From Sphagnum magellanicum (taxonomy: Eukaryota > Streptophyta > Sphagnopsida > Sphagnales > Sphagnaceae), in the NCBI GenBank assembly GCA_021904315.1, contig CM038922.1, positions 186,001-250,000 on the forward strand: 64,000 nt of DNA, written 5' to 3'. Both the position numbers and the translations under genes were made by a program. Below the pieces are notes generated by a model, which was not told the origin of the DNA, ran no database searches, and saw only the letters and a program-made list of their open reading frames with translations. Positions within the stretch are counted from its first letter, which is position 1. Each line of letters starts with the position of its first letter. Below, one piece after another: positions 1 to 64,000 of the stretch.

Positions 1-429
1 CGGAGGGATCTTACATTTTTTTTCATCCACGCAAATTGATCAATTGATCAGGGAGGCAGTTGCCTTACCCTCAATAAGGCCCCTCGGATGAGGGTGTAAC
101 CAGAATGCAAGCACCACCACCTTGGCTGCTGCCTTAGGCGATGCCCTTATTCTGGTAATGCCCGTGAGCTGGGGTCTGACTCACCGTGTAATCAATCCTC
201 CTTGGGCTTTGGGGACTAAATAAGCATATGCTTAGGAATGTTTTTAAGGGCATATTCATATTCGGACCCTGGTGGTGCTTTGCAGGTGCCAAAGAGAAAC
301 ATCCACCCATTGTGGTTGTTTTTGTTGGCTGTGCTTTTGTTGACAGCATTAATAAGGCCTCGAGCACAATAATGCCAAATACCATAGTAGTACATTTCCA
401 GCTTCCACACTAATAATTCTATTATCTTT
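1..429. other. Unassigned sequence at window edge
   Basis: Somewhat less AT-rich than what follows, but no open frame here resembles a protein I know. I see no RNA gene and no terminal repeats. It may be the edge of a transposon that continues to the left. Confidence 0.4.
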
Positions 430-615
430 GGAAATGTTTGAAAATTTTTAACTTGTATTTTTCAAAAGATTTTTTTTATAAAGTTCAAAGGAAAATATTG
501 AATCTTCAAGAATATGCTACTTGACAAAATGAATTTATAAAAAAATTATTTACTTATTCAAACAAACATGTGTTGAAGTTGCCAAGGTACTATGGTAGTT
601 CATTTCAGGGTTATT
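430..615 (+). repeat. Dispersed repeat family beta, copy 1
   Basis: An AT-rich stretch ending in ACATGTGTTGAAG, then TGCCAAGGTACTATGGTAG. Related segments end near 13290, 16610 and 19615, all on the plus strand and all with an ATTAATTA-like run before the conserved end. It is non-coding. It is probably one end of a non-autonomous transposon, whose class I cannot tell. Confidence 0.5.
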
Positions 616-1489
616 AGCAGGCTGAGACTTTGGAATTTGAAAATTTGTTGCCAACCCCCAAAAAGAAAACTTACATTATTATGCACACAATGTATTGAGA
701 GAATATCTTTAGGGGATGTTCCTCAACTTTCCAAGTGAAATGAGCATTAAGTATATGCCTTTGAACTTTGCACTTGCAATTACATCCCCTTCTGTGTTGT
801 GGACTGAGACCTCTAGTGACTGAAAGTGAATGCAATGGTTGAACTTGGCTGATGTCTAACTGGGAAGCTGTAGATGGCCTACCCAACATGCCAAAAATTG
901 ATTAATTGGTAAATTAAAATTTGAAAAATTCAGTGGATTTACAAGTGTAGACAAGACATGATGCTACTTTTTTAATTTATTATTTATTTTTCTATTTATT
1001 TCTGTCAATAGGATCCCAGGTCTTGGAGTATGCATATTTGTGACTGGCTCATATGTGCGGATGAGGCCCAGAAATGCCAATTGAAGGTTTAGCCCTTCCC
1101 CAACAAAAGATCAACTGCCTTACGACACCAAAACCAAAAATCCCCACCAGGGTTAAACAAAATGCACAATACAGCAAGGCCAGAGGCGAAGAAATGGGCC
1201 ATAGCCCATGAGAGACACCTGGAGATCCAGAAGAAGCAAACAATGAACACTTGGGTGAAAAGGGGGAGTTATTGTGCTGGTGGGGTTAGCTAAAGGCATA
1301 TTCCAAAATGCCCTGTGAAACTTGGGAGGGGAGATAAGACATCAAAACTCATTATGTTCAAGACCGTGTAAAACTTTATTTATGAAACGCATTGCATGTT
1401 CGAAAAATGTACAATGATATTAAAAACAAGGGATAATTTAAACGACGGCAAGTTAACACAAAGTAGATGTCAAAAACTTTCCATCTCAA
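616..1489. other. Unassigned intergenic sequence
   Basis: No convincing gene. A segment at about 1040-1250 on the plus strand reads with a Trp...Asn-Thr-Trp spacing faintly like the start of copia reverse transcriptase. It is too short and weak to call. Confidence 0.4.
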
Positions 1490-1499
1490 CAACCAACCG

Positions 1500-1935
1500 C
1501 TTGTAATAGGTTAGTTGTGGCGATGGGGGGTGTGTCCTGAAAGGGTGGAAGTCAAGAAGTAGCTAGGCCTAACGCCATTGCTTGACTTAAGATGCAGGAT
1601 GCTTGCATCCTTTGCAATGTAATTGAATTTTTTTGATGAAGAAAAGTAACCAAAACATAAAGAGGAGGGCCTTCTAGCCCTTTTAGGCTCCAAATAGCAA
1701 TGGCACAATGATTTAAGAATGCATTTGCTTATATGTGTAAACACCCAAATATTTCAATTGTTAAACAGAGGAATTGATCAATGTGGTGTTGGTCATGGTA
1801 ATTCCTTTCTTTGGCTTGAGTTGCATCGAAAGCAACAAATCCTTGAGTTGTGCAAGATCGAGGAAGTAGATTTGCATGTGTTGGGTCAATTATAACAACA
1901 TTAGCTAGGGTGCAAATTTCATTTTCGGTGAACAT
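1500..1935 (-). pseudogene. C-terminal endonuclease-like part of the LINE
   Basis: Two frames carry the end of the LINE protein. The first (1729-1935) reads NEICTLANVVIIDPTHANLL then QAKERNYHDQH and EIFGCLH. The second continues with GPPLYVLVTFLHQK-type sequence towards 1500. The acidic/proline 'IIDPT' followed at a distance by Lys-Glu fits a PD-(D/E)XK-like nuclease fold, which is an inference from spacing only. A frameshift near 1730-1745 and a stop near 1555 break it. Confidence 0.5.
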
Positions 1936-2969
1936 AATGTCAATTTGTCAATGGGAGGAATTGAGTGTGGTTGAAAAAAATGTATGTAGTTGTTTTCGTC
2001 CCATGTCGAAGTAAACATTTCATGGAATGGTAACAAAAGTGTTGAAAACTACATCATGGGTCCCCGTGAGTTTATTGCCATGGGTGTAATGTAAAAAGAT
2101 ATTCATAGGTTTGATGGGATGTGTGCACACACATCAAGGGGGGCCTACAATTGAAGGATGTGGTAATCCAAGCCGTGTCTAAAGCAACGTGGAGAAAATT
2201 GGGGAAAATAATTGAAAGGTTAAGAAAATTAGTTGAACTATAAACGAAGTGCTTGCCTCAAGATCGGAACACGATAAAATCTAGGCACGATGGGCCTCAA
2301 GTATCCCATCAAAAAACATGTTAAAAAGGGTATGATGGTGCAAATGTTCCAAAATGGAATCTTGAAGATGAACCATTTGTTGTTCAAAGAGTTGTTCAAA
2401 AGGAGAGAGACATGTTTGTGCTGAGGATTGAGAAGATCACATGTTGTTTTGAGGTGTTGTTGGAAAGGGAAGGTTTTGTTGTTGACTCATGCTAAGGCTT
2501 CAAAAAGGAAGGGATGTTAATCAACCATGACTTTAGTAGCTATGATTAAAGCTACAAAAGCCCAATTCCTTAAATAGGCTACTTGGGGCAATGGTGGATG
2601 TTGGTATGAGCCCGATGCCACCAAAAGTTATTGGGAGAAAAACTTGTTTTACAAGTTAGAAATTGTTTAAAACTATCAAAAGACCATGGACCCAAAAGAT
2701 ATCCAAACACTTAAAGGAAGGAAAAATCAAAAGAAACAAGGGAATATATGAAGGTGGGAGAGGGAGGTGTGCAACATAATAGATACAATGGCCGTTGTGC
2801 ATAGCAATGAGTTAATATTCCAAAGGTTACCTGGACATTGCCTAACCTAAGGAGAAAGTCAACATGTTGAACATCTTTTAGCAAGATATCTTTGATGAAA
2901 GATGATTTGAATGATGAAGTGCTCAATGGAATCCCCCAAGACTCTAATTGCTTATGATGTTGGTTTAAA

Positions 2970-3716
2970 TTAGGATGGGGTTTTGAAGTTGGGTGGTAGG
3001 CCTAAGAAAGATCGTGTTACACATTTTTGAAGTTGGACAAAAAAACCTATCACACAAAGTTCTATTTGAAAATGTTCATATGCAAAGGATACAATGGAGG
3101 GGGGGCCAATAATGTGAGTGTCATGTACAATGGATGGAAATAAATAGGAGGAGAAATTGCTAACTATAGAACGTAATGCCTTAAAGTGAACTAAGGTAAA
3201 TAATGCCCCTCCCAAAGGATCACCTTGATGAATTCCCATGGTAGATGGGATGATTGTGACATTGCCATCACAATTATGGTGATTATAAAATAGGGGATAT
3301 TCGAATGCATAAAATGCATGAACAAAGGGGATAAATTGTATGATGTCCCCACATGTTGCATGAAGTTTGTGAAATATGACCCCTTTTAATACCAAATTGA
3401 AAACGTTTGCCACATTTAGGTTGAGAACAACCCAATCAAGGTCAAGGTCGAAGGTGCACCGAATGCCATGGACTATTGTTTCATATCCACCCTTGGTTGC
3501 TATTCTGAATTGGTGTAAGGAGATATGTGTTGCAAAGGCATTGTGAAATTGAAAGCATAAATCGTGGTTTATGAGTTGATACAAGGTTTCCCTTACAACA
3601 ATGGGATGAACTCCATTCAAAAATTTGGTCATGGTTAAGAAGCAGGCCACCCCAAGGATATGTGCAATTCGACATGAAATGTGACCTTGTGCAATATGAA
3701 AGTAGAGTTGAAACAA
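2970..3716 (-). pseudogene. LINE reverse-transcriptase core (longest open segment, 248 codons)
   Basis: An uninterrupted 248-codon frame inside the LINE remnant. It contains the RT fingers/palm signature DLDWVVLNLNVANVFN (motif A region) and MGIHQGDPLGGALF (motif B region). Then comes IVHDTHIIG where the palm motif C normally reads A-D-D, so one catalytic aspartate appears replaced by histidine. Many Cys/His/Phe codons, where related elements would have Arg or Ala, suggest decay by C-to-T change. It is fused to neither a start nor an end of a real protein: the frame continues out of phase on both sides. It is a relic, not a gene. Confidence 0.75.
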
Positions 3717-4760
3717 CTATGGGAATCCATTCATAGAATCTTTTGGGTGAAAATAATCTCAGAGGTGTTCAAAGACCATTGAAAATGGAACACTTGTAAA
3801 TGGATTTGGCATGAATTGGGATGCTAGCTTGAAAAGTTAAATGAAAGTTCAAGGTCTTGGTCTAGTTCGTAATCTTCCAAAAAAAGTGGAAAGAAACCAT
3901 TTGATTCATGATGTAGAGGGGTGTGAACCAAGTGGTGTCAAAGGATGTGGATGAAGGAAAAATTGGTGCTAGAATACATGCTACTTGAAAATAGTCTCCT
4001 ACATGTTTAAAGACTAAATTATGAAAAAAACATTTATGAGTTGGAGGATCATGTTAAGCATGAGGTATTGAACTCGAACTTGTTGCCAAAACTTGGGCTC
4101 ATAAAAAAATTTCATCTTGTAGGTTTTCCTAATTACGTGCTAAAAAACATTTAAGTCGGATTTTCATTTCCTTATGCCTAATGGCCCCCCTTCGAAGGAA
4201 TAAAACAAGACACCACTAGGGTAGCATGAAAAGCGAATGCAAAACTGCCACATCATAAGGGCCTTGTGTTAATTTATCCAGTGGAAAATGAAATGCCACT
4301 TATACATCACGTCATAAGGCAATAGGGATGCAATTGTATAATGAAAGACAACGAAAGCCAAAATGGAAGGACCCAAGGACATGTAATGCCAAAACCGAAG
4401 CCCATGCCGATGCCAACGAGTTGGGAATAAAGGAAGTTATTGGGCTAAAAAGGTGTTAGGTCTGGATAAGATGAATTGGATGCCTAATAAAAATGTTGGT
4501 GACAGGTTAACCCTTGAAAGGTAAATTGACATCCATAGGTGGGGCAAAAAGCTCTTAATGGAGGTTGTAGGTGTGTTGGGAAGATGGGGGTGGGTTGAAG
4601 GGTTTGATCATGGGGAACTATAAGGGTTAATATAATGGAAAGAGCAGAAGGTTCGACATGTGTATTATTTATAGGGATTGGGAAAATGTTGGGTTGGGGT
4701 TCCACATTCACACAAAGGGCTAAGGGTTGATAATGGGAACTAGTGGATGGTGCGCGATTT

Positions 4761-7700
4761 GCATAGGAAAGGGGATGGAAAATGGGGTTGTGGTGGTGTG
4801 TGAAAGGGGAAATGGGTGATGTGAACTACGAAGTTTGATGAAACATGATGAACTAAGGGACATGGGGCGTTTTGTGCCTATGAGGAGAGAGGTTTATTAG
4901 GAGCACAATTGCAAATAAGTCCCACATTTTTGAGATTGTTTATTTCAACACAATAATTTTAAACCTTAGAATCAACCACATAAAACTAAATAGATCAAAA
5001 GGAAAAAAATAATGAATTGTCACAAATAGGCAAGTCATGTTTCAAAGGATAGCCAAACTTTAACTTTGCCATGTACCTTAAACTTTAAATTTAACCTTGG
5101 AGACCATCATCTTTATTTTATTGGGTTTAACACAACCTATACAATTGTGAAAACTATTGTGCAAAGATTAGGGGCACAAAAACTTATAATCTTTTATTCT
5201 TTGGACTACCCAACTAAAGTAACACCCAACTTTAATAATAGAAAAATACTTTAAACTCAATATTTTGCTTTAAAAAAAACACCCCAAAAAACATATTATT
5301 GGTGAATGACTAACCATTATGTATTCACATGTTCACACTTACAATGCATTTTTTTTTTCTTTCTATTTTTTTTACTTTGCTATTTGTCCAAGATTGTGAC
5401 AAAAACCAAGAAAAACCAAGATTGTGGCAAAGACTCTTCTTTATGGTAGAAACCTTATATTGTGCTTAATTTGTGGGTAATGACTAGATTCTTGGTGATA
5501 AATTATTTTTTGGGCTTGACAAAAATGTAAAAAAAAAAAGACCCACCACAAAACAAAAGCCAAAAAAAAGAAAAGCAAAAAACACAAAACCCACCCTCCC
5601 TTAGACTCTTCACCTTCGTTGTCTTGTTGCATATTGATGGTGGTGTTATCGTTGCACTATCCTCTTCCTTTGCTTTAAAAAATGGTTGTTCTCATATGCC
5701 CCACCAAACCCTAAAAATCTAGGAAGTAGATTTACAACTAATCCTTTTAATGAAATTGCAACTCAACCACCAACCAAGCCTCTTTTTACTAAAATGGAAC
5801 TAAAACCCCTCTTCCCTTTTCCTTGAAAACCCTCAATTACAAAATTTCTCCCCTTTGTTTCTCTTTGCCTATCTTTCTCTCTTTCCTCTTTTTGCACAAT
5901 GCTAACAACTCAGCACAAGGAAGCAACAACAATAGTGGCAACAAAACTGCTGCCGCCACTACTATCATCACTCAAACATGTTACATCTATGTATGTTTTC
6001 CTTACTAGTGTAATTTATATGCAGGTTGGACGCGATATTCTTCTTATCACAATAAATATGCAAAATTAAGCTACATGTCTTAAATCTATGTTTTCCATTC
6101 CTAGTGTCATATGGGTGTTGGACCTAATATTCATTCATATACTGGTGATAGATAGGTAGTAACTAGCAACAATATCCCATATCCACTCCCCTGTACAGCA
6201 TATTGAACAATGCCAGAGATATATAAGCAAGGAAAGCAAAAAGCATAAAAAATACTCACAAAGGAGATTATAAGCACAGTTGGTGTAGTTGTGTTATGAG
6301 ATGACTTGGAGTAAGTGTGGTTGTTTCAGGTCCCAAAAAGAAAAAAGGAAACCACGTGGAAAACACAACTAGAGGAGATCATAATGACGGTCACTTAAGA
6401 CTTGACCATCTGTCCTAATGACCATGCGCTTATAAATTCTCTTACAACAAACTCAAATATATCTTTGCATCTTTGTTCACCCCTTCACTTTCACAATAAT
6501 TCTAAACAGAAGTTTATTTGCCAGAAATATGGGCCCCTATGAACCCAGATTTTTTTTCCCTAAATATTTGGTTTGTGAAAGGGTGGTTTTAAGCCAGAGG
6601 AAACACGTTTTCCCAAATTTTTCCGTACAAAATTATTTTACAAAACAGAGCAAACTCACCACCAAAAAATCTATATTTTATTTTGACACAATAGACTCAT
6701 AAGTAAGTGCTGGGGAGCATCATGGACAGGTGTATTGGATAAGGAAGTGAGCTACTACCTATCTAGGTTTCTATTGTTATTTCTAATAATTAGTAAGGGA
6801 GTGCATCCATGTATATATATATTTAAAGAGCCACTTTGGTTGGCCCATCGTGAATATTTTTGAAACATTGAGCAGCCCCCCATTAGAAGCACCTATGTGA
6901 TCCCCACTCCCCAAAACAGAAGCATAGTGGCTTCCATGTGGCACACCATTTTAGTTTTTATATATATACATATATATGACAATTTCAACCTGAGCCAAAG
7001 CATCTGGGATACATCAAAAGAGAAAACCACCAGAATTTGAGGTTAAATTTAAATTTAGAAAGCATTTTCTTAGCTGGCCAAGTGGGGCTCATGCAAACCT
7101 CCATAGACAGAAGAGCACTACTCTCCCCAGCAAAAAGAAATCCCTCCCTCTCCCCCTCCTTCTCACTCCACCCCAAAAAGAAAAAAAGAACCTAGGGCCC
7201 TAGGGTGCATGCTGCCTCACCTCATTGGCCACATAAATATTCTATTGCTAAAACGCTTCATCGTCATTTTCAAACTGGACTAACACCCCTTCCTAAGAGC
7301 ATGGGTACCTATTATTGAAAAAGTGCTTCTCACTTTAAAGGCTTGTGAGTGTTTAAGTGCCAATGCAAAATTCTCTCAACACTCCAACTTTGCTGAAGGA
7401 AAGGTAAAAGGAAGAAGTTATTTTAAAACATAAAATGAAAGAAATAATTGTGGGCAAACAGATTGCATTGTACAACATAAGCATCATAAAAGTGGACATA
7501 TGGACAATGAATGGGACAATGCATGCGTCATGCTTGTCAAGCTCGGTATCACATTTAATTCATTGCACGAGTTTACTGCTTGCCTTTGGACACATCCAAA
7601 GTCCTTGTACTCAAATACACATTTTGTAGTCATCCCTTTGAGACGTGGAATAGCCTTCCATTACAAGGGGGAAAAAAAGAATACAACAAGATATTTACTT

Positions 7701-7883
7701 ATTACACTTGTAAATAACATCACTTGAGCTCAAATTCTGAAACAAGGGTTTGTTTTCTCCATGTGGTGCCACTTGAATCATGGATGAGATCCAATAGGAG
7801 CAAAAACCTTTGGAATTGGCTTTTTTATTGTGTGAAGTGTGGAGTAAAGCCCCAGAGGAAACCATGGATTTTAATGCGTGAGT
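4761..7883. other. AT-rich intergenic sequence, no gene
   Basis: Short open frames at 5066-5254, 5823-6008 and 7435-7727 are low-complexity or lack any family resemblance. Short TA runs occur near 6815 and 6960. A single AAACCCTAAA telomere-like box near 5705 is isolated. I see no RNA gene, TIR or LTR. Confidence 0.45.
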
Positions 7884-7990
7884 GTAAAGACCTGGTCCAA
7901 ATTTTTTTTAAAATTTTCCTTACACCCGATGGGCACCATGAGAAAATAAAAAATAAAAATGAGGGGCATTTTGAAAAGAAATATGCCAGG
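7884..7990 (+). repeat. Dispersed repeat, copy shared with 12363-12470
   Basis: Begins AAAGACCTGGTCCAAATTTT and later has GGGCACCATGAGAAA. The stretch at 12363-12470 has the same order of blocks (AAAGACCTGCTCCAAATTTT, then GGGTATCATGAGAAA). Both are plus-strand. It is a non-coding transposon fragment of unknown class. Confidence 0.5.
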
Positions 7991-8149
7991 TAACATGCTG
8001 AACAATTACACTAAAAGAATTGCAGCCGGTGAAGAGGAAGAGGAGGATGGATGGTTATTACCATGCATTATGAATGGACAAATTCCTCCATGATGCAATT
8101 GGCTTTCACCTTAGAATAAGGAGAAAGTGAAGAGGCTGATAATTACCAT

Positions 8150-9060
8150 ACCAGTGTTGTGCGTGTAAATGGTTTTGGACTTACACTAAATCCCATAATG
8201 AAATTTATTTACACTCTGTGCAAGTGTAAATGTAGAAATAAATATATTTATATAATTATACATGGTTCAATAAAATAATGTAAATGTACAACAATGTAAG
8301 AAATGTGATTTCTACTTGAGAAGGGGAGATTTCATAATTTTTTTGATGATAAACCAGCTAAATGGTCCATTGCACAAAAAGAAAAACTATCAAAATATAT
8401 ACACTCACAACTAATTCATATGACTTTGCAAAAATCTATGGTCATTAAACGTATATAATAAAATTATCTATAAAATAAGGAAAACAACACTAGAACCTTG
8501 AGTTTGATCATAAATAAGGTGAAATTCAAAAAAATAAAAACCTACCCAAAAAAAGAGAAAAACATTGGCATTCAAGGGTGGGGGGACCTCAGTTTTTGTG
8601 GTGAACTGAGTTTCACCCTGTCTTTCCTTTTTCCTTACGCCTCCTATGTTGCTGCATATATTTTCACTGCTCCTACTTGTAAAGGTACTATAATTAGTCT
8701 TGAACCTTGTACATTAAATGCTGCTTTTCAGCATTTCATTCCCAGATTTAATATCTTACTTTATGGATACCCCTGAAAGAAGGGTTTGGGGTGAAAGGAG
8801 GCCCAAAGACAGGATAACTTTACAAATAATTTTAGTATTTACACTTACACCCCCTAAAATATTTACACGGGGCGGTGTAAGTCTATTTGACAAATATTTA
8901 CACTGGCCCCATGTAAATGTAAAACAAATATATACACTGCAACAAGATAAGTGTAAGTGTAAAAAATTTGGATGTGTAAGTGTAAATGATTTACACTTAC
9001 ACAAGATTTACATACCATATATACGGCTATTGACACTTACACACACGACACTGTACCATA
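8150..9060. repeat. TGTAAGTGTAAA-rich region with inverted copies
   Basis: The motif GTGTAAGTGTAAA and its complement TTTACACTTACAC, with variants, recur more than a dozen times from about 8160 to 9045, often in opposed pairs. The best pair forms the palindrome at 8974-9002. The overlapping open frames on both strands (8718-9068 and 8756-9004) follow from this repetition and are not genes. A foldback or non-autonomous DNA element is the likeliest origin. Confidence 0.6.
8974..9002. repeat. Perfect 13-bp palindrome with 3-nt loop
   Basis: GTGTAAGTGTAAA (8974-8986), loop TGA, TTTACACTTACAC (8990-9002). Every base of the arms pairs. It is the centre of the TGTAAGTGTAAA-rich region. Confidence 0.85.
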
Positions 9061-11049
9061 CCCAATAATAAATAAATGAAAGGGAACTATAATTCCCACA
9101 TTGCCTGCAAAATGAGGTGACCAGTAGTTTATTTGAAACATGTTCTTTAACAGCCCATTCTTCTCATGCTGCCTTCATCTTTGGCTGGAACAAAAATTAT
9201 ATAGGCTATAGCTTGGCAAAAGATGCCTATTCAAGTGGTGCCCATCTGGGTCCATGAGTAACAAGGCTACACTTCGAATCTGTGACCATGAAGTCTTTAA
9301 TAATTTAGTTGCAATTTTATTGTTTTTTCTTGCTATGGTTTTTTTTAATACCTATGGCAACATTTGGACACCTAACTTTGGGCATGGGTTAGCTTAATGG
9401 GAATGTAACCAGTTTTCAGGGTCTTTCTTCCAGTGCTTTTCCAAGCTTTTTCCTAGGTGGGAGAGGTAACCATTTTTAGGTTACCCTACTTGTGTTGTCA
9501 GTGTTTGTTTTAATATAAATTGATGACGAGAAAACCTGTCACACTTTGGAACAAGCCCTAGAAGAACCTATTTCCAGGTAACGAAAACAATGCCCCAACA
9601 CCCAGCTAGGCTTGTCACATTCTTCAGTGGAACAAGCCTATTCCATAATACATGTATGAGCCTCTAAACCTTACAAAGCTTGTATTGTATTGGAACTGGC
9701 TTTGGTAGGAACCCATGCCAATGGCCATTGTTGAAACAATACTGTCTATAATTAATATTCAATATTCATATTCTTACTTATATTAATAATCAATTCCAAC
9801 TATATCTATTGCCATTGTTGCTTTATATTATAAACAGCATGCTACTTCAACTCTTGTGGGGTGGGGGATGGAATTCTTATCTACATCCAGGGGTAATGTG
9901 ATATTGAGCCATGGCTATTATGGGTAAATGAGACACATATGAGGCAAATGTTGTTCCTGGCATTTGCCATGGAAAATCGTTCTTGTGCCAAATTACGAAG
10001 GCTTTACTTATGCCACAAAACCCACACCAAGTTTGGCTGAAACTTTTGCATCCTTTATGACCAGCATGAACCGCTAGCTCAATGGGAACATAACCATTTA
10101 CCTTATTGGGAACATAATGATTAGCTTAATGGGAACATAACCATACTTTGTTTTAGTTCGATCAGCACAAAACAAAGACTTATAGAAACCCCAATATAAT
10201 TAATTATTGCCCATTTTTTTACTGTGTGAATTTGATTTGGGTATCTATCTATCCATTCTATTGAAGTATTGGCTATTCCAAGCACACTTGCCTCCTTCCA
10301 TCATTTGGTAAACACATGTCCCAAAATAAAAGGAAATCATGGTTCATGAACTTGATTAGGTTTGCTATGTAAAGACCTCCTTGGATTTTTCTAGTGTATT
10401 AACTTAACCACTGCATTTTGATTCTTCACATACTTAATCCCAAATGATTGACTAGAGATGATCCATAACTTAACCACTGGTGACTGCAGTTGGTTTCTGT
10501 ATATGTTTACTCACAAATGATTTCAGAGACAAAAGACCCTTTGTCTAAGTAGTCTTCAAAGTTCAAGGAGTTGGGTGTTGGTTTGGGTGGTAACTCAGGT
10601 GGACGAGAGTAAACCAACAACCAACCATTGGGTGGATCACCACACCGGATGGATGGTTTGTCCACAGGAAACACTTTTACTGTCCCATAACTAACCATGG
10701 TAGTTATTCATGTACTAACCATCCACACATACCAGACAACCACCAACTGCCTTACATGTTACATATGTAGTAAGCCCTTACATTTCCTACCAACTTACCT
10801 ATGATACCTACCCACTTACTAGTTATCTACCTAGGTAATGTGAAGGGGAAGTAGATGGTTTGTTTCTAGGTAATTAGGGCTGTTTTTACTACCTATCTAA
10901 GAACTTGCTTGCAGGTTATTAGGAGGTAGTAAAAGAAGCAACATGGTGGTTCCCTATCTAGGGAATCGGAACCCCACACGAAAACTGTTTCCTGACCACT
11001 TGCCATCCATCATCCTTCATGGTGTGATGCTTTTTTACTGGGTATATAT
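9061..11049. other. Intergenic sequence with short repeats
   Basis: No gene recognised. A roughly 25-bp motif containing TTAATGGGAACATAACCAT occurs three times at 10073-10145, with a related copy near 9392. Around 10790-10930 there are many TACCTA/TAGGTA tetramer-like words. The 63-codon frame at 10507-10698 (minus) has no family resemblance. Confidence 0.4.
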
Positions 11050-11850
11050 AGCCAAAAATCAAAATTCGAAGTGCTAAAATCAAGTTTTTTTTTTGGGGAG
11101 ATTTTCAGTAATCAAAATTCAACCAAAATTTAAGAAAAAAATCGCCAGATTTCTATACATGGGTTCAAGTAAGGTAACCAAACATATGGAATGATGTTTT
11201 AAAAAATTTGCAGAAGTATCTATCCTGGAGCCAAATCTGGCTAAGTTTTCCTATGGATTATCAGCACTTTGGCTACATCACAAAAATTGGCACTGTTGTG
11301 GATTGTTGTGGGATGCAGCAAAAAAAAATTTATAGTAAAATTTCGCCAAAAAATGAAATTAAACAAATAAAATTCGAAAAGGAAATGATTTTGTAGTTTT
11401 TCAGTTGCCAAAAGTGAGGGGGATAGAAAAGGTAAATTTCACAAGATTCATATACTTGGTTTTCATTGTGTAGCCAAACATATAGAAGGATGATTAAAGA
11501 TTTGTGCTTTATTTCTGGTGTTTAGCCAGATTTGGCTAAACCTTCTTACGGATGATGGCCACATTTTTTGGGGCACAATTTCACAACCTGTCAAGGAGAG
11601 GGAAGGAAAAGAAAAGGGGGGAAAGAGAGAAAGGTACAGAGAGTTTTTTTTGCTAAAAATTGGGCCCACGTCATCACATTATGAGTGAAATAAAAAAATT
11701 CAAGTAAAATCCAAAGTCACCATAATTAGAGAAATATTTTTTTACCAAACCGCCAGATTATAGGGGGGATTTAAAATTCTTATGCTTTCCTCCTCTGACC
11801 TGTAGCCAAATTTGGCTAAGTTGAGTTGTGAATGATCGCCAATCCACTGC
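11050..11850 (+). repeat. Three near-tandem copies of dispersed repeat family alpha (about 300-bp period)
   Basis: Copies centred on 11143-11290, 11440-11585 and 11751-11846 share a block near 'CAGATTT..TATAC.TGG', then 'TAGCCAAACATATAGAAGGATG', then 'GCCAAATTTGGCTAA', then 'GGATGAT.GCCAC'. Spacing between copies is about 297 and 311 bp. The palindrome-like GCCAAATTTGGC is the best-kept word. Further copies lie at 15211, 16105, 18400, 24395 and 31808, all plus-strand. Confidence 0.6.
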
Positions 11851-12362
11851 GGGCTCCTTCCCACTGCTGCCACGACGACTTCACGTGACCCAGGCGGATG
11901 TGGGCGGCCTCATGAGTGGGGGTGTGGAACCCATTCTCTCAACGAGTTTTCGACACGTGTTGGTCGTTTTTAGCGCCATGTCGGCCCAGCCAATCATCTG
12001 CCCCTTTTGTGGATTACAACAAAATCTGACAATGCATGCGTGCTGGCTGGGCTGACATGGCGGCCCCCCTCCCTCCCCGCCCTTTTCCTCTCCTCCACTT
12101 TACTTACTTCTTTCCTTTTCTTTTCTTTTACTTTCTTTTATTTAAAAAAACACTGGTGACTGGCTATCGGAAAATAAATACAGCTGGCATAACTTAATGT
12201 AATATAATTTCTCGCCTCCAGAATAAGAAGAGGCTCTTTTTTTTTTCTTTTTTAAAAAAAATGTTTTTCACCCTTTGCGGGAAAAAAAAGGGCCCATGCA
12301 ATGTGGAGCCAAGTGTAGGCCTGAGAACCTTAAAGCCTATTGTGCTGAGGGGTTTGCCAAGT
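11851..12362. other. Unassigned, locally GC-richer segment
   Basis: The stretch 11851-12090 is clearly GC-richer than its surroundings, and a 75-codon frame at 11828-12055 (plus) runs through it. The translation matches nothing I know, and an out-of-phase alpha repeat overlaps its start. I do not call a gene. Pyrimidine tracts follow to 12150. Confidence 0.4.
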
Positions 12363-12470
12363 TAAAGACCTGCTCCAAATTTTTATTTTCAAAAAATATT
12401 TTCAACATGATACCCAGCAGCTAGGCTACCCATTGGGTATCATGAGAAAGAGAAAAAAAAAGGAAAAGGA
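12363..12470 (+). repeat. Dispersed repeat, copy shared with 7884-7990
   Basis: Same block order as the first copy, with an added self-complementary pair around GATACCCA...TGGGTATC at 12400-12441. Confidence 0.5.
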
Positions 12471-12527
12471 AACGCCCTCAAGAGCAGGTATTAGCCTATG
12501 TGTAGGGTAAAGCGCCAGGGTGGGGGT

Positions 12528-12570
12528 ATTCCCAAAATAAGCGGCCCCCAGTCCTGGTTATTTTGGGAAT
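12528..12570. repeat. Hairpin, 13-bp perfect stem
   Basis: ATTCCCAAAATAA (12528-12540) pairs with TTATTTTGGGAAT (12558-12570) across a 17-nt loop. A related unpaired block (AAAGGCCCAAAGGGGG...AAAATAAGGGGCC) at 19170-19220 suggests a dispersed foldback element. Confidence 0.7.
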
Positions 12571-13059
12571 GTAAAAACCACCCCAGTCATCTTTAGATTT
12601 TTACTGTAATATCCGGGGGTACCAGAGCGGTCTTTTCAGATGTACCATCGTTAGGAACGATAATCATCCCAACAAGAATTACTTAGTGTCAATTTGGTGA
12701 ATAGTTTGTAGAAAACTGTAGAAAACAAGAGGTTTTTTAATTTTAAAATTCCAATTTTTTATATTAGAATTTTGGGAAAAAAAATCCAAAAATTTAGCAA
12801 AACTAGTTTTTTTCCCGGTCAAATACACTGAGGAAAAAAATATTTTGCAAGAAAAGCACCTTTTTTGCAGTAAAAACAACAAAACTTTTTTGAAAAAATC
12901 ACTGCTAGAAAATGGACCAAAAAAACCGTGCCCCCAAACTGAAAATGTTTTGAACATTGGGAAATTTTCCCAAAAAAATGATTTTCTCCAAGATTTGACA
13001 GAATATTCCTTTGGGGAATGTTCACCATGTCTTACTGTGAACGGTGATACCAATTTTTT
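12571..13059. other. Unassigned A/T-rich sequence
   Basis: Overlapping open frames on both strands (12679-13053 minus, 12845-13234 plus) are rich in Phe/Lys from A and T runs. They show no known domain and are treated as chance. Confidence 0.4.
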
Positions 13060-13290
13060 GGAATGTCATGAAACATTTCCTATTTTAAATACTGTAGTAC
13101 TTAGGAAAAAGGTTTTTGGTTTAGCAGCAAGGTGCCCAATGATTTATTTATTCTTATCATTCACTTTTGGCAGTAAAAATAATAATATTTTACAATTAGG
13201 CACTATGCTAAATATTTTAACGAATTTTTTATGAATTTAAAAATAATTAATTAGTGCTTAACCAGCCTAGGTACTATGGTAATAAAACTT
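13060..13290 (+). repeat. Dispersed repeat family beta, copy 2
   Basis: Ends with AATAATTAATTAGTGCTTA, then CCTAGGTACTATGGTA, matching the ends of the other beta copies. Non-coding. Confidence 0.4.
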
Positions 13291-13635
13291 GCTGTACGGG
13301 GCAGGCGGCAATTGTATGGTAGTAGAATAGTGTTGGTATAGTATGGACCAGTGTTCTTTTTTCCCCCCAATTTCCTGATAGAGTCAGGGTGCAGAGCATC
13401 CTCAGGCAGATTTCAACTTAACTGGCAACATTATTTCAAGTAACTCTTAACACTGTAGCAAGTAAACATAAGCATGGTGACCCTCCCCAACAAAAAATAG
13501 TTTTCAGGCAATTTTAAATGATTATCCCCCTCTTTTTCCCTTTATAATGGTAGCTGCCCTTTAAAAAATTAAAAATTCTGGCCATAATTTGCCAGGAAAA
13601 AAAATACTGGTATGGCCTATTGAACATACCAGTCT

Positions 13636-13822
13636 CATCCCGGTGTTCAGTGCAAGACTGAGTTTTAGCTGGTATTTGACAAGTATATACTTGATATTAA
13701 GACCAATAGAAGGCTGGTATTACCTCCCGTCCCTACCAGGCTGGTACTGGCATAATGCTCCTGTAGCCTCAGGTCATACCAGTCTAATAGAGTCCTTTGA
13801 TACCAGTGTTGATACCAGGTGC
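13636..13822 (+). repeat. Left arm of a long imperfect inverted repeat
   Basis: Contains GCAAGACTGAGTTTTAGCTG, AGAAGGCTGGTATTACCTC and ATACCAGTGTTGATACCAGG. The reverse complement of 14807-15010 carries the same blocks in the same order. The arms are about 190-200 bp, with about 985 bp between them. The repeated CTGGTAT words are typical of this repeat. Confidence 0.65.
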
Positions 13823-14437
13823 AGGCCTATATACCAATCCAGCACTGGTAGGAACAACCCTCATCATCTAGGCTGCTTTCAAAGTAGTGGTGACCACATT
13901 CACTAGCTTGTATGGAAGGCAACCCCTATTCACTACCGTGGACAGATGGGCCGTATTGAACCCTATCTGCAGCCCGTGAATATAGTGAGGGCCAAGGGAA
14001 GAAGCCTTATTATCCCCCCTAAAGCAAAGTTGGAAATTTTCTAAATGGATGTTCCTGCTGAAACCAAAAGGGTCTTGGACAATTGTTGGATGCCCCTTTC
14101 TGCAAATGGAAGGGACCACATCTGACACATGCCCATTATGTGTCAGAAGCTACATCAAATAAACAAAGGCAGAAATTTAAAAGAGCAATGCGTGGAAAAG
14201 AAAACACTCATCGATTGATTCACGAGAACATTGTAATTCTTGCTGAATTCAAAGTTACGGATGATGACATAGCATAGGCCACAATGCTTATCCCAATGAT
14301 CATTTGAGGTTACAGTGAAACTCATTTTTCTTGATGGGGCCACCCCTCACCATCTTATTCCATTCTTACACTCTGTCCTACACAGCTAGGTAATTTGGTG
14401 ATGACGCTAAACCAGCGGTGGTCTGGGAGATAGGCTC
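13823..14437. other. Spacer of the inverted repeat, no gene
   Basis: Open frames at 13868-14128 (minus) and 14083-14277 (plus) have no family resemblance. No splice structure or RNA gene is visible. Confidence 0.35.
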
Positions 14438-14800
14438 AGAGCATCTCCACCAACGCTCAGTATGTGACCCGTATCTGACCCTGCAAAAACATTTCTGCCA
14501 TCCAAGTTTTAGTTATTAACTTCTTTCCAACCCCACCCATAAAACTGAAACTGGGACTGCAAGTAGGTGGGAGACTACTATTAACAACCCACTTGGACCA
14601 ATCAAACTATCTAGCGAATCAGAAACAGGGAGCAGTCAATAAATACGATTTGATTGTACCTATTACACTGTTAACAGGCTCCTCCAGGGCTCTGAGAGGT
14701 GTGGGGTCATTTTCAGAGTTTCCAAGTGGATTCACTGGATTTGACACATAAATCTCATCCAAGTGCATGGTCACACATTGAGCATTCGGGAAGATGCTCT
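14438..14800. mobile_element. MITE with 32-bp terminal inverted repeats
   Basis: The left end (14438-14469) starts AGAGCATCTCCACCAACGCT. The right end (14769-14800), read as reverse complement, starts AGAGCATCTTCCCGAATGCT. They match at 26 of 32 positions. The element is 363 bp and non-coding. The GAGCATCTCC start is a common kind of MITE end in plants. I found no clear target-site duplication. A single end of the same family lies at 19248-19279. Confidence 0.7.
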
Positions 14801-14806
14801 TACACT

Positions 14807-15010
14807 TCGTATCAACACTGGTAGCAAGGACCCCACCTGTCTAGAATGAGCTGAGGCAATACTAGCATTATCCTTATATGAGCATGATACGGACCTGAGG
14901 TAATACCAGCCTTGTACCAATTTTGTTTATCAAGTCTCAACATCAAGTGTATAGCTGCTTCATACCAGCCAAAATTCAGTCTTGGACCCAATACCAGGAC
15001 AAGAGTTCCT
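14807..15010 (-). repeat. Right arm of the long imperfect inverted repeat
   Basis: Reverse complement of the 13636-13822 arm, with small gaps. The MITE at 14438-14800 abuts its inner edge. The 121-codon open frame on the minus strand here (14812-15177) comes from the repeat and is not a gene. Confidence 0.65.
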
Positions 15011-15210
15011 GTGTTTTTATTTTTGTTTTTTGGGAAAATTTTGCACTGTGGTGACAAAAAAAACCCGGTTTGAATTGTACAAACTACGACTCTTTTTTTG
15101 GGGGAAATGAACAGCAAAAGTAGGTACATTTTGAGGAAAAAAGTCACATGTTGTTTAGAAAATGAATTCTTATCCATTTGCCAGAACTAGGCAGGATTTT
15201 TTTTAAAAAT

Positions 15211-15290
15211 TACCTGATTGTCTGGCCTCTATCCAAATGTGGCTCATTCATTCCTCCTTTGGATGATGGCCAGTGCACCTACTTGACAAA
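15211..15290 (+). repeat. Dispersed repeat family alpha, copy 4
   Basis: Keeps CTCTATCCAAATGTGGCT and TTTGGATGATGGCCAGTG from the alpha consensus order. Confidence 0.5.
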
Positions 15291-15299
15291 ACTGAAAAA

Positions 15300-16024
15300 G
15301 TATATAAATAAATAAAACCCTGGACCAAACTGGTATGAAAGTTTTAAAAATTACCCATTACCAGCACCAGCCAGCAATTCTTTTTCCTGTGCGAAAAATT
15401 TAGCCAATATGTGAAAAGTAGAAATAAGAGAGAATATTCTCTCACAATACTCCTGTGAAAATTATGCCGAATTTTGATGGAAAAAAAATTGTTAATTTTT
15501 TTTTGCCACATTTGGACTCTGGTTTTAATTTCGTAGGAGATTTTAACTAGAGTTTTTTCCAGTTTAGACAGGTTTTAAAACCATTTCATTCTAAAGCCCT
15601 CTTAAGATACTAGCCAATGATGAAACATCTGAAGTTTTTTACTAAAAAAAAAGCCTAAACCCTCAATACCAACCTGGTACAAGAAAAAAAAACCCAATAC
15701 CAAGACCATGCTGGCATGTTCAAAAGTTGGTACAAGAGCAACACCGGCTCAAAAACCTACCTCATCTTCCTTGCATAATTTTCCAGAAATTTGGGTGGCC
15801 CACCCGGCCAAGTACATAGATGGGTTTGCTTTGTCACCAGTTTTTGCGGGTTCAATGATGAGTTTGACAGTCTAGAATGCCAAACCCACTTAAGAAGAAA
15901 GAAACCTAGACATGGGCTTCATGTCTTGGACATGGTTTTTTTTGCAGATGAAGTGATTTGTGAGTGATTCATTTGTTCATTTGCACACACAAGCGCGCAC
16001 ACACATTTTGCGACTTTTGCCAAT
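15300..16024. other. Unassigned A/T-rich sequence
   Basis: Scattered CCAGTAC/TGGTA words recall the inverted-repeat arms at 13.6 and 14.9 kb, but I cannot align a further full copy. No gene. Confidence 0.35.
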
Positions 16025-16140
16025 TTTTTGTCACAAATTCAATGGTTTTTGTTTTTGGAAAAAAATCACCAAAAATTGAATAAAATTTCGAAAAACTCTA
16101 AAAGCGTTGTCAGATTTCTATACCTGGTTCAAGCAGGTAG

Positions 16141-16180
<40 letters not shown>

Positions 16181-16275
16181 AGGATTTTTAGATTTATTTA
16201 TTTTCAAAATAGCCCAATCTGGGTAAATCGTCTTATGGATGACTGTCACTTCAGTTACATTACAAAATTGAAAAA
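16025..16275 (+). repeat. Dispersed repeat family alpha, copy 5, with (TA)n
   Basis: Has the 5' A-rich 'CACCAAAAATTGAATAAAATT' type leader, CAGATTTCTATACCTGGTTC, a microsatellite of about 17 TA units at 16144-16178, then GCCCAATCTGGGTAAATC and GGATGACTGTCAC. The IYIYIY runs in open frames of both strands here are the microsatellite. Confidence 0.6.
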
Positions 16276-16439
16276 TAATGATAATAAAAGCGGGCAGGGT
16301 CAGGTAATTGCAATCTTCGTTTGATGATGGAGACAATCATATGTTAATTTTCATACGTTATTTGTTATTTTTCAGATTTAGTATGTTTCAGGGTACCATA
16401 ATACCTTGATGACTTGAACACAGATTATATATATTTTAG

Positions 16440-16610
16440 AAATGTTGAAATTTTCACCCCAAAAAATTCCCAACAAATATTTGTGAAGAAAAATGAAGAA
16501 ATTTTTGGAATGTTCATGAATGAATGTTTCTAATTTTCAAGATGGAATCTTCAAATTTAATTAATTATTTGGTAGACATGTGTTGAAGCTGGCCCCTGTA
16601 CTATGTACTT
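16440..16610 (+). repeat. Dispersed repeat family beta, copy 3
   Basis: Contains AATTTAATTAATTATTTGG, then ACATGTGTTGAAGCTGGCCC and GTACTATGTAC. It lies about 200 bp downstream of an alpha copy, so alpha and beta may be parts of one element. Confidence 0.5.
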
Positions 16611-16794
16611 TTCGATAAATGCTCATCTCGCAATAGGGTCACTTGGGACAGACTTCCAGCCTCCAACCCTAAGCTTCTTAGGGTCGATTCTTTCAAATTC
16701 TACCGCAACACATAGAAAGAACATCATGAGGTCTGGAAGATAGTCTACAAAGTTTCCAATGATGTTGCAGAATCTCTCCCAAGTCCCAATTACA

Positions 16795-16945
16795 CCACAT
16801 AATGACCATTGGTCAGACCTTGGCTCAGGCCACCCAAATAATGGCCATTGGTCACACCTGGATCAGGCCACCCAAATAATGGCCATTGGTCACACCTGGA
16901 TCATGGCCACCCATAGAATGGCCATTGGTTAGACCTAGGTCATTG
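16795..16945 (+). repeat. Minisatellite, four units of 35-39 bp
   Basis: Units start at 16795, 16830, 16868 and 16907. Units 2 and 3 are almost identical over CCACCCAAATAATGGCCATT and GGTCACACCTGGATCA. The outer units are more diverged, as expected of a short tandem array losing identity at its edges. Confidence 0.85.
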
Positions 16946-17420
16946 CCACGTAGCGCTCAACTGGGTCCTCCCAATGGCCATCACCCAATACATAATTTGC
17001 TCCCAACAAGGAAGTTTCCATGCAAGAACGTTTTTGAAGACACTCTTTTACATATTAACACAAGCTTTAAGGTATTTCTCTGCCCCCACCCCCTTAAGCC
17101 TTGCAAGGGAAACCTTGTGAATTGCAATCCGACCAATGGGTACACATGCTTTGTTATTATGTGTTAAATTTGTCTGACATTGAAAATATCAAAGTTCGAA
17201 GGAAGGAGAAGTCAAGGTTTTGGAAATCATTTGGTGTTTCATTTGTACTAAATTTTTGGACTTACAATAATAAACAATGAGGGGGAACCAATTTACATGG
17301 TTTTAAAAGGAAAAATTAGTTGAATTCACTTTACGGATATATATATCCAAAATTTTCATAATTTTCTTGTTGAAAAAACGATAAAAGATTTGTTGGGAAA
17401 AAAAAAATCACTGGTTTCAG
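16946..17420. other. Unassigned intergenic sequence
   Basis: No gene recognised. The 93-codon frame that starts at 16886 in the minisatellite has no family resemblance. Confidence 0.35.
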
Positions 17421-17554
17421 GTGCCTAACAAGTTGAGCCAAATTTCTAGCTTACTCTTTCAGACTGAGACAAAAGTTTCCAAAGGGTTTGAGAAAGAGCA
17501 AGTGTGTGATATTGCAGAGTGGGGTGCTCGTGACTCAACCATTGTTGCTTTTAG
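17421..17554 (+). other. Possible orphan exon of an unknown gene
   Basis: Forty-four uninterrupted codons lie between a good acceptor (CTGGTTTCAG) and a donor-like AG/GTATAT. The translation (starts VPNKLSQISSLLF, later EKEQVCDIAEWGARD) has an ordinary protein composition, unlike the Lys/Phe-rich chance frames nearby. I do not recognise the family, and I found no partner exon on either side. It may be a captured or duplicated gene piece, or chance. Confidence 0.2.
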
Positions 17555-18399
17555 GTATATGGCATACCGGGATTGTTTGTTTGTTTGTTTTTTGAGTCAA
17601 AATTTTTTAACTTCCCTTTTCTTTGTGTGTGATGTTGTACAAGACTTGAGACACAAAATTGAAATGATTACCTGACAAGTTATAGGCGACAAATGTGTAA
17701 AGGGTCAATGTGTCCGTATATTTGTCTACTAACAACTTATCTAATTTACATTGCATCCACATACCTGATTATTTGTACTAACCATGCATAGACACAACCT
17801 ATCCTGACACATGATGCATCTGTCACAATGAGTCAAGCATGTGTAATAGGCTGTCCAATCAAAATGAAAGAAATTGAGGGTGTTGCTTCCTAATCTGTAG
17901 GGTCCAGAATTTTTTAAACGAAAATTTCACCAGAAAATTTCACTTTTTTTGGGAAAAGTTCAGCAAATTTTCAATATCAAAAAACTTTTATGAAAAAACA
18001 AAAACCTTGTCTGAAATATCTCCTGATACCAAAAAACAATAATTATGCAAATAATAATAATAATTGCTACATACCACCTATCCTATGTTGATCACAAAAC
18101 CAGATTAGAATGTGTAACTATGATATGTACCTGACAATGTGTGACCTACAACTAATCAATACAATTTGAGTTGAACAATTTCTGTTCACGGCATGTGTGC
18201 ATAACTAAAAACATACATTAAAAAACCAGTTACTGCACCTTATATACCCAAGATTATTGTATCACATACAAGGACCAAAGGGCTTTTTTTCTTTTCTTTT
18301 TTTTCGGAATTTGTTTTTCAGAAATGAGAAAATGAGTGTTTGTAAGGGTTTCTGATCACCAAAATTTGAAAAGGAAATGAAAAGTTCAAATGAAAAGGG
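17555..18399. other. Unassigned intergenic sequence
   Basis: AT-rich, with A-rich alpha-repeat leader words near 17910-18000 (GAAAATTTCACCAGAAAATT). No gene or RNA seen. Confidence 0.35.
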
Positions 18400-18515
18400 C
18401 TGCATTCTACATGGGGTTCTGGCAGTAGGTAGCCAACAATATAGAAGAATGCTTAAATTTTTGTAGCCAAATTTGGCTAAACATCATCTTATAGATGATT
18501 GCCACTAATGCTACA
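18400..18515 (+). repeat. Dispersed repeat family alpha, copy 6
   Basis: Contains GGTAGCCAACAATATAGAAG, TGTAGCCAAATTTGGCTAAA and TAGATGATTGCCAC. Preceded at 18358 by AAAATTTGAAAAGGAAATG, a word also found in the first alpha array (near 11373). Confidence 0.6.
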
Positions 18516-19479
18516 TCCAAATAACCAATAAAATAAAATAAAATAACCAGTAACAAAGACCCAAGTTTTGATCTTCTCTTGGTGTATATTGTATATGATA
18601 TCACTTGATCATGTGAATGCCAAACTTGTCCCTCCAAAATATGATCAATTGAATTCCTAGAATTGGATCATTCCAATTTCCCATTCTCATTTTGAATGAC
18701 CGTACTATCCAGTCATTTAAGGTTGGGAGTGACAGATTATGTCATTTTCTTGATTATATTATATGACATGATCTTTTGTTAATGATCAATGACTAAAATG
18801 TGTTGGTTGAACATGAATGTTTTCATTACAATTAATGAATTTGCCATCACAAACCTTAACGTCATGGAATAGCCTTGCCCTTGCCCCTTATGTTGGGTGC
18901 ATTAACCTACCTTGCTGAAATGGGCTTACCTAGCATCTTACATAACATAGTGGGCAGGGGCTTTACCATTTTAATTAGCAGCACTTACTTTTTAGTGCAT
19001 GTTTCTTTGCAATGCATGCCCCCATTAAGATACTAAACCTTTTTTGCATGAAATATGCAATTTCATACAAAGAACTTCCCAACAGCTGAACTATAATGTT
19101 AAGCATGGTTTGATTGTGCTAAGCCAAAAATAAAAGGTTCAAAGTTCAAACATTTGGGGTGTATTATAATGTGGAGGGTAAAGGCCCAAAGGGGGGGGGT
19201 ACCTCCAAAATAAGGGGCCTAGGAGAATGCAATATCCAAGCCCATAAGAGCATCTCTAACAGTGCTCAATATGTGACTGCAGACAGTAAATTTTATTGCA
19301 AAAAAGTCAAAATGTGCCAGTTTAGCTCAAGAAATTGGTTTTTTTCCACCAAATTCATGTAGCTTGTTGTGCTGGTAAAAGGCGCAACATAGTTGTGCAC
19401 CTCCAAAAACAAGTGTACCAAGCAACTCATCGCATAATGGCTCTACCCAATCTTATATGACCATGATCAATATTTTATG
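18516..19479. other. Intergenic sequence with a truncated MITE end
   Basis: No gene. At 19248-19279 is AGAGCATCTCTAACAGTGCT and following bases, the same terminal sequence as the MITE at 14438. No facing right end follows, so it is a truncated copy. Confidence 0.45.
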
Positions 19480-19609
19480 CTAAAGACCAACTCCTTAGGA
19501 AGGAAAATAAAGAATCTTTAAGAGAATTTTATTTTCTGAAATTGAACATTCAAAATTAATTAATTGTTTGGGAGGCATGTGCCAAACTTGCCAAGGTACT
19601 AGAGTATAT
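19480..19609 (+). repeat. Dispersed repeat family beta, copy 4
   Basis: Contains AAAATTAATTAATTGTTTGG, then GCATGTGCCAAACTTGCCAA and GGTACTAGAG. Confidence 0.5.
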
Positions 19610-19985
19610 GGAATGTTTGAAATCTAAAATTTGAAAACTAAAATGTTTGAATTTTGATGTGTGAATACTGAAAGTTGAAAACTGAAATTTGTATGTGAAA
19701 TGTTTGGAATGTGAAATTTTGAGAATTAAAATGTCTGAATTAGGATGTGTGAATACTTAAAGCTGGAAATTGCAAATTGAAATCTCCATGTGAAGTGTCT
19801 AGAATTTGAAATTTTAAAAATTTAAATGTCTAAATTTGGATGTGTGAATACTGAAATTTGAAATCTTTTTGTGAAAGGTCTAGAAGGAATCTCAAATTTT
19901 GAAAATTGAAATGTTTAAATATTAAAAAATTAAAATTAAAATGTCTAAATATTGAAAACTGAAAATTGAAAACTAAAAATTGAAT
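19610..19985 (+). repeat. Degenerate tandem repeat, period about 88-95 bp
   Basis: The phrase GATGTGTGAATACT recurs at 19656, 19744 and 19839, each followed by TGAAA(A/T)TTGAAA-type runs and a GTGAAATGTTT-type word. At least three units are visible, and the array fades into AAATTGAAAA simple sequence. Confidence 0.7.
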
Positions 19986-20452
19986 TATTATGAATTCCCA
20001 TTTCGAATTGGGTTCACAACATACCGAATCATTGGATTCAAGTGGGTCTCTGGACACTATTGTGAAATAAAAAACTTCAATAATTACACCAAATTACATC
20101 ATTTTAGGGTAAATCCTTCCAAATAATGTACCATTGGCAATTAGGAAACACCACATAATAATGAAGTAGGCTCCATAGAGTGTTCATACATATTTGTTTT
20201 GAAGGAGAGATTTAAACAAACATATTTGCATTAAAGGAGATATTACATCATTTATTGGTCACTACCATAGTGTGCATATGATAACAATCTCTGATGGAAA
20301 AAGTTTTTTTACCTCATATTACTCTATATATCTAAAACACAACCTTTTGAGTCCCCCTTTATGGAGGTCAAAACCCGCTTGAAAAAAGATGCACTTGATC
20401 AAGGAACCCAAGATTTGATTACATATGTTGCCATTGTTTGTGTTTGCCAAAA
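19986..20452. other. Intergenic, downstream of the HSP90 relic
   Basis: No gene recognised. Given the orientation of the relic, this was once its 3' flank. Confidence 0.4.
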
Positions 20453-21785
20453 TTAATCCACCTCCTCCATGCAGCTATCTTGATCTACATTGTCTTCTAA
20501 TGTGGGCATATCAACTTCTTCATCAGCAACAATTGGAGCTTCATCAATATTCAAACCCAACTTAATCATGCACTAAATTCGAATGCCAAAGGTGTTGGGA
20601 TCATCAAGGCTAAATCCAAATGTCAACATTGCTACAATATAAAAATTAAAAAAATTATCACATCATGTCGCAAAGGAAAATAACCAAAAACTAAAATAAT
20701 AACACATTTTTCCACTTGAACTAACAAATTTACCTACTACAATGGAGCAAGTTCCCAAGGTAAATGGATGAAACAACTAGATGCAAAAGATTTAATAGCC
20801 ACAATTTGCCCAATATATACATGTTTCATACTATAACAAGACAAGATCCTTGACCATTTTGTCAAACTTGTCTACATCTACACATTTGCATAACTCAATC
20901 ATGACAAAGTTCTTTGGATTGATCTCAAGAGTCTTCTTGCTATCCATGTAGCTGCCCATACTAATATTTCCAAGTGCTTGTGCCTTCATAATTTGCTCCA
21001 TGTTTGCACTGCAACCATATCTACATCACATTAACAAGAATTTTAATAAAGAAAAGGCATTAATCAAACAAAGACCAAGGACTAAAACTTACTTGCCCGT
21101 CACCAAAACACAAGGTGAATCCATAATATAGTCATAGACTTAAACCTTCTCCACTTTGTCCTCAAGAATTTCATGTTTAGAAACTTTCAACAATTAACTT
21201 TCTAAAAACATGCACAAACCATATAATTCCAAAATATGGACATGCATTTGTAAGCAAACATTGTCATGGACATACAAATTTGTAATGTCTACACACCTTG
21301 ATAACTTTGCAAAAAGGTTCAATCTAAACTTTTGTCTCCAGTTTCTTCTTTTTCTCCTCCTTTGTTTCATCCAATTTCAAACCTTCTTTCATTGCATATA
21401 CTAATTTTTTGCCATCATATTCTTTCAATTATTGGACTGCATCAGCACAAATGAATATAAAATTGTCTCCATATGTAAAAGTATGGCATAACACATACAA
21501 CTATACCAAACTTTCCACAAAAGACTTCAAAGTCTCTGCAGAAGGACCAATCCTTAAACCCCCAGAAGGTTCCCAAAAACAATATCCTTCGAGTGTGAAT
21601 ATGCATGCTGCTCTAAAGTCTAGTACCCAGAACATAGGATTCAAATCATGAAAAAAAAGAAACATAAGAGACCCAAAACCTCTTGCAACTACCCTACCTA
21701 CATACTCATCATTGGGATCAACCATAAAGAGAACTTCAAGACCTTGCTTCTTCAACTTCTCCAAGAATAGACAGTTTTCAAATGC
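20453..21785 (-). pseudogene. HSP90: HSP90 pseudogene, 3' third, introns retained
   Basis: Five exon remnants match the C-terminal 229 codons of cytosolic HSP90: 21785-21702 (FLEKLKKQGLEVLFMVDPND), 21440-21297 (LKEYDGKKLVYAMKEGLKLD), 21172-21093 (EILEDKVEKV, DSPCVLVTG), 21020-20821 ([14 protein letters not shown]) and 20631-20453 (FGFSLDDPNTFG, ending MEEVD and TAA). MEEVD is the co-chaperone (TPR) tail of the cytosolic form. The exon lengths sum to 687 nt with phase kept, and the donors at 21296, 21092 and 20820 and acceptors at 21021 and 20632 are still canonical. There are five in-frame stops. The acceptors before 21440 and 21172 look lost, and many Arg codons read Tyr or Cys. The upstream two thirds of the gene was not found. 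Because introns are present, it arose by DNA duplication, not by reverse transcription. Confidence 0.9.
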
Positions 21786-22087
21786 CTACTCCTAATGTAC
21801 TTAAGGTTAAATCCACCCAAACATGAAAAATTACATCCATTTGAAAATTTTCATTTTGTGAACACTTGTCATCTCCACATTGGCTAATGAGTGAACCAAA
21901 TTTTTATCCCCAAATCCAAATCCTGCAAATATGTGTAGTATCTTCCCTATGGGTAAAGCCAATAACTTGGACCTGATTAAATATTAATATTTCTAATTGG
22001 TCAATCATAATGATTGGTTTAGGTGGTTTGCTATTAGTAGTCCCCCACATATATGCAATTCCAGTTTCAATTTATTGGTGGGTTGGT
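21786..22087. other. Former intron or flank of the HSP90 relic
   Basis: Immediately upstream (minus strand) of the first recognisable HSP90 exon, which has an AG acceptor at 21787-21786. No further HSP90 exon is visible before the solo LTR begins. Confidence 0.4.
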
Positions 22088-23007
22088 TGACGTACTCCCA
22101 ACCTCCTCAAAAGACTCAAATGTGAATCTAAGATGAAAACATCGGAAGAACAGGAAGTTAAGGCACGCTCCCTGGCTTGTAGCACTTTGGGGTAAAAGGG
22201 CGTGCTGGAGCTTCGGGATGGGACTAGGAAGATTGACAAGCACTTCAATCACTCACATGGACTTACACAAACCAAACAAAAAGTTAGTTAATGCATAGCT
22301 GGAGCACTTTTGGTGCTAGGACGAACCACAGGCAAATTCAAATTCATATGATTCACCACAGCCCAAACTTGGGGGAAGCCACCACCTTCCCCCTTATAGT
22401 ATATTATGTGCCTCTCCACGAGGCCCACATCCAAATGGCATTTTGTCTCAAAACTCCCAAATGGGAATCCCGAAATTCCCAAAGTTGGGACTTCCACAAC
22501 TTTGGGGCCCCATAACTTTGTGTGTAGACCTCTGATTGAAATAAGGTCTAAAAAAAAGTTTTAGTCCTTGTCAAGAGCTTTCCAACGGTATGTTGCATGC
22601 CACCTACACACAAGGAAATCGGGTCGATTCTTGACTTTTAATGGTCAGGAATCAAACTGCAAATTTGCCTCCTAGCCTTTCTTCTGGCCATAACTTGTGT
22701 TTAAGATCTCCAAATGGGTCATGCGAACCCATTTTAGACATCTATGTTTCAATATATTTTCAATTATATAAATAACTCTTCAATTCAATGGGTTTTGACC
22801 CTTGCAATTGCCCTTTGAAAATTTGGGAGTCCATTGGGACTCCAACTCCCAAAATGGGAGTTCACTTGAGAGTGTGAAGGTTCATTCCCTCACATTGTTT
22901 TGCACTCCCGAGAGCATGAGATGTGATGTGACCCCTGGGCTTCCTTCTTGGCCCGCAACCTTGCAAGTCCTTGCCTTGGTCGCGAGCCCAAGGTTAGGGT
23001 TGCGACA
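22088..23007 (-). mobile_element. Solo LTR, copy C of a six-copy family
   Basis: On the minus strand it starts TGTCGCAACC and ends GTACGTCA. The flanks are TTGGT and TTGGC, a 5-bp target-site duplication with one difference. Its blocks (CTCCCAAAATGGGAGTT, TCGATTCTTGACTTTTAATGG region, CACCACCTTCCCCCTTATAG) are shared in the same order with the copies at 33781, 35762, 37521, 40425 and 53514. No internal retrotransposon sequence or second LTR is attached. Old, with middling CpG loss. Confidence 0.85.
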
Positions 23008-24394
23008 TTGGCCCCAAAAAAAAAGTTAAATTTAAACATTTAATTTTACTATCCATGATTACATACTAAACACCATTGGAGATGTTCTAAGGTGGTGAAC
23101 ATTTTAAGAATGTTCACCACCCATGGGCTTTTACCCAATGTAAAAGAATGAACCTTATCATAAACCAAAACATGAATAGATCATATGGTGGTAAGAGTGG
23201 GAAGGATCTGACAAGTACTATTATTTAGTGTAAGGGATTTTATGTCTGCTTGAAGCAACTCCAATGATGCACACTCTATTTGACATGGAATGAGTATTTA
23301 TCACATCCACAGTTAGTGTTAATATTTGCCCCTCCCCCACCCACAAATAATAAATATTGAACAATATACTTCAAGGGAGCATTTAGCCGATAAACTAAAA
23401 ACATTCAATTTCTTTTTTCTAGTCTTTTGAAACTGTGGGTATTTGGGTGCAAAATTTCAAAAATAAACCCATTTTTACATCATTATGATGGTTACCTCAT
23501 CCAAAATTTGGTGTACAAGCCATTTTTATGGTTTTTGCTAAAGATGCTCTTAGGAGGGAATTGCATGTATTAGTAAGCATAAAATCCCTTCCATTTCTCA
23601 ATATCAATAGAAAATGTAAAATCCCTCTTCATATTTAAAAGGTGCCTTCCAATTTTACTAAAGAAATTTCTTGGAATAACATCAACCATACCTATAAAGT
23701 TTCCACGTGTGGAAAAAGGCTCAAACTACTACTGGGTGGTTATTTGATTTTTTAGTAATCGTCAATTTTGGGTATTTGAAAATTCAGAATAAAGGGACTA
23801 TTGGTTTTGGGTATTGCAAAACCCCGAAAGAATGATTGGGTTTTATGAATGAATTGGCAACAAACTAATGGTTTTCTAGGTGATATTTGACTAGATGTTA
23901 TGTACCACATAATAGTCATAAAATTTATCAATGCAAAACATGTCTAGGTATCACCCCCAAATTTTTTGGAAAATAAGGCAAAGGGAAGCCAGGTTAAAAA
24001 AGAATGTAGTGAAGACCCTTGTTCAATATAATATTTCCTTAACTTATCCTACTTCTCCTTTAAAAATACTGATGTATGTGGGTAAGTACCATAGCTAAGT
24101 AAGTAAAGAATGTAAGTGGTTACTAAGTAGGTAAGGCAGTTGGTCTCCTTTTGATAGATAGGTAAGTAGATGTAAATGGATAGTACATAACTAACTACTC
24201 TAATTTCAAAGGAATTTTGTTTTGTGAAAGATGAGAGAAAGAGTTTGCCCAATTACCCCTCAATCAAATTGCTTATCTTTCTTGTCTCTAATCAGCAATA
24301 GAGTTTTTTTTACTAGAGAATTTTCATCAAATTTCAATGTGAAAATAAGGATTTCGACCTATGTAAGGGATTTTTCATGGGAACATGGGCCACA
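23008..24394. other. Intergenic sequence, no gene
   Basis: Possible MITE edges (AGATGTTC near 23083, AGATGCTC near 23544) do not pair well. TAAGTA/TAGGTA words cluster at 24080-24190. No coding signal. Confidence 0.35.
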
Positions 24395-24548
24395 TTCACC
24401 AGATTTCAAAACAAAAAAATCCAAATTGTTAGATTTATATGATAAGTTTAAAGAATATAGAAGGATTTTTATTTTTTTTAAACTTTCATATCTAGTATGT
24501 AGCAAATTAGTTTTTGCATGATTGCCATTTTCACTACATCACAAAATC
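24395..24548 (+). repeat. Dispersed repeat family alpha, copy 7
   Basis: Keeps CACCAGATTT, AATATAGAAGGATTTTT, GTATGTAGCAAATTAG and GATTGCCATTTTCACTACAT in the expected order. Confidence 0.5.
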
Positions 24549-25289
24549 TTTAAAAGAAATCCCCATCCACATTAAAAGACACCTTCTAGCCATAATGAAC
24601 TAACAACCACCAACTCACCATCCAATGCAAGCTTATTGTGCACAAGGTAACTAGTGAGAGTGCATATTACTAAATGGTGGAGGGTTGAGACTAGTGTTGG
24701 GCGGTTTTCACTCTTTTTTAGATAATTGTTCTATATGAGAATTGGCCTGGGTTTTTTAATTTTAAATATGTATTATTGAGAATCAACTCGGGTATATATA
24801 TATAAATGCTGGTTCTCAAGGTTGTTGGTTTTCACAAGTTTGATAATAGTCTTTTTTTTTTTTTTATCAATTTTCATAATGTTAGAAACTAAACTCATCA
24901 AATCAATAGCCACACCAAAATCCTCTTCTATTAAGGTGTTAAAGAAGGTGGAAATTCAAGTTCTCTTCTTAGTTTCATGGATATGGAAAAATGAATGCAT
25001 TATTTATTAATTGATGACCCCTAAATTAGTTTAGGACACAAACAAAGACAACATGGGAGAGGTTATTTACAACAATTTGGCAAAAGTGCCAAGTTAAAGG
25101 AAGTGGTACTTGGGTTGTCATCCTCATTACACTTTGTGTACTATAACAAAGTTCAATTGCATTTTTGAACTACAAAACTTCCTGAAAAATAATTTTGTTT
25201 ACAAATTTGTATAACCAAAAAGATTTATTAATTATTTCATTAGCAAGAATTTCAAGAGACATGAAACTTCAAAAGAAATAATTCTAGTT
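24549..25289. other. Intergenic sequence with truncated TIR-element end
   Basis: At 24692 AGTGTTGGGCGGTTTTCAC matches the ends of the element at 30402-31648, but no facing end follows. GGTTCTCA words continue to 24850. No gene. Confidence 0.45.
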
Positions 25290-26290
25290 GCAATAATATA
25301 TTACCTTGTTTTCACTAGAGTATTCAATTTTCTTTGAGGAAGGTTTGAATCAAAACAACCCTTGTTCCACTTTTGTCTACTTTTTCTTGAATTTTTAAGC
25401 CAAATTATACATTTCTATATATCTAATTGAACAACTTTGATAGAAACAAATTCCAAACCCTTACAAAAAATTTCATTAGATGTAGCCTACTAACAAGCTT
25501 CCAAAAATGCATGACCAACACATGTAATGTAAAACTTTCTTCTAAGCTCAAAATGTCACAACTTACAACTTATTTGAGAGTTATAGTCATAGTATTGAAA
25601 TTAAAGCCTTCATTTGTCACATAAGCAATTATCTATTTCCTCAAGTCATATTTGTCCAAGAACTTAATCAAATTCTTGACCAAGGATTCTTGAAAAATAT
25701 TTATAACTTCAAAAGGTCCAATCATTATATTTTTGGTTGCCAATCAACCTTCAAAAAAAAACCAAAAGTGCAAAAATGCCATGAACACCTTTTGACATCC
25801 ACATATCAAAACTAGCAATTGCAAAATGGCATTCTACAAAGATGGTATGACATATAATTTGTGTAGTTTTTTCCACCAACCTAAACATAATTTCTTGTGA
25901 TAATTGTTTTTTGGAAGGTAACACAATTTTGAGGTATAAATGCAAATTGAACCATTTCAACCATGGACTTTCAACAAATTACATGGGCAAATGGATTGTA
26001 AAAACTTAAAACAACAAACCAAAGTCTTCCACAATTTTTTTTCGTTACACATCCTTTTTCTTGAAAAAATCTTTTGTAGCAAAAAATTTGGAAATGACGT
26101 TGCCAAATAAATTAAGTAATTTTTTTGGCGAGTTGTCTCTCCAATTGTCCTCTTACAACATTATTCACTTTCTCTTCTCTCACAATGTGCAAATGATGCA
26201 AAGAACAAATATATGGTTTTGCAATGGAAACAAAGTTCCTAAAACTAAAACACAACCATCTACATTAGGGTTTTCCAAAATAAATAAACG
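25290..26290 (-). mobile_element. Dead hAT-type DNA transposon, transposase relic
   Basis: The longest intact segment is 25751-25960 (69 codons) and reads ...VECHFAIASFDMWMSKGVHGIFAL. This is the 'TxSFDLWMSKxxHDxF' block of plant hAT-like transposases, at the start of the DDE/RNase H-like fold. Downstream on the minus strand (25290-25750) pieces in shifting frames continue with DKYDLRK, AYVTNEGFN, VGHAFLEACQ and KWNKGC. Upstream (25960-26290) the part leading into FNLHLYLKIVLPSKKQLS can be followed. Several stops and at least two frameshifts break it. A BED zinc finger and terminal inverted repeats were not found. Confidence 0.75.
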
Positions 26291-26345
26291 AAAGAAGAAA
26301 GAATATATATATACATCACAAAAATTCTAAGAAAAATAGTGTGAC

Positions 26346-26376
<31 letters not shown>

Positions 26377-29306
26377 AAAAAAACACTAGCCTAGTGTTTT
26401 TTGTAAAATCTTATTGGTTAAATTTGACAATCCACAACTACCTACAAAAAAGGACCCAAAATGAAAAAAATGAAAGAAGAAAAAAAATTATTTTAAAAAA
26501 AATGTCTACATTAAAATCTCCCCAAAACAAAAAAAATGCAACCCTAAAAAAAAATCCTTAAAAAGAAAGAAATTTACCTAATGTTTTTGTTACTATAGGT
26601 TGTTAGTTGAATTCCACTCTCCATAACTACTTACATAGGTAAATGGGGGGGAGTATCAACCAAACACGGAGATCAACACAAAGCGACATCAATGCGAAGA
26701 AGCAACAATCATAAACCTAGTAGTTATAAGGTCGGATATGGTACTTAAAGTTAAAAAAACAACAATAGAACAACAACAACAACACTAAGGGGTAATGCAA
26801 GACCAATAACAATGTGAAAAATAAACTACAAACCAACAACAACACAAGAGAATAAATGATAGACTAGTGCAACAATTGAGGGAACAATGATGAACCAAAA
26901 ATTGCGCAAGGAAATACTCACAAACAAATAGCTATGTGATGGAACAACAAAGTGATAGTAATGGAAAAGTGTAAGAACGAAGCAACAATGCAAAATAACA
27001 ATAGTGAAAGAGAAGTGGTGCAAAGAAAAAACAATGCACAAAAGAAAAAACAAAAAATCAAAATCAAAAAACAAAAAAACATTACATTTCACAATCTCAA
27101 AATAGGTTCAAAATTTTCTTTTCACACCTTGCAAGCATTACAACAACACAAATGCAAATGAAGAATGAAATTGCAAGAGGGTGATTCAACTCCTTGAGAT
27201 TTTGTATAGGTAGGAAGAGAGGAGCAAAACCCTAATCCAACAGGCGTCAGCCACCACGCCCCTTCAACGGACTCTTCCTAAACTGTACCTACATTCTAGA
27301 GAGTCTGAAAACCAAGCCCAAGTTTAGCCCAAACCCTGGGTCTCACATTAAAAAAAAGAAGGGTGTCTGGTTCTCATTGTCCTAGTTCTCACAAGATTGA
27401 GAAGTGGCAGGTTAATTTTCATACCAGTTCTCACAAAATTGATGCTTTTTTCATCCATGCAAAGAGTGATTATGGAATCTTCATCCCAACAACAAAGGGT
27501 TACAGGATCATTGGGCCAATGAGAACCCAGGGAGCACCCCAGGGACCTTGTCCTAACTAGTAGGTTCTTAATGAAATGCAACTTGTAGTTAACTCATGAG
27601 CTGACAGCCAATCAATGTGTCAAGGTTCTCATGAGGGATGGTTATGAACCTCAACTCAGGTGGTGTCTAGTTTCACCTTAGTAATACCATGTCAATCAAA
27701 TGCCCAAATATGAGGTGTGGGTAGACCTGTGAAAGATAGGTCCATAGGTAGTTAGGAAGGACATTATGTGGCTATGAAAGGTATGCACAAGTTATTGTGA
27801 ACCCAAACATACCTAGATCATAGGACATTGAGGATTCTTATGCTTGTTTCTTAAGAGGGCAACAGATATAAGAGGGGAGTGATCTCACACTGACTTATAG
27901 ATGTGATGTGAGATCACTCCCACTCTTAAGGGGTAAGAGTAAGAACTCTTTTCTAGGAGGGATATTTAAGCATATAACGAGGCCTCCAAATACACTACTC
28001 CTTCCAGAACATGTAATCCTTGCATGCCTTCTCAACATAGGATTCCCATATGTAGAGTTGAATATTCCAATATCACCTCTTCTATGCACCCTAATGAATG
28101 TCAACATTGAACTCACACAACCAATTGCACGGTGACCATGATGGCTAGTTAAACCAAGTTTCGTGTAAAAGAGACAAAAATATCATTGATACCTAAGTAA
28201 GCTTACCCAATTTTGACAAGTTTTTTTTTGGGGGGGTTTTGTTTTGTTTTGTTTTTTTTGGGTCATGGTCTACAAATGGCCATTATTTTGTATGGTTTTC
28301 ATGTGGACCTTTTTCTGCCTCTTTTTAGTCCCCTTGCAAGGCACAATAGGGAGGTCTTCTTGGGTATACCTAAGTTCTTACCATTGTTCAAAATCCACAT
28401 GCCCATTGTGAATTTTTTGCATTCCCATTCTTCACATGCACATGCCCACCGTAGAAATCATGAAACCCATTATGTTATGGAACATGCCAGTTACAGGCCA
28501 TTGTACTAGTGTCTCTACCTGTTTGGAAATTTTGGCTCACCTTAATTCCTCATAGGTACCTTACCAGGCACAATGGCATGTACTTGGCATGTTCCATAAT
28601 ACAAAAACACCCCCTTGGATGTGTTAAATATTAACATAGAGTCAAATGGTTGTGGTTGGGCATGCTCTTAGAGGAGCTTCACCCATATTCATTTGGGCCT
28701 TCAACAATATTTCTCACATCCAAGATGGTTTTACTCATTGTTTCTTAAACCTCACTTGTAAACATGAAAATTAAAGCAATAAAAGATGAAATTTTACTTC
28801 AATAACATCACTTGGACCAGTCATTTTATCTTATCAGTCACAAGCAACTATTATATTATATTAGTAGTGCCTTTTGCAGGCATCGCATTACAAGCACATA
28901 TATTCAAAACTGACTTATTACCTCAAATTATAATACATTAGATTTTTTTTCATTTGAAAAATATTGTGCAAGGCACCATTGGAGAGTTTCTTATATAAAT
29001 AAAAATTACAACCTTTTTCAAAAAATGGCAATCAATGAAAAAATTCCTTAAATGCATAACCATCTTTACAAGTGAATTTTTGGAAACTCCAAATGCATAT
29101 TTTTTGTTTAATTTTCACCAAAAAAATCCCCTATTGATATTCAAATGTGAAATCTAAAACACTATAACCAACCAACACTAGTAAATAGTATATCCGCCTG
29201 AAGCAACAATAGTGTAAACCTTGGAGTTAGCTTTTTATTTTCTAATCAAGGGGGCTAACAAGCCTTGGACTTCTAGTGTTGAGAAGAATACCAAAGATAT
29301 GAAATA
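26291..29306. other. A-rich intergenic sequence, no gene
   Basis: Includes a poly(A) run of about 26 bases at 26346-26371 and CAACAA-rich simple sequence at 26750-27160, which creates unreal Lys/Asn- and Phe-rich frames. At 27360-27660 several GGTTCTCA words recall the TIR element at 30.4-31.6 kb. Facing AGATCACTCCC/GGGAGTGATCT words lie at 27877-27920. No coding or RNA gene seen. Confidence 0.4.
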
Positions 29307-29628
29307 CCCCCTAACGAGCTCTATCCAAACTTTAGTCTGATGCCCTTCACAAAATCACATGGTTTCACCAAAGGCTTTGATGAACATTGGCATAGCTATA
29401 AGATAAAAAAAGTAGAGCACTACTTTTAGTTAGTGCCCAAATTTAGGCTAATGATAGATATCCTCATTCTTTGCCAGAGATGACGGGTTTCAAACTCGTG
29501 TGGGATAGCATAACATGTAGAACAAAAGGGGAAAAAATTAATCCTGCCTGGAAAATTAAGTAGAATCGTGTAAAATTGTGCCAAAAAAGCCCATAAGAAG
29601 ACAAACCCAGATAGAGCTAGTTAGGGGG
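29307..29628. mobile_element. MITE with TA flanks, probably Tc1/mariner-like
   Basis: The left end CCCCCTAACGAGCTCTATCC and the reverse complement of the right end, CCCCCTAACTAGCTCTATCT, match at 18 of 20 bases. TA lies directly outside both ends, as expected of a Tc1/mariner target duplication, although the AAATA/TATTT context also allows a longer inverted repeat. It is 322 bp and non-coding. Confidence 0.7.
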
Positions 29629-30401
29629 TATTTAGCATCTCCCCAAGAATGCACCATGTAAATTACAAGGTCGTATCAATGGTACATTTGTAGGTAATAG
29701 GTACACACACTTGATACATAGGTAGATAGACTTGATACATAGGATGATCACCAACACCCCTGATTTGCAGTAAATAACTAGCCCAACCAACCTTCTTCTT
29801 CATCATCTACCCTAAACTTTGAGCCAAGTGCGACCAGATTACTTGAACCTTCAAAAATCAAGTTCAATCAAAACCATGTTGTTGTATATATACAACATGT
29901 GTCATCAATGAACTCCATAGTTATTGCTTGTTTTGCTCATGATCATCATTTTCATCATCTGCTAGCTGCGAAGTGTAAATGTTTTTGTGGTGCTGTAATT
30001 GGGTATCATGCATTACATACATGTGTAGTTGTTCCTCATCCTATTTTTTTTCTCTTGCTCTTTTGATGTCTATCCCATTGCAGATAAGTTATAATTCAAA
30101 ATGTAGACCAACACATGCCCACATGTGACCACTGCGAGCTTTTCTTCCTATGGTTATGGATAATGGGATTTCTTTCATTTGTATCATTGCAACAATTTGT
30201 TGTCTTTATCCGCAAAACCCACATGATCCAATGTTGAATATAGCACACTTGTGTGGGGGAAGTAATATTGGACTTTATTTTTGGAATCTAATGACTTGTT
30301 CTGCTATCATCCTGGGGGACCTAGAATATATAGTACCAACCAAACAAGGAGGCTTATAGCCAATCAAGTGCCCTTCATGTTTGTTTGTACACACACGTGT
30401 T
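29629..30401. other. Intergenic sequence, no gene
   Basis: A short CTTGATACATAGG duplication lies at 29710-29745. The 69-codon frame at 30150-30359 has no family resemblance. Confidence 0.35.
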
Positions 30402-31648
30402 GTGTTGGGCAATTCTCATTTTTTTGTGAAAACTACCAGTTCCAGTTTTCACAACTGTTTTAAAGGACCTTTAAGGTTCTCATTATAAAAAGAAGAAGAA
30501 AAGATTTAAGATCATCATTAAGGGATTCAAATTTTTGGAAAAACAAATTCTCAACAGTTTTCAATCCTGCCGGTTCTCATAACAATTACAACCCTGATTT
30601 TCAGCAATGGGTCCCAGAAGCCGGTTTTCCAAATTTAAAAAAAAATCAGAATTTTTCTAATTATTTAATTTATTGTGAAATTCTAATCAAAAAATTATAA
30701 AAAGCCCCCTTTTGTAGAAGAGCTGGAAGTTTCCTGGAGAAGCTCCCACTGAAGGAGCTGTTGCAGAGGCTAGCATTGCCCAAACTAAAACATAAACCAA
30801 ACTAGGGTAAACCAGCTCATCATCGATCGCCTGCTTATGATCAAACACTTATATCTTCATCATATGACCTTCATTTTTATTGATTTAAAATGTTATGAGA
30901 GCTTGACCTCAAGCTCTAGAAATCATCTTTGAAATGCAAAGGAAAAAGAGTAATTAAAAAATAACAAGAAAAATAAGCTTTCCAACTTACAAAACCCATT
31001 TTTTTCTCTTTGGACCCCTCTTATTTTCAAAGCTCATAGCTTTCTTACTTCTTATTCATTTTAGACGATTTAAAGTGCTATAAGACTGTCACCTAAAGTT
31101 CTACAAATCATTTTTGAACTCTAATAGTAACATAACAACATACAAAGAATTTAATTGAAGGTTCAGGAACTGGCTTCTGTAGTGTTTGGTGGTTTTTTTA
31201 AAAAATTTTGACCCTCTTTATTTTGGGGGGTCATAACTTTCTCATTTCTAATTTGTTTTTGACAGTTATTAGTGTGTCAGATGCACCAAGAGAAGAGAAG
31301 GGGTTCAAGTTTTGTTTGGACATCATAAACAACAGAGCCCTCCCATTGGATCGGACCTACTCTGAACACTTAAGTGTTCAATCACCTACCCGTCTACCTT
31401 AAACACTAAACAACTTGAAAACCCTGAAAACCAATGTTCACATGTTTTAATACCCTGAAAGATTATCACAAAAAATTCAACTGATACCCTTTGAGGTTCT
31501 CAAAAAGCCAATTCTCACTTAGGCGAGAACTAACGGGCATATTGTCAAAAAAATTGTCACCTTATTTGAGAACTTCCAAGTCTCATTCTGAGAACCAGAC
31601 TGCAACCTTAAAGGTTCTCACTGAAAAAGTGAGAACCGCCCAACACTG
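30402..31648. mobile_element. Non-autonomous DNA element with about 36-bp terminal inverted repeats
   Basis: The left end (30402-30437) reads GTGTTGGGCAATTCTCATTT. The right end, reverse complemented, reads GTGTTGGGCGGTTCTCACTT and continues to match through a GTGA(G/A)AAC word. The interior has no transposase frame but many GGTTCTCA words. Positions 30835-31385 recur at 61332-61670. Target duplication is not clear. Confidence 0.55.
30835..31385 (+). repeat. Interior repeat shared with 61332-61670
   Basis: Shared runs include CATCTTTGAAATGCAAAGGA, TTTCCAACTTACAAAAC and TTTGGACCCCTC. Later blocks (GAGCCCTCCC..TTGGAT..ACCTACT) are also shared. Same strand in both copies. Confidence 0.75.
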
Positions 31649-31807
31649 GTAAACACTCCCAAATCCATTACAAGTTCTGAAACACTCCCCCCCCTCCACC
31701 TTTTCTGTTTGTTTTACTGCCAAAAATTTCACCTAAACGCCAAATTATGAGCCTTTCTTTTTAGGGTTTCTATGGCCAGGTGTGGGGGAAATACAAAAGG
31801 GTGAAGA

Positions 31808-31920
31808 TTGCCAGATTTTTCAATATCTAGCTCAAAAATATTGAAGGATGATTAGAGATTTATATTTCATATCTTGTTTATAGTCAAAATTTAGGTAAAT
31901 CTTCCTAAATACTAGCTTTT
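31808..31920 (+). repeat. Dispersed repeat family alpha, copy 8
   Basis: Contains GCCAGATTTTTCAATATCTA, AAATATTGAAGGATGATTAG and TAGTCAAAATTTAGGTAAAT. It is the most diverged of the alpha copies. Confidence 0.4.
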
Positions 31921-33780
31921 TAGGTAGGTGCCTACCTGACCCACCTACTTGCTTGCAACTACCTGCATGGTTGTCATTCCAATAGACCTTGCAACTGTCG
32001 AAAATGATGAAGAATCAAATAAAATGAAGATATTGCATAGAGCTTGGACTTATCACTCAACCAATATTTAAAGGCATGATTAAGTTTTTTTTCATCACCA
32101 TATATGCATTGGCTTGAAAAATGTTGTTTTAGGATGTTTTGAAAATTTTGCACAAAGTTACAAAAACCCAAATCATGTGAAATATCCCAATAGGGTATCG
32201 AATTAAGTTGTCAAAGGATTTTTTTCATTATGATGAAGATATTGCAAACCTAACATAGATGTTCAAGGAATATGAAAATTTGCCTTAGCTTTCGTGCATT
32301 TAATGCATTGTTGTATTCATAATTAAATAACTTAGATCTTGATTTAACAATGAATTGTTTTCATATTTCACACAAAACACATAATTGTGTTTCTGTTGGG
32401 GTTTTTCTTGTGCTCATGTTTAGGCTTACATGTGTCATATGTTAAGCAAACCTTTTGGTAATGACATATTATGGTGAATTGAGATCACACCCATTTTGCA
32501 ATGAAGCCATGTGTACCTTCAATCATTTGAGAGTTAATTAAGGTAAAGACCTATGCACTTTCCATTTTATTGTGTTAGTGTAGTGTGTTCCTTTAAATAC
32601 TTGAACTATTCTGAACCGATGATGAAGATAAAACTTTTCTCCTTTCCTTTTTAATTTTTCTTGTGATGTTCTATTGCGATTCTCTAGAGTTATTAGTTGT
32701 TTACAATTAAAATAAAGACATACATCTTTTCTTTTCCCTTCCAAGTTTTCTTGTTGTTGTAATCATGACTTCTTATAAATAAACTTTGAGAAATCTACAT
32801 CATATTAGCTTGATGCCAAACTATAAAAACTTTTATCACCAATCCATTTACAAAGCAAATACGAGTCACATCCAATTGCAAGCTATATATTGTCTATAAT
32901 TCAAGTAAGACCTATGTCCTATTTCACTCCTTGAACCATTTTTTCTTTATTGTAAGACTAATATTCTTTTGTAGTAAAATTTAAAGATTTATGTCATATT
33001 GCTAACTTTGTGTAAGATTATAAAATATTATTTATCACTAAGCCATTTGCAAAACACTCACAAGTCTCATCCATTTGACAATTATTAAGTCATATACAAT
33101 TTGAAATAAAACCTAAGACCTTTCTTTTTCCTTTTCATTTCTTCCTTATTGTGATGCCATACTTATGACATCAATTTGGGGCTAAAATGGTGGCCAACAA
33201 ATTTTTAAATCAATATCGTGTTCAACCAATCAAGAGGTGCAACATGCACCATAAAGGTTTAAGATTTATTTCTTTTGGAAGGAGGGGGGGAAAAAGTAAT
33301 TTTTTTGGGTAGGGGGGGTTATGGATGTTTCCTTTTCTATTTTGGGTCATGGGTGAATTTTTGTGTCATGACTAATGTAACTATTTTGTTCTATAAATTA
33401 TACCTTAGTAATAATAAGAATATGTATATCTTGTATGTGAAACATGATAAGATCTCCCTAACACACCTGGGTTTTACATAATATTGATTCCAATAAGACA
33501 TATAACTTTACTTAATTCTTCAATTTAATTTACTCGATTTAAATGATTTTTCATTCCAATGACGATGATAATTGAAACTAGTTTATATAGAACAAGTACA
33601 AGGTTTTTTTTCATCATTAAGACGATTACACCAGGGTCGTCCACATTGACAATTACAAATGATCATCTAGTTGATAATTATACATCAAAATAACCATTTT
33701 TTACAATTATGTGTCGGAATGATGGAAATTTGGGCGCTTTTTTTTTCATTTTTTTTTATGATGGCGATGGCAACAATAGT
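31921..33780. other. Intergenic sequence, no gene
   Basis: Loosely repeated phrases of the form 'AAGACCTATG...CTTTTC..TTTTCC...TTCTTGTTGTAATCATGACTTCTTAT..' at 32545, 32905 and 33110 suggest a decayed tandem array with a period near 200-360 bp. No coding signal. Confidence 0.35.
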
Positions 33781-34684
33781 TGACATACCCCCAAACTCCT
33801 TGAAAGAGTGAAATGTGAATTTGAAGGTGAAAATAATGGAAGAAGAAATTAGGGTACATTCCTTAACTCATAACATTTTTGAGGTAAGAGGGGTGTGTTT
33901 GAGTTTTGGGATGAGGATTAGGACAAGTGACAAACGGGTCAACTATTCACATGGAACTACACAAACCAAATAACAAGTTGATCAGTGCATAGTTGAATCA
34001 TTTTTTGTGCACGAGTGAACCACAAGCATACACGAATTCATAAAATTCACCACAACCCAAACTTGAGGGAAGCCACCACCTTCCCCCTTATAGTATTTTT
34101 TGTGCCTAACCATAGGGTTGCACCCAATTTTCATTTTGTCTCAGGACTCCCAAGTCGAGAGTTTTGAAATTCTCAAAATTAAGAATTCCAGAACTTTGGA
34201 GGCCCATAATTTTTTGTGTAAACTTTTGATTAAGGTGAAACCCAAAGAAAATTTATAGCCCTTATCAAAAGCTTTCCAACAATATGTGGCACACCACTTG
34301 CACTCACATATTTTAAGACGATTCCCGACTTTTAATGGTCGGGAATCAAATTGACACTTTAACTCCCGACCCTTCTTTTGGCCATAACTTGTGTTTTAAG
34401 TATTCAAATGGGCCATGCAAGCTCATTTTAAACATTTAAGTTTCAAGAGCTTTCTAATAGTACAAGGAAATCCTTAATCTAATGAATTTTAACCCCTAAA
34501 ATTGCTCTCTAAACATTCGGGACTTCATAGGGTCTCCAACTCCCAAAGTGGGAGTCCACTTGGGAGTGTGTGGGCTCATTCTTTCACATTCTAGAAGTGT
34601 AAATGTGACTCCCTGGTTGCACTTTCGGCCCACACCTTTTCATGCCCTTGCCTTAGTTGCGAACCCAAAGCTAAAGTCGTGACA
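33781..34684 (-). mobile_element. Solo LTR, copy D, 75 bp upstream of the LSM3 relic
   Basis: Minus-strand start TGTCACGACT, end GGGTATGTCA. The flanks ATAGT and ATAGA form a 5-bp duplication with one difference. It aligns block by block with copy C. The copy is CpG-poor and so among the older ones. It sits in what would be the promoter or 5' leader of the LSM3 relic. Confidence 0.85.
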
Positions 34685-34759
34685 ATAGAAGTAGGAACAA
34701 AAACATCTTCTCATTTTTGTTGTAATCTTCTTATTGTAGTATTCATTCGAGGTGGTGTA

Positions 34760-35638
34760 ATGGCAACAAAAGATGATAATGCAGTGAAGGAGCTTTTGGA
34801 TTTGATCAAGTTCAGCCTTGATGAATGCATTTACATCAAACATTGCGTGGATTGTGAATTACATGGCAAACTCCACGTAAGGATCTTCTTGTGTATGCAA
34901 CGGTTTTATTGTTATGCTTACATTATGTCTTGTTAGTAATAACAATTTTTTTTTCAATAGTTCGTCTTTTTGTTATTGTTCAAAGTTCTTCCTTCCTTCC
35001 TTCCTTCTTGAATGTGACAAAAGAAGACTTGATGAATGAATGACTTGATTTTGTTGCTACTACTACTAATGTGTTTGTTTTTCTATGGTTTTTTCCTTAC
35101 CATCCCATTACACGTGATATGCAACTCCTCTCCCCAAATCTTTTTGTGAATATTTCCCTTCGATTTAAGGTTTTATCTATAGATCGAATAACTAATCTCT
35201 CACAAAATGTTTCAATTGTCATTAAAGTGGAAGAATCATAAACCTAGCACAATCACATACAAAACCATTAATGTGTATGTTTCAGCAATGAGGGTGTGTG
35301 TACTATGTTCCAACAAACAAATAATGGACTTAAGGTTTCATTTGTATTGTTATCAATCAGATATCTTCTTCTCTATATGAGCTTTAAACATTAATTATAT
35401 GTGATTTCCCTTGTTGTATTTGTGTAGTGTGTGGATGAAATTTTAATTTAAATAATTTCATTGAATTTGTCATTTGTTTATGTCATAATGGCTTGTTTCT
35501 GACAAAAAATACTATGTTTTTTTTGTGGTGATTATCTTGCAAGCATACGATTAACATTTAAACATGATTCTTGGAAATGTGGAGGAGGTGGTCACTTATG
35601 TGGAAATCAATGATGAGACTTATGAAAAAATTGTTAGG
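34760..35638 (+). pseudogene. LSM3: LSM3 pseudogene, exons 1 and 2
   Basis: Exon 1 (34760-34876) encodes 39 codons that follow the N-terminus of U6 snRNA-associated Sm-like protein LSm3: VKELLDLIKFSLDECIYIK then ELHGKLH. Exon 2 (35544-35638) continues HLNMILGNVEEVV, VEINDETYEKIVR, the Sm1 motif strand and loop of that family. The intron is 667 bp, with acceptor TTGCAAG and, after exon 2, donor GTAAGG. LSm3 is part of the LSm2-8 and LSm1-7 rings that bind U6 snRNA and decapping targets. This copy is broken: the Gln codon at 35552-35554 reads TAA, and one base seems lost at the exon 1 donor. Conserved Arg positions read Cys and His, as expected of CpG decay. Introns are kept, so this is a DNA-level duplicate or an abandoned original. 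Confidence 0.85.
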
Positions 35639-35761
35639 GTAAGGATATGTTTTACATAGCTTGCATAAATTCTTACTGTTGAATGTTCCTAGTTGGTTTC
35701 CCCTTACAATTGTTTTCTTTTTTGTTCTTTTATTTGCATGTTTTGTGTTCTAGAACCAACA

Positions 35762-36579
35762 TGTTACAACCCCACTTTGGGGCTAAGTGTGAGAATGCAA
35801 TTCACACTCCCAAAAGTGGGAAAATGGAGTCCTCCGGGACTCCTGAAAACTCAGAAGACGATTTGAAGGGTCAAATCTCCTCGCATTGATGCGTTCTCTA
35901 TATCAATGGAAAGCTCTTGAAGTAGATGCCCAAAATGGCCTCGCATGGGCCATTTGGACATCTGTAGCCCAAGTTATGGACAAAAGAAAGGCCGGGAGTC
36001 AAACTGCCAGTTTGACTCCCGACCATTAAAAGTCGGGAATCAACCTCTTCCCGACGTTGCTTGAGGGAGTGCAACACGACGTTGAAAAGCTCTCGACGAG
36101 GGCTACAACTTTGGTTGAGACCTCGTCCCGATTCGAGTTCGGGGCGAGGAGCTATGAACGTCCAAAGTCGCAAGACTCCAACCCGAGACAGTTTCGAGAC
36201 TCCAACTTGGGAGTCCCGGGAAAAATAGCCATTTGGATGTAGCCTCGGTGGAAAGCTGCAGAGTATACTATATGGGGGAAGGTGGTGGTTTCCCCCGAGT
36301 CCGGGCCGTGGTGAGTCTTGTGTGTCAAAGTGCCCGTGGCTTGTACCAACACCCAAGGGTGTTCTCGAATGTTAACTAACCCTCTTATGGTTGGTTTTGG
36401 ATGAAGATTTGAGCTTGATAATCTAGTCCCTCTTCCTAGTCTAATCTCGGGACTTCTAGCACGCCCCTCTATCCCCTTTTTGTGCTGGAAGTCAGGAACG
36501 GGCCCTAAGTCCCAACTTTCCGCAACTCTACATAGTTGGACCCTCAAGTGGGTTCAACAAGGGATTTGGGAGCGCGTCA
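35762..36579 (+). mobile_element. Solo LTR, copy A, inside an LSM3 intron
   Basis: Starts TGTTACAACCCC, ends GAGCGCGTCA. The 5-bp duplication CAACA is perfect on both sides. It is 818 bp, CpG-rich and very close to copy B at 53514, so these two are the youngest. It lies after LSM3 exon 2, in the intron that led to exon 3. Open frames on both strands through it are by-products of its GC content. Confidence 0.9.
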
Positions 36580-36589
36580 CAACAACCTT

Positions 36590-36645
36590 CTAAAATGTTG
36601 ACAACAATTTTTGTACATGGAATGGTCAAGCATCTACCCATATTT
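36590..36645 (+). pseudogene. LSM3: Possible LSM3 exon 3 fragment
   Basis: Just after solo LTR A, TCTAAAATG..ACAACAATTTTTG..TACATGGAATGG resembles the codons for the LSm3 Sm2 segment (TKRT.PFLFVRGDGV) with small gaps. The position and order fit exon 3 of the relic. The match is short and gapped, so it is only a suggestion. Confidence 0.3.
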
Positions 36646-37354
36646 TGTTGGGTAAGGCATTAAATGAACATGTCAAGGTAACTAGGTGATGTGCCCCAAA
36701 ACACAATGGGCAAAGGTGAGACCACTCCATGACATTAATGAGATTTGGGTTGGTAAATTCAATGATTTAAAAAAAAATCATGTTCAATAGACACATTTTG
36801 GTTTTTGTGATATCCTTGAAAGATGGGGTTATTGCTACAGTATGGTGTTTTTTTTCCTTCTCTTTTGCCAGTGGAGATGCGGCTCCTAAATTTTATGTTC
36901 TAGATTCTTGGAAGAAAAAAATTGGATGAACAAATGATTCCAAGTTTCATTCCTATAATGGGGCATTAGTTGGTTGAGTACCAACTACCATCCCTAACTT
37001 AAAAATTGTTTAAAGAAATGAATGTGGCAAAAGCAACAATAGCTAATGTTCATTTTAAATTATTTTTTATTATTTAGCCACAAGAAAGATTGTATGAAGT
37101 TTTTTCAAACTTACCTTCTTTTTGAAGTAATTAATGTTTTTTACTAGAGTTGGACTTCCCAATAATGTTTTATGTCCCAAGTGTGTTCATTCAATGTGTG
37201 TATTTTTTCATTGTTATCTTTTTGTTGCCACTTGAGTTTTAGGTTTAAGTTTTGACATCCAAAGTGGTCGCAAGTGTTTACTCCCATTTCAAATCTGATA
37301 GGGTGTGTTCCTTATTGAAAATTGCACTATTTTGAAAATCTATTTGATTCACTG
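36646..37354. other. Intergenic sequence, no gene
   Basis: Nothing recognised. It may include the former 3' flank of the LSM3 relic. Confidence 0.35.
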
Positions 37355-37455
37355 GTAGTAGTATTTTTGTGATTTAAAAAATCACCCACCAAATAGAAAT
37401 TTATTAAATTTCGGTTTCACTTATAAACTTAGTTATTTACTAGGTGGCATTAACA
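37355..37455 (+). repeat. Direct repeat left of solo LTR E
   Basis: GTGATTTAAAAAATCACCCA, then AAATTTATTAAATTTCG and a CTTATAAAC..A block, recur at 38510-38610 in the same order. The unit includes a small palindrome (GTGATTT...AAATCAC). The two copies bracket solo LTR E. Confidence 0.8.
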
Positions 37456-37520
37456 TTTGGCGTCCATGTTGGCGATCGAACCCAAAAGCTTTGGTTTCGT
37501 AACTTTAAATCTAACATAGG

Positions 37521-38392
37521 TGTCACAACCTTAGCCTTGGGTTTGCAACCAAGGCAAGGGCTTACAAAGGTGTCGTCCAAAAGTGAAGCTTGGGAGTTGC
37601 ATTTCATGCTCCGAGGAGTGTAAGAGAAAGTGAGGGAATGAACTTGCACACTTTCAAATGAATTCCCATTTTGGGATTTAAAGTCTTAATGGGATTTCGA
37701 ATTTTTAAAAAGCAATTGCAAGGGTCAAAATTCATTAGATTGAAGAGTTCCTCATATCATTGGAAATCTCTTGGAACATAGATGTCTAAAATGGGTTTGC
37801 ATGACCCATTTGAGTACTTAAAAGACAAGTTATATCCAATTGTCAGAAATTTCCTTGATTTCTTTACATGTAGGTGGCTTGCCACATATCGTTGGAAAGT
37901 TCTCGATGAGGGCTATAACTTTGCTTTAAACCTCACCTCAATTGGAGGTCTTCACAAAGAGTTATGGGCCTTCAAAGTCACAAAAATCCCAATTTAGGGA
38001 ATTTCGAGATTCCCAATTTGGGAATCTCAAGAAAAAATGACATTTGGGTGCTGGCCCCGTGGCCAAACATAGAGAATACTATAAGGAGAAAAGTGATAGC
38101 TTCCCCCAAATCCAGGCCGTGGTGAGTCTTGTGAGTCCGTGTTTACTTATGGTTCATCCGTGCACCAAAAGTGCTCTGACTATGCACTAACCAACTTGTT
38201 GTTTGGTTTGTACAGGTCCGTGTGAATAATTGACCCACTTGTCATTCCTCCTAGTCCCATCCCAGAACTCTAGCACGCCCTTCTACTTCCAAAGTGTTAC
38301 AAGCTAGGGAACGTGCCTTAACTCTTTATCCTTTTACTATTTTCACATTTGAACTTGCAGTTGAATTTATCGAGGAGTTTGGGAGTGTGTCA
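37521..38392 (+). mobile_element. Solo LTR, copy E
   Basis: Starts TGTCACAACC, ends GAGTGTGTCA. The 5-bp duplication ATAGG is perfect on both sides, so it inserted on its own and is not one end of a longer element with copy F. It is 872 bp. CpG content is reduced compared with A and B, so it is older. Confidence 0.9.
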
Positions 38393-38509
38393 ATAGGGAT
38401 AAAATTATTTGAATTTATTTAACATTAACTTTTTTGGCTTGATTTCATGAGGATTATTGATTTCTAATTTTTATTAAATATTTATATTGTTGATCTATTT
38501 GATTTACTA

Positions 38510-38610
38510 ACATTAATATTTTGGTGATTTTAAAAATCACCCACTAAACAAAAATTTATTAAATTTCGATTTTGCTTATAAACCCAACTATTTATCGAAT
38601 GGCCTTAACA
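38510..38610 (+). repeat. Direct repeat right of solo LTR E
   Basis: Second copy of the 37355-37455 unit, including GTGATTTTAAAAATCACCCA and AAATTTATTAAATTTCG. Confidence 0.8.
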
Positions 38611-38929
38611 AAGATGATGTGATTATTCGTCAACATCATGATTCATGTCGTCGATTTGATGAATTAATCTCATTTATTAATTAATTAAAAATATTGTTGT
38701 CATTTGTGATTGATAATGACTCGGTCTTCCATGTGACAATGACATGGCATGCCATTTTTTTTTGGTGAACCACAAGGTTTTGAAACTATGAATTTACATG
38801 CATGTGTATGTGTACTAAACAATTTATTTTAACTTCTAATAATGACTACAACTTTAATAGTTGTTTAAAAAAAGGTGACACATAATTATTTGTCTTTTTA
38901 ACTACTTTGCACAGTAGCTTATGTTAACA

Positions 38930-40250
38930 TACTTATTAAGTTAACCTATGTATGTAGGCTATTTAATAAAAACCTATTTTGTAATATAAGCTACCTTGTA
39001 AGTTATTTAATTAAATATAAGAAATTTAGTACATCAGTATGTTTAAATATACTTAGAATAGGTTATCCTACTAATATGTTAACCTAGGTAGGCTCATTTA
39101 GGTTCTTAACTTTAGGTTTTTTACCAAGTCAACCTAGGTAGCCTCATTACAAAATATTTTATAAAATATATAACCACCTCGAGTTTATGCGACTAGATGT
39201 GACTATGATATTAATAATTATGTACTAGGGCTACTTAGTTGTTAACCTCTAAATAGCTAAGTAGGTTGTACTTTCCTACTATATTACTTAATTATATACC
39301 CAATGGATATTTAAGTAGGTGCCTAAAATATGTGATACGAACAAAAGCTCTCTAAGAAATAGGTTAAATATAGTCATATATAGTAGGCAATAGTTATTTA
39401 GCCATGTTTATAGCCCAAATAATTGTGTTTAACTTCATTTAAATTAATTTAACCATATTTCACTTAAATATTTGTGTTTACTCTATTCTTTTAATTAATT
39501 TATCAATGTTTAGCCTAGAGGTAATTATTTATAGCCAAAATTATTCTAAATAATTATGTTTAACCATGTTTAACATAGCTTCATATACATTTCACATAAA
39601 TTAACATAGTGAAACTTAGGTCTAACTTAGACATAATCTAGGTATAGCTTAAATTAACTTAGCTCAATCTAGGTCCAACTTAATTTAGTTTAGGTTTAAC
39701 CTAAAGTTTAAGTAATTTTAGGAACTAAATTAAATTTATTTATTTTTAAGCCTAGAAATGCCTAGGTTAATAAGTAGTATAGGTTGACAACTTAGTTCAT
39801 TTGAAGTCAACCTAGGGAGGTCTAGGTCTTAATTAGGTTAGTCGATAATAGGTAGGTTAACCTAGGTCAGCTTAAGGTGGCCAAGGTTAATTCAAGACTA
39901 ATTTTTTTGAATTTTATAATTTTGAATTAAATATAATTAATATAAAAAAATGCGAGAGTGTGTTGAATGAAACTTGAACCCTAAATTAAAAATAAGGGAT
40001 TCAAATATTTATTCTTGCAACCTATGATACTTAAAGGCCACTTGGCTTAAGTTAGGTAGTTCAATCGAGGCTTCTTTGGTTAAGAGTTTGACATCTGTTT
40101 TTTATCGAGGCTATTTAGCTTAGGTTAAGTAGCGTAGGTTACCTAACAGAGGTAGTTAGCCTAACTAGGTTAAACTAAGTTCATTTTTGGTTAGGCAAAT
40201 TAGGTTAAGTTGTTTAACCTAGCTAGGTTAAACTAGATTGACTTTTGGTC
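38930..40250. repeat. Region dense in AACCTAGGT / TTAGGTTAA words
   Basis: Degenerate 8-12-bp words around the palindrome CCTAGG and its relatives (CCTAGGTTAA, TTAACCTAGGT, AGCTAGGTT) recur dozens of times in both orientations with no fixed period. No open frame exceeds background. It looks like an old expanded simple repeat rather than a satellite with a set unit. It is not telomeric (TTTAGGG). Confidence 0.6.
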
Positions 40251-40424
40251 ATGTGCAATGACTCATAACATGTGTTTATAGATTTTTGACACTTGTCATT
40301 CATCCATCAAGTATTTTGATTAAATTGAGCTAACATGCATTGTACACGTCAAATCAAGGTTAATGATGACATGGAATTTCATTATTATAAAAAAAATTAT
40401 AATTATTCAAACGACTAGGTTTTG

Positions 40425-41320
40425 TGTCACAACCCTAACATCGGGTTCACGACTAAGTGTGAAATGTAAAGGCACATGAAGCCAAGGGAGTGTGTTCAAA
40501 AATGAAACACACTTTCACAAATGGGGGAAAGCACAAAAGATTAAGCCCAATGACTCCCAAGTGCATTCTCACTTTGGGAGTTACATTTGTGTAGGAGTCC
40601 TAAATGTTCAGAACCTTAGTTGAAAAGGTTAAAAAACACCAAATGGGGCCCTTAGGATATCATTGGAAAAGTTTTTAAAGTGTAAATGTTAAAGTAACCT
40701 TGCACTGTCCATTTAGACTTGAAATGCATGAGTTATGATCAAAAGAAAGGTTAAAAGTCAAATTGGGAATTTGACACCCAATCACAAATCCCCCTAGAAA
40801 AAATGTCAAAAGATTTTTGATTAAGGTGTGTAATACATTGTTGGAAAGATCTTTTTAAGGGCTATAAAATATTTCCCTTGTATGCTCCAAAAAAAGTTTG
40901 ATTTGAAGAAGACATGAACATTCAAAGTTTCGGGATAATAAGAATCCCAATTTTGGGATTCCCATTTTGGTGTCTTGGGAAAAAGTGTCATTTGGATGTA
41001 GCCCCTGTGGAGAGTCAAAAGTATATTATAGGGAGAGGAGTGGTCTTTCCTCCCAAAGGTTGTGGGCCATGTAAAACTTATGCTTGAGATTGTCCCTATT
41101 AAATTCATCGCACCATTTGCATTCAACTTGCATTAACCACTTTATTTCCTTGGTTGTGCAAGTTGATTTCATTTTGAACTTTTACTTGTGAGTTCATCCT
41201 AATCCCATCCCAAAGCTCCAATATGCCCTCTTACCCCTAAAATGCTATGAGCTACTTGAAGTTGGATCCCTATTTTCAGCACAAACTACATTGATTAGGG
41301 CATTTGGTAAAATTGTGAAA
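40425..41320 (+). mobile_element. Solo LTR, copy F (oldest)
   Basis: Starts TGTCACAACCCTAACATCGG and follows the family block order (ACTCCCAAGTGCATTCTCAC, TTCCCATTTTGG, GTGGAGAGTC..AAGTATATTATAG). The right end near 41320 is blurred and no target duplication can be read. It is the most diverged of the six. Confidence 0.7.
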
Positions 41321-42177
41321 CCCATTGTGACAGTCTTCTCATCTCAATAAGATCATTTCATGTTTCATCATGGCATTCAAGGGTTTTATGAAGTGGGTCT
41401 AAATGCTTGTGTTATGAATGTAACACAAGAATCATATCCATCCCTTTTTAGTGTGAGGGTTCAATTCATTATGGTTTAGTGTTTCAGCAATTTCTTGAGA
41501 ATTTGAAAAAACTCCACCCAAAACAACAATTGTGTTCATATGATGTATCAATGCCATCATGTGTATGATTCATAGATCATGATGTTTATCACTATGAGTC
41601 CACTTGCAAACCAGAAAACTCATTCCATTATATGTCCACTACTGTCAAAACTAATGAGTTCCCTAACAACTCTACCACATGATGTAAAGAAAAAGCGCAA
41701 GAAAAAGTGCTCATGGATGTGTGAGAGAAAATTGATCATAGGTTGGCATCAATGATGATTGATAAAATCTAAACACAAACTTGGCAATCCTGTTCGACAA
41801 GATGCCATAATAATCATCACCAACATATTTGCCACAATCCACTCTAAATTGCAGAAAATACGTTGCAGTTGCTGGCCACACAACTAGAACTTAAATAGAT
41901 CAAGCTATTTAAACACCATAATGTCTTGTTAAAAAACTTTGGCAAGGATACATGATTACTTCCAAACCAAATTTTTCGAATCTGTAACAATATTGACTAA
42001 TTATGATTTTCATATCATTCTTATGGGGAATGACAAATTACTTCCATATAAATCCTAAATTTTGATGTAGGAAAAGTTGAGTTTTAAAGGAGATCTCAAA
42101 ACTCAGATTGCTGGATTGTAACTCTTTTATGTAAAGAGAAACCACACATAACCCATGAGAAGAAAAAATAATATTTT
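41321..42177. other. 3' flank of the Bet v 1-domain gene
   Basis: No coding signal. The part nearest 42177 is the presumed 3' UTR of the minus-strand gene. A canonical AATAAA is not seen on the minus strand just after the stop; only loose A/T-rich signals are present. Confidence 0.4.
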
Positions 42178-43592
42178 CTAGGCGTAAGCCTCTGGGTTGG
42201 CTTTCAATTCAACAGCAAGCAGTTGGCACACTTCAATAAAAAACCCCTTGTGGCTTTCAGGAGGGCCTGCATTACCGGCTGCAACGTATGTGGCAGTCCA
42301 AACCGCATCGGTGGTGCCCTTAACAGCTCCAGGGCTAACCACTTTGGTGGTTTTAAGATAAGGATAACGGGGATCGCCTTTCAACAATGAGACACTCATA
42401 GTCCTGGTTGCATCATCGAAGAAGTCCACCCGCTCCCAAAATTCTCCAGTCCTTGGGGCAGCTGCACAAAGTCATACCATACATAAGGGAAAAAACAAAA
42501 CTATGAAAAGTGCATGTTCACCTATCACCAACAATTTCTAAGAATATGGTGTCAATTATATATGCAATTAGCAGGAATTTTAGGAGAACAATAAATGGGT
42601 AATGCAAGAACCAGTATTCATTTATTTCTAAAGAAAACTGTTGGCAAAATATTTTGTTTGAAAAGCACATGGATGTGGAATTTAGGTTTCATGAAAAAGG
42701 TATGGGAATTAAAGGCATATTTCCATACCAGGGCCAAACTTGACAATTCGGATGCCACCAGGTTTACCATAGTATTCTCCTGTGAGGTTTGTCACTGGTA
42801 CAAAGACATCAGGCAAGTACTTGGGGAGGAAGTCATCCAACTTGTAGACGGCCTTCCATACCGCATCGGGGGATGCATCAAAAGTTTCAGTATGGGTCAA
42901 AGTCTGTCTTGACTTAACTGCCTTCTCCAAAGTCTTCGTCACCTTAATAAATCCCTCCTTGAAGTGTTCGGGAGGTGGTGCATCTCCAACTGGTTCATAT
43001 GTTAAAGTCAAGGTTGCCTCAGTGGATGATTTTCCAGAGGCTGTCCACTTCATCACCCTGGTAACATTGTTATAGCGAGGATCACCTTCAATAACTGTGT
43101 TCCCATGAGTCTTGGTTTCCTCATCGAAAAAGTCCAGACGCTCTTTCCATTCAATGGCATGTGGGACAGCTATGGAGGCAAGGCATCCAACCAAACATTG
43201 AAAACAAATGAACAGCAGAATATGTTGATGTGAATCTTCAAATCATATTACGAACCAGCATTGAAGTCTACCAAACCAACCCAAAACAAAAATCCCGCAA
43301 AATACCCCTAGGAAGATCTTATACTTGGGTGAAGAGTGGGTTCAGGGGTGGAGTTTGGTAACACCAAATTGCACAATTCTAAATGAGAGGGTAGGTAGGT
43401 AGTAATACCAGGGCCTGGTTTGACGAGACGAATACTGCCTGGCTCACCAGCAATTCCTTCGATGTAAGTGCTCGGGGTGAAGTAATCGGGCTCCAAGGCA
43501 GGGAGGATTTCATCAAATTGCTTGGCAACCTCCCAAAGGTCATCAGCTGAGACCTCAAGGACCTCTGTGTGAGAAAGAGTGTGCTGAACCAT
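42178..43592 (-). CDS. Tandem double Bet v 1 / PR-10-like (MLP-type) protein, 302 residues, three exons
   Basis: Exons 43592-43409, 43169-42729 and 42461-42178 sum to 909 nt (303 codons with stop) with no interruption. Both introns (239 and 267 nt) are GT-AG and phase 1. Residues 1-148 and 149-302 are each a START-like Bet v 1 domain. The first starts QHTLSHTE and has the glycine loop GEPGSIRLVKPGP. The second starts RQTLTHTE and has GKPGGIRIVKFGP. Both share a 'DFFDE/DD...(I/L)xGDPRY' strand. The family binds hydrophobic ligands in a cavity and includes PR-10, major latex and norcoclaurine synthase-like proteins; the ligand here is unknown. No signal peptide is visible, so it is probably cytosolic. 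The start at 43592 is chosen because exon 1 then has 61 codons plus one base, the intron place usual in PR-10 genes; an in-frame ATG at 43643 would add a poly-Gly leader. Usual family length is about 155 residues, so this is a fusion of two. Confidence 0.92.
42462..42728 (-). other. Intron 2 of the double Bet v 1 gene
   Basis: Donor CCTG/GTATGGAA, acceptor TTTGTGCAG. It interrupts the Ala-209 codon after its first base, the same structural place in the second domain as intron 1 in the first. Confidence 0.9.
43170..43408 (-). other. Intron 1 of the double Bet v 1 gene
   Basis: Donor CCTG/GTATTACT, acceptor CTCCATAG. It interrupts the Ala-62 codon after its first base, in the first domain just past the glycine loop. 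Confidence 0.9.
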
Positions 43593-43750
43593 GTTTGCTG
43601 AACTCACCCACCCCCCTCCCCCCCAAAAAAAGTTGTACAGCAAAAGTTTACAGAGTTGTGAGCTTAAGAAACGGAGATGGAAAACCGAGACAGTTGATCA
43701 ATGCTGGCAACCAGCTAGCTGCCAGATTCTCACTTCTCTCTGAGGAAGAG

Positions 43751-43751
<1 letters not shown>

Positions 43752-43799
<48 letters not shown>
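43752..43799. repeat. (GT)n(GA)n microsatellite upstream of the Bet v 1-type gene
   Basis: GT units at 43752-43780 run into GA units at 43781-43799. On the gene strand this is a CT/AC tract starting about 160 nt upstream of the ATG, probably in the 5' UTR or core promoter. CT-rich tracts near starts are common in plant promoters; a role here is only a guess. Confidence 0.85.
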
Positions 43800-44082
43800 T
43801 TGAGTGCACAAGCTCAGATGCAGACTTGAGTGAGAAATACAGAGGAAGGGGGCCCTTTAATCCTTCTTTCAAAGGGGAATGGAATAGAGCAGACTGCACT
43901 GCTCTTGAAAGTCAGCCAGATGCTGACCTCTTTGACGCTTGAATTTTGAGTTCCTTAAAGTCCGTGCCACAAAGTTATTTTTTAAACTTTGTTCCTTAAA
44001 GTCTTTGTAATTAATACTTTTTCTTCTCAAATCAGCTAATGAATAGAAGGGAGAAATAGACTCAGGTCAGCCACCTACTGAG

Positions 44083-44091
44083 CTATATATG
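44083..44091 (-). promoter_or_regulatory. Candidate TATA box for the Bet v 1-type gene
   Basis: CATATATAG on the minus strand, about 490 nt upstream of the chosen ATG. It is the only TATA-like word I see in the proximal 600 nt, but the long leader it implies is unusual. Confidence 0.25.
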
Positions 44092-44099
44092 AAAGTAGG

Positions 44100-45976
44100 A
44101 AAAAAGAAGAAAAAGCAGAATCCTTCTATATTCTTGGCTACGTACTGGCTATAGTTTTATGAATTCCTCGAAATAATGTCACCGATTAAATTGGAATTTT
44201 TATAGGGATGTTCACCACATTGGTTCCATCAAGAAATTGAAAAAAAAATCCTAGTTTGAAAGCTTAAAGAGATTAAAATTTGACAAGCAATGATAATATT
44301 AGGTACTATCTAATAACACAAATACTAATATGTACAACCAAAAAGACAAAGTCAAGGTCCTCATGATGATGTCATGGTACTTGCATGCTTCAAAAATGAA
44401 GACTAGGAAGTAGTTTTTTTTTTCATTTTTAGTTTATGGTGTATGTGACCAAAAACAATTTATTAAAAACACATATGGCAAAAACTCAAGAAAGTTGTTA
44501 AAATTTTGGTGGTTGTTGCCACTACTAAAAATGGGGCAAACTCATTAAGGTGTACCAACCAAGATGAAAAGGACATAGTCTTAAGCCCAATGTTGGTTTA
44601 AGAAATTCCTTTGTTTGATTATTTTGGGTTGTTGATTTAAATAAGGGGCCAACAAATTGGACTACACACACATGTGGATTAGAATCAATTCATGAATGTT
44701 TTACTTCATTTTGTTTTTGTTGTAATCTACTTCCAAGTTGGGGCAAGTTTTTGGTCAACTCACTTTCCCATTTTGCCTTCATTTGTTCCCCCATAACTAA
44801 ACTTGGCATTGTTGTTTTCCTTGTGTTTGCTCCTACATCAATTCCTTCCATCTTGTAGCTTCATTGCATTGCAACATATGTGAATTATGTGCATTTATGA
44901 TGAATTTACCTAGGCAGTACAAATAAGAAATTGCAAAATGTATGAGATTTGAGTTTGATTGGACCATTAAAAGGTTTGAGAGGCTTCAACAATTAGATAG
45001 TTCAAGTGTGAGCTATTAGGAGCATTGGCAAGATTTTTCCACCAACCCAAAGTGGTATCCTTCATTGCCATACTCCCCAAAAGCTTTTGTGCTAATTAGA
45101 TTTCGTTACAAGACCCTCAAGGCAACAAAGTGATAAGTCCTTGTGTTTCACTCAAAATCAACATGAAGGGATTTACGGAGGGTTTTATTCTAACATGGAG
45201 AACTTTAAGCTTTGACATTTCGTAGGCCATAATTATTCAATTTGGTAATGTGTCTAACACCTATCAATCTTTCCTCTTTCCAATATTTAGTCCTAGTAGA
45301 ATTAACAAGTTTATTTCAGTATAGACCTTTTAGTTCCTTGCAATTCTTCGACTCGAGGTCCTAGTAATTCAAAGGTATCTTTTGTGATTAAAATACAAGG
45401 AAAAAATTATGTTTCAATTTAACATCACTTATCTGATACCTTCATATGTCCTTAAAATGTTGTGTTTGATGAATGTATGTGCATACATTTATGGTCTAAC
45501 ATATGTCAACATCCTTTGCACACTTTGTTCACGATTCAAATTTTTGCTTACAAAGATAAGTTGTCTATTTTTTTGGGTTGAAAAAGGAAACCCACTAGTT
45601 TTTTGGGTGGTTGAAGGCATGTGTAACTATGGCTTATGTATTTTTCTCAACACCCATTGAATTTCACGAATCTAAAAGCATTCATGTGAGTTTCAAGTAA
45701 CTTTATTACGTTTCATCGTTTCAATTTGTGGAGTTCAATTGCATTTGTTGGTTATGATTTACGATGTTGGTCACATTCAAGTAAAATTTCAGCTTTGTTT
45801 AAGGCCTTCTAAATTTTCCATGTATTTTGTGGTAGAGAATTTGATTAAATTTGTTGCAAATTTGTGGTTTATGGTTTGAGAATGTCATGGGTCAATGCCT
45901 TATAATGTTTGAATTCACTTAATCAAGTGATTGGTAATCTTGCAATTTATTTTTGTAAAGTTTGTGTGGGTGACAT
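44100..45976. other. Intergenic sequence between the Bet v 1-type gene and the gypsy element
   Basis: AT-rich with no family-like frame. The 83-codon frame at 45409-45660 has no resemblance I know. No RNA gene or TIR found. Confidence 0.4.
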
Positions 45977-46330
45977 GGTGTCATGCCCGTACATGGCCTC
46001 ATACATGATGGCCAGTTATGGGCATGCCCATCATGATTTTTGGGGTTAATGTACGGTCTTAGGTGACTATACACTATTAGGTACATAGGGTTTTAGTTTA
46101 TTGGCAGTTGTATAAAAGGCCAAGCCCTTCCTTTCTCTTTTGTTTTATAGAATTCCTCTGTCAATAGAGTTTTCTCCATAATCAAATTGGATTTATAGAT
46201 GCTCATGGTGGTTATTACACGACCACCATCTACATACACTACATGTTCATTCCTTCTTTGCAATTTAATTATTGAAAAACTCTACTTTCTGTTGTTTCAT
46301 GTTGAAAACGATAGATTTTTTGTGCCTTTA
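45977..46330 (+). repeat. Probable 5' LTR (start of the gypsy element)
   Basis: Starts TGTCATGCCCGTACATGGCC after a T/G-rich flank. It holds a clear TATA box and a pyrimidine-rich stretch after it, as expected for the U3-R part of a plant LTR. The right boundary and a tRNA primer site were not identified. Confidence 0.5.
46111..46117 (+). promoter_or_regulatory. TATA box of the gypsy LTR
   Basis: TATAAAA within GTTGTATAAAAGGCC, about 135 bp after the LTR-like start. Position and context fit an LTR promoter. Confidence 0.55.
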
Positions 46331-46589
46331 AGTTCTTGAGTTGTTGTTATTGGTGTTGTTGCTACTGGAGGGAGCGCAAGTTGCTACTAATGTTGCTGCT
46401 GGTGTTGCTAGAGGGAGTTTGAGTTGTTGCATTTATGCCAACCAATAGAATAGGTTTCAAACCTCCTTCCCCCTTTCTTTTTTTCTTTCTTTTTTTCTTT
46501 TTTTTTCTCTCTTACACGTAGAGACACAAAAGGAGGCGGTCTTGAAAATGCCGAATAAAATAAATAAATTTTAATTCTTCTCCATGCTA

Positions 46590-46930
46590 TAGTGCAACGT
46601 TGGCCATCACCATAACATGCTACCGGCCATTGTCACATCATCGTAGTGCCATGAATTGCAACAGTGCTGGCCATTGTTGCAACACCGCGAGTTGTCAACC
46701 ATCGCTAGAGCGTTGCGAACTACAATGTGCTACCGGCCATCACCACATCATCATAGGCTACCAACGATCATTACAACACTTTGAACTACCAGCCATCACC
46801 GCAACGTCGCGAGTTGCTGGCCATCATCGCAATGTCGCAATGCTAGGAGCTGCAATGTAACGTTGTGAGTTGTAGCACATTATCGGCCATCGCCATAATG
46901 CCGAGAGATATAGTGCAATGTTGTGAACAT
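46590..46930 (+). repeat. Degenerate tandem repeat in the gypsy leader, CGGCCATC/GCGAGTTGC type
   Basis: Phrases such as CTACCGGCCATC, CACATCATCGTAG, AACGTCGCGAGTTGC recur about every 30-60 bp. The open frame across it (46600-46860) is made by the repeat. Confidence 0.6.
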
Positions 46931-46964
46931 AGTGGGCCACCATCGTTATAACGACGCTCAACCT

Positions 46965-47340
46965 TTGTCCATTTGACATCCATCAAACTCTCGTCAGACT
47001 TTCGTTCAACGTCTGTTTGATTTTCATTGGACTTTCGTCGAACATTCGTTGAACTTTCGTTGGACTTTCGTCAAATGTCCATTTGACCTTCGTCGGATTT
47101 TCATTGAACGTCCGTTTGACCTCCGTCAAACTTTCATTCGACATCCGTTCAAGTTTTGTCCAACTTTTGTTCGACTATCGTCCTACATCTTGCGATCTTG
47201 CATTTGTTGTCCTATGTCTTACGTTCTATCGTCTTGCCTTTCCATCCAACGTCCGTTTCATTTCCGTCCGACGTTCGTCCGACGTCCATTTAACCTCTGT
47301 CCAACGTGCGTTTCACCTCGGTTCGATGTTCGTCTATCAT
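46965..47340 (+). repeat. Tandem repeat with 33-bp higher order in the gypsy leader
   Basis: Units like CGTCCGTTTGACCTTCGTC with variable joints recur from 46965 to 47340. A 33-bp higher-order period keeps two frames open, so the translation shows an 11-residue echo (ERPFDLRQTFI...). This is repeat DNA, not evidence of a protein. Confidence 0.7.
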
Positions 47341-47634
47341 TGGTCATTCCCGATGACACACCGTATTCTTCAAACTGTACATTGTGTTAAAATTTTGTAG
47401 TTAATGCTTTGTATTGTTACAAAACTTTGGGCATGGGACAACACCATGTCCTCAAATGATGAGAACACTACCGCTTGGCAAGAGCCCATGTATTAGCTAC
47501 AAAATAACACACAATCTTTTGACCCGAATTTTTTAAACTCACGATCTTCACGATAGTACCATCAAGCCTCTAGATTACCACCGTCATCCAGTACAACTCC
47601 TACTAAGAATTCAAGTTCAAATTACACTACATCA

Positions 47635-48750
47635 ATGGTACATCAGAGTCCATTTGGAGGGGCTCATCAATGGGGTACGCCTATTACCACACCGGTTTTC
47701 ACACCATCACCATATATTCCGCTACAAGCCATTACATCTACACCCATATACAGCATGGAGGTCAACAGTTCCTCAGGGAAAGTTGAGAAGTTTAGTGGAA
47801 GGTTAAGTACTATTTTTTTGAAAGAGTTCAAGGCAACTTTCTCAATTGTGGTATGTGAATCGAAGCTCAAGAATGGCGCTAATTACACCGAGGCGTTCGC
47901 ATTCAAACAACTAGCCCGTTATGTGCACTGTGAGGCATTGGATGTTTACGAGCAGCATTCTCCAAGAATTTTGGGCGTCACCCAAATCCCCAATCCAGCT
48001 TATGACACAACCATTGCCATCCCCTTTCAAGTTACACTGCAAGCTACCATTGCACATCATGGGACTGTGCCTAATATTCCATTTTCGGTACCTACTTTAG
48101 TAAACCTTTATCGTTAACAACTCATTGTTGCGACCGCAAACATTCCTCCCACCATCGATGCATAAGCTTTTGTTGATCTAGTGGGGGAATTCTTTCAAAT
48201 TCTTGAACTTGAATTTCCGATTAAGAATTTTGAAAAAAATTTATAGCTTGCCACTTTCTCTTGATAAAAGGATGAAACCTTCAAGATGTTCTAGAGGAAA
48301 TTTCTCAAGCTTAAAGAGGATACTCAAAGCATCACAAACCTGGAAGCTGCCCATCCATATATTCATTCATTAGAAGGTATTCCAACACTCCATGCATAGG
48401 TCTTGTAACGGGTTTTTGCAAAATTTGAAAACTTGTACACTTTGCTAGATGTGTACAACATTTCTAAAAAGCTAGAACTGGCTCATGCACACTATGAGCT
48501 TAGTACTATGAGGCCTCCTTCACGTTCAAGGCCTCAACTTCCACCAATTGCGCCAACTAGATCATCACATTCTTCTTCAAGGGCTAAAGTAATGCACTCA
48601 ATTACACCCATCCTACCTTCTTGCAACTATGTGGCAATCCTACCCACAAAACAAGTGAGTGCAATATTCCTTCCAAAGATTTCTTTTGTGATTACTATGG
48701 GAAAGAGGGACATCAAAAAGCAATTTGTTTTGCCAAGTTCCCGGAAAGGA
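47635..48750 (+). pseudogene. gag and zinc-knuckle part of the gypsy element
   Basis: The N-terminal frame (47635-48117) has a Pro/Thr-rich lead then a retrotransposon-gag-like helical segment (KVEKFSGRL...FKATFS). Further on, 48621-48750 reads with two CCHC-like clusters (MQLCGNPTHKTSEC and FFCDYYGKEGHQKAIC), the nucleic-acid-binding knuckles of gag. Broken fossil. Confidence 0.7.
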
Positions 48751-49789
48751 AACAACTCCAATTACCATGGCAAAATTTGCCAACATCTTCCGTTACCCCT
48801 CAACCAAAAGCCAAGGCACCTTAAACCTTCCACTTAAACTTTCCCCACCAAGGGTAATTCTAGTAAGAATGCTAAGAAGAAGGAACACAATGCTGACAAA
48901 AGGGAGGTGCTTCAAGCCCATGCCATTCAAGTTCAAACTCTACAAAATGAACTCAAATCATTGAGGGCCCAACTTGCTAATCTAAAAGGCAAGTCCTCCC
49001 AACTAACTAGTCATGCCCAATTTGTACAAGGTTTAGGATCATAGGAGGGACCTCCTAGGTCGTTTTATGGCCTCCCACATGATGCCATGGTTGGGGAGTA
49101 TGTTTTTTCCAATGCACACAATTGTAATCTCACACCAAAATTTGCTACTTCTTTTTGCCCTTCCTATGTCGCGGCATAAGAGGCTAGTGTGGCACCCAAA
49201 GTTTCTGCCAGTAAGTAGGTAATTCAGACTGATGGACTTGCATTTGGTTCAAGTCCTATTACTAGGGCTAGAGGAGTTCAAACAATCATGCCACAATCTT
49301 TTCGTCCTCTCAACACGGAAGAAAAACGCACCTTATTGGCGAGGGGGGAGGAAACTATTACACCACAAGCTATTAGGGCATCAAATTCCCATGTCCCATG
49401 AGTACATGTACATCAAGAAAACACACAATTTTCCACTACTCAACTTATGGAATGCCAAACTTCAAATGCGTGAAGTGGCACAAAAGCTTATGAGTACACC
49501 GTTATTTAGTTTTCAAGATTTGAAGCTAAGCACTAGGGACATAATTACAGTATTAGAGGATACCCTGAACATTACATCAGGTCCTCTACTAATCCTTGAT
49601 CCACATGCTACAGAGGTCCCATCCAACACCTTGGAGAGACACTTGATTAGTTCACGTGTTGCAGATTGCATTCATAATCTGGTCATTAGTTTTAGCATGG
49701 TTAAATTAGTGGGTTTTCTTAGCTCTAATTCTATATTCACATATCTAAAAAAAGTTAAAAACACCTCATTTGTGGATTTGTTATTCACC

Positions 49790-50060
49790 AATGGTGTTTG
49801 GATAACCATTTTCTCCACAAAGTCTCTCACTCATTTCCAAAGGTGGTGCCTAGTGAAAAAACTTCCATCGCCACTAGAATTACCATTGTCAACAATACTA
49901 AGTCACCAATCCAAGTGGGAGGACATACACCCAAAGTGGTACTTCTTGATACATGTGCCCAACCAATGTTTCTTGGAGTTCAATTCACCAAGAAGATGGG
50001 CGTGCTTGACTCCAAACTACGAAAATCTATGTGGTAGATTCACACCGTTAGTGGGAGCGT
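49790..50060 (+). pseudogene. Aspartic protease part of the gypsy element
   Basis: Reads PKVVLLDTCAQPMFLGVQF, the 'hydrophobic-hydrophobic-Asp-Thr/Ser-x-Ala' flap-site region of retropepsins, in the expected place between gag and the downstream domains. Fossil. Confidence 0.65.
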
Positions 50061-50599
50061 AGAGGAGGTACTTGGGGAAAGTTCAGATTTGATTACACTT
50101 AAATTCAATGAAGGTACAGATCATGAGCTTTGCTTATAGTTCAGATGTTTAATCACTAATGCCACCAGTTATGATGTGTTCATTGGGCAAGAGGCCTTGT
50201 TTCCACCAGGTTTCACAATTGACAACTGGTTCGAACATGCGTACTACCAAATGACTGATGGCCACCACCTGGGATACATACCCCTTGATTTACATGGGAA
50301 TATTAGTCCTATGGTTCACCATTGTATGCTCAAGGAAGCACACATTATTTCTTACATCCAATAAGCTAGCCACGAGTGGATAAAAGGAGATGAAGAAGAA
50401 ATAGCTTACGCCCAAGCTATTGAAAGCTTGAAGATGGTTCTTACTGACATTCAACATGGACTAAAGGTTTTACAGAGGTTCAAAGCAGCCCATGAACCCT
50501 TGGTCAAAACTCTATCTAGTTTTGAGAACATGAAAAGCCATGGCAAACCGATTAAACCAATACTTCGTCAACTAATTGCCTAGACATCACCTAAGGAGG

Positions 50600-51570
50600 G
50601 GATTACATTACTAGAGTTTTTTGGTGGTATTGGTACAAGTCTCAAAGCCCTACTACAGTCAGGGATGGTGGTTCGGAAATATTTTTACGTAGACATTGAT
50701 CCTATTGCAAAGCAAGTGGCGGCATCAAGAATGATGGAGCTCACAGCTAGATTTCCACAATAGTTTTCAACCACCATATGGAAGGCTAATTTCACTTTCT
50801 TGCCCTCTAACATATAACTAATTCAGAAAAAGCATGTGGAATTACTTGGCCCTATGGATTTCATCATTTCATGTTGGGAGTGTCAAGGATTTTCAACGGC
50901 TGGATTTGGAGAAGGTTTAAATGACACAAGATCCGGTCTCTTCACGAACATGGTACGATTAATCACCTGGGCTCAATCCATTTCTCCTATGCTTGGTTAT
51001 GTAATTGAGAACACCCCTTTTCAGCTTGACCAAAGGGAAAAAGTCTAGGAGCACTACACGTTAGTCAAGCATTACCTTGGAGAACCCCTCTTACTCGATG
51101 CGACACAATGTGATTCCTATGTGCACTGGCTGCGTAATTGGTGGACCAACCTGACACCACTCTCAATTCTGTAGCTAGCTCTGAGATACACCATCAGAGA
51201 CCCCAACCTATAGGTTTCTCACATATTGGATGATCAGAGCTCTTACTAACCAATTATAAAGCAAAAGAAACCTCCTTGGTTTCTTGTGAACATAATAGGA
51301 AAACCAAGAGGTGCTTGGACCACCTTTGTCTCCTTCCCAGGAGCACACGCCTTTCAAGGGGATGGACCAAGCTTAGTGTATCATCATGCTTCAGCCACTT
51401 GGGATGAACCAAGCCCAAAAGAAAGAGAAAAGGTGATGGGGTTCCAAGCTAGCAGAACTAGTCACACTAAGGTGATTAAATTGGAACATAACGCTCTGTT
51501 GGGGAGAGGCATGGACCTAAACTCCCTTACATGGTTGTTGGTAACCTGTGTACTCTTTCAAATGTACACA
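50600..51570 (+). pseudogene. 5-cytosine DNA methyltransferase domain inside the gypsy element
   Basis: Motifs appear in the order of ordinary C5 methyltransferases: motif I LLEFFGGIGTSLKALL (near 50610; binds S-adenosylmethionine), motif IV CWECQGFSTAGFGEG (near 50875; holds the catalytic Cys), motif VI YVIENTPFQLDQ (near 51000), then HYTLVKHYLGEPLLLDATQC, and a C-terminal LLGRGMDLNSL (near 51490; motif X region). The unpermuted order argues against capture of a plant DRM enzyme, whose motifs are rearranged, and favours a DNMT3/DNMT1-like source. It lies between protease and reverse transcriptase on the same strand, so it was probably part of the polyprotein. Fossil, broken like the rest. 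Confidence 0.85.
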
Positions 51571-51839
51571 ACACCAACACTGATTCAATCAGCTTGTAGT
51601 TTTGTCGATGCGATCACACGACATCTCGACCAAATACACTTGCCTATCTTCAAAACTCTACATTTCACTCTTAGTGTTGGGGGGGGAAGAGGTACCATGT
51701 AATTTGACTCAAGTTGTGTCTCATACACCTAGAAGTACATTAGCTTCTGGATAAACAATTACAACCTTCTACAAATCTACATAATTAAATAGTGGAAAAC
51801 CCAATACACCAGGTTCTTCAAACACACATTCCAATTCCA

Positions 51840-53270
51840 TTCCATGTGTTTCCAACTACCCTTTCGTTATGGGGAACCAGCTCACCAAGAAGGAGAGAAA
51901 GACCAGGTCACGAACTCGTTAATTAAATACAAGAATGTGTTCGCATTTTCAATGAAAGATTTAAGTAGGTGTAAGACCATGCAGTTCTTTATAATCCTTA
52001 CAAATGAAACACCCGTCTATCAGAAGAGGCATAGGTTGAGCAAACATGAGTGGGAACTGGTAGATGAAAGATGCAAAGAGCTCCATGAGGTTGGTCTCAT
52101 TTAACCATCAAGCTTTAATTTCATAATTGATACAATAATGCTAACAAAGAAGGATTCAACTGGATTATGGACTAAGAAAAGGATGTGCGGGGATTATAAG
52201 CCTTTGAACCTAGTTACACCTCAGGACAAGTACCCCATGCCCATCCCTAAAGAACCGTTTAATAGCATTGGAGATTCAAACATCTTCATAATTGTGGATT
52301 TGAAGCAAGCTTCAACTAGATTGTTTTCATTGCGAAGGATCGCAAGAGAATGACATTCCATGGAAACAAGTTGTGGGAATGGCTTGTGATGCATTTTGGA
52401 TTGAAAAATGCACATGTCTTCCTTTAACGATTCATGGACCAAGTTCTTGAAGGGATAAATTTCCTGAAGTGTTACATAGATGATGTCCTAATGCATAACA
52501 AAGGATTCTTGCAACACTTGGCTCATCTTGAAGAGTTATTCAAAAAACTCCACGAAGTCAATATGAAGATCCATCCTAAAAAGTGTGAATTTGTTGTCAC
52601 CTCAGTAATCTACCTTGGACACATAATTTTGCCAAACAATATTATGGCTCATTGGGCCAAAATAGTAGCCATTTTGGAGATCCCCAATCCTACTAATGTT
52701 CACACATTGAGGAGCTTCATTGGACTATGTAATTATTATAAAATTTATGTGCAAGACTTCAATACTATTGCTCATCCTCTCTATGCATTATTAAAGAAGG
52801 ATGTTGCTTGGACATGGAGTGATGAGGCTTAAGAAGCTTTCAACACACTGAAGGAAAAGCTTTCAAAGTTCCCCATTCTAAGAAGACCTGATTTCAGCAA
52901 GGTTTTCATTTTACACACTAACTGGAATCCTCTTAGTATTGGAGTTATTTTTGGCCAACTTGATGAGGAAGGTAAGGAATATGTTATTGCCTATCATCTC
53001 GAAGCAACAATAAGGCTAAGAGCAACTATTCTTCATACGAGGGGGAGTGCCTCGTTGTTGTATGGGCCATCATACATTTCAGGCCCTATTTTTATGGCAC
53101 CAATTTCACTTTGTATACCAACCACTAGCCTATCAAGTGGTTGATGACCAATGATAAGCTTAGTGGTAAGTTACCTTGTTGGGCGCTTATACTTCAAGAA
53201 TATGAATTCAAGGTTATTCATCGACATGGTATTACACATTAGAACACGGATACCATGTTGTAGAGACCTT
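51840..53270 (+). pseudogene. Reverse transcriptase and RNase H part of the gypsy element
   Basis: Recognisable pieces: YQKRHRLSKHEWELVDERC (the approach to RT), KRMCGDYKPLNLVTPQDKYP, CYIDDVLMHN (the Y-x-D-D palm motif), GHIILPNNI and LRSFIGLCNYY of gypsy RT, then the RNase H lead FSKVFILHTNWNPLSIG. Typical Ty3/gypsy spacing. Fossil. Confidence 0.9.
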
Positions 53271-53513
53271 TCATTACCTCTGAAGATTTCTCAGAAGCCA
53301 GGCAAGACTTTGACCATATTTCAATAATACATGTATCTAATGCATCTAGTTATTTTGCACTATTACAATGTAACCTGGTTGAGCATCCCATTGTGGATAT
53401 ATGGGAGGACTTGGACACTTTGAGGTTTTTTCAGCATGGGGAATACCCTCCCCAAGTTACATCAAATCATTGGGATCGCATACAACAACGATCCAAACGC
53501 TACTCATGGAGGG

Positions 53514-54307
53514 TGACACACTCCCAAGTCCCTTGTTGAACCCACTTGAGGGTCCAACTATGTAGAGTTGCGGAAAGTTGGGATTTGGGGCCCGCTCCCA
53601 ACTTCCTGCACAAAAAGGGGTAGAGGGGCGTGCTAGAAGTCTCGGGATTAAACTAGGAAGAGGGACTAGATTATCAAGCTCGAATCTGCATCCAAAACCA
53701 ACCACAAGAGGGTTAGTTAGCATTCGAGAACACCCTTGGGTGTTGGTACAAACCACGGGCACTTTGACACACAAGACTCACCATGGCTCGGACTCGGGGG
53801 AAGCCACCACCTTCCCCCATATAGTATACTCTGTAGTTCTCCGCCAAGGCTACATCCAAATGGCTCTTTTTCTCGGGACTCCCAAGTTGGAGTCCCGAAA
53901 CTGTCTCGGGTTGGAGTCCCGAGACTTTGGACGCTCATAGCTCCTCGCCGCAAACTCGAATCGGGACAAGGTCTTAATCAAAGTTGTAGCCCTCGTCAAG
54001 AGCTTTTCAACGTCGTGTTGCACTCCCTCAGGCGACGTCGGGAAGAGGTCGATTCTCGACTTTTAGTGGTCGGGAGTCAAACTGGCAGTGTGATTCCCGG
54101 CCCTTTTTTTGCCCATAACTTGGGCTGAAGATGTCCAAATGGCCCATGCGAGGCCATTTTGGGCATCTACACTTCAAGAGCTTTTCATTGATATAAATAA
54201 CGCACCTAGGCAAGGAGATTTGACCCTTCAAATCATCTTCTGAATTTTCCCACTTTTGGGAGTGTGAGTTGCATTCTCACACTTAGCCCCAAAGTGGGGT
54301 TGTGACA
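53514..54307 (-). mobile_element. Solo LTR, copy B, nested in the gypsy element
   Basis: Minus-strand start TGTCACAACCCC, end GAGTGTGTCA. The flanks are GAGGG and GAAGG (plus strand), a 5-bp duplication with one difference. It is 794 bp, CpG-rich and closest to copy A. It splits the gypsy element between RNase H and integrase, so it came later. The open frames through it are not genes. Confidence 0.9.
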
Positions 54308-54374
54308 GAAGGACAATCACCTCGTTCGATGCTTACCACAAGGCAATAGAATGGTTCCTCCACCACATGAATGC

Positions 54375-55250
54375 CCTGGTCTTATTTAAAAGCACATTTG
54401 GAGCTTAGACACTTTGGAATTAAGTGTACTTATAGCCTTCTCACTCTTCATTACCATTGGAGAGGTATGTATACTCAAGTTCGAGATGTCATTGTTAGGT
54501 GTGAACAATGTGATAAGGTGAGAACTTCCTTCTCCTTTCGACAACTCATGCTTTCTCCACTCCCTATTTAAGGCATGTTCTATCGCTGGTCATGTGATTT
54601 AACTAGAAAGTTACCACAAACCTCTAAAAGTAATGTCTACATCATGATTATGATTGATCATTTTTCAAAGTGGGTCGAGGTTGTTGCAGTACTGGACATG
54701 TCATCACATAGCACCAGCCAAACTTTCTTACAACAAGTTCTAAGTAGGTTTGGGGCTTGTGCTAAGTGCCTTACTAATCAAGGATCAGAATTCACGGGAG
54801 ATTTCCAAGACCTACTTGACCATGCTCTCATTAACCATCAACGGACTTTAAGAGATCATCCCCAAGCTGATGGCCTTGCAGAAAGGATGATTCAAACATG
54901 TAAGAAGGGACTTTGGAAGATTTGCCTCACTATGAACAAAGAGGATTGGGATTTGGCTCTCCTTTACATCGCCATGGGTTACATGATGTCCAAACATGCT
55001 TCTTTGTCTCATTTCTTTTTTTATTTTCTACTTTTTGGGAGACATCCCATTCCACCCTCTTTCATTACTGTTCAAATGGACCAGGTTGTGGACTTGAATT
55101 CTCCATCCATTTGGGCTAGGGTCATTGTAGATAGGGTTACTCTATTCAAGAGGGTGATGCCCATGGCCATGGAAAACTTGTCCATTGCACAACATCAAAA
55201 CACCTTTTGTATGCACACACACGAGGTGGCAGTTACAAACCTAAGGTGAA
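54375..55250 (+). pseudogene. Integrase part of the gypsy element
   Basis: The zinc-binding part reads LRHFGIKCTYSLLTLHYHW then RCEQCDKVR (H2C2). The core (54575-55249) reads IMIDHFSKWVEVVAV, TNQGSEFTGDF and ADGLAERMIQTCKKG, which place the D,D-35-E residues of a retroviral-type integrase. Fossil. Confidence 0.9.
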
Positions 55251-55469
55251 ACAATTTGATGTAGGTGATTTTGTGTATCTCCAATGGCAACCTAATGATA
55301 CTCTAGACATTTTTTTCCGGTTGCACTATCTTGAGGATTAAGGTGATTAGGCCTTCATGTGTGTTGGAGTTGCAAGGAACTAACGGACACACAATTCGAG
55401 ACCATTCCAAAAACTATGTGCCTTGCCACTTGCTGAACTTGGATCCTACCATCATCATGTCAACTTGGA

Positions 55470-55642
55470 TTCCTCCACATGACTATCCATGTCAGGTATG
55501 TCAAAAGATAGATGATGCTGATCAGATGCTACTTTACAATAATTGTAATGGTGGATACCATTTCTTCTACCTCAAGTCGAAGCTCACTCAAGTTCCCATT
55601 GGCAGTTGGTATTATTCATCATGTTCTCCTGCAACACCTTGA
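55470..55642 (+). pseudogene. PHD-finger-like C-terminal module of the gypsy element
   Basis: After the integrase and an 'IRDHSKNYVPCHL' linker comes CQVCQKIDDADQMLLYNNC, then GGYHFFYL and PIGSWYYSSC. The Cys/His spacing and the 'DADQMLL' and 'P.GSW' words are those of a PHD zinc finger, a reader of histone tails. Many gypsy elements of plants carry a chromodomain here instead. Fossil. Confidence 0.7.
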
Positions 55643-55680
55643 TTTCTACTCAGACCATGCCATGTTTTTCCCAGTTTAGG

Positions 55681-55692
55681 TCTGGGGGGGGG
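55681..55692 (+). other. Polypurine run near the 3' end of the gypsy element
   Basis: A run of eight or nine G soon after the last coding part, where a polypurine tract for plus-strand priming is expected. No LTR start matching 45977 follows, so the call is tentative. Confidence 0.35.
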
Positions 55693-55695
55693 TAC

Positions 55696-56718
55696 ATGAA
55701 AATTTCATTTCAACCTCCTCTTGTGCATTGTATATATATGTGCATGCATCTCTTTTTGGTTGAATAGTTTCTACCTTTGATTAGTTTTAGTCTTTTTGTT
55801 TAGTAGAGTTTACTATGGATCTACACCCTTACGACATCATATGTCATGACACTACACGTCATGACAATGGCTTCAAAATCCTTCAAATCTTGAGGGAAAT
55901 TCAAAAATAAGGATCCATAGGAAGTAGATTATGGTAGTTTTGATTTGAATTATAAGAATCCAACCATGAAATTGCTTATGTTTGGAATTGATGCGAAGAA
56001 ATTGGTCAAGGAAGGCCATGTCATTCTTGAAGAGGTTACGGTCGTGTTTAGCCACAATAAGGCCAATGGTTACATATCAAATAGGGTATTTGCAAACTAT
56101 AGTGGATCACTTTTGACCAATTTTTTGAGTCCTTAAAAGTGTGTTTCGTAGTGTATTTTTTACAAGCTAAAAATTGTGAAGTTATAAACTTGTAAAATTG
56201 TTCATTTTTTTTTTTAACAAAAATAACACATGACCATGCAATACCTCGTAGGCTATAATGTTTGTGAAAAAAAATATAATAATTCATACAAATGTAATAT
56301 TGATGGACTTTACCATTTTCATCAATATTTGACCTATGAAAAAATCCATAAAACTTTTATGTGACTTTCAAATGATTTGCAAACACCCATTTTAAATTAC
56401 TACCCACATTTTTGAGTTTTGGAAAAAAAATGATTTATTTCATTATAAGTTGAACATATGGTGAATCCATTTACATGTCCTTTATGTACTATCACACTAT
56501 AACTAATATGCGATGAAAAGCCCCCCATTTGGTGTAGAAAATTAAACTTCAAATAATTTCAAGATTTTATCACGCTAGATTAAATCACAATCACATACAT
56601 GAATCCTTTTTCATAAAATTTAATAACTATTTGACATGGGACAAATTCTAATCATAAAAGTGCTAAAAAATATGGACTTTCACACCAAAAGTTATCCACT
56701 CTATCTTGCAAATACTCG
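55696..56718. other. Unassigned sequence right of the gypsy element
   Basis: A 63-codon frame at 55945-56136 (KNPTMKLLMFGIDAKKLVKE...) has a protein-like composition, but I do not recognise it and it has no splice or start context. The facing CATATGTCATGAC / CGTCATGAC words near 55840-55865 do not make a convincing LTR start. Confidence 0.35.
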
Positions 56719-57495
56719 ATAGGGTGAAAGCACATTAAGGTTAAACCACTTTTCACCCAAAAAAATGATGTATAACGAGCATTATAATACACAATAAGTT
56801 AAAATCTTAATGGTATTATTTGGTTATCATAAACACAAGCAAAAAACTTTAAAATTTGCATAACATTTTGGAATTAAAAGTTCACTTTTAGTCAAAATTA
56901 ATGTTGATCTAATATTAAAAATGAAGGAAATTGGATAAAATTAATGTACATACAGTATAAAACTTACAGTTTTTCAACGGCCATAGGGCCTCATGTTTGT
57001 GATTAATGAAACATTACCAAACAAAAGAAAATTGAAAAAACAATACAATGCCTATCTATAAAATCTCCTCCTTTTTGATACGGTAGTGGTTTTTTTCTTT
57101 AAATATATATATTATTATGCATTTATTGTTCAAAAATGCAATAAACACACTTTTTTTATAATAAAATTTCATCCAAAAACTTTAAATCCTTAAATGATCA
57201 AAAATTTAATTCATGTATATCAATATCATACACCATAAAAAAAATTCACCCAAGAATTCCACTCGCAACCTTGGTTTTGAAGTATGTATGCATTTTTTTC
57301 TAACTCTATGACATGTACTATTTTGTCACAAATATATTCCATACATTAAAAAAATCATTGTTTGTTGGATTTTTTAAAATTTGATTAGATTAAGTTTCAA
57401 ATTAATCAATTATATTTAAAACAAGCAAAAATAATCCAAGATGTGATGTCCATACATTACAAAAAGAAATAATTGTAAAAAGATTATACTTGTGA
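56719..57495 (+). repeat. Direct duplication, first copy (about 0.75 kb)
   Basis: Shares with 57835-58600, in the same order, AGGGTGAAAGCACA, GATGTATAA...GTACA.GATAAGTT-type text, GGCC.TA.GGCCTCATGTTTGTG, CCTAG..TTTGAAGTATGTATGCA and ATCC.A.ATGTGATGT. Identity is moderate with many small gaps. No gene inside. Confidence 0.75.
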
Positions 57496-57834
57496 TTACA
57501 AGTTTTGGGCACTTAGTGTGCTTATGCCCAATAGCCTTGAGTTTTTATTTGAGGCGAGGATGAAAACTAAAGAGTTGTAGTTCAAAATTTTCCCCACAAA
57601 TGAAAAAATCACCAACAATGAATTTGCACGCAAACTTTTTGGGGTATTGTGGCATAAAGAAGGGTGTGCCCATGAGTTGGCCATTGCTTGGTTTAGTGAC
57701 TACAAAGGAAAAATATCAAATGATGGTTAAAGCCCATCAAATTGATTTGGCCCATGCTAGAATAAAGAACAAAAAAGTTTTTGTGAAAATGGAGGGTACT
57801 ATTAAGTCGTTATAGTTGTAGAACCCAAATTAAA
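57496..57834. other. Spacer between the two duplicated copies
   Basis: A 71-codon frame at 57600-57815 (...YCGIKKGVPMSWPLLGLVTTKEKY...) is not recognised. It might be a transposon remnant. There is no other signal. Confidence 0.3.
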
Positions 57835-58600
57835 AAGGGTGAAAGCACACTACAAGCGAGCCAATTTTCATAAAAAAAGGTGATGTATAATTAGTATCAT
57901 GGTACATGATAAGTTTAAATTTTGATGGCATCATTTTACAATCTTATACATAAGCAAAAAAATCCTAGAATGTGCACAACAACATTTTGGAACTCAAATT
58001 TCACTTTAAATCAAAACTAATTTAGATCCAATGATTAGATGAAGAAGATTAAATAAAATCAATGTACATAACATATATAATGTGCAGTTTTTTGTCGGCC
58101 ATAAGGCCTCATGTTTGTGGTTCATAAGACACTACTAAACAAAAGAAATCTAAAAAAAATAATGCAATGCCCAACTATAAAATCTCTTTCTCTTTCATTT
58201 GGTATTGGTTTTTTTAAAATACATAAAATATTTTTCCTTTATATATATATATGAATTTCCAACCAAAATTTTAAACTTCCAAGTGGCCTTAGATTCAATT
58301 GATGTATATCAATAATAATGACCACCAACAAATTCACCAAAAAATTCCACCAACCCTAGTTTTGAAGTATGTATGCAATTTTTCATATTCCATGACAAGT
58401 ATTATTTTGTCACAAATATATTTCATATGTTGAAGTTCACCAATGTTTGTTGAAATTTTCTTTTTAAATGATTTTCCTAAGTCTAAATATAATCCAATAT
58501 ACTTCAAACAAACAAAAATAATCCATAATGTGATGTTTATATTTACATTAAAAAACCAAATGTAAAAACGCAATATTTATGACTATAATTTTTGGGGTGG
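57835..58600 (+). repeat. Direct duplication, second copy
   Basis: Starts AAGGGTGAAAGCACACTACA and ends with ATCCATAATGTGATGT and AT-rich text, parallel to the first copy about 1.1 kb to the left. The copies could be LTR-like or a plain segmental duplication. TG...CA ends are not evident. Confidence 0.75.
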
Positions 58601-59494
58601 CACACTACCCAAAAATATATATTCAAGGTTTCAATATGGTAGTTAATTATGCAAGGAGACCAAATAACTTCAACAATTATTTTTTCTTAGGGTTGAACAA
58701 TTATATGACCTAAAAAAGGTGGAATTAATAATTTTTTATAAGGTGGAATTAACTATGTTACAAATTGATTATGTTGATTATAACATTACTAAGGTTTTTT
58801 CATAAAAAAATATTATTGTTCAACTTATGTGTAGTGCTTGCAAAACTAATTGGGCCATATGCAATTAAGGTTTTGAATTTTCACATTTCCTTTACCCATT
58901 GTGCATCTTGGTGAACAATTTAAGGATAAAAGGAGCTTCATTTTAGTCAAGGCTTGCCCATTGTGTTGGCAGTGGTTTCACACAAATGACATTCTAGTTA
59001 CACCTATGTGCATAATTGTAACCATTTAGTTTATTCTTTCACCTCCAAAGTTCAATATGTTGATTAATGGAATTTTGTCATGAAACAATCCTTCATCTTA
59101 ATTGGTGGGTGAGCATGGGTTTAAGTCTTCTATCTAGTGATCAAATTACAACAATTGTTCAATTGAACCTAGTAGATCAACGAAAATCTAACCTCGTTTC
59201 ACAATAAGACATATTTCAAAACTTTGCCTTGAGCATATTTAATATGAGCTTTTTATTCATTCATGTGTTTGTTATGCACTTTCATGAATCAATTTTCCAA
59301 TCCTATAATGTTCACATATGTATTTTTGACAATACCACAAGATGGTAGTCTCCTATGAAAAACCAAATTGCTTCCTTATTAATCATTTTTGATTTAAGTG
59401 ACATTTTGTTGTAGAATCTTCAAGTTGGAGTAGGAGAACAAAAAAAAGGGTCATTGCAAAGGACTTTGTTTCCTTTGAATTTACACTTGTAAAT
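58601..59494. other. Intergenic sequence, no gene
   Basis: Nothing recognised on either strand. Confidence 0.35.
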
Positions 59495-60210
59495 TGTATG
59501 TAGTCCTCTAAGTTACATATGTCACTCCTTATTTTTGAGCTTGAACCCTTCGATGGTATGGATATCATTCTCCTTTTTTAGTCACAATCTTCAAATTTAT
59601 ATGTAGTCCTTTAACAATGCACATCACCCTTGGTTTTTTGAGTTTGAGTCCTTACCATAGTTTTTCGTCTTTTTATGTTTTCAAAATGATTCCTCATTTT
59701 TTAGTTCAAGTCCTTAACATTATATGTAATCCTTTTATGGCACGCAAATCATTATTGGTTTTTTAGTTTGCATCCTAACCATAGTGTGTAGCCCTTTTAT
59801 GTCATGGAAATGGCTCATGATTTTTAAATTTAAGTCTTGACCATTATTTATATTTTTTAATGACATGTGGAGATGATTCATGATTTTTGAGTTGAAATTC
59901 AAACCATTGTCTACAATCCTTTTATGAAATGGAGATAAGTCATGATTTTTGAGTTGAAATTCAAACCATTGTCTACAATCCTTTTGTGTCATGGTTATTG
60001 ATTTTTGAATTAAGTCTTGATCATTGTTTGCAGTAATTTTTTTATGGTCAACATTGAAATGACTCCAAATTTCTATGTTTGAGTCCCAACCATTGTCTAT
60101 AGTCCTTTTATGATGTGGAGAAGATTCCTAAGTTTTTAGAAGGAGTCCTTGTAATGCCATGGGGTCCTTTAATGATATGGATGTGACTTTTGATTGTTAG
60201 GACCTAAGTC
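59495..60210 (+). repeat. Minisatellite with 62-bp period
   Basis: About eleven degenerate units. The clearest two (59879 and 59941, exactly 62 bp apart) share CATGATTTTTGAGTTGAAAT and ACCATTGTCTACAATCCTTT. The outer units keep only 'GTCCTTT(A/T)A.G' and 'TTTTTGAGTT.GAGTCC'. The 85-codon frame on the minus strand here is made by the repeat. Confidence 0.8.
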
Positions 60211-61331
60211 CTTTTAGTTCATAGGTATTATAATTATTATATCGATACATTACTATTGATTTTTCAATATGGATACTCCTCAATTGTGCATACATGGTCC
60301 TTTAACATTGTTATATTAGTCCTACATTTATTATGACTAGATAGTCATTTGCAATTTGGGTCCTTCATGAACAATGTGGTTTTGTATTTCCACTACAAAC
60401 CACACATCTATGTTTGGTTTTTATGTGGTAGTCATTCAATAGAGAATTATGGATACATGTGGATTAAAGTTGGTTCATTGTGGTTTAGGGTTTCCAAAAT
60501 TAAAATATTGTGATTTTTTATATCCATTAACAAATTCAACATATGTACATTGATTACATGGCAATCATCCAATATAAAATTACAAATTCATGTAGATTAA
60601 AATTGTTTAATTATAATTTATAGTCATGAATGGATAATGTATTTTCAAATTTCCACTAATAATTTGTACATTTATACATTAATTATGTGGCAATCATCTA
60701 AGGGTGTAATCGCATTAACACGTACTATTAACAATCGTAAACATTGTTCAATTTTGTGTATTCACTATGAAAAGTCACCTTTGTTGAAACCACATTATCC
60801 TGCAATTAAAACTCAAAAAAAAAATTGTATATAATTATTATGCAACTATCCCTCGGGTATTACAACTATTGTGTAACTATCCCTTTAAAAATACGGTGTA
60901 TTAATAAATAAATTGCCACATCAAAAAATCAGTTAATTGTATTATAATTGTAAGTGAGTTGAAAATGGGTCTTTTATATGATAATTTATACACATTGTAC
61001 ATACATATGTAATCAACCATGTTTGATTTTTTCAAGAGTTGCATTATAGTTACATGTGGCAATTACTTTAAAACTATTATAAATTTGTCACTAAAATAAC
61101 AATTATGTTGTAATTAACATATAATGTACATACATGCAATCATGCCATGTGTCCACATCTCCACGACCCATTATGGGATACATTTGCAATTAGTTTTTTA
61201 TTATGATTCCCATTGATATGATTAGTATGGTCACCAATGCACCACTACTAAAGTACTACTGTTCAACTATGTTATAATTATAATATAATTACTTATAACT
61301 TAATAAGAACACATATTCGTCAATTATTTAT
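60211..61331. other. AT-rich intergenic sequence
   Basis: Repeated ATTAT/ACAT words (e.g. CTATTATAAATTTG, TAATTATAATATAATTA) but no fixed unit and no gene. Confidence 0.35.
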
Positions 61332-61670
61332 ATTTTCATCATATGTGTTTTATTTTAAGTGATTTAAAATGTTATGGGAGCGCTACCTCAAGTTCTACAA
61401 ATCATCTTTGAAATGCAAAGGAAAATGAGTAATGAAAAAATAAAAAGAAAATAAATAACCTTTCCAACTTACAAAACACGTTTTTTTTTCCTTTGGACCC
61501 CTCCTATTTTCAAATCATAACTTTTTTATTTCTTATTCATTTTAAACGATTTAAAATGTTATAAAAACACACACTAATAGGAGGGGTTCAAATTTTGTTT
61601 AGACACCAAAAATAAAGGAGCCCTCCCCTTGGATCTAGCCTACTTTGAACGGTTAAGTGTTAAAGTTACA
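61332..61670 (+). repeat. Second copy of the 30835-31385 interior repeat
   Basis: Includes CATCTTTGAAATGCAAAGGA, CCTTTCCAACTTACAAAACA and CTTTGGACCCCTCC. It lacks the terminal inverted repeats of the 30402-31648 element, so it is a fragment. Confidence 0.75.
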
Positions 61671-63032
61671 ATTCAATTACAACTAATGAACAACTATTTA
61701 AGATTTAACCCATATGTTTCATTTTAAAATCCCATGTTACAAACTATATAAATAAGATTTTTTCTTTTAAGTTATCACATTAAATTACATGTGTCATTTG
61801 GGATGAGTTGAAAAAAGCTTAACCCAAAAGCAAAACATAAAATAAAAAACAAAATTTCATAGTTATTTTTTAGTGCACTTAATTTTGTGCTTTCTTACTT
61901 ACCTACTTAAGTAAGTAAATAGGTCCTACTTTTCTACCTATCTATGTGGGTAGGTAGGTAGGTAGGTCTTAGGTAGGTAGGTCTTAAGACCTACCATCCT
62001 ACTTATTTATGGTTATGTATGACCTATCTAGCTATATATATATATATATATATATATCCAAAATATAAGTAATATGCGATGTGGCAATTTTTATTGTGCC
62101 GTGTCAATAATCTCAAATCATCATTAACAATCATAATGGACGATGAAAATCAATATTTCAAATTTGTTTATGTCCAAAAATCTTCATAATACCATGTGCC
62201 ACATTTTAACGAATGGATGACAATTAATGACATCATTGTGACATCATGGGTGTAGTTATAATGGAGTTGAATAATAGTTGAAAATGAATTTTTTGAATAA
62301 ATTGTAATTGAGTTGCAATGACTTGCATTGTATATATAGTGAGTTGCAACTCTACAACTCATGCAACTTATTTTTCAACACTCATGGCATATAAATACAA
62401 TGAATTGTAACTATCCTTTGTAATTAAAAAATTGAATTGCAAGGCTAGTTGCAAAACACCCTTTTTTAAAATCATGAAAAAGAACTATAAATGGACTTGT
62501 TTTTATACAATGTTATTATCATTATATTAGTACACATATTCAAAAGAATTTAGAATCAATCTAATGAATCAAATACACAAAAATGTCTTTAATGTTATGT
62601 AACCAATGTTTTAAGTGATATTAAATAGCAAACACACACAAAACACAAATTGATTTTTTGAAAATAACATAATTTTGGTAAATATATAATATAAACCTTA
62701 ACATAGTATTATATATATTTTAAAATGGTTTATTGAAAATATTCCAAGAATATATATTTTTTAAAAGTGAAAACATAGGTTTAAGGGTGCAAGTGTGGTT
62801 CCTATTAATGTGATTGGACCCTTAATGCAAAATTATAGATTTAACTAAATCGAAGTTGGCTCATCAATCACATTCACCAAGCTTTGAAAGCTCTTGTTAT
62901 ATGCCAATAAGATGGAGGGGGGTCCCACATCATACCAACGACACAATCATGACTAGATAGATGGATGCAATTGTGCTAGAGTTTTATAAGTCCAAAAAAT
63001 TGGGGGGCAAATGATTATGAGGTGACATCCCC
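61671..63032. other. AT-rich intergenic sequence with GTAG repeats and a palindrome
   Basis: (GTAG)n at 61949-61980, (TA)n at about 62034-62057. No gene. Confidence 0.4.
61976..61995. repeat. Perfect 20-bp palindrome
   Basis: GGTAGGTCTTAAGACCTACC, centred on CTTAAG, at the end of the GTAG microsatellite. It was probably made when the GTAG tract folded back. Confidence 0.9.
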
Positions 63033-63320
63033 ATGAAAATTGAAAAAACTAAAAAGTTCATCTTATGTAGAGATTTCGAGGTCACTAACGAAGATGATAA
63101 TAGATTACAAGTTCTAAAGATTACTTTTGATGAAGATGAGGAAAAAAAAATAGTTAGTGGGGTTCACAAAAGTGATGCCAAATATGACCATCGTGACAAT
63201 TGTTTAAAACCTAATTCCATTGAACCACCTTTAGAATCTCATCATGCGTACTTAGTACGCATGAAAACCATTAATCTAAAAGAAGTTGAATGGTTTAATC
63301 CCCCTTCCCTAATTTGCTAA
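63033..63320 (+). other. Open frame of unknown status, 95 codons
   Basis: Starts ATG, charged and balanced in composition (KITFDEDEEKK, ...HHAYLVRMKTINLKEVEWF), ends in TAA. Unlike most frames here it is not made by a simple repeat. I do not recognise it, and I see no promoter or splice partner. It could be a fragment of a transposon protein or chance. Confidence 0.25.
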
Positions 63321-64000
63321 CCACTAGGAGAGAATGGTTTTTTTTACAAATTGGTTTTCGACTATGTGATGCCATTGATTTTGTTTTGATGACATAATTA
63401 TACTTATTTCAAGAATTCTACATGGATGGCTTGTCCCTTCAAATAAGTCAAATTATTGACTAATTTGGTAAGTCTACAACATTGACCATCCATGGGGGCT
63501 AACCTTTGAAAATACAATTAAGTTATAGTCAAAAAGTCCACTTTGAGATGATGGACCATGTTACATCATGTTAACTATTTGACTAATTCAATGGACATTG
63601 TTTATGAATGGATGAAAGATGCAAATTGATGGATGAAATATTACATATGTTTTCCATTATACTTTAACTTTAATGCAACTTTTTTTGCAATTGTATTGAA
63701 ACTTTGTTACAATTATGTTGTGACCGGTTTCTAACTTTATTAGATATTTGTGTCACCTTTACCAAAATCTATAACTTTCATGACACTACCTTGCCACTAG
63801 ACATCTTAAATGGGCTCCAAATTGTGCAACATGATGCCTAGGATTAAAACGACATCTATACATTTTAATTTGAAGTCATTGTGAATGAAATTACAATGAC
63901 TAAAAAATGTCGAACACAAGTTCACATGCCCTTACTAACACACATGAGGGTTCAATTTTTAGAGATTTGGTCTTGCCATCGAAGTGGTTAGATAATGATG
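63321..64000. other. Intergenic sequence to window edge
   Basis: Nothing recognised. Confidence 0.35.

Follow-up and report, generated by a model that had tools for sequence, protein, structure and literature searches.

The window, the whole 64,000-nucleotide stretch of Sphagnum magellanicum DNA that was analysed, contains an old, broken (dead) member of a large Sphagnum retrotransposon family that carries a gene for a DNA-methylating enzyme. Sequence and profile comparisons, supported by the predicted fold of the catalytic domain, show a polyprotein with a DNMT3-type cytosine methyltransferase (MTase) between the protease and the reverse transcriptase (RT) and a PHD finger after the integrase. 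The MTase is a fixed component of the family and is under selection. Trees, domain order and split terminal repeats place the family with Klebsormidium gypsy elements taken here as KnitGypsy-Dnmt3 (de Mendoza et al., 2018; PMC5890265). The available part of that report indicates that the kind is already known from Klebsormidium; its bryophyte and chlorophyte members are apparently new.

Organization of the window element

The decayed Ty3/gypsy-type element with its DNMT3-like domain occupies positions 45979–55866 (+ strand), about 9.9 kb if the nested 794-bp insertion is counted, and is flanked by a 4-bp target-site duplication (45975–45978 on the left, 55867–55870 on the right). Another genomic copy, L014, matches it by blastn in three blocks: 45979–46504 (73%), 47300–53513 (86%) and 54308–55866 (87%). 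The 5′ end, beginning with TGTC, is formed by terminal repeat A (45979–46265, +; 75% identity to repeat A of L014), and the 3′ end, finishing with GACA, by terminal repeat B (55693–55866, +; 85% identity to repeat B of L014).

The start of the second, collinear blastn block corresponds to a gag-like region with approximate limits 47300–49700 (+), where a decayed zinc-knuckle-like stretch was read by eye near 48.6–48.7 kb and the piece 47557–48114 had no Pfam match. The aspartic protease region follows (49942–50361, +), with the protease-like LLDTCAQ at 49942, in one frame with the MTase; the window piece 50140–50361 gave no protease match in the Pfam scan, and the same region of the open copy L009 matches PF13975 (E 1.6e-7). 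Next come the MTase domain and the RT plus RNase H region (51793–53141, +), which is interrupted by stops and a frame change. Window pieces of the latter matched RVT_1 (52428–52829, E 3.3e-11) and RT_RNaseH_2 (52833–53141, E 1.7e-10), and the pieces 51793–52101 and 52105–52350 had no Pfam match. The integrase (54371–55249, +) comprises an H2C2-type motif at 54410 and the rve core (E 4.2e-12). The position of the MTase between protease and RT, on the same strand, as described in the initial annotation of this DNA, is thus confirmed. That annotation had passed over a PHD-finger remnant after the integrase (about 55484–55640, +), recognizable by its likeness to the same place in L009, where PF00628 is matched with E 1e-11.

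The alignment break relative to L014 at 53514–54307 (no strand assigned) marks the nested insertion of 794 bp, which has TG...CA ends and a 5-bp near-duplication and is perhaps a solo LTR from a different element. A degenerate tandem array with spacing mostly in 11-base steps is also present in the 5′ part of the window element (46955–47345); a 36-bp tandem array is present in copy L012 at 1345–1675. Just outside the element, direct repeats of 73–82% identity lie at 56721–58215, spaced 1115–1119 bases.

The methyltransferase domain

The four MTase motifs named by the initial annotation are all present on the + strand in one frame (window frame 1), in canonical order, between 50617 and 51528: motif I FFGGIGTSL (50617–50643), motif IV CQGFSTAG with the catalytic Cys and a preceding Glu (within 50872–50904), motif VI ENTP (51007–51018) and motif X LLGRGMDLNSL (51496–51528). 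Motif VIII is represented by YVHWLRNWW (51118–51144, +), which reads AHRxR in relatives. The domain had been placed correctly, with limits (50600–51570) that were too narrow: its actual span by alignment to L009 is 50497–51636 (+). In this tblastn alignment all 380 residues are matched, with 80% identity, seven in-frame stops and no frameshift. The proposed Pfam search gave a PF00145 match for the piece 50818–51045 (E 1.9e-7) and none for the piece 51250–51699.

The motif order I-IV-VI-VIII-X is unpermuted, as in DNMT3, and the rearranged order of DRM enzymes is absent from the domain, in agreement with the earlier view that this is not a DRM. Plant DRM is DNMT3-related and present in the Sphagnum genome at three loci (C15:12757090, C17:13029985 and C6:13160109), but differs from the retroelement domain in its rearrangement. 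No unpermuted host DNMT3 was recognized in the Sphagnum genome among the opened matches to a human DNMT3A fragment. The predicted fold of the catalytic domain is matched best by animal DNMT3A and DNMT3B, with 20–26% identity in the fold alignments.

The best profile matches are also DNMT3-class DNA enzymes (DNMT3A with 88 bits, DNMT2 with 32 bits), which argues against modification of the element's RNA or of an RNA-DNA hybrid instead of finished DNA. Such a substrate would fit the location of the MTase next to RT in the polyprotein, and RNA methylation was raised for LINE enzymes in the available part of the report by de Mendoza et al. (PMC5890265); we consider it quite unlikely here.

Motif IV departs from the animal enzymes. 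The catalytic Cys is present as annotated, but the residue before it is Glu instead of the usual Pro, so that the window family has Glu-Cys-Gln and a second Sphagnum family Pro-Cys-Gln, in place of the Pro-Cys-Asn of DNMT3. To our knowledge, the Pro of the catalytic Pro-Cys pair is near-universal. Glu stands in its place in 112 of the 162 proteins in which the motif was found, a redundant set with many Sphagnum-like fragments, and owing to this replacement enzyme activity is not to be assumed. The domain might accordingly be kept for binding only, as an inert fold holding DNA, RNA or SAM or as a spacer of the polyprotein. This view is also favoured by the Klebsormidium enzyme, which produced no detectable methylation in yeast, a result that its authors call inconclusive in the accessible text (PMC5890265). 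Against an inert domain stands the conservation of its motifs: an alignment of 15 sequences shows no variation at the F and G of motif I, the Glu of ENT/ENV or the A, H and R of AHRxR, and almost none at the catalytic Cys. Moreover, the Glu and Pro forms have interchanged at least four times on a tree with 50 scored rows, as if both work. A role in binding only is regarded as rather improbable. The Glu-Cys motif, if active, would alter what counts as essential in this enzyme class.

Terminal repeats and target-site duplications

The description of the element as a Ty3/gypsy retrotransposon holds for its pol domains and their order, but not for its ends, which are split repeats instead of plain LTRs. 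In L009 the Pfam order PF13975, RVT_1, RT_RNaseH, H2C2 and rve, with integrase last, is that of Ty3/gypsy pol. The element is therefore gypsy by its domains and not by its repeat layout, since two like LTRs at the ends are missing. The full layout consists of A1 (311 bp), the internal part, B1 (178 bp), A2 (311 bp) and B2 (178 bp), with B1, A2 and B2 abutting.

Among 19 fetched and oriented copies this A...B1A2B2 layout was found in eight, and in decayed state in L026; seven have A...B only, the form of the window copy, and three (L010, L020 and L027) could not be assigned. The form A-B-A...B did not occur among the fetched copies. Recombination between B1 and B2 might have given rise to the A...B form; alternatively, the two forms may correspond to one- and two-repeat circles. 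In the seven copies where the A1/A2 pair was found, its identity is 96.8–99.0%, indicating that these copies are young.

A perfect 4-bp target duplication, read by eye, is present in 10 of the 11 copies for which both flanks could be seen, including the window copy; L017 has none. The forms A...B and A...B-A-B (L009, L013, L016, L017, L019, L021, L028 and the window copy) both include members with target duplications. The 4-bp duplication and the element ends TGTC...GACA fit a DDE integrase. Five pieces covering the L009 frame matched rve and no phage-type integrase, that is, no tyrosine recombinase (Pfam, E up to 0.1).

Copies in the Sphagnum genome and selection

The genome contains 124 PF00145 matches, some of them host DRM or second-family loci, and 11 of the 124 lie in open frames of 1000–2379 residues. 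With the MTase of L009 as query, 109 matches were obtained at at least 108 places, the window copy among them (108 of the 1138 first-look candidates were scored). L009 itself has a single open frame of 2379 residues that encodes protease (PF13975), MTase (PF00145), RT, RNase H, H2C2, rve and PHD domains, with the MTase intronless within the Pol frame.

The search for further copies with the same domain order, which the initial annotation had proposed, showed that the MTase upstream of RT recurs across the family. An MTase match was listed upstream in 42 of the 50 best RT copies (from 106 listed), three of these resting on short matches. Five of the other eight copies were fetched and all have the MTase, four as a full domain in shifted pieces and one as its last 65 residues only. 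The domain thus accompanies RT in nearly all checked copies and is a fixed component of the family. An isolated insertion of a host MTase gene into the window copy alone, which copies free of the domain would have indicated, is refuted: the MTase is in the same place in 46 of the 47 RT copies checked, with a remnant in the other, and elements with MTase exist in other species too. Nothing was found in favour of such an insertion, and its probability is negligible.

Among nine stop-free copies (36 pairs) the ratio of summed dN to summed dS is 0.24, a value derived from few changes, since the copies are young. For six copies (15 pairs) dN/dS amounts to 0.18 for the MTase and 0.30 for RT-RNase H, based on uncorrected distances; on these small counts the MTase appears to be under constraint no weaker than that on RT.

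Most of the 149 differences that separate the window copy from L009 are C-to-T or G-to-A (88). The rates of these changes, which were not polarised, are highest at CHG (24/79) and CG (10/46) and lowest at CHH (54/411) sites. This excess, with its maxima at CHG and CG, suggests that the window copy was probably methylated in life, for which host enzymes alone suffice.

Relatives and origin

The near relatives are Sphagnum balticum P0106 and P0028 of the liverwort Calypogeia fissa, the latter with protease plus MTase and 63% identity over 80% of the query. Further relatives carry the labels Haematococcus lacustris, Chrzof1 (read as Chromochloris zofingiensis), Monoraphidium neglectum, Closterium and Klebsormidium nitens, and many are metagenomic. 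The host range given initially, algae and dinoflagellates with no common land-plant case, was therefore too narrow, since a liverwort, several green algae and another Sphagnum are included. No report of bryophyte or chlorophyte members of the MTase-gypsy kind was found in the literature searched, and the available parts of PMC11244446 and PMC6453930 hold no mention of moss elements of this sort. PMC12344493, as far as its text was available, cites PMC5890265 for the occurrence of DNMT3 members in streptophyte and dinoflagellate elements of the LTR Copia and DIRS types.

Comparison with the algal report of 2018 (PMC5890265), suggested by the initial annotation, proved to be the correct one. We take K. 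nitens P0232 and P0227 to be KnitGypsy-Dnmt3 elements; P0232 has the order MT-RT-RH-INT and, by eye, a protease-like start. Both fall inside the retroelement MTase clade (100/99), and the RT of P0232 is in the before-RT half of the RT tree (100/99). A closer grouping of the Sphagnum family with the K. nitens elements was not found in the MTase or RT trees. The two share a DNMT3-class, unpermuted and intronless domain in a gypsy Pol, a repeat structure described as DIRS-type, alongside gypsy domains, in the Fig. 4 legend of the partly available report, and purifying selection, given there as Ka/Ks below 0.2 (PMC5890265). They differ in host, the Sphagnum family residing in a bryophyte with matches at at least 108 places, and in motif IV, which is Glu-Cys in this family and Pro-Cys in the two K. 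nitens proteins. The PHD finger was seen in the Sphagnum family; the two K. nitens sequences carry the label "partial", and the lack of a PHD finger in them need not be real. SymbioDIRS-Dnmt3 and SymbioLINE-Dnmt of Symbiodinium, in the same portion of the report (PMC5890265), are likewise retroelements with a cytosine MTase in or beside Pol, but they are of the tyrosine-recombinase DIRS type or LINEs, unlike the DDE-integrase gypsy elements of Sphagnum.

A set of 249 proteins or frames with the MTase comprises 39 with the domain before RT, 38 with RT-RNase H before it, 5 with RNase H before it, 12 without RT in the piece and 155 with the domain alone. The before-RT kind occurs in Sphagnum, Closterium and Klebsormidium, and the kind with the MTase between RNase H and integrase in Haematococcus, Chrzof1 and Monoraphidium.

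Phylogenetic placement of the domain, proposed with the initial annotation, gave a firm clade and a variable position. Four rows were excluded before tree building. In one tree 51 retroelement domains form one clade (100/99) on a long stem relative to the few references, DNMT3A, DRM and four phage enzymes; with bacterial references added, 41 retroelement domains are again one clade (100/99). When the 51-row tree is rooted with the phage enzymes, this clade adjoins DNMT3A and DRM, whereas in the tree with bacterial references, where it is not nested with DNMT3A, DNMT3A and DRM join the phage enzymes (97/87) apart from it; both placements involve few references and long branches. The latter grouping means that a host DNMT3 is not established as the source gene.

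The two positions of the MTase could be taken to mean that moss, Klebsormidium, Closterium and chlorophyte elements each captured a DNMT3-type gene separately. The after-RNase H kind is a clade in the MTase tree (97/86), and a clade of all before-RT domains is missing from the best tree, but trees with such a clade are not rejected (lnL 9.1 lower, p 0.129). The accessible part of PMC5890265 also calls the K. nitens acquisition independent, with respect to that of dinoflagellates. Opposed to separate captures are the single MTase clade in both trees, the RT tree, which is split by architecture (17 rows versus 19, 100/99), and a C-terminal PHD finger in members of both kinds. Several captures seem doubtful, and one old association followed by one relocation of the MTase within pol is the simplest reading of the sequences. 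The presence of members in bryophytes and chlorophytes points to one old lineage that includes the Klebsormidium case of 2018.

PHD finger

No chromodomain match was obtained after the integrase of L009 (Pfam, E up to 0.1). Among PDB structures the L009 finger is closest to the fingers of KMT2D, MLL3, KDM5D, WSTF and KAT6A; it could be a targeting module. Among elements of the before-RT kind a C-terminal PHD finger was found in L009 and L011, and among those of the after-RNase H kind in 32 proteins with full order; it is also present in the second Sphagnum family and in L063. Three Closterium C-termini extending past the integrase (P0197, P0219 and P0222) have no PHD finger; these elements carry the MTase, which indicates that the two modules need not act together.

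Chromoviruses are gypsy elements with a chromodomain after the integrase. The Sphagnum family resembles them in having a module of histone-reader type at the C-terminal place, but the module is a PHD finger. In DNMT3, too, a zinc-finger reader of histones (ADD) accompanies the catalytic domain; in Sphagnum the PHD finger lies at the integrase end.

Possible function

Cytosine methylation is a main route of transposon silencing in plants, yet an enzyme of this type is here part of a transposon. The best overall explanation, which we hold to be somewhat probable, is that the Sphagnum family is akin to KnitGypsy-Dnmt3 and that its enzyme serves self-marking around integration, with the PHD finger steering. 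The MTase would be synthesized and packaged within the polyprotein. Around the time of integration it would methylate double-stranded DNA of the element itself or, alternatively, the DNA where the element lands. The PHD finger may guide the integrase to a histone state, taking the role that the chromodomain has in other gypsy elements. Fresh copies would then land pre-marked and be quiet, tolerated and less often treated as foreign DNA. On the other hand, elements without DNMT also transpose in the genomes concerned, according to the available text of PMC5890265. The many copies in Sphagnum, some with open frames, make self-marking by an element directly addressable in a plant.

A wider proposal is put forward tentatively, as one that may well prove wrong. 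One green-lineage group of retroelements, ranging from chlorophytes to mosses and liverworts, would have carried a writer (the DNMT3-type MTase) and, in some members of each branch, a reader (the PHD finger) since before the chlorophyte/streptophyte split, with one relocation of the MTase; the element would set the epigenetic state of its own new copies, and Glu-Cys would be a working variant with altered substrate choice.

Second Sphagnum family and related database entries

A second Sphagnum MTase-gypsy family, with the Pro-Cys form, is represented by L001/L045, L003 and L004, and the B1-A2-B2 order is partly visible in it. Its MTase frame stops at TAG followed by CAACTA in all three copies (L045, 5727–5735; L003; L004); in L063, after 3488, TAG followed by CAATCA is located between MTase and RT. 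The same frame is open beyond the TAG in L045 and L063. Leaky stops follow the pattern TAG CAR YYA. These sequences between MTase and RT fit it, and a readthrough signal is possible; against it, L036 and L038 depart from the pattern, and L045, with two further in-frame stops at other places, is no clean copy. A real signal would mean that the second family produces more MTase than RT, as for a structural protein.

The 9.3-kb contig L063 (CADCWO010000201.1), filed under a Synechococcales genome, is itself a retroelement of the lineage; its ends, identical over 127 bp, look like those of a circular assembly. The contig is likely eukaryotic contamination, and the same problem may affect P0063, labelled Obscuribacterales, and P0172, labelled Minisyncoccia.
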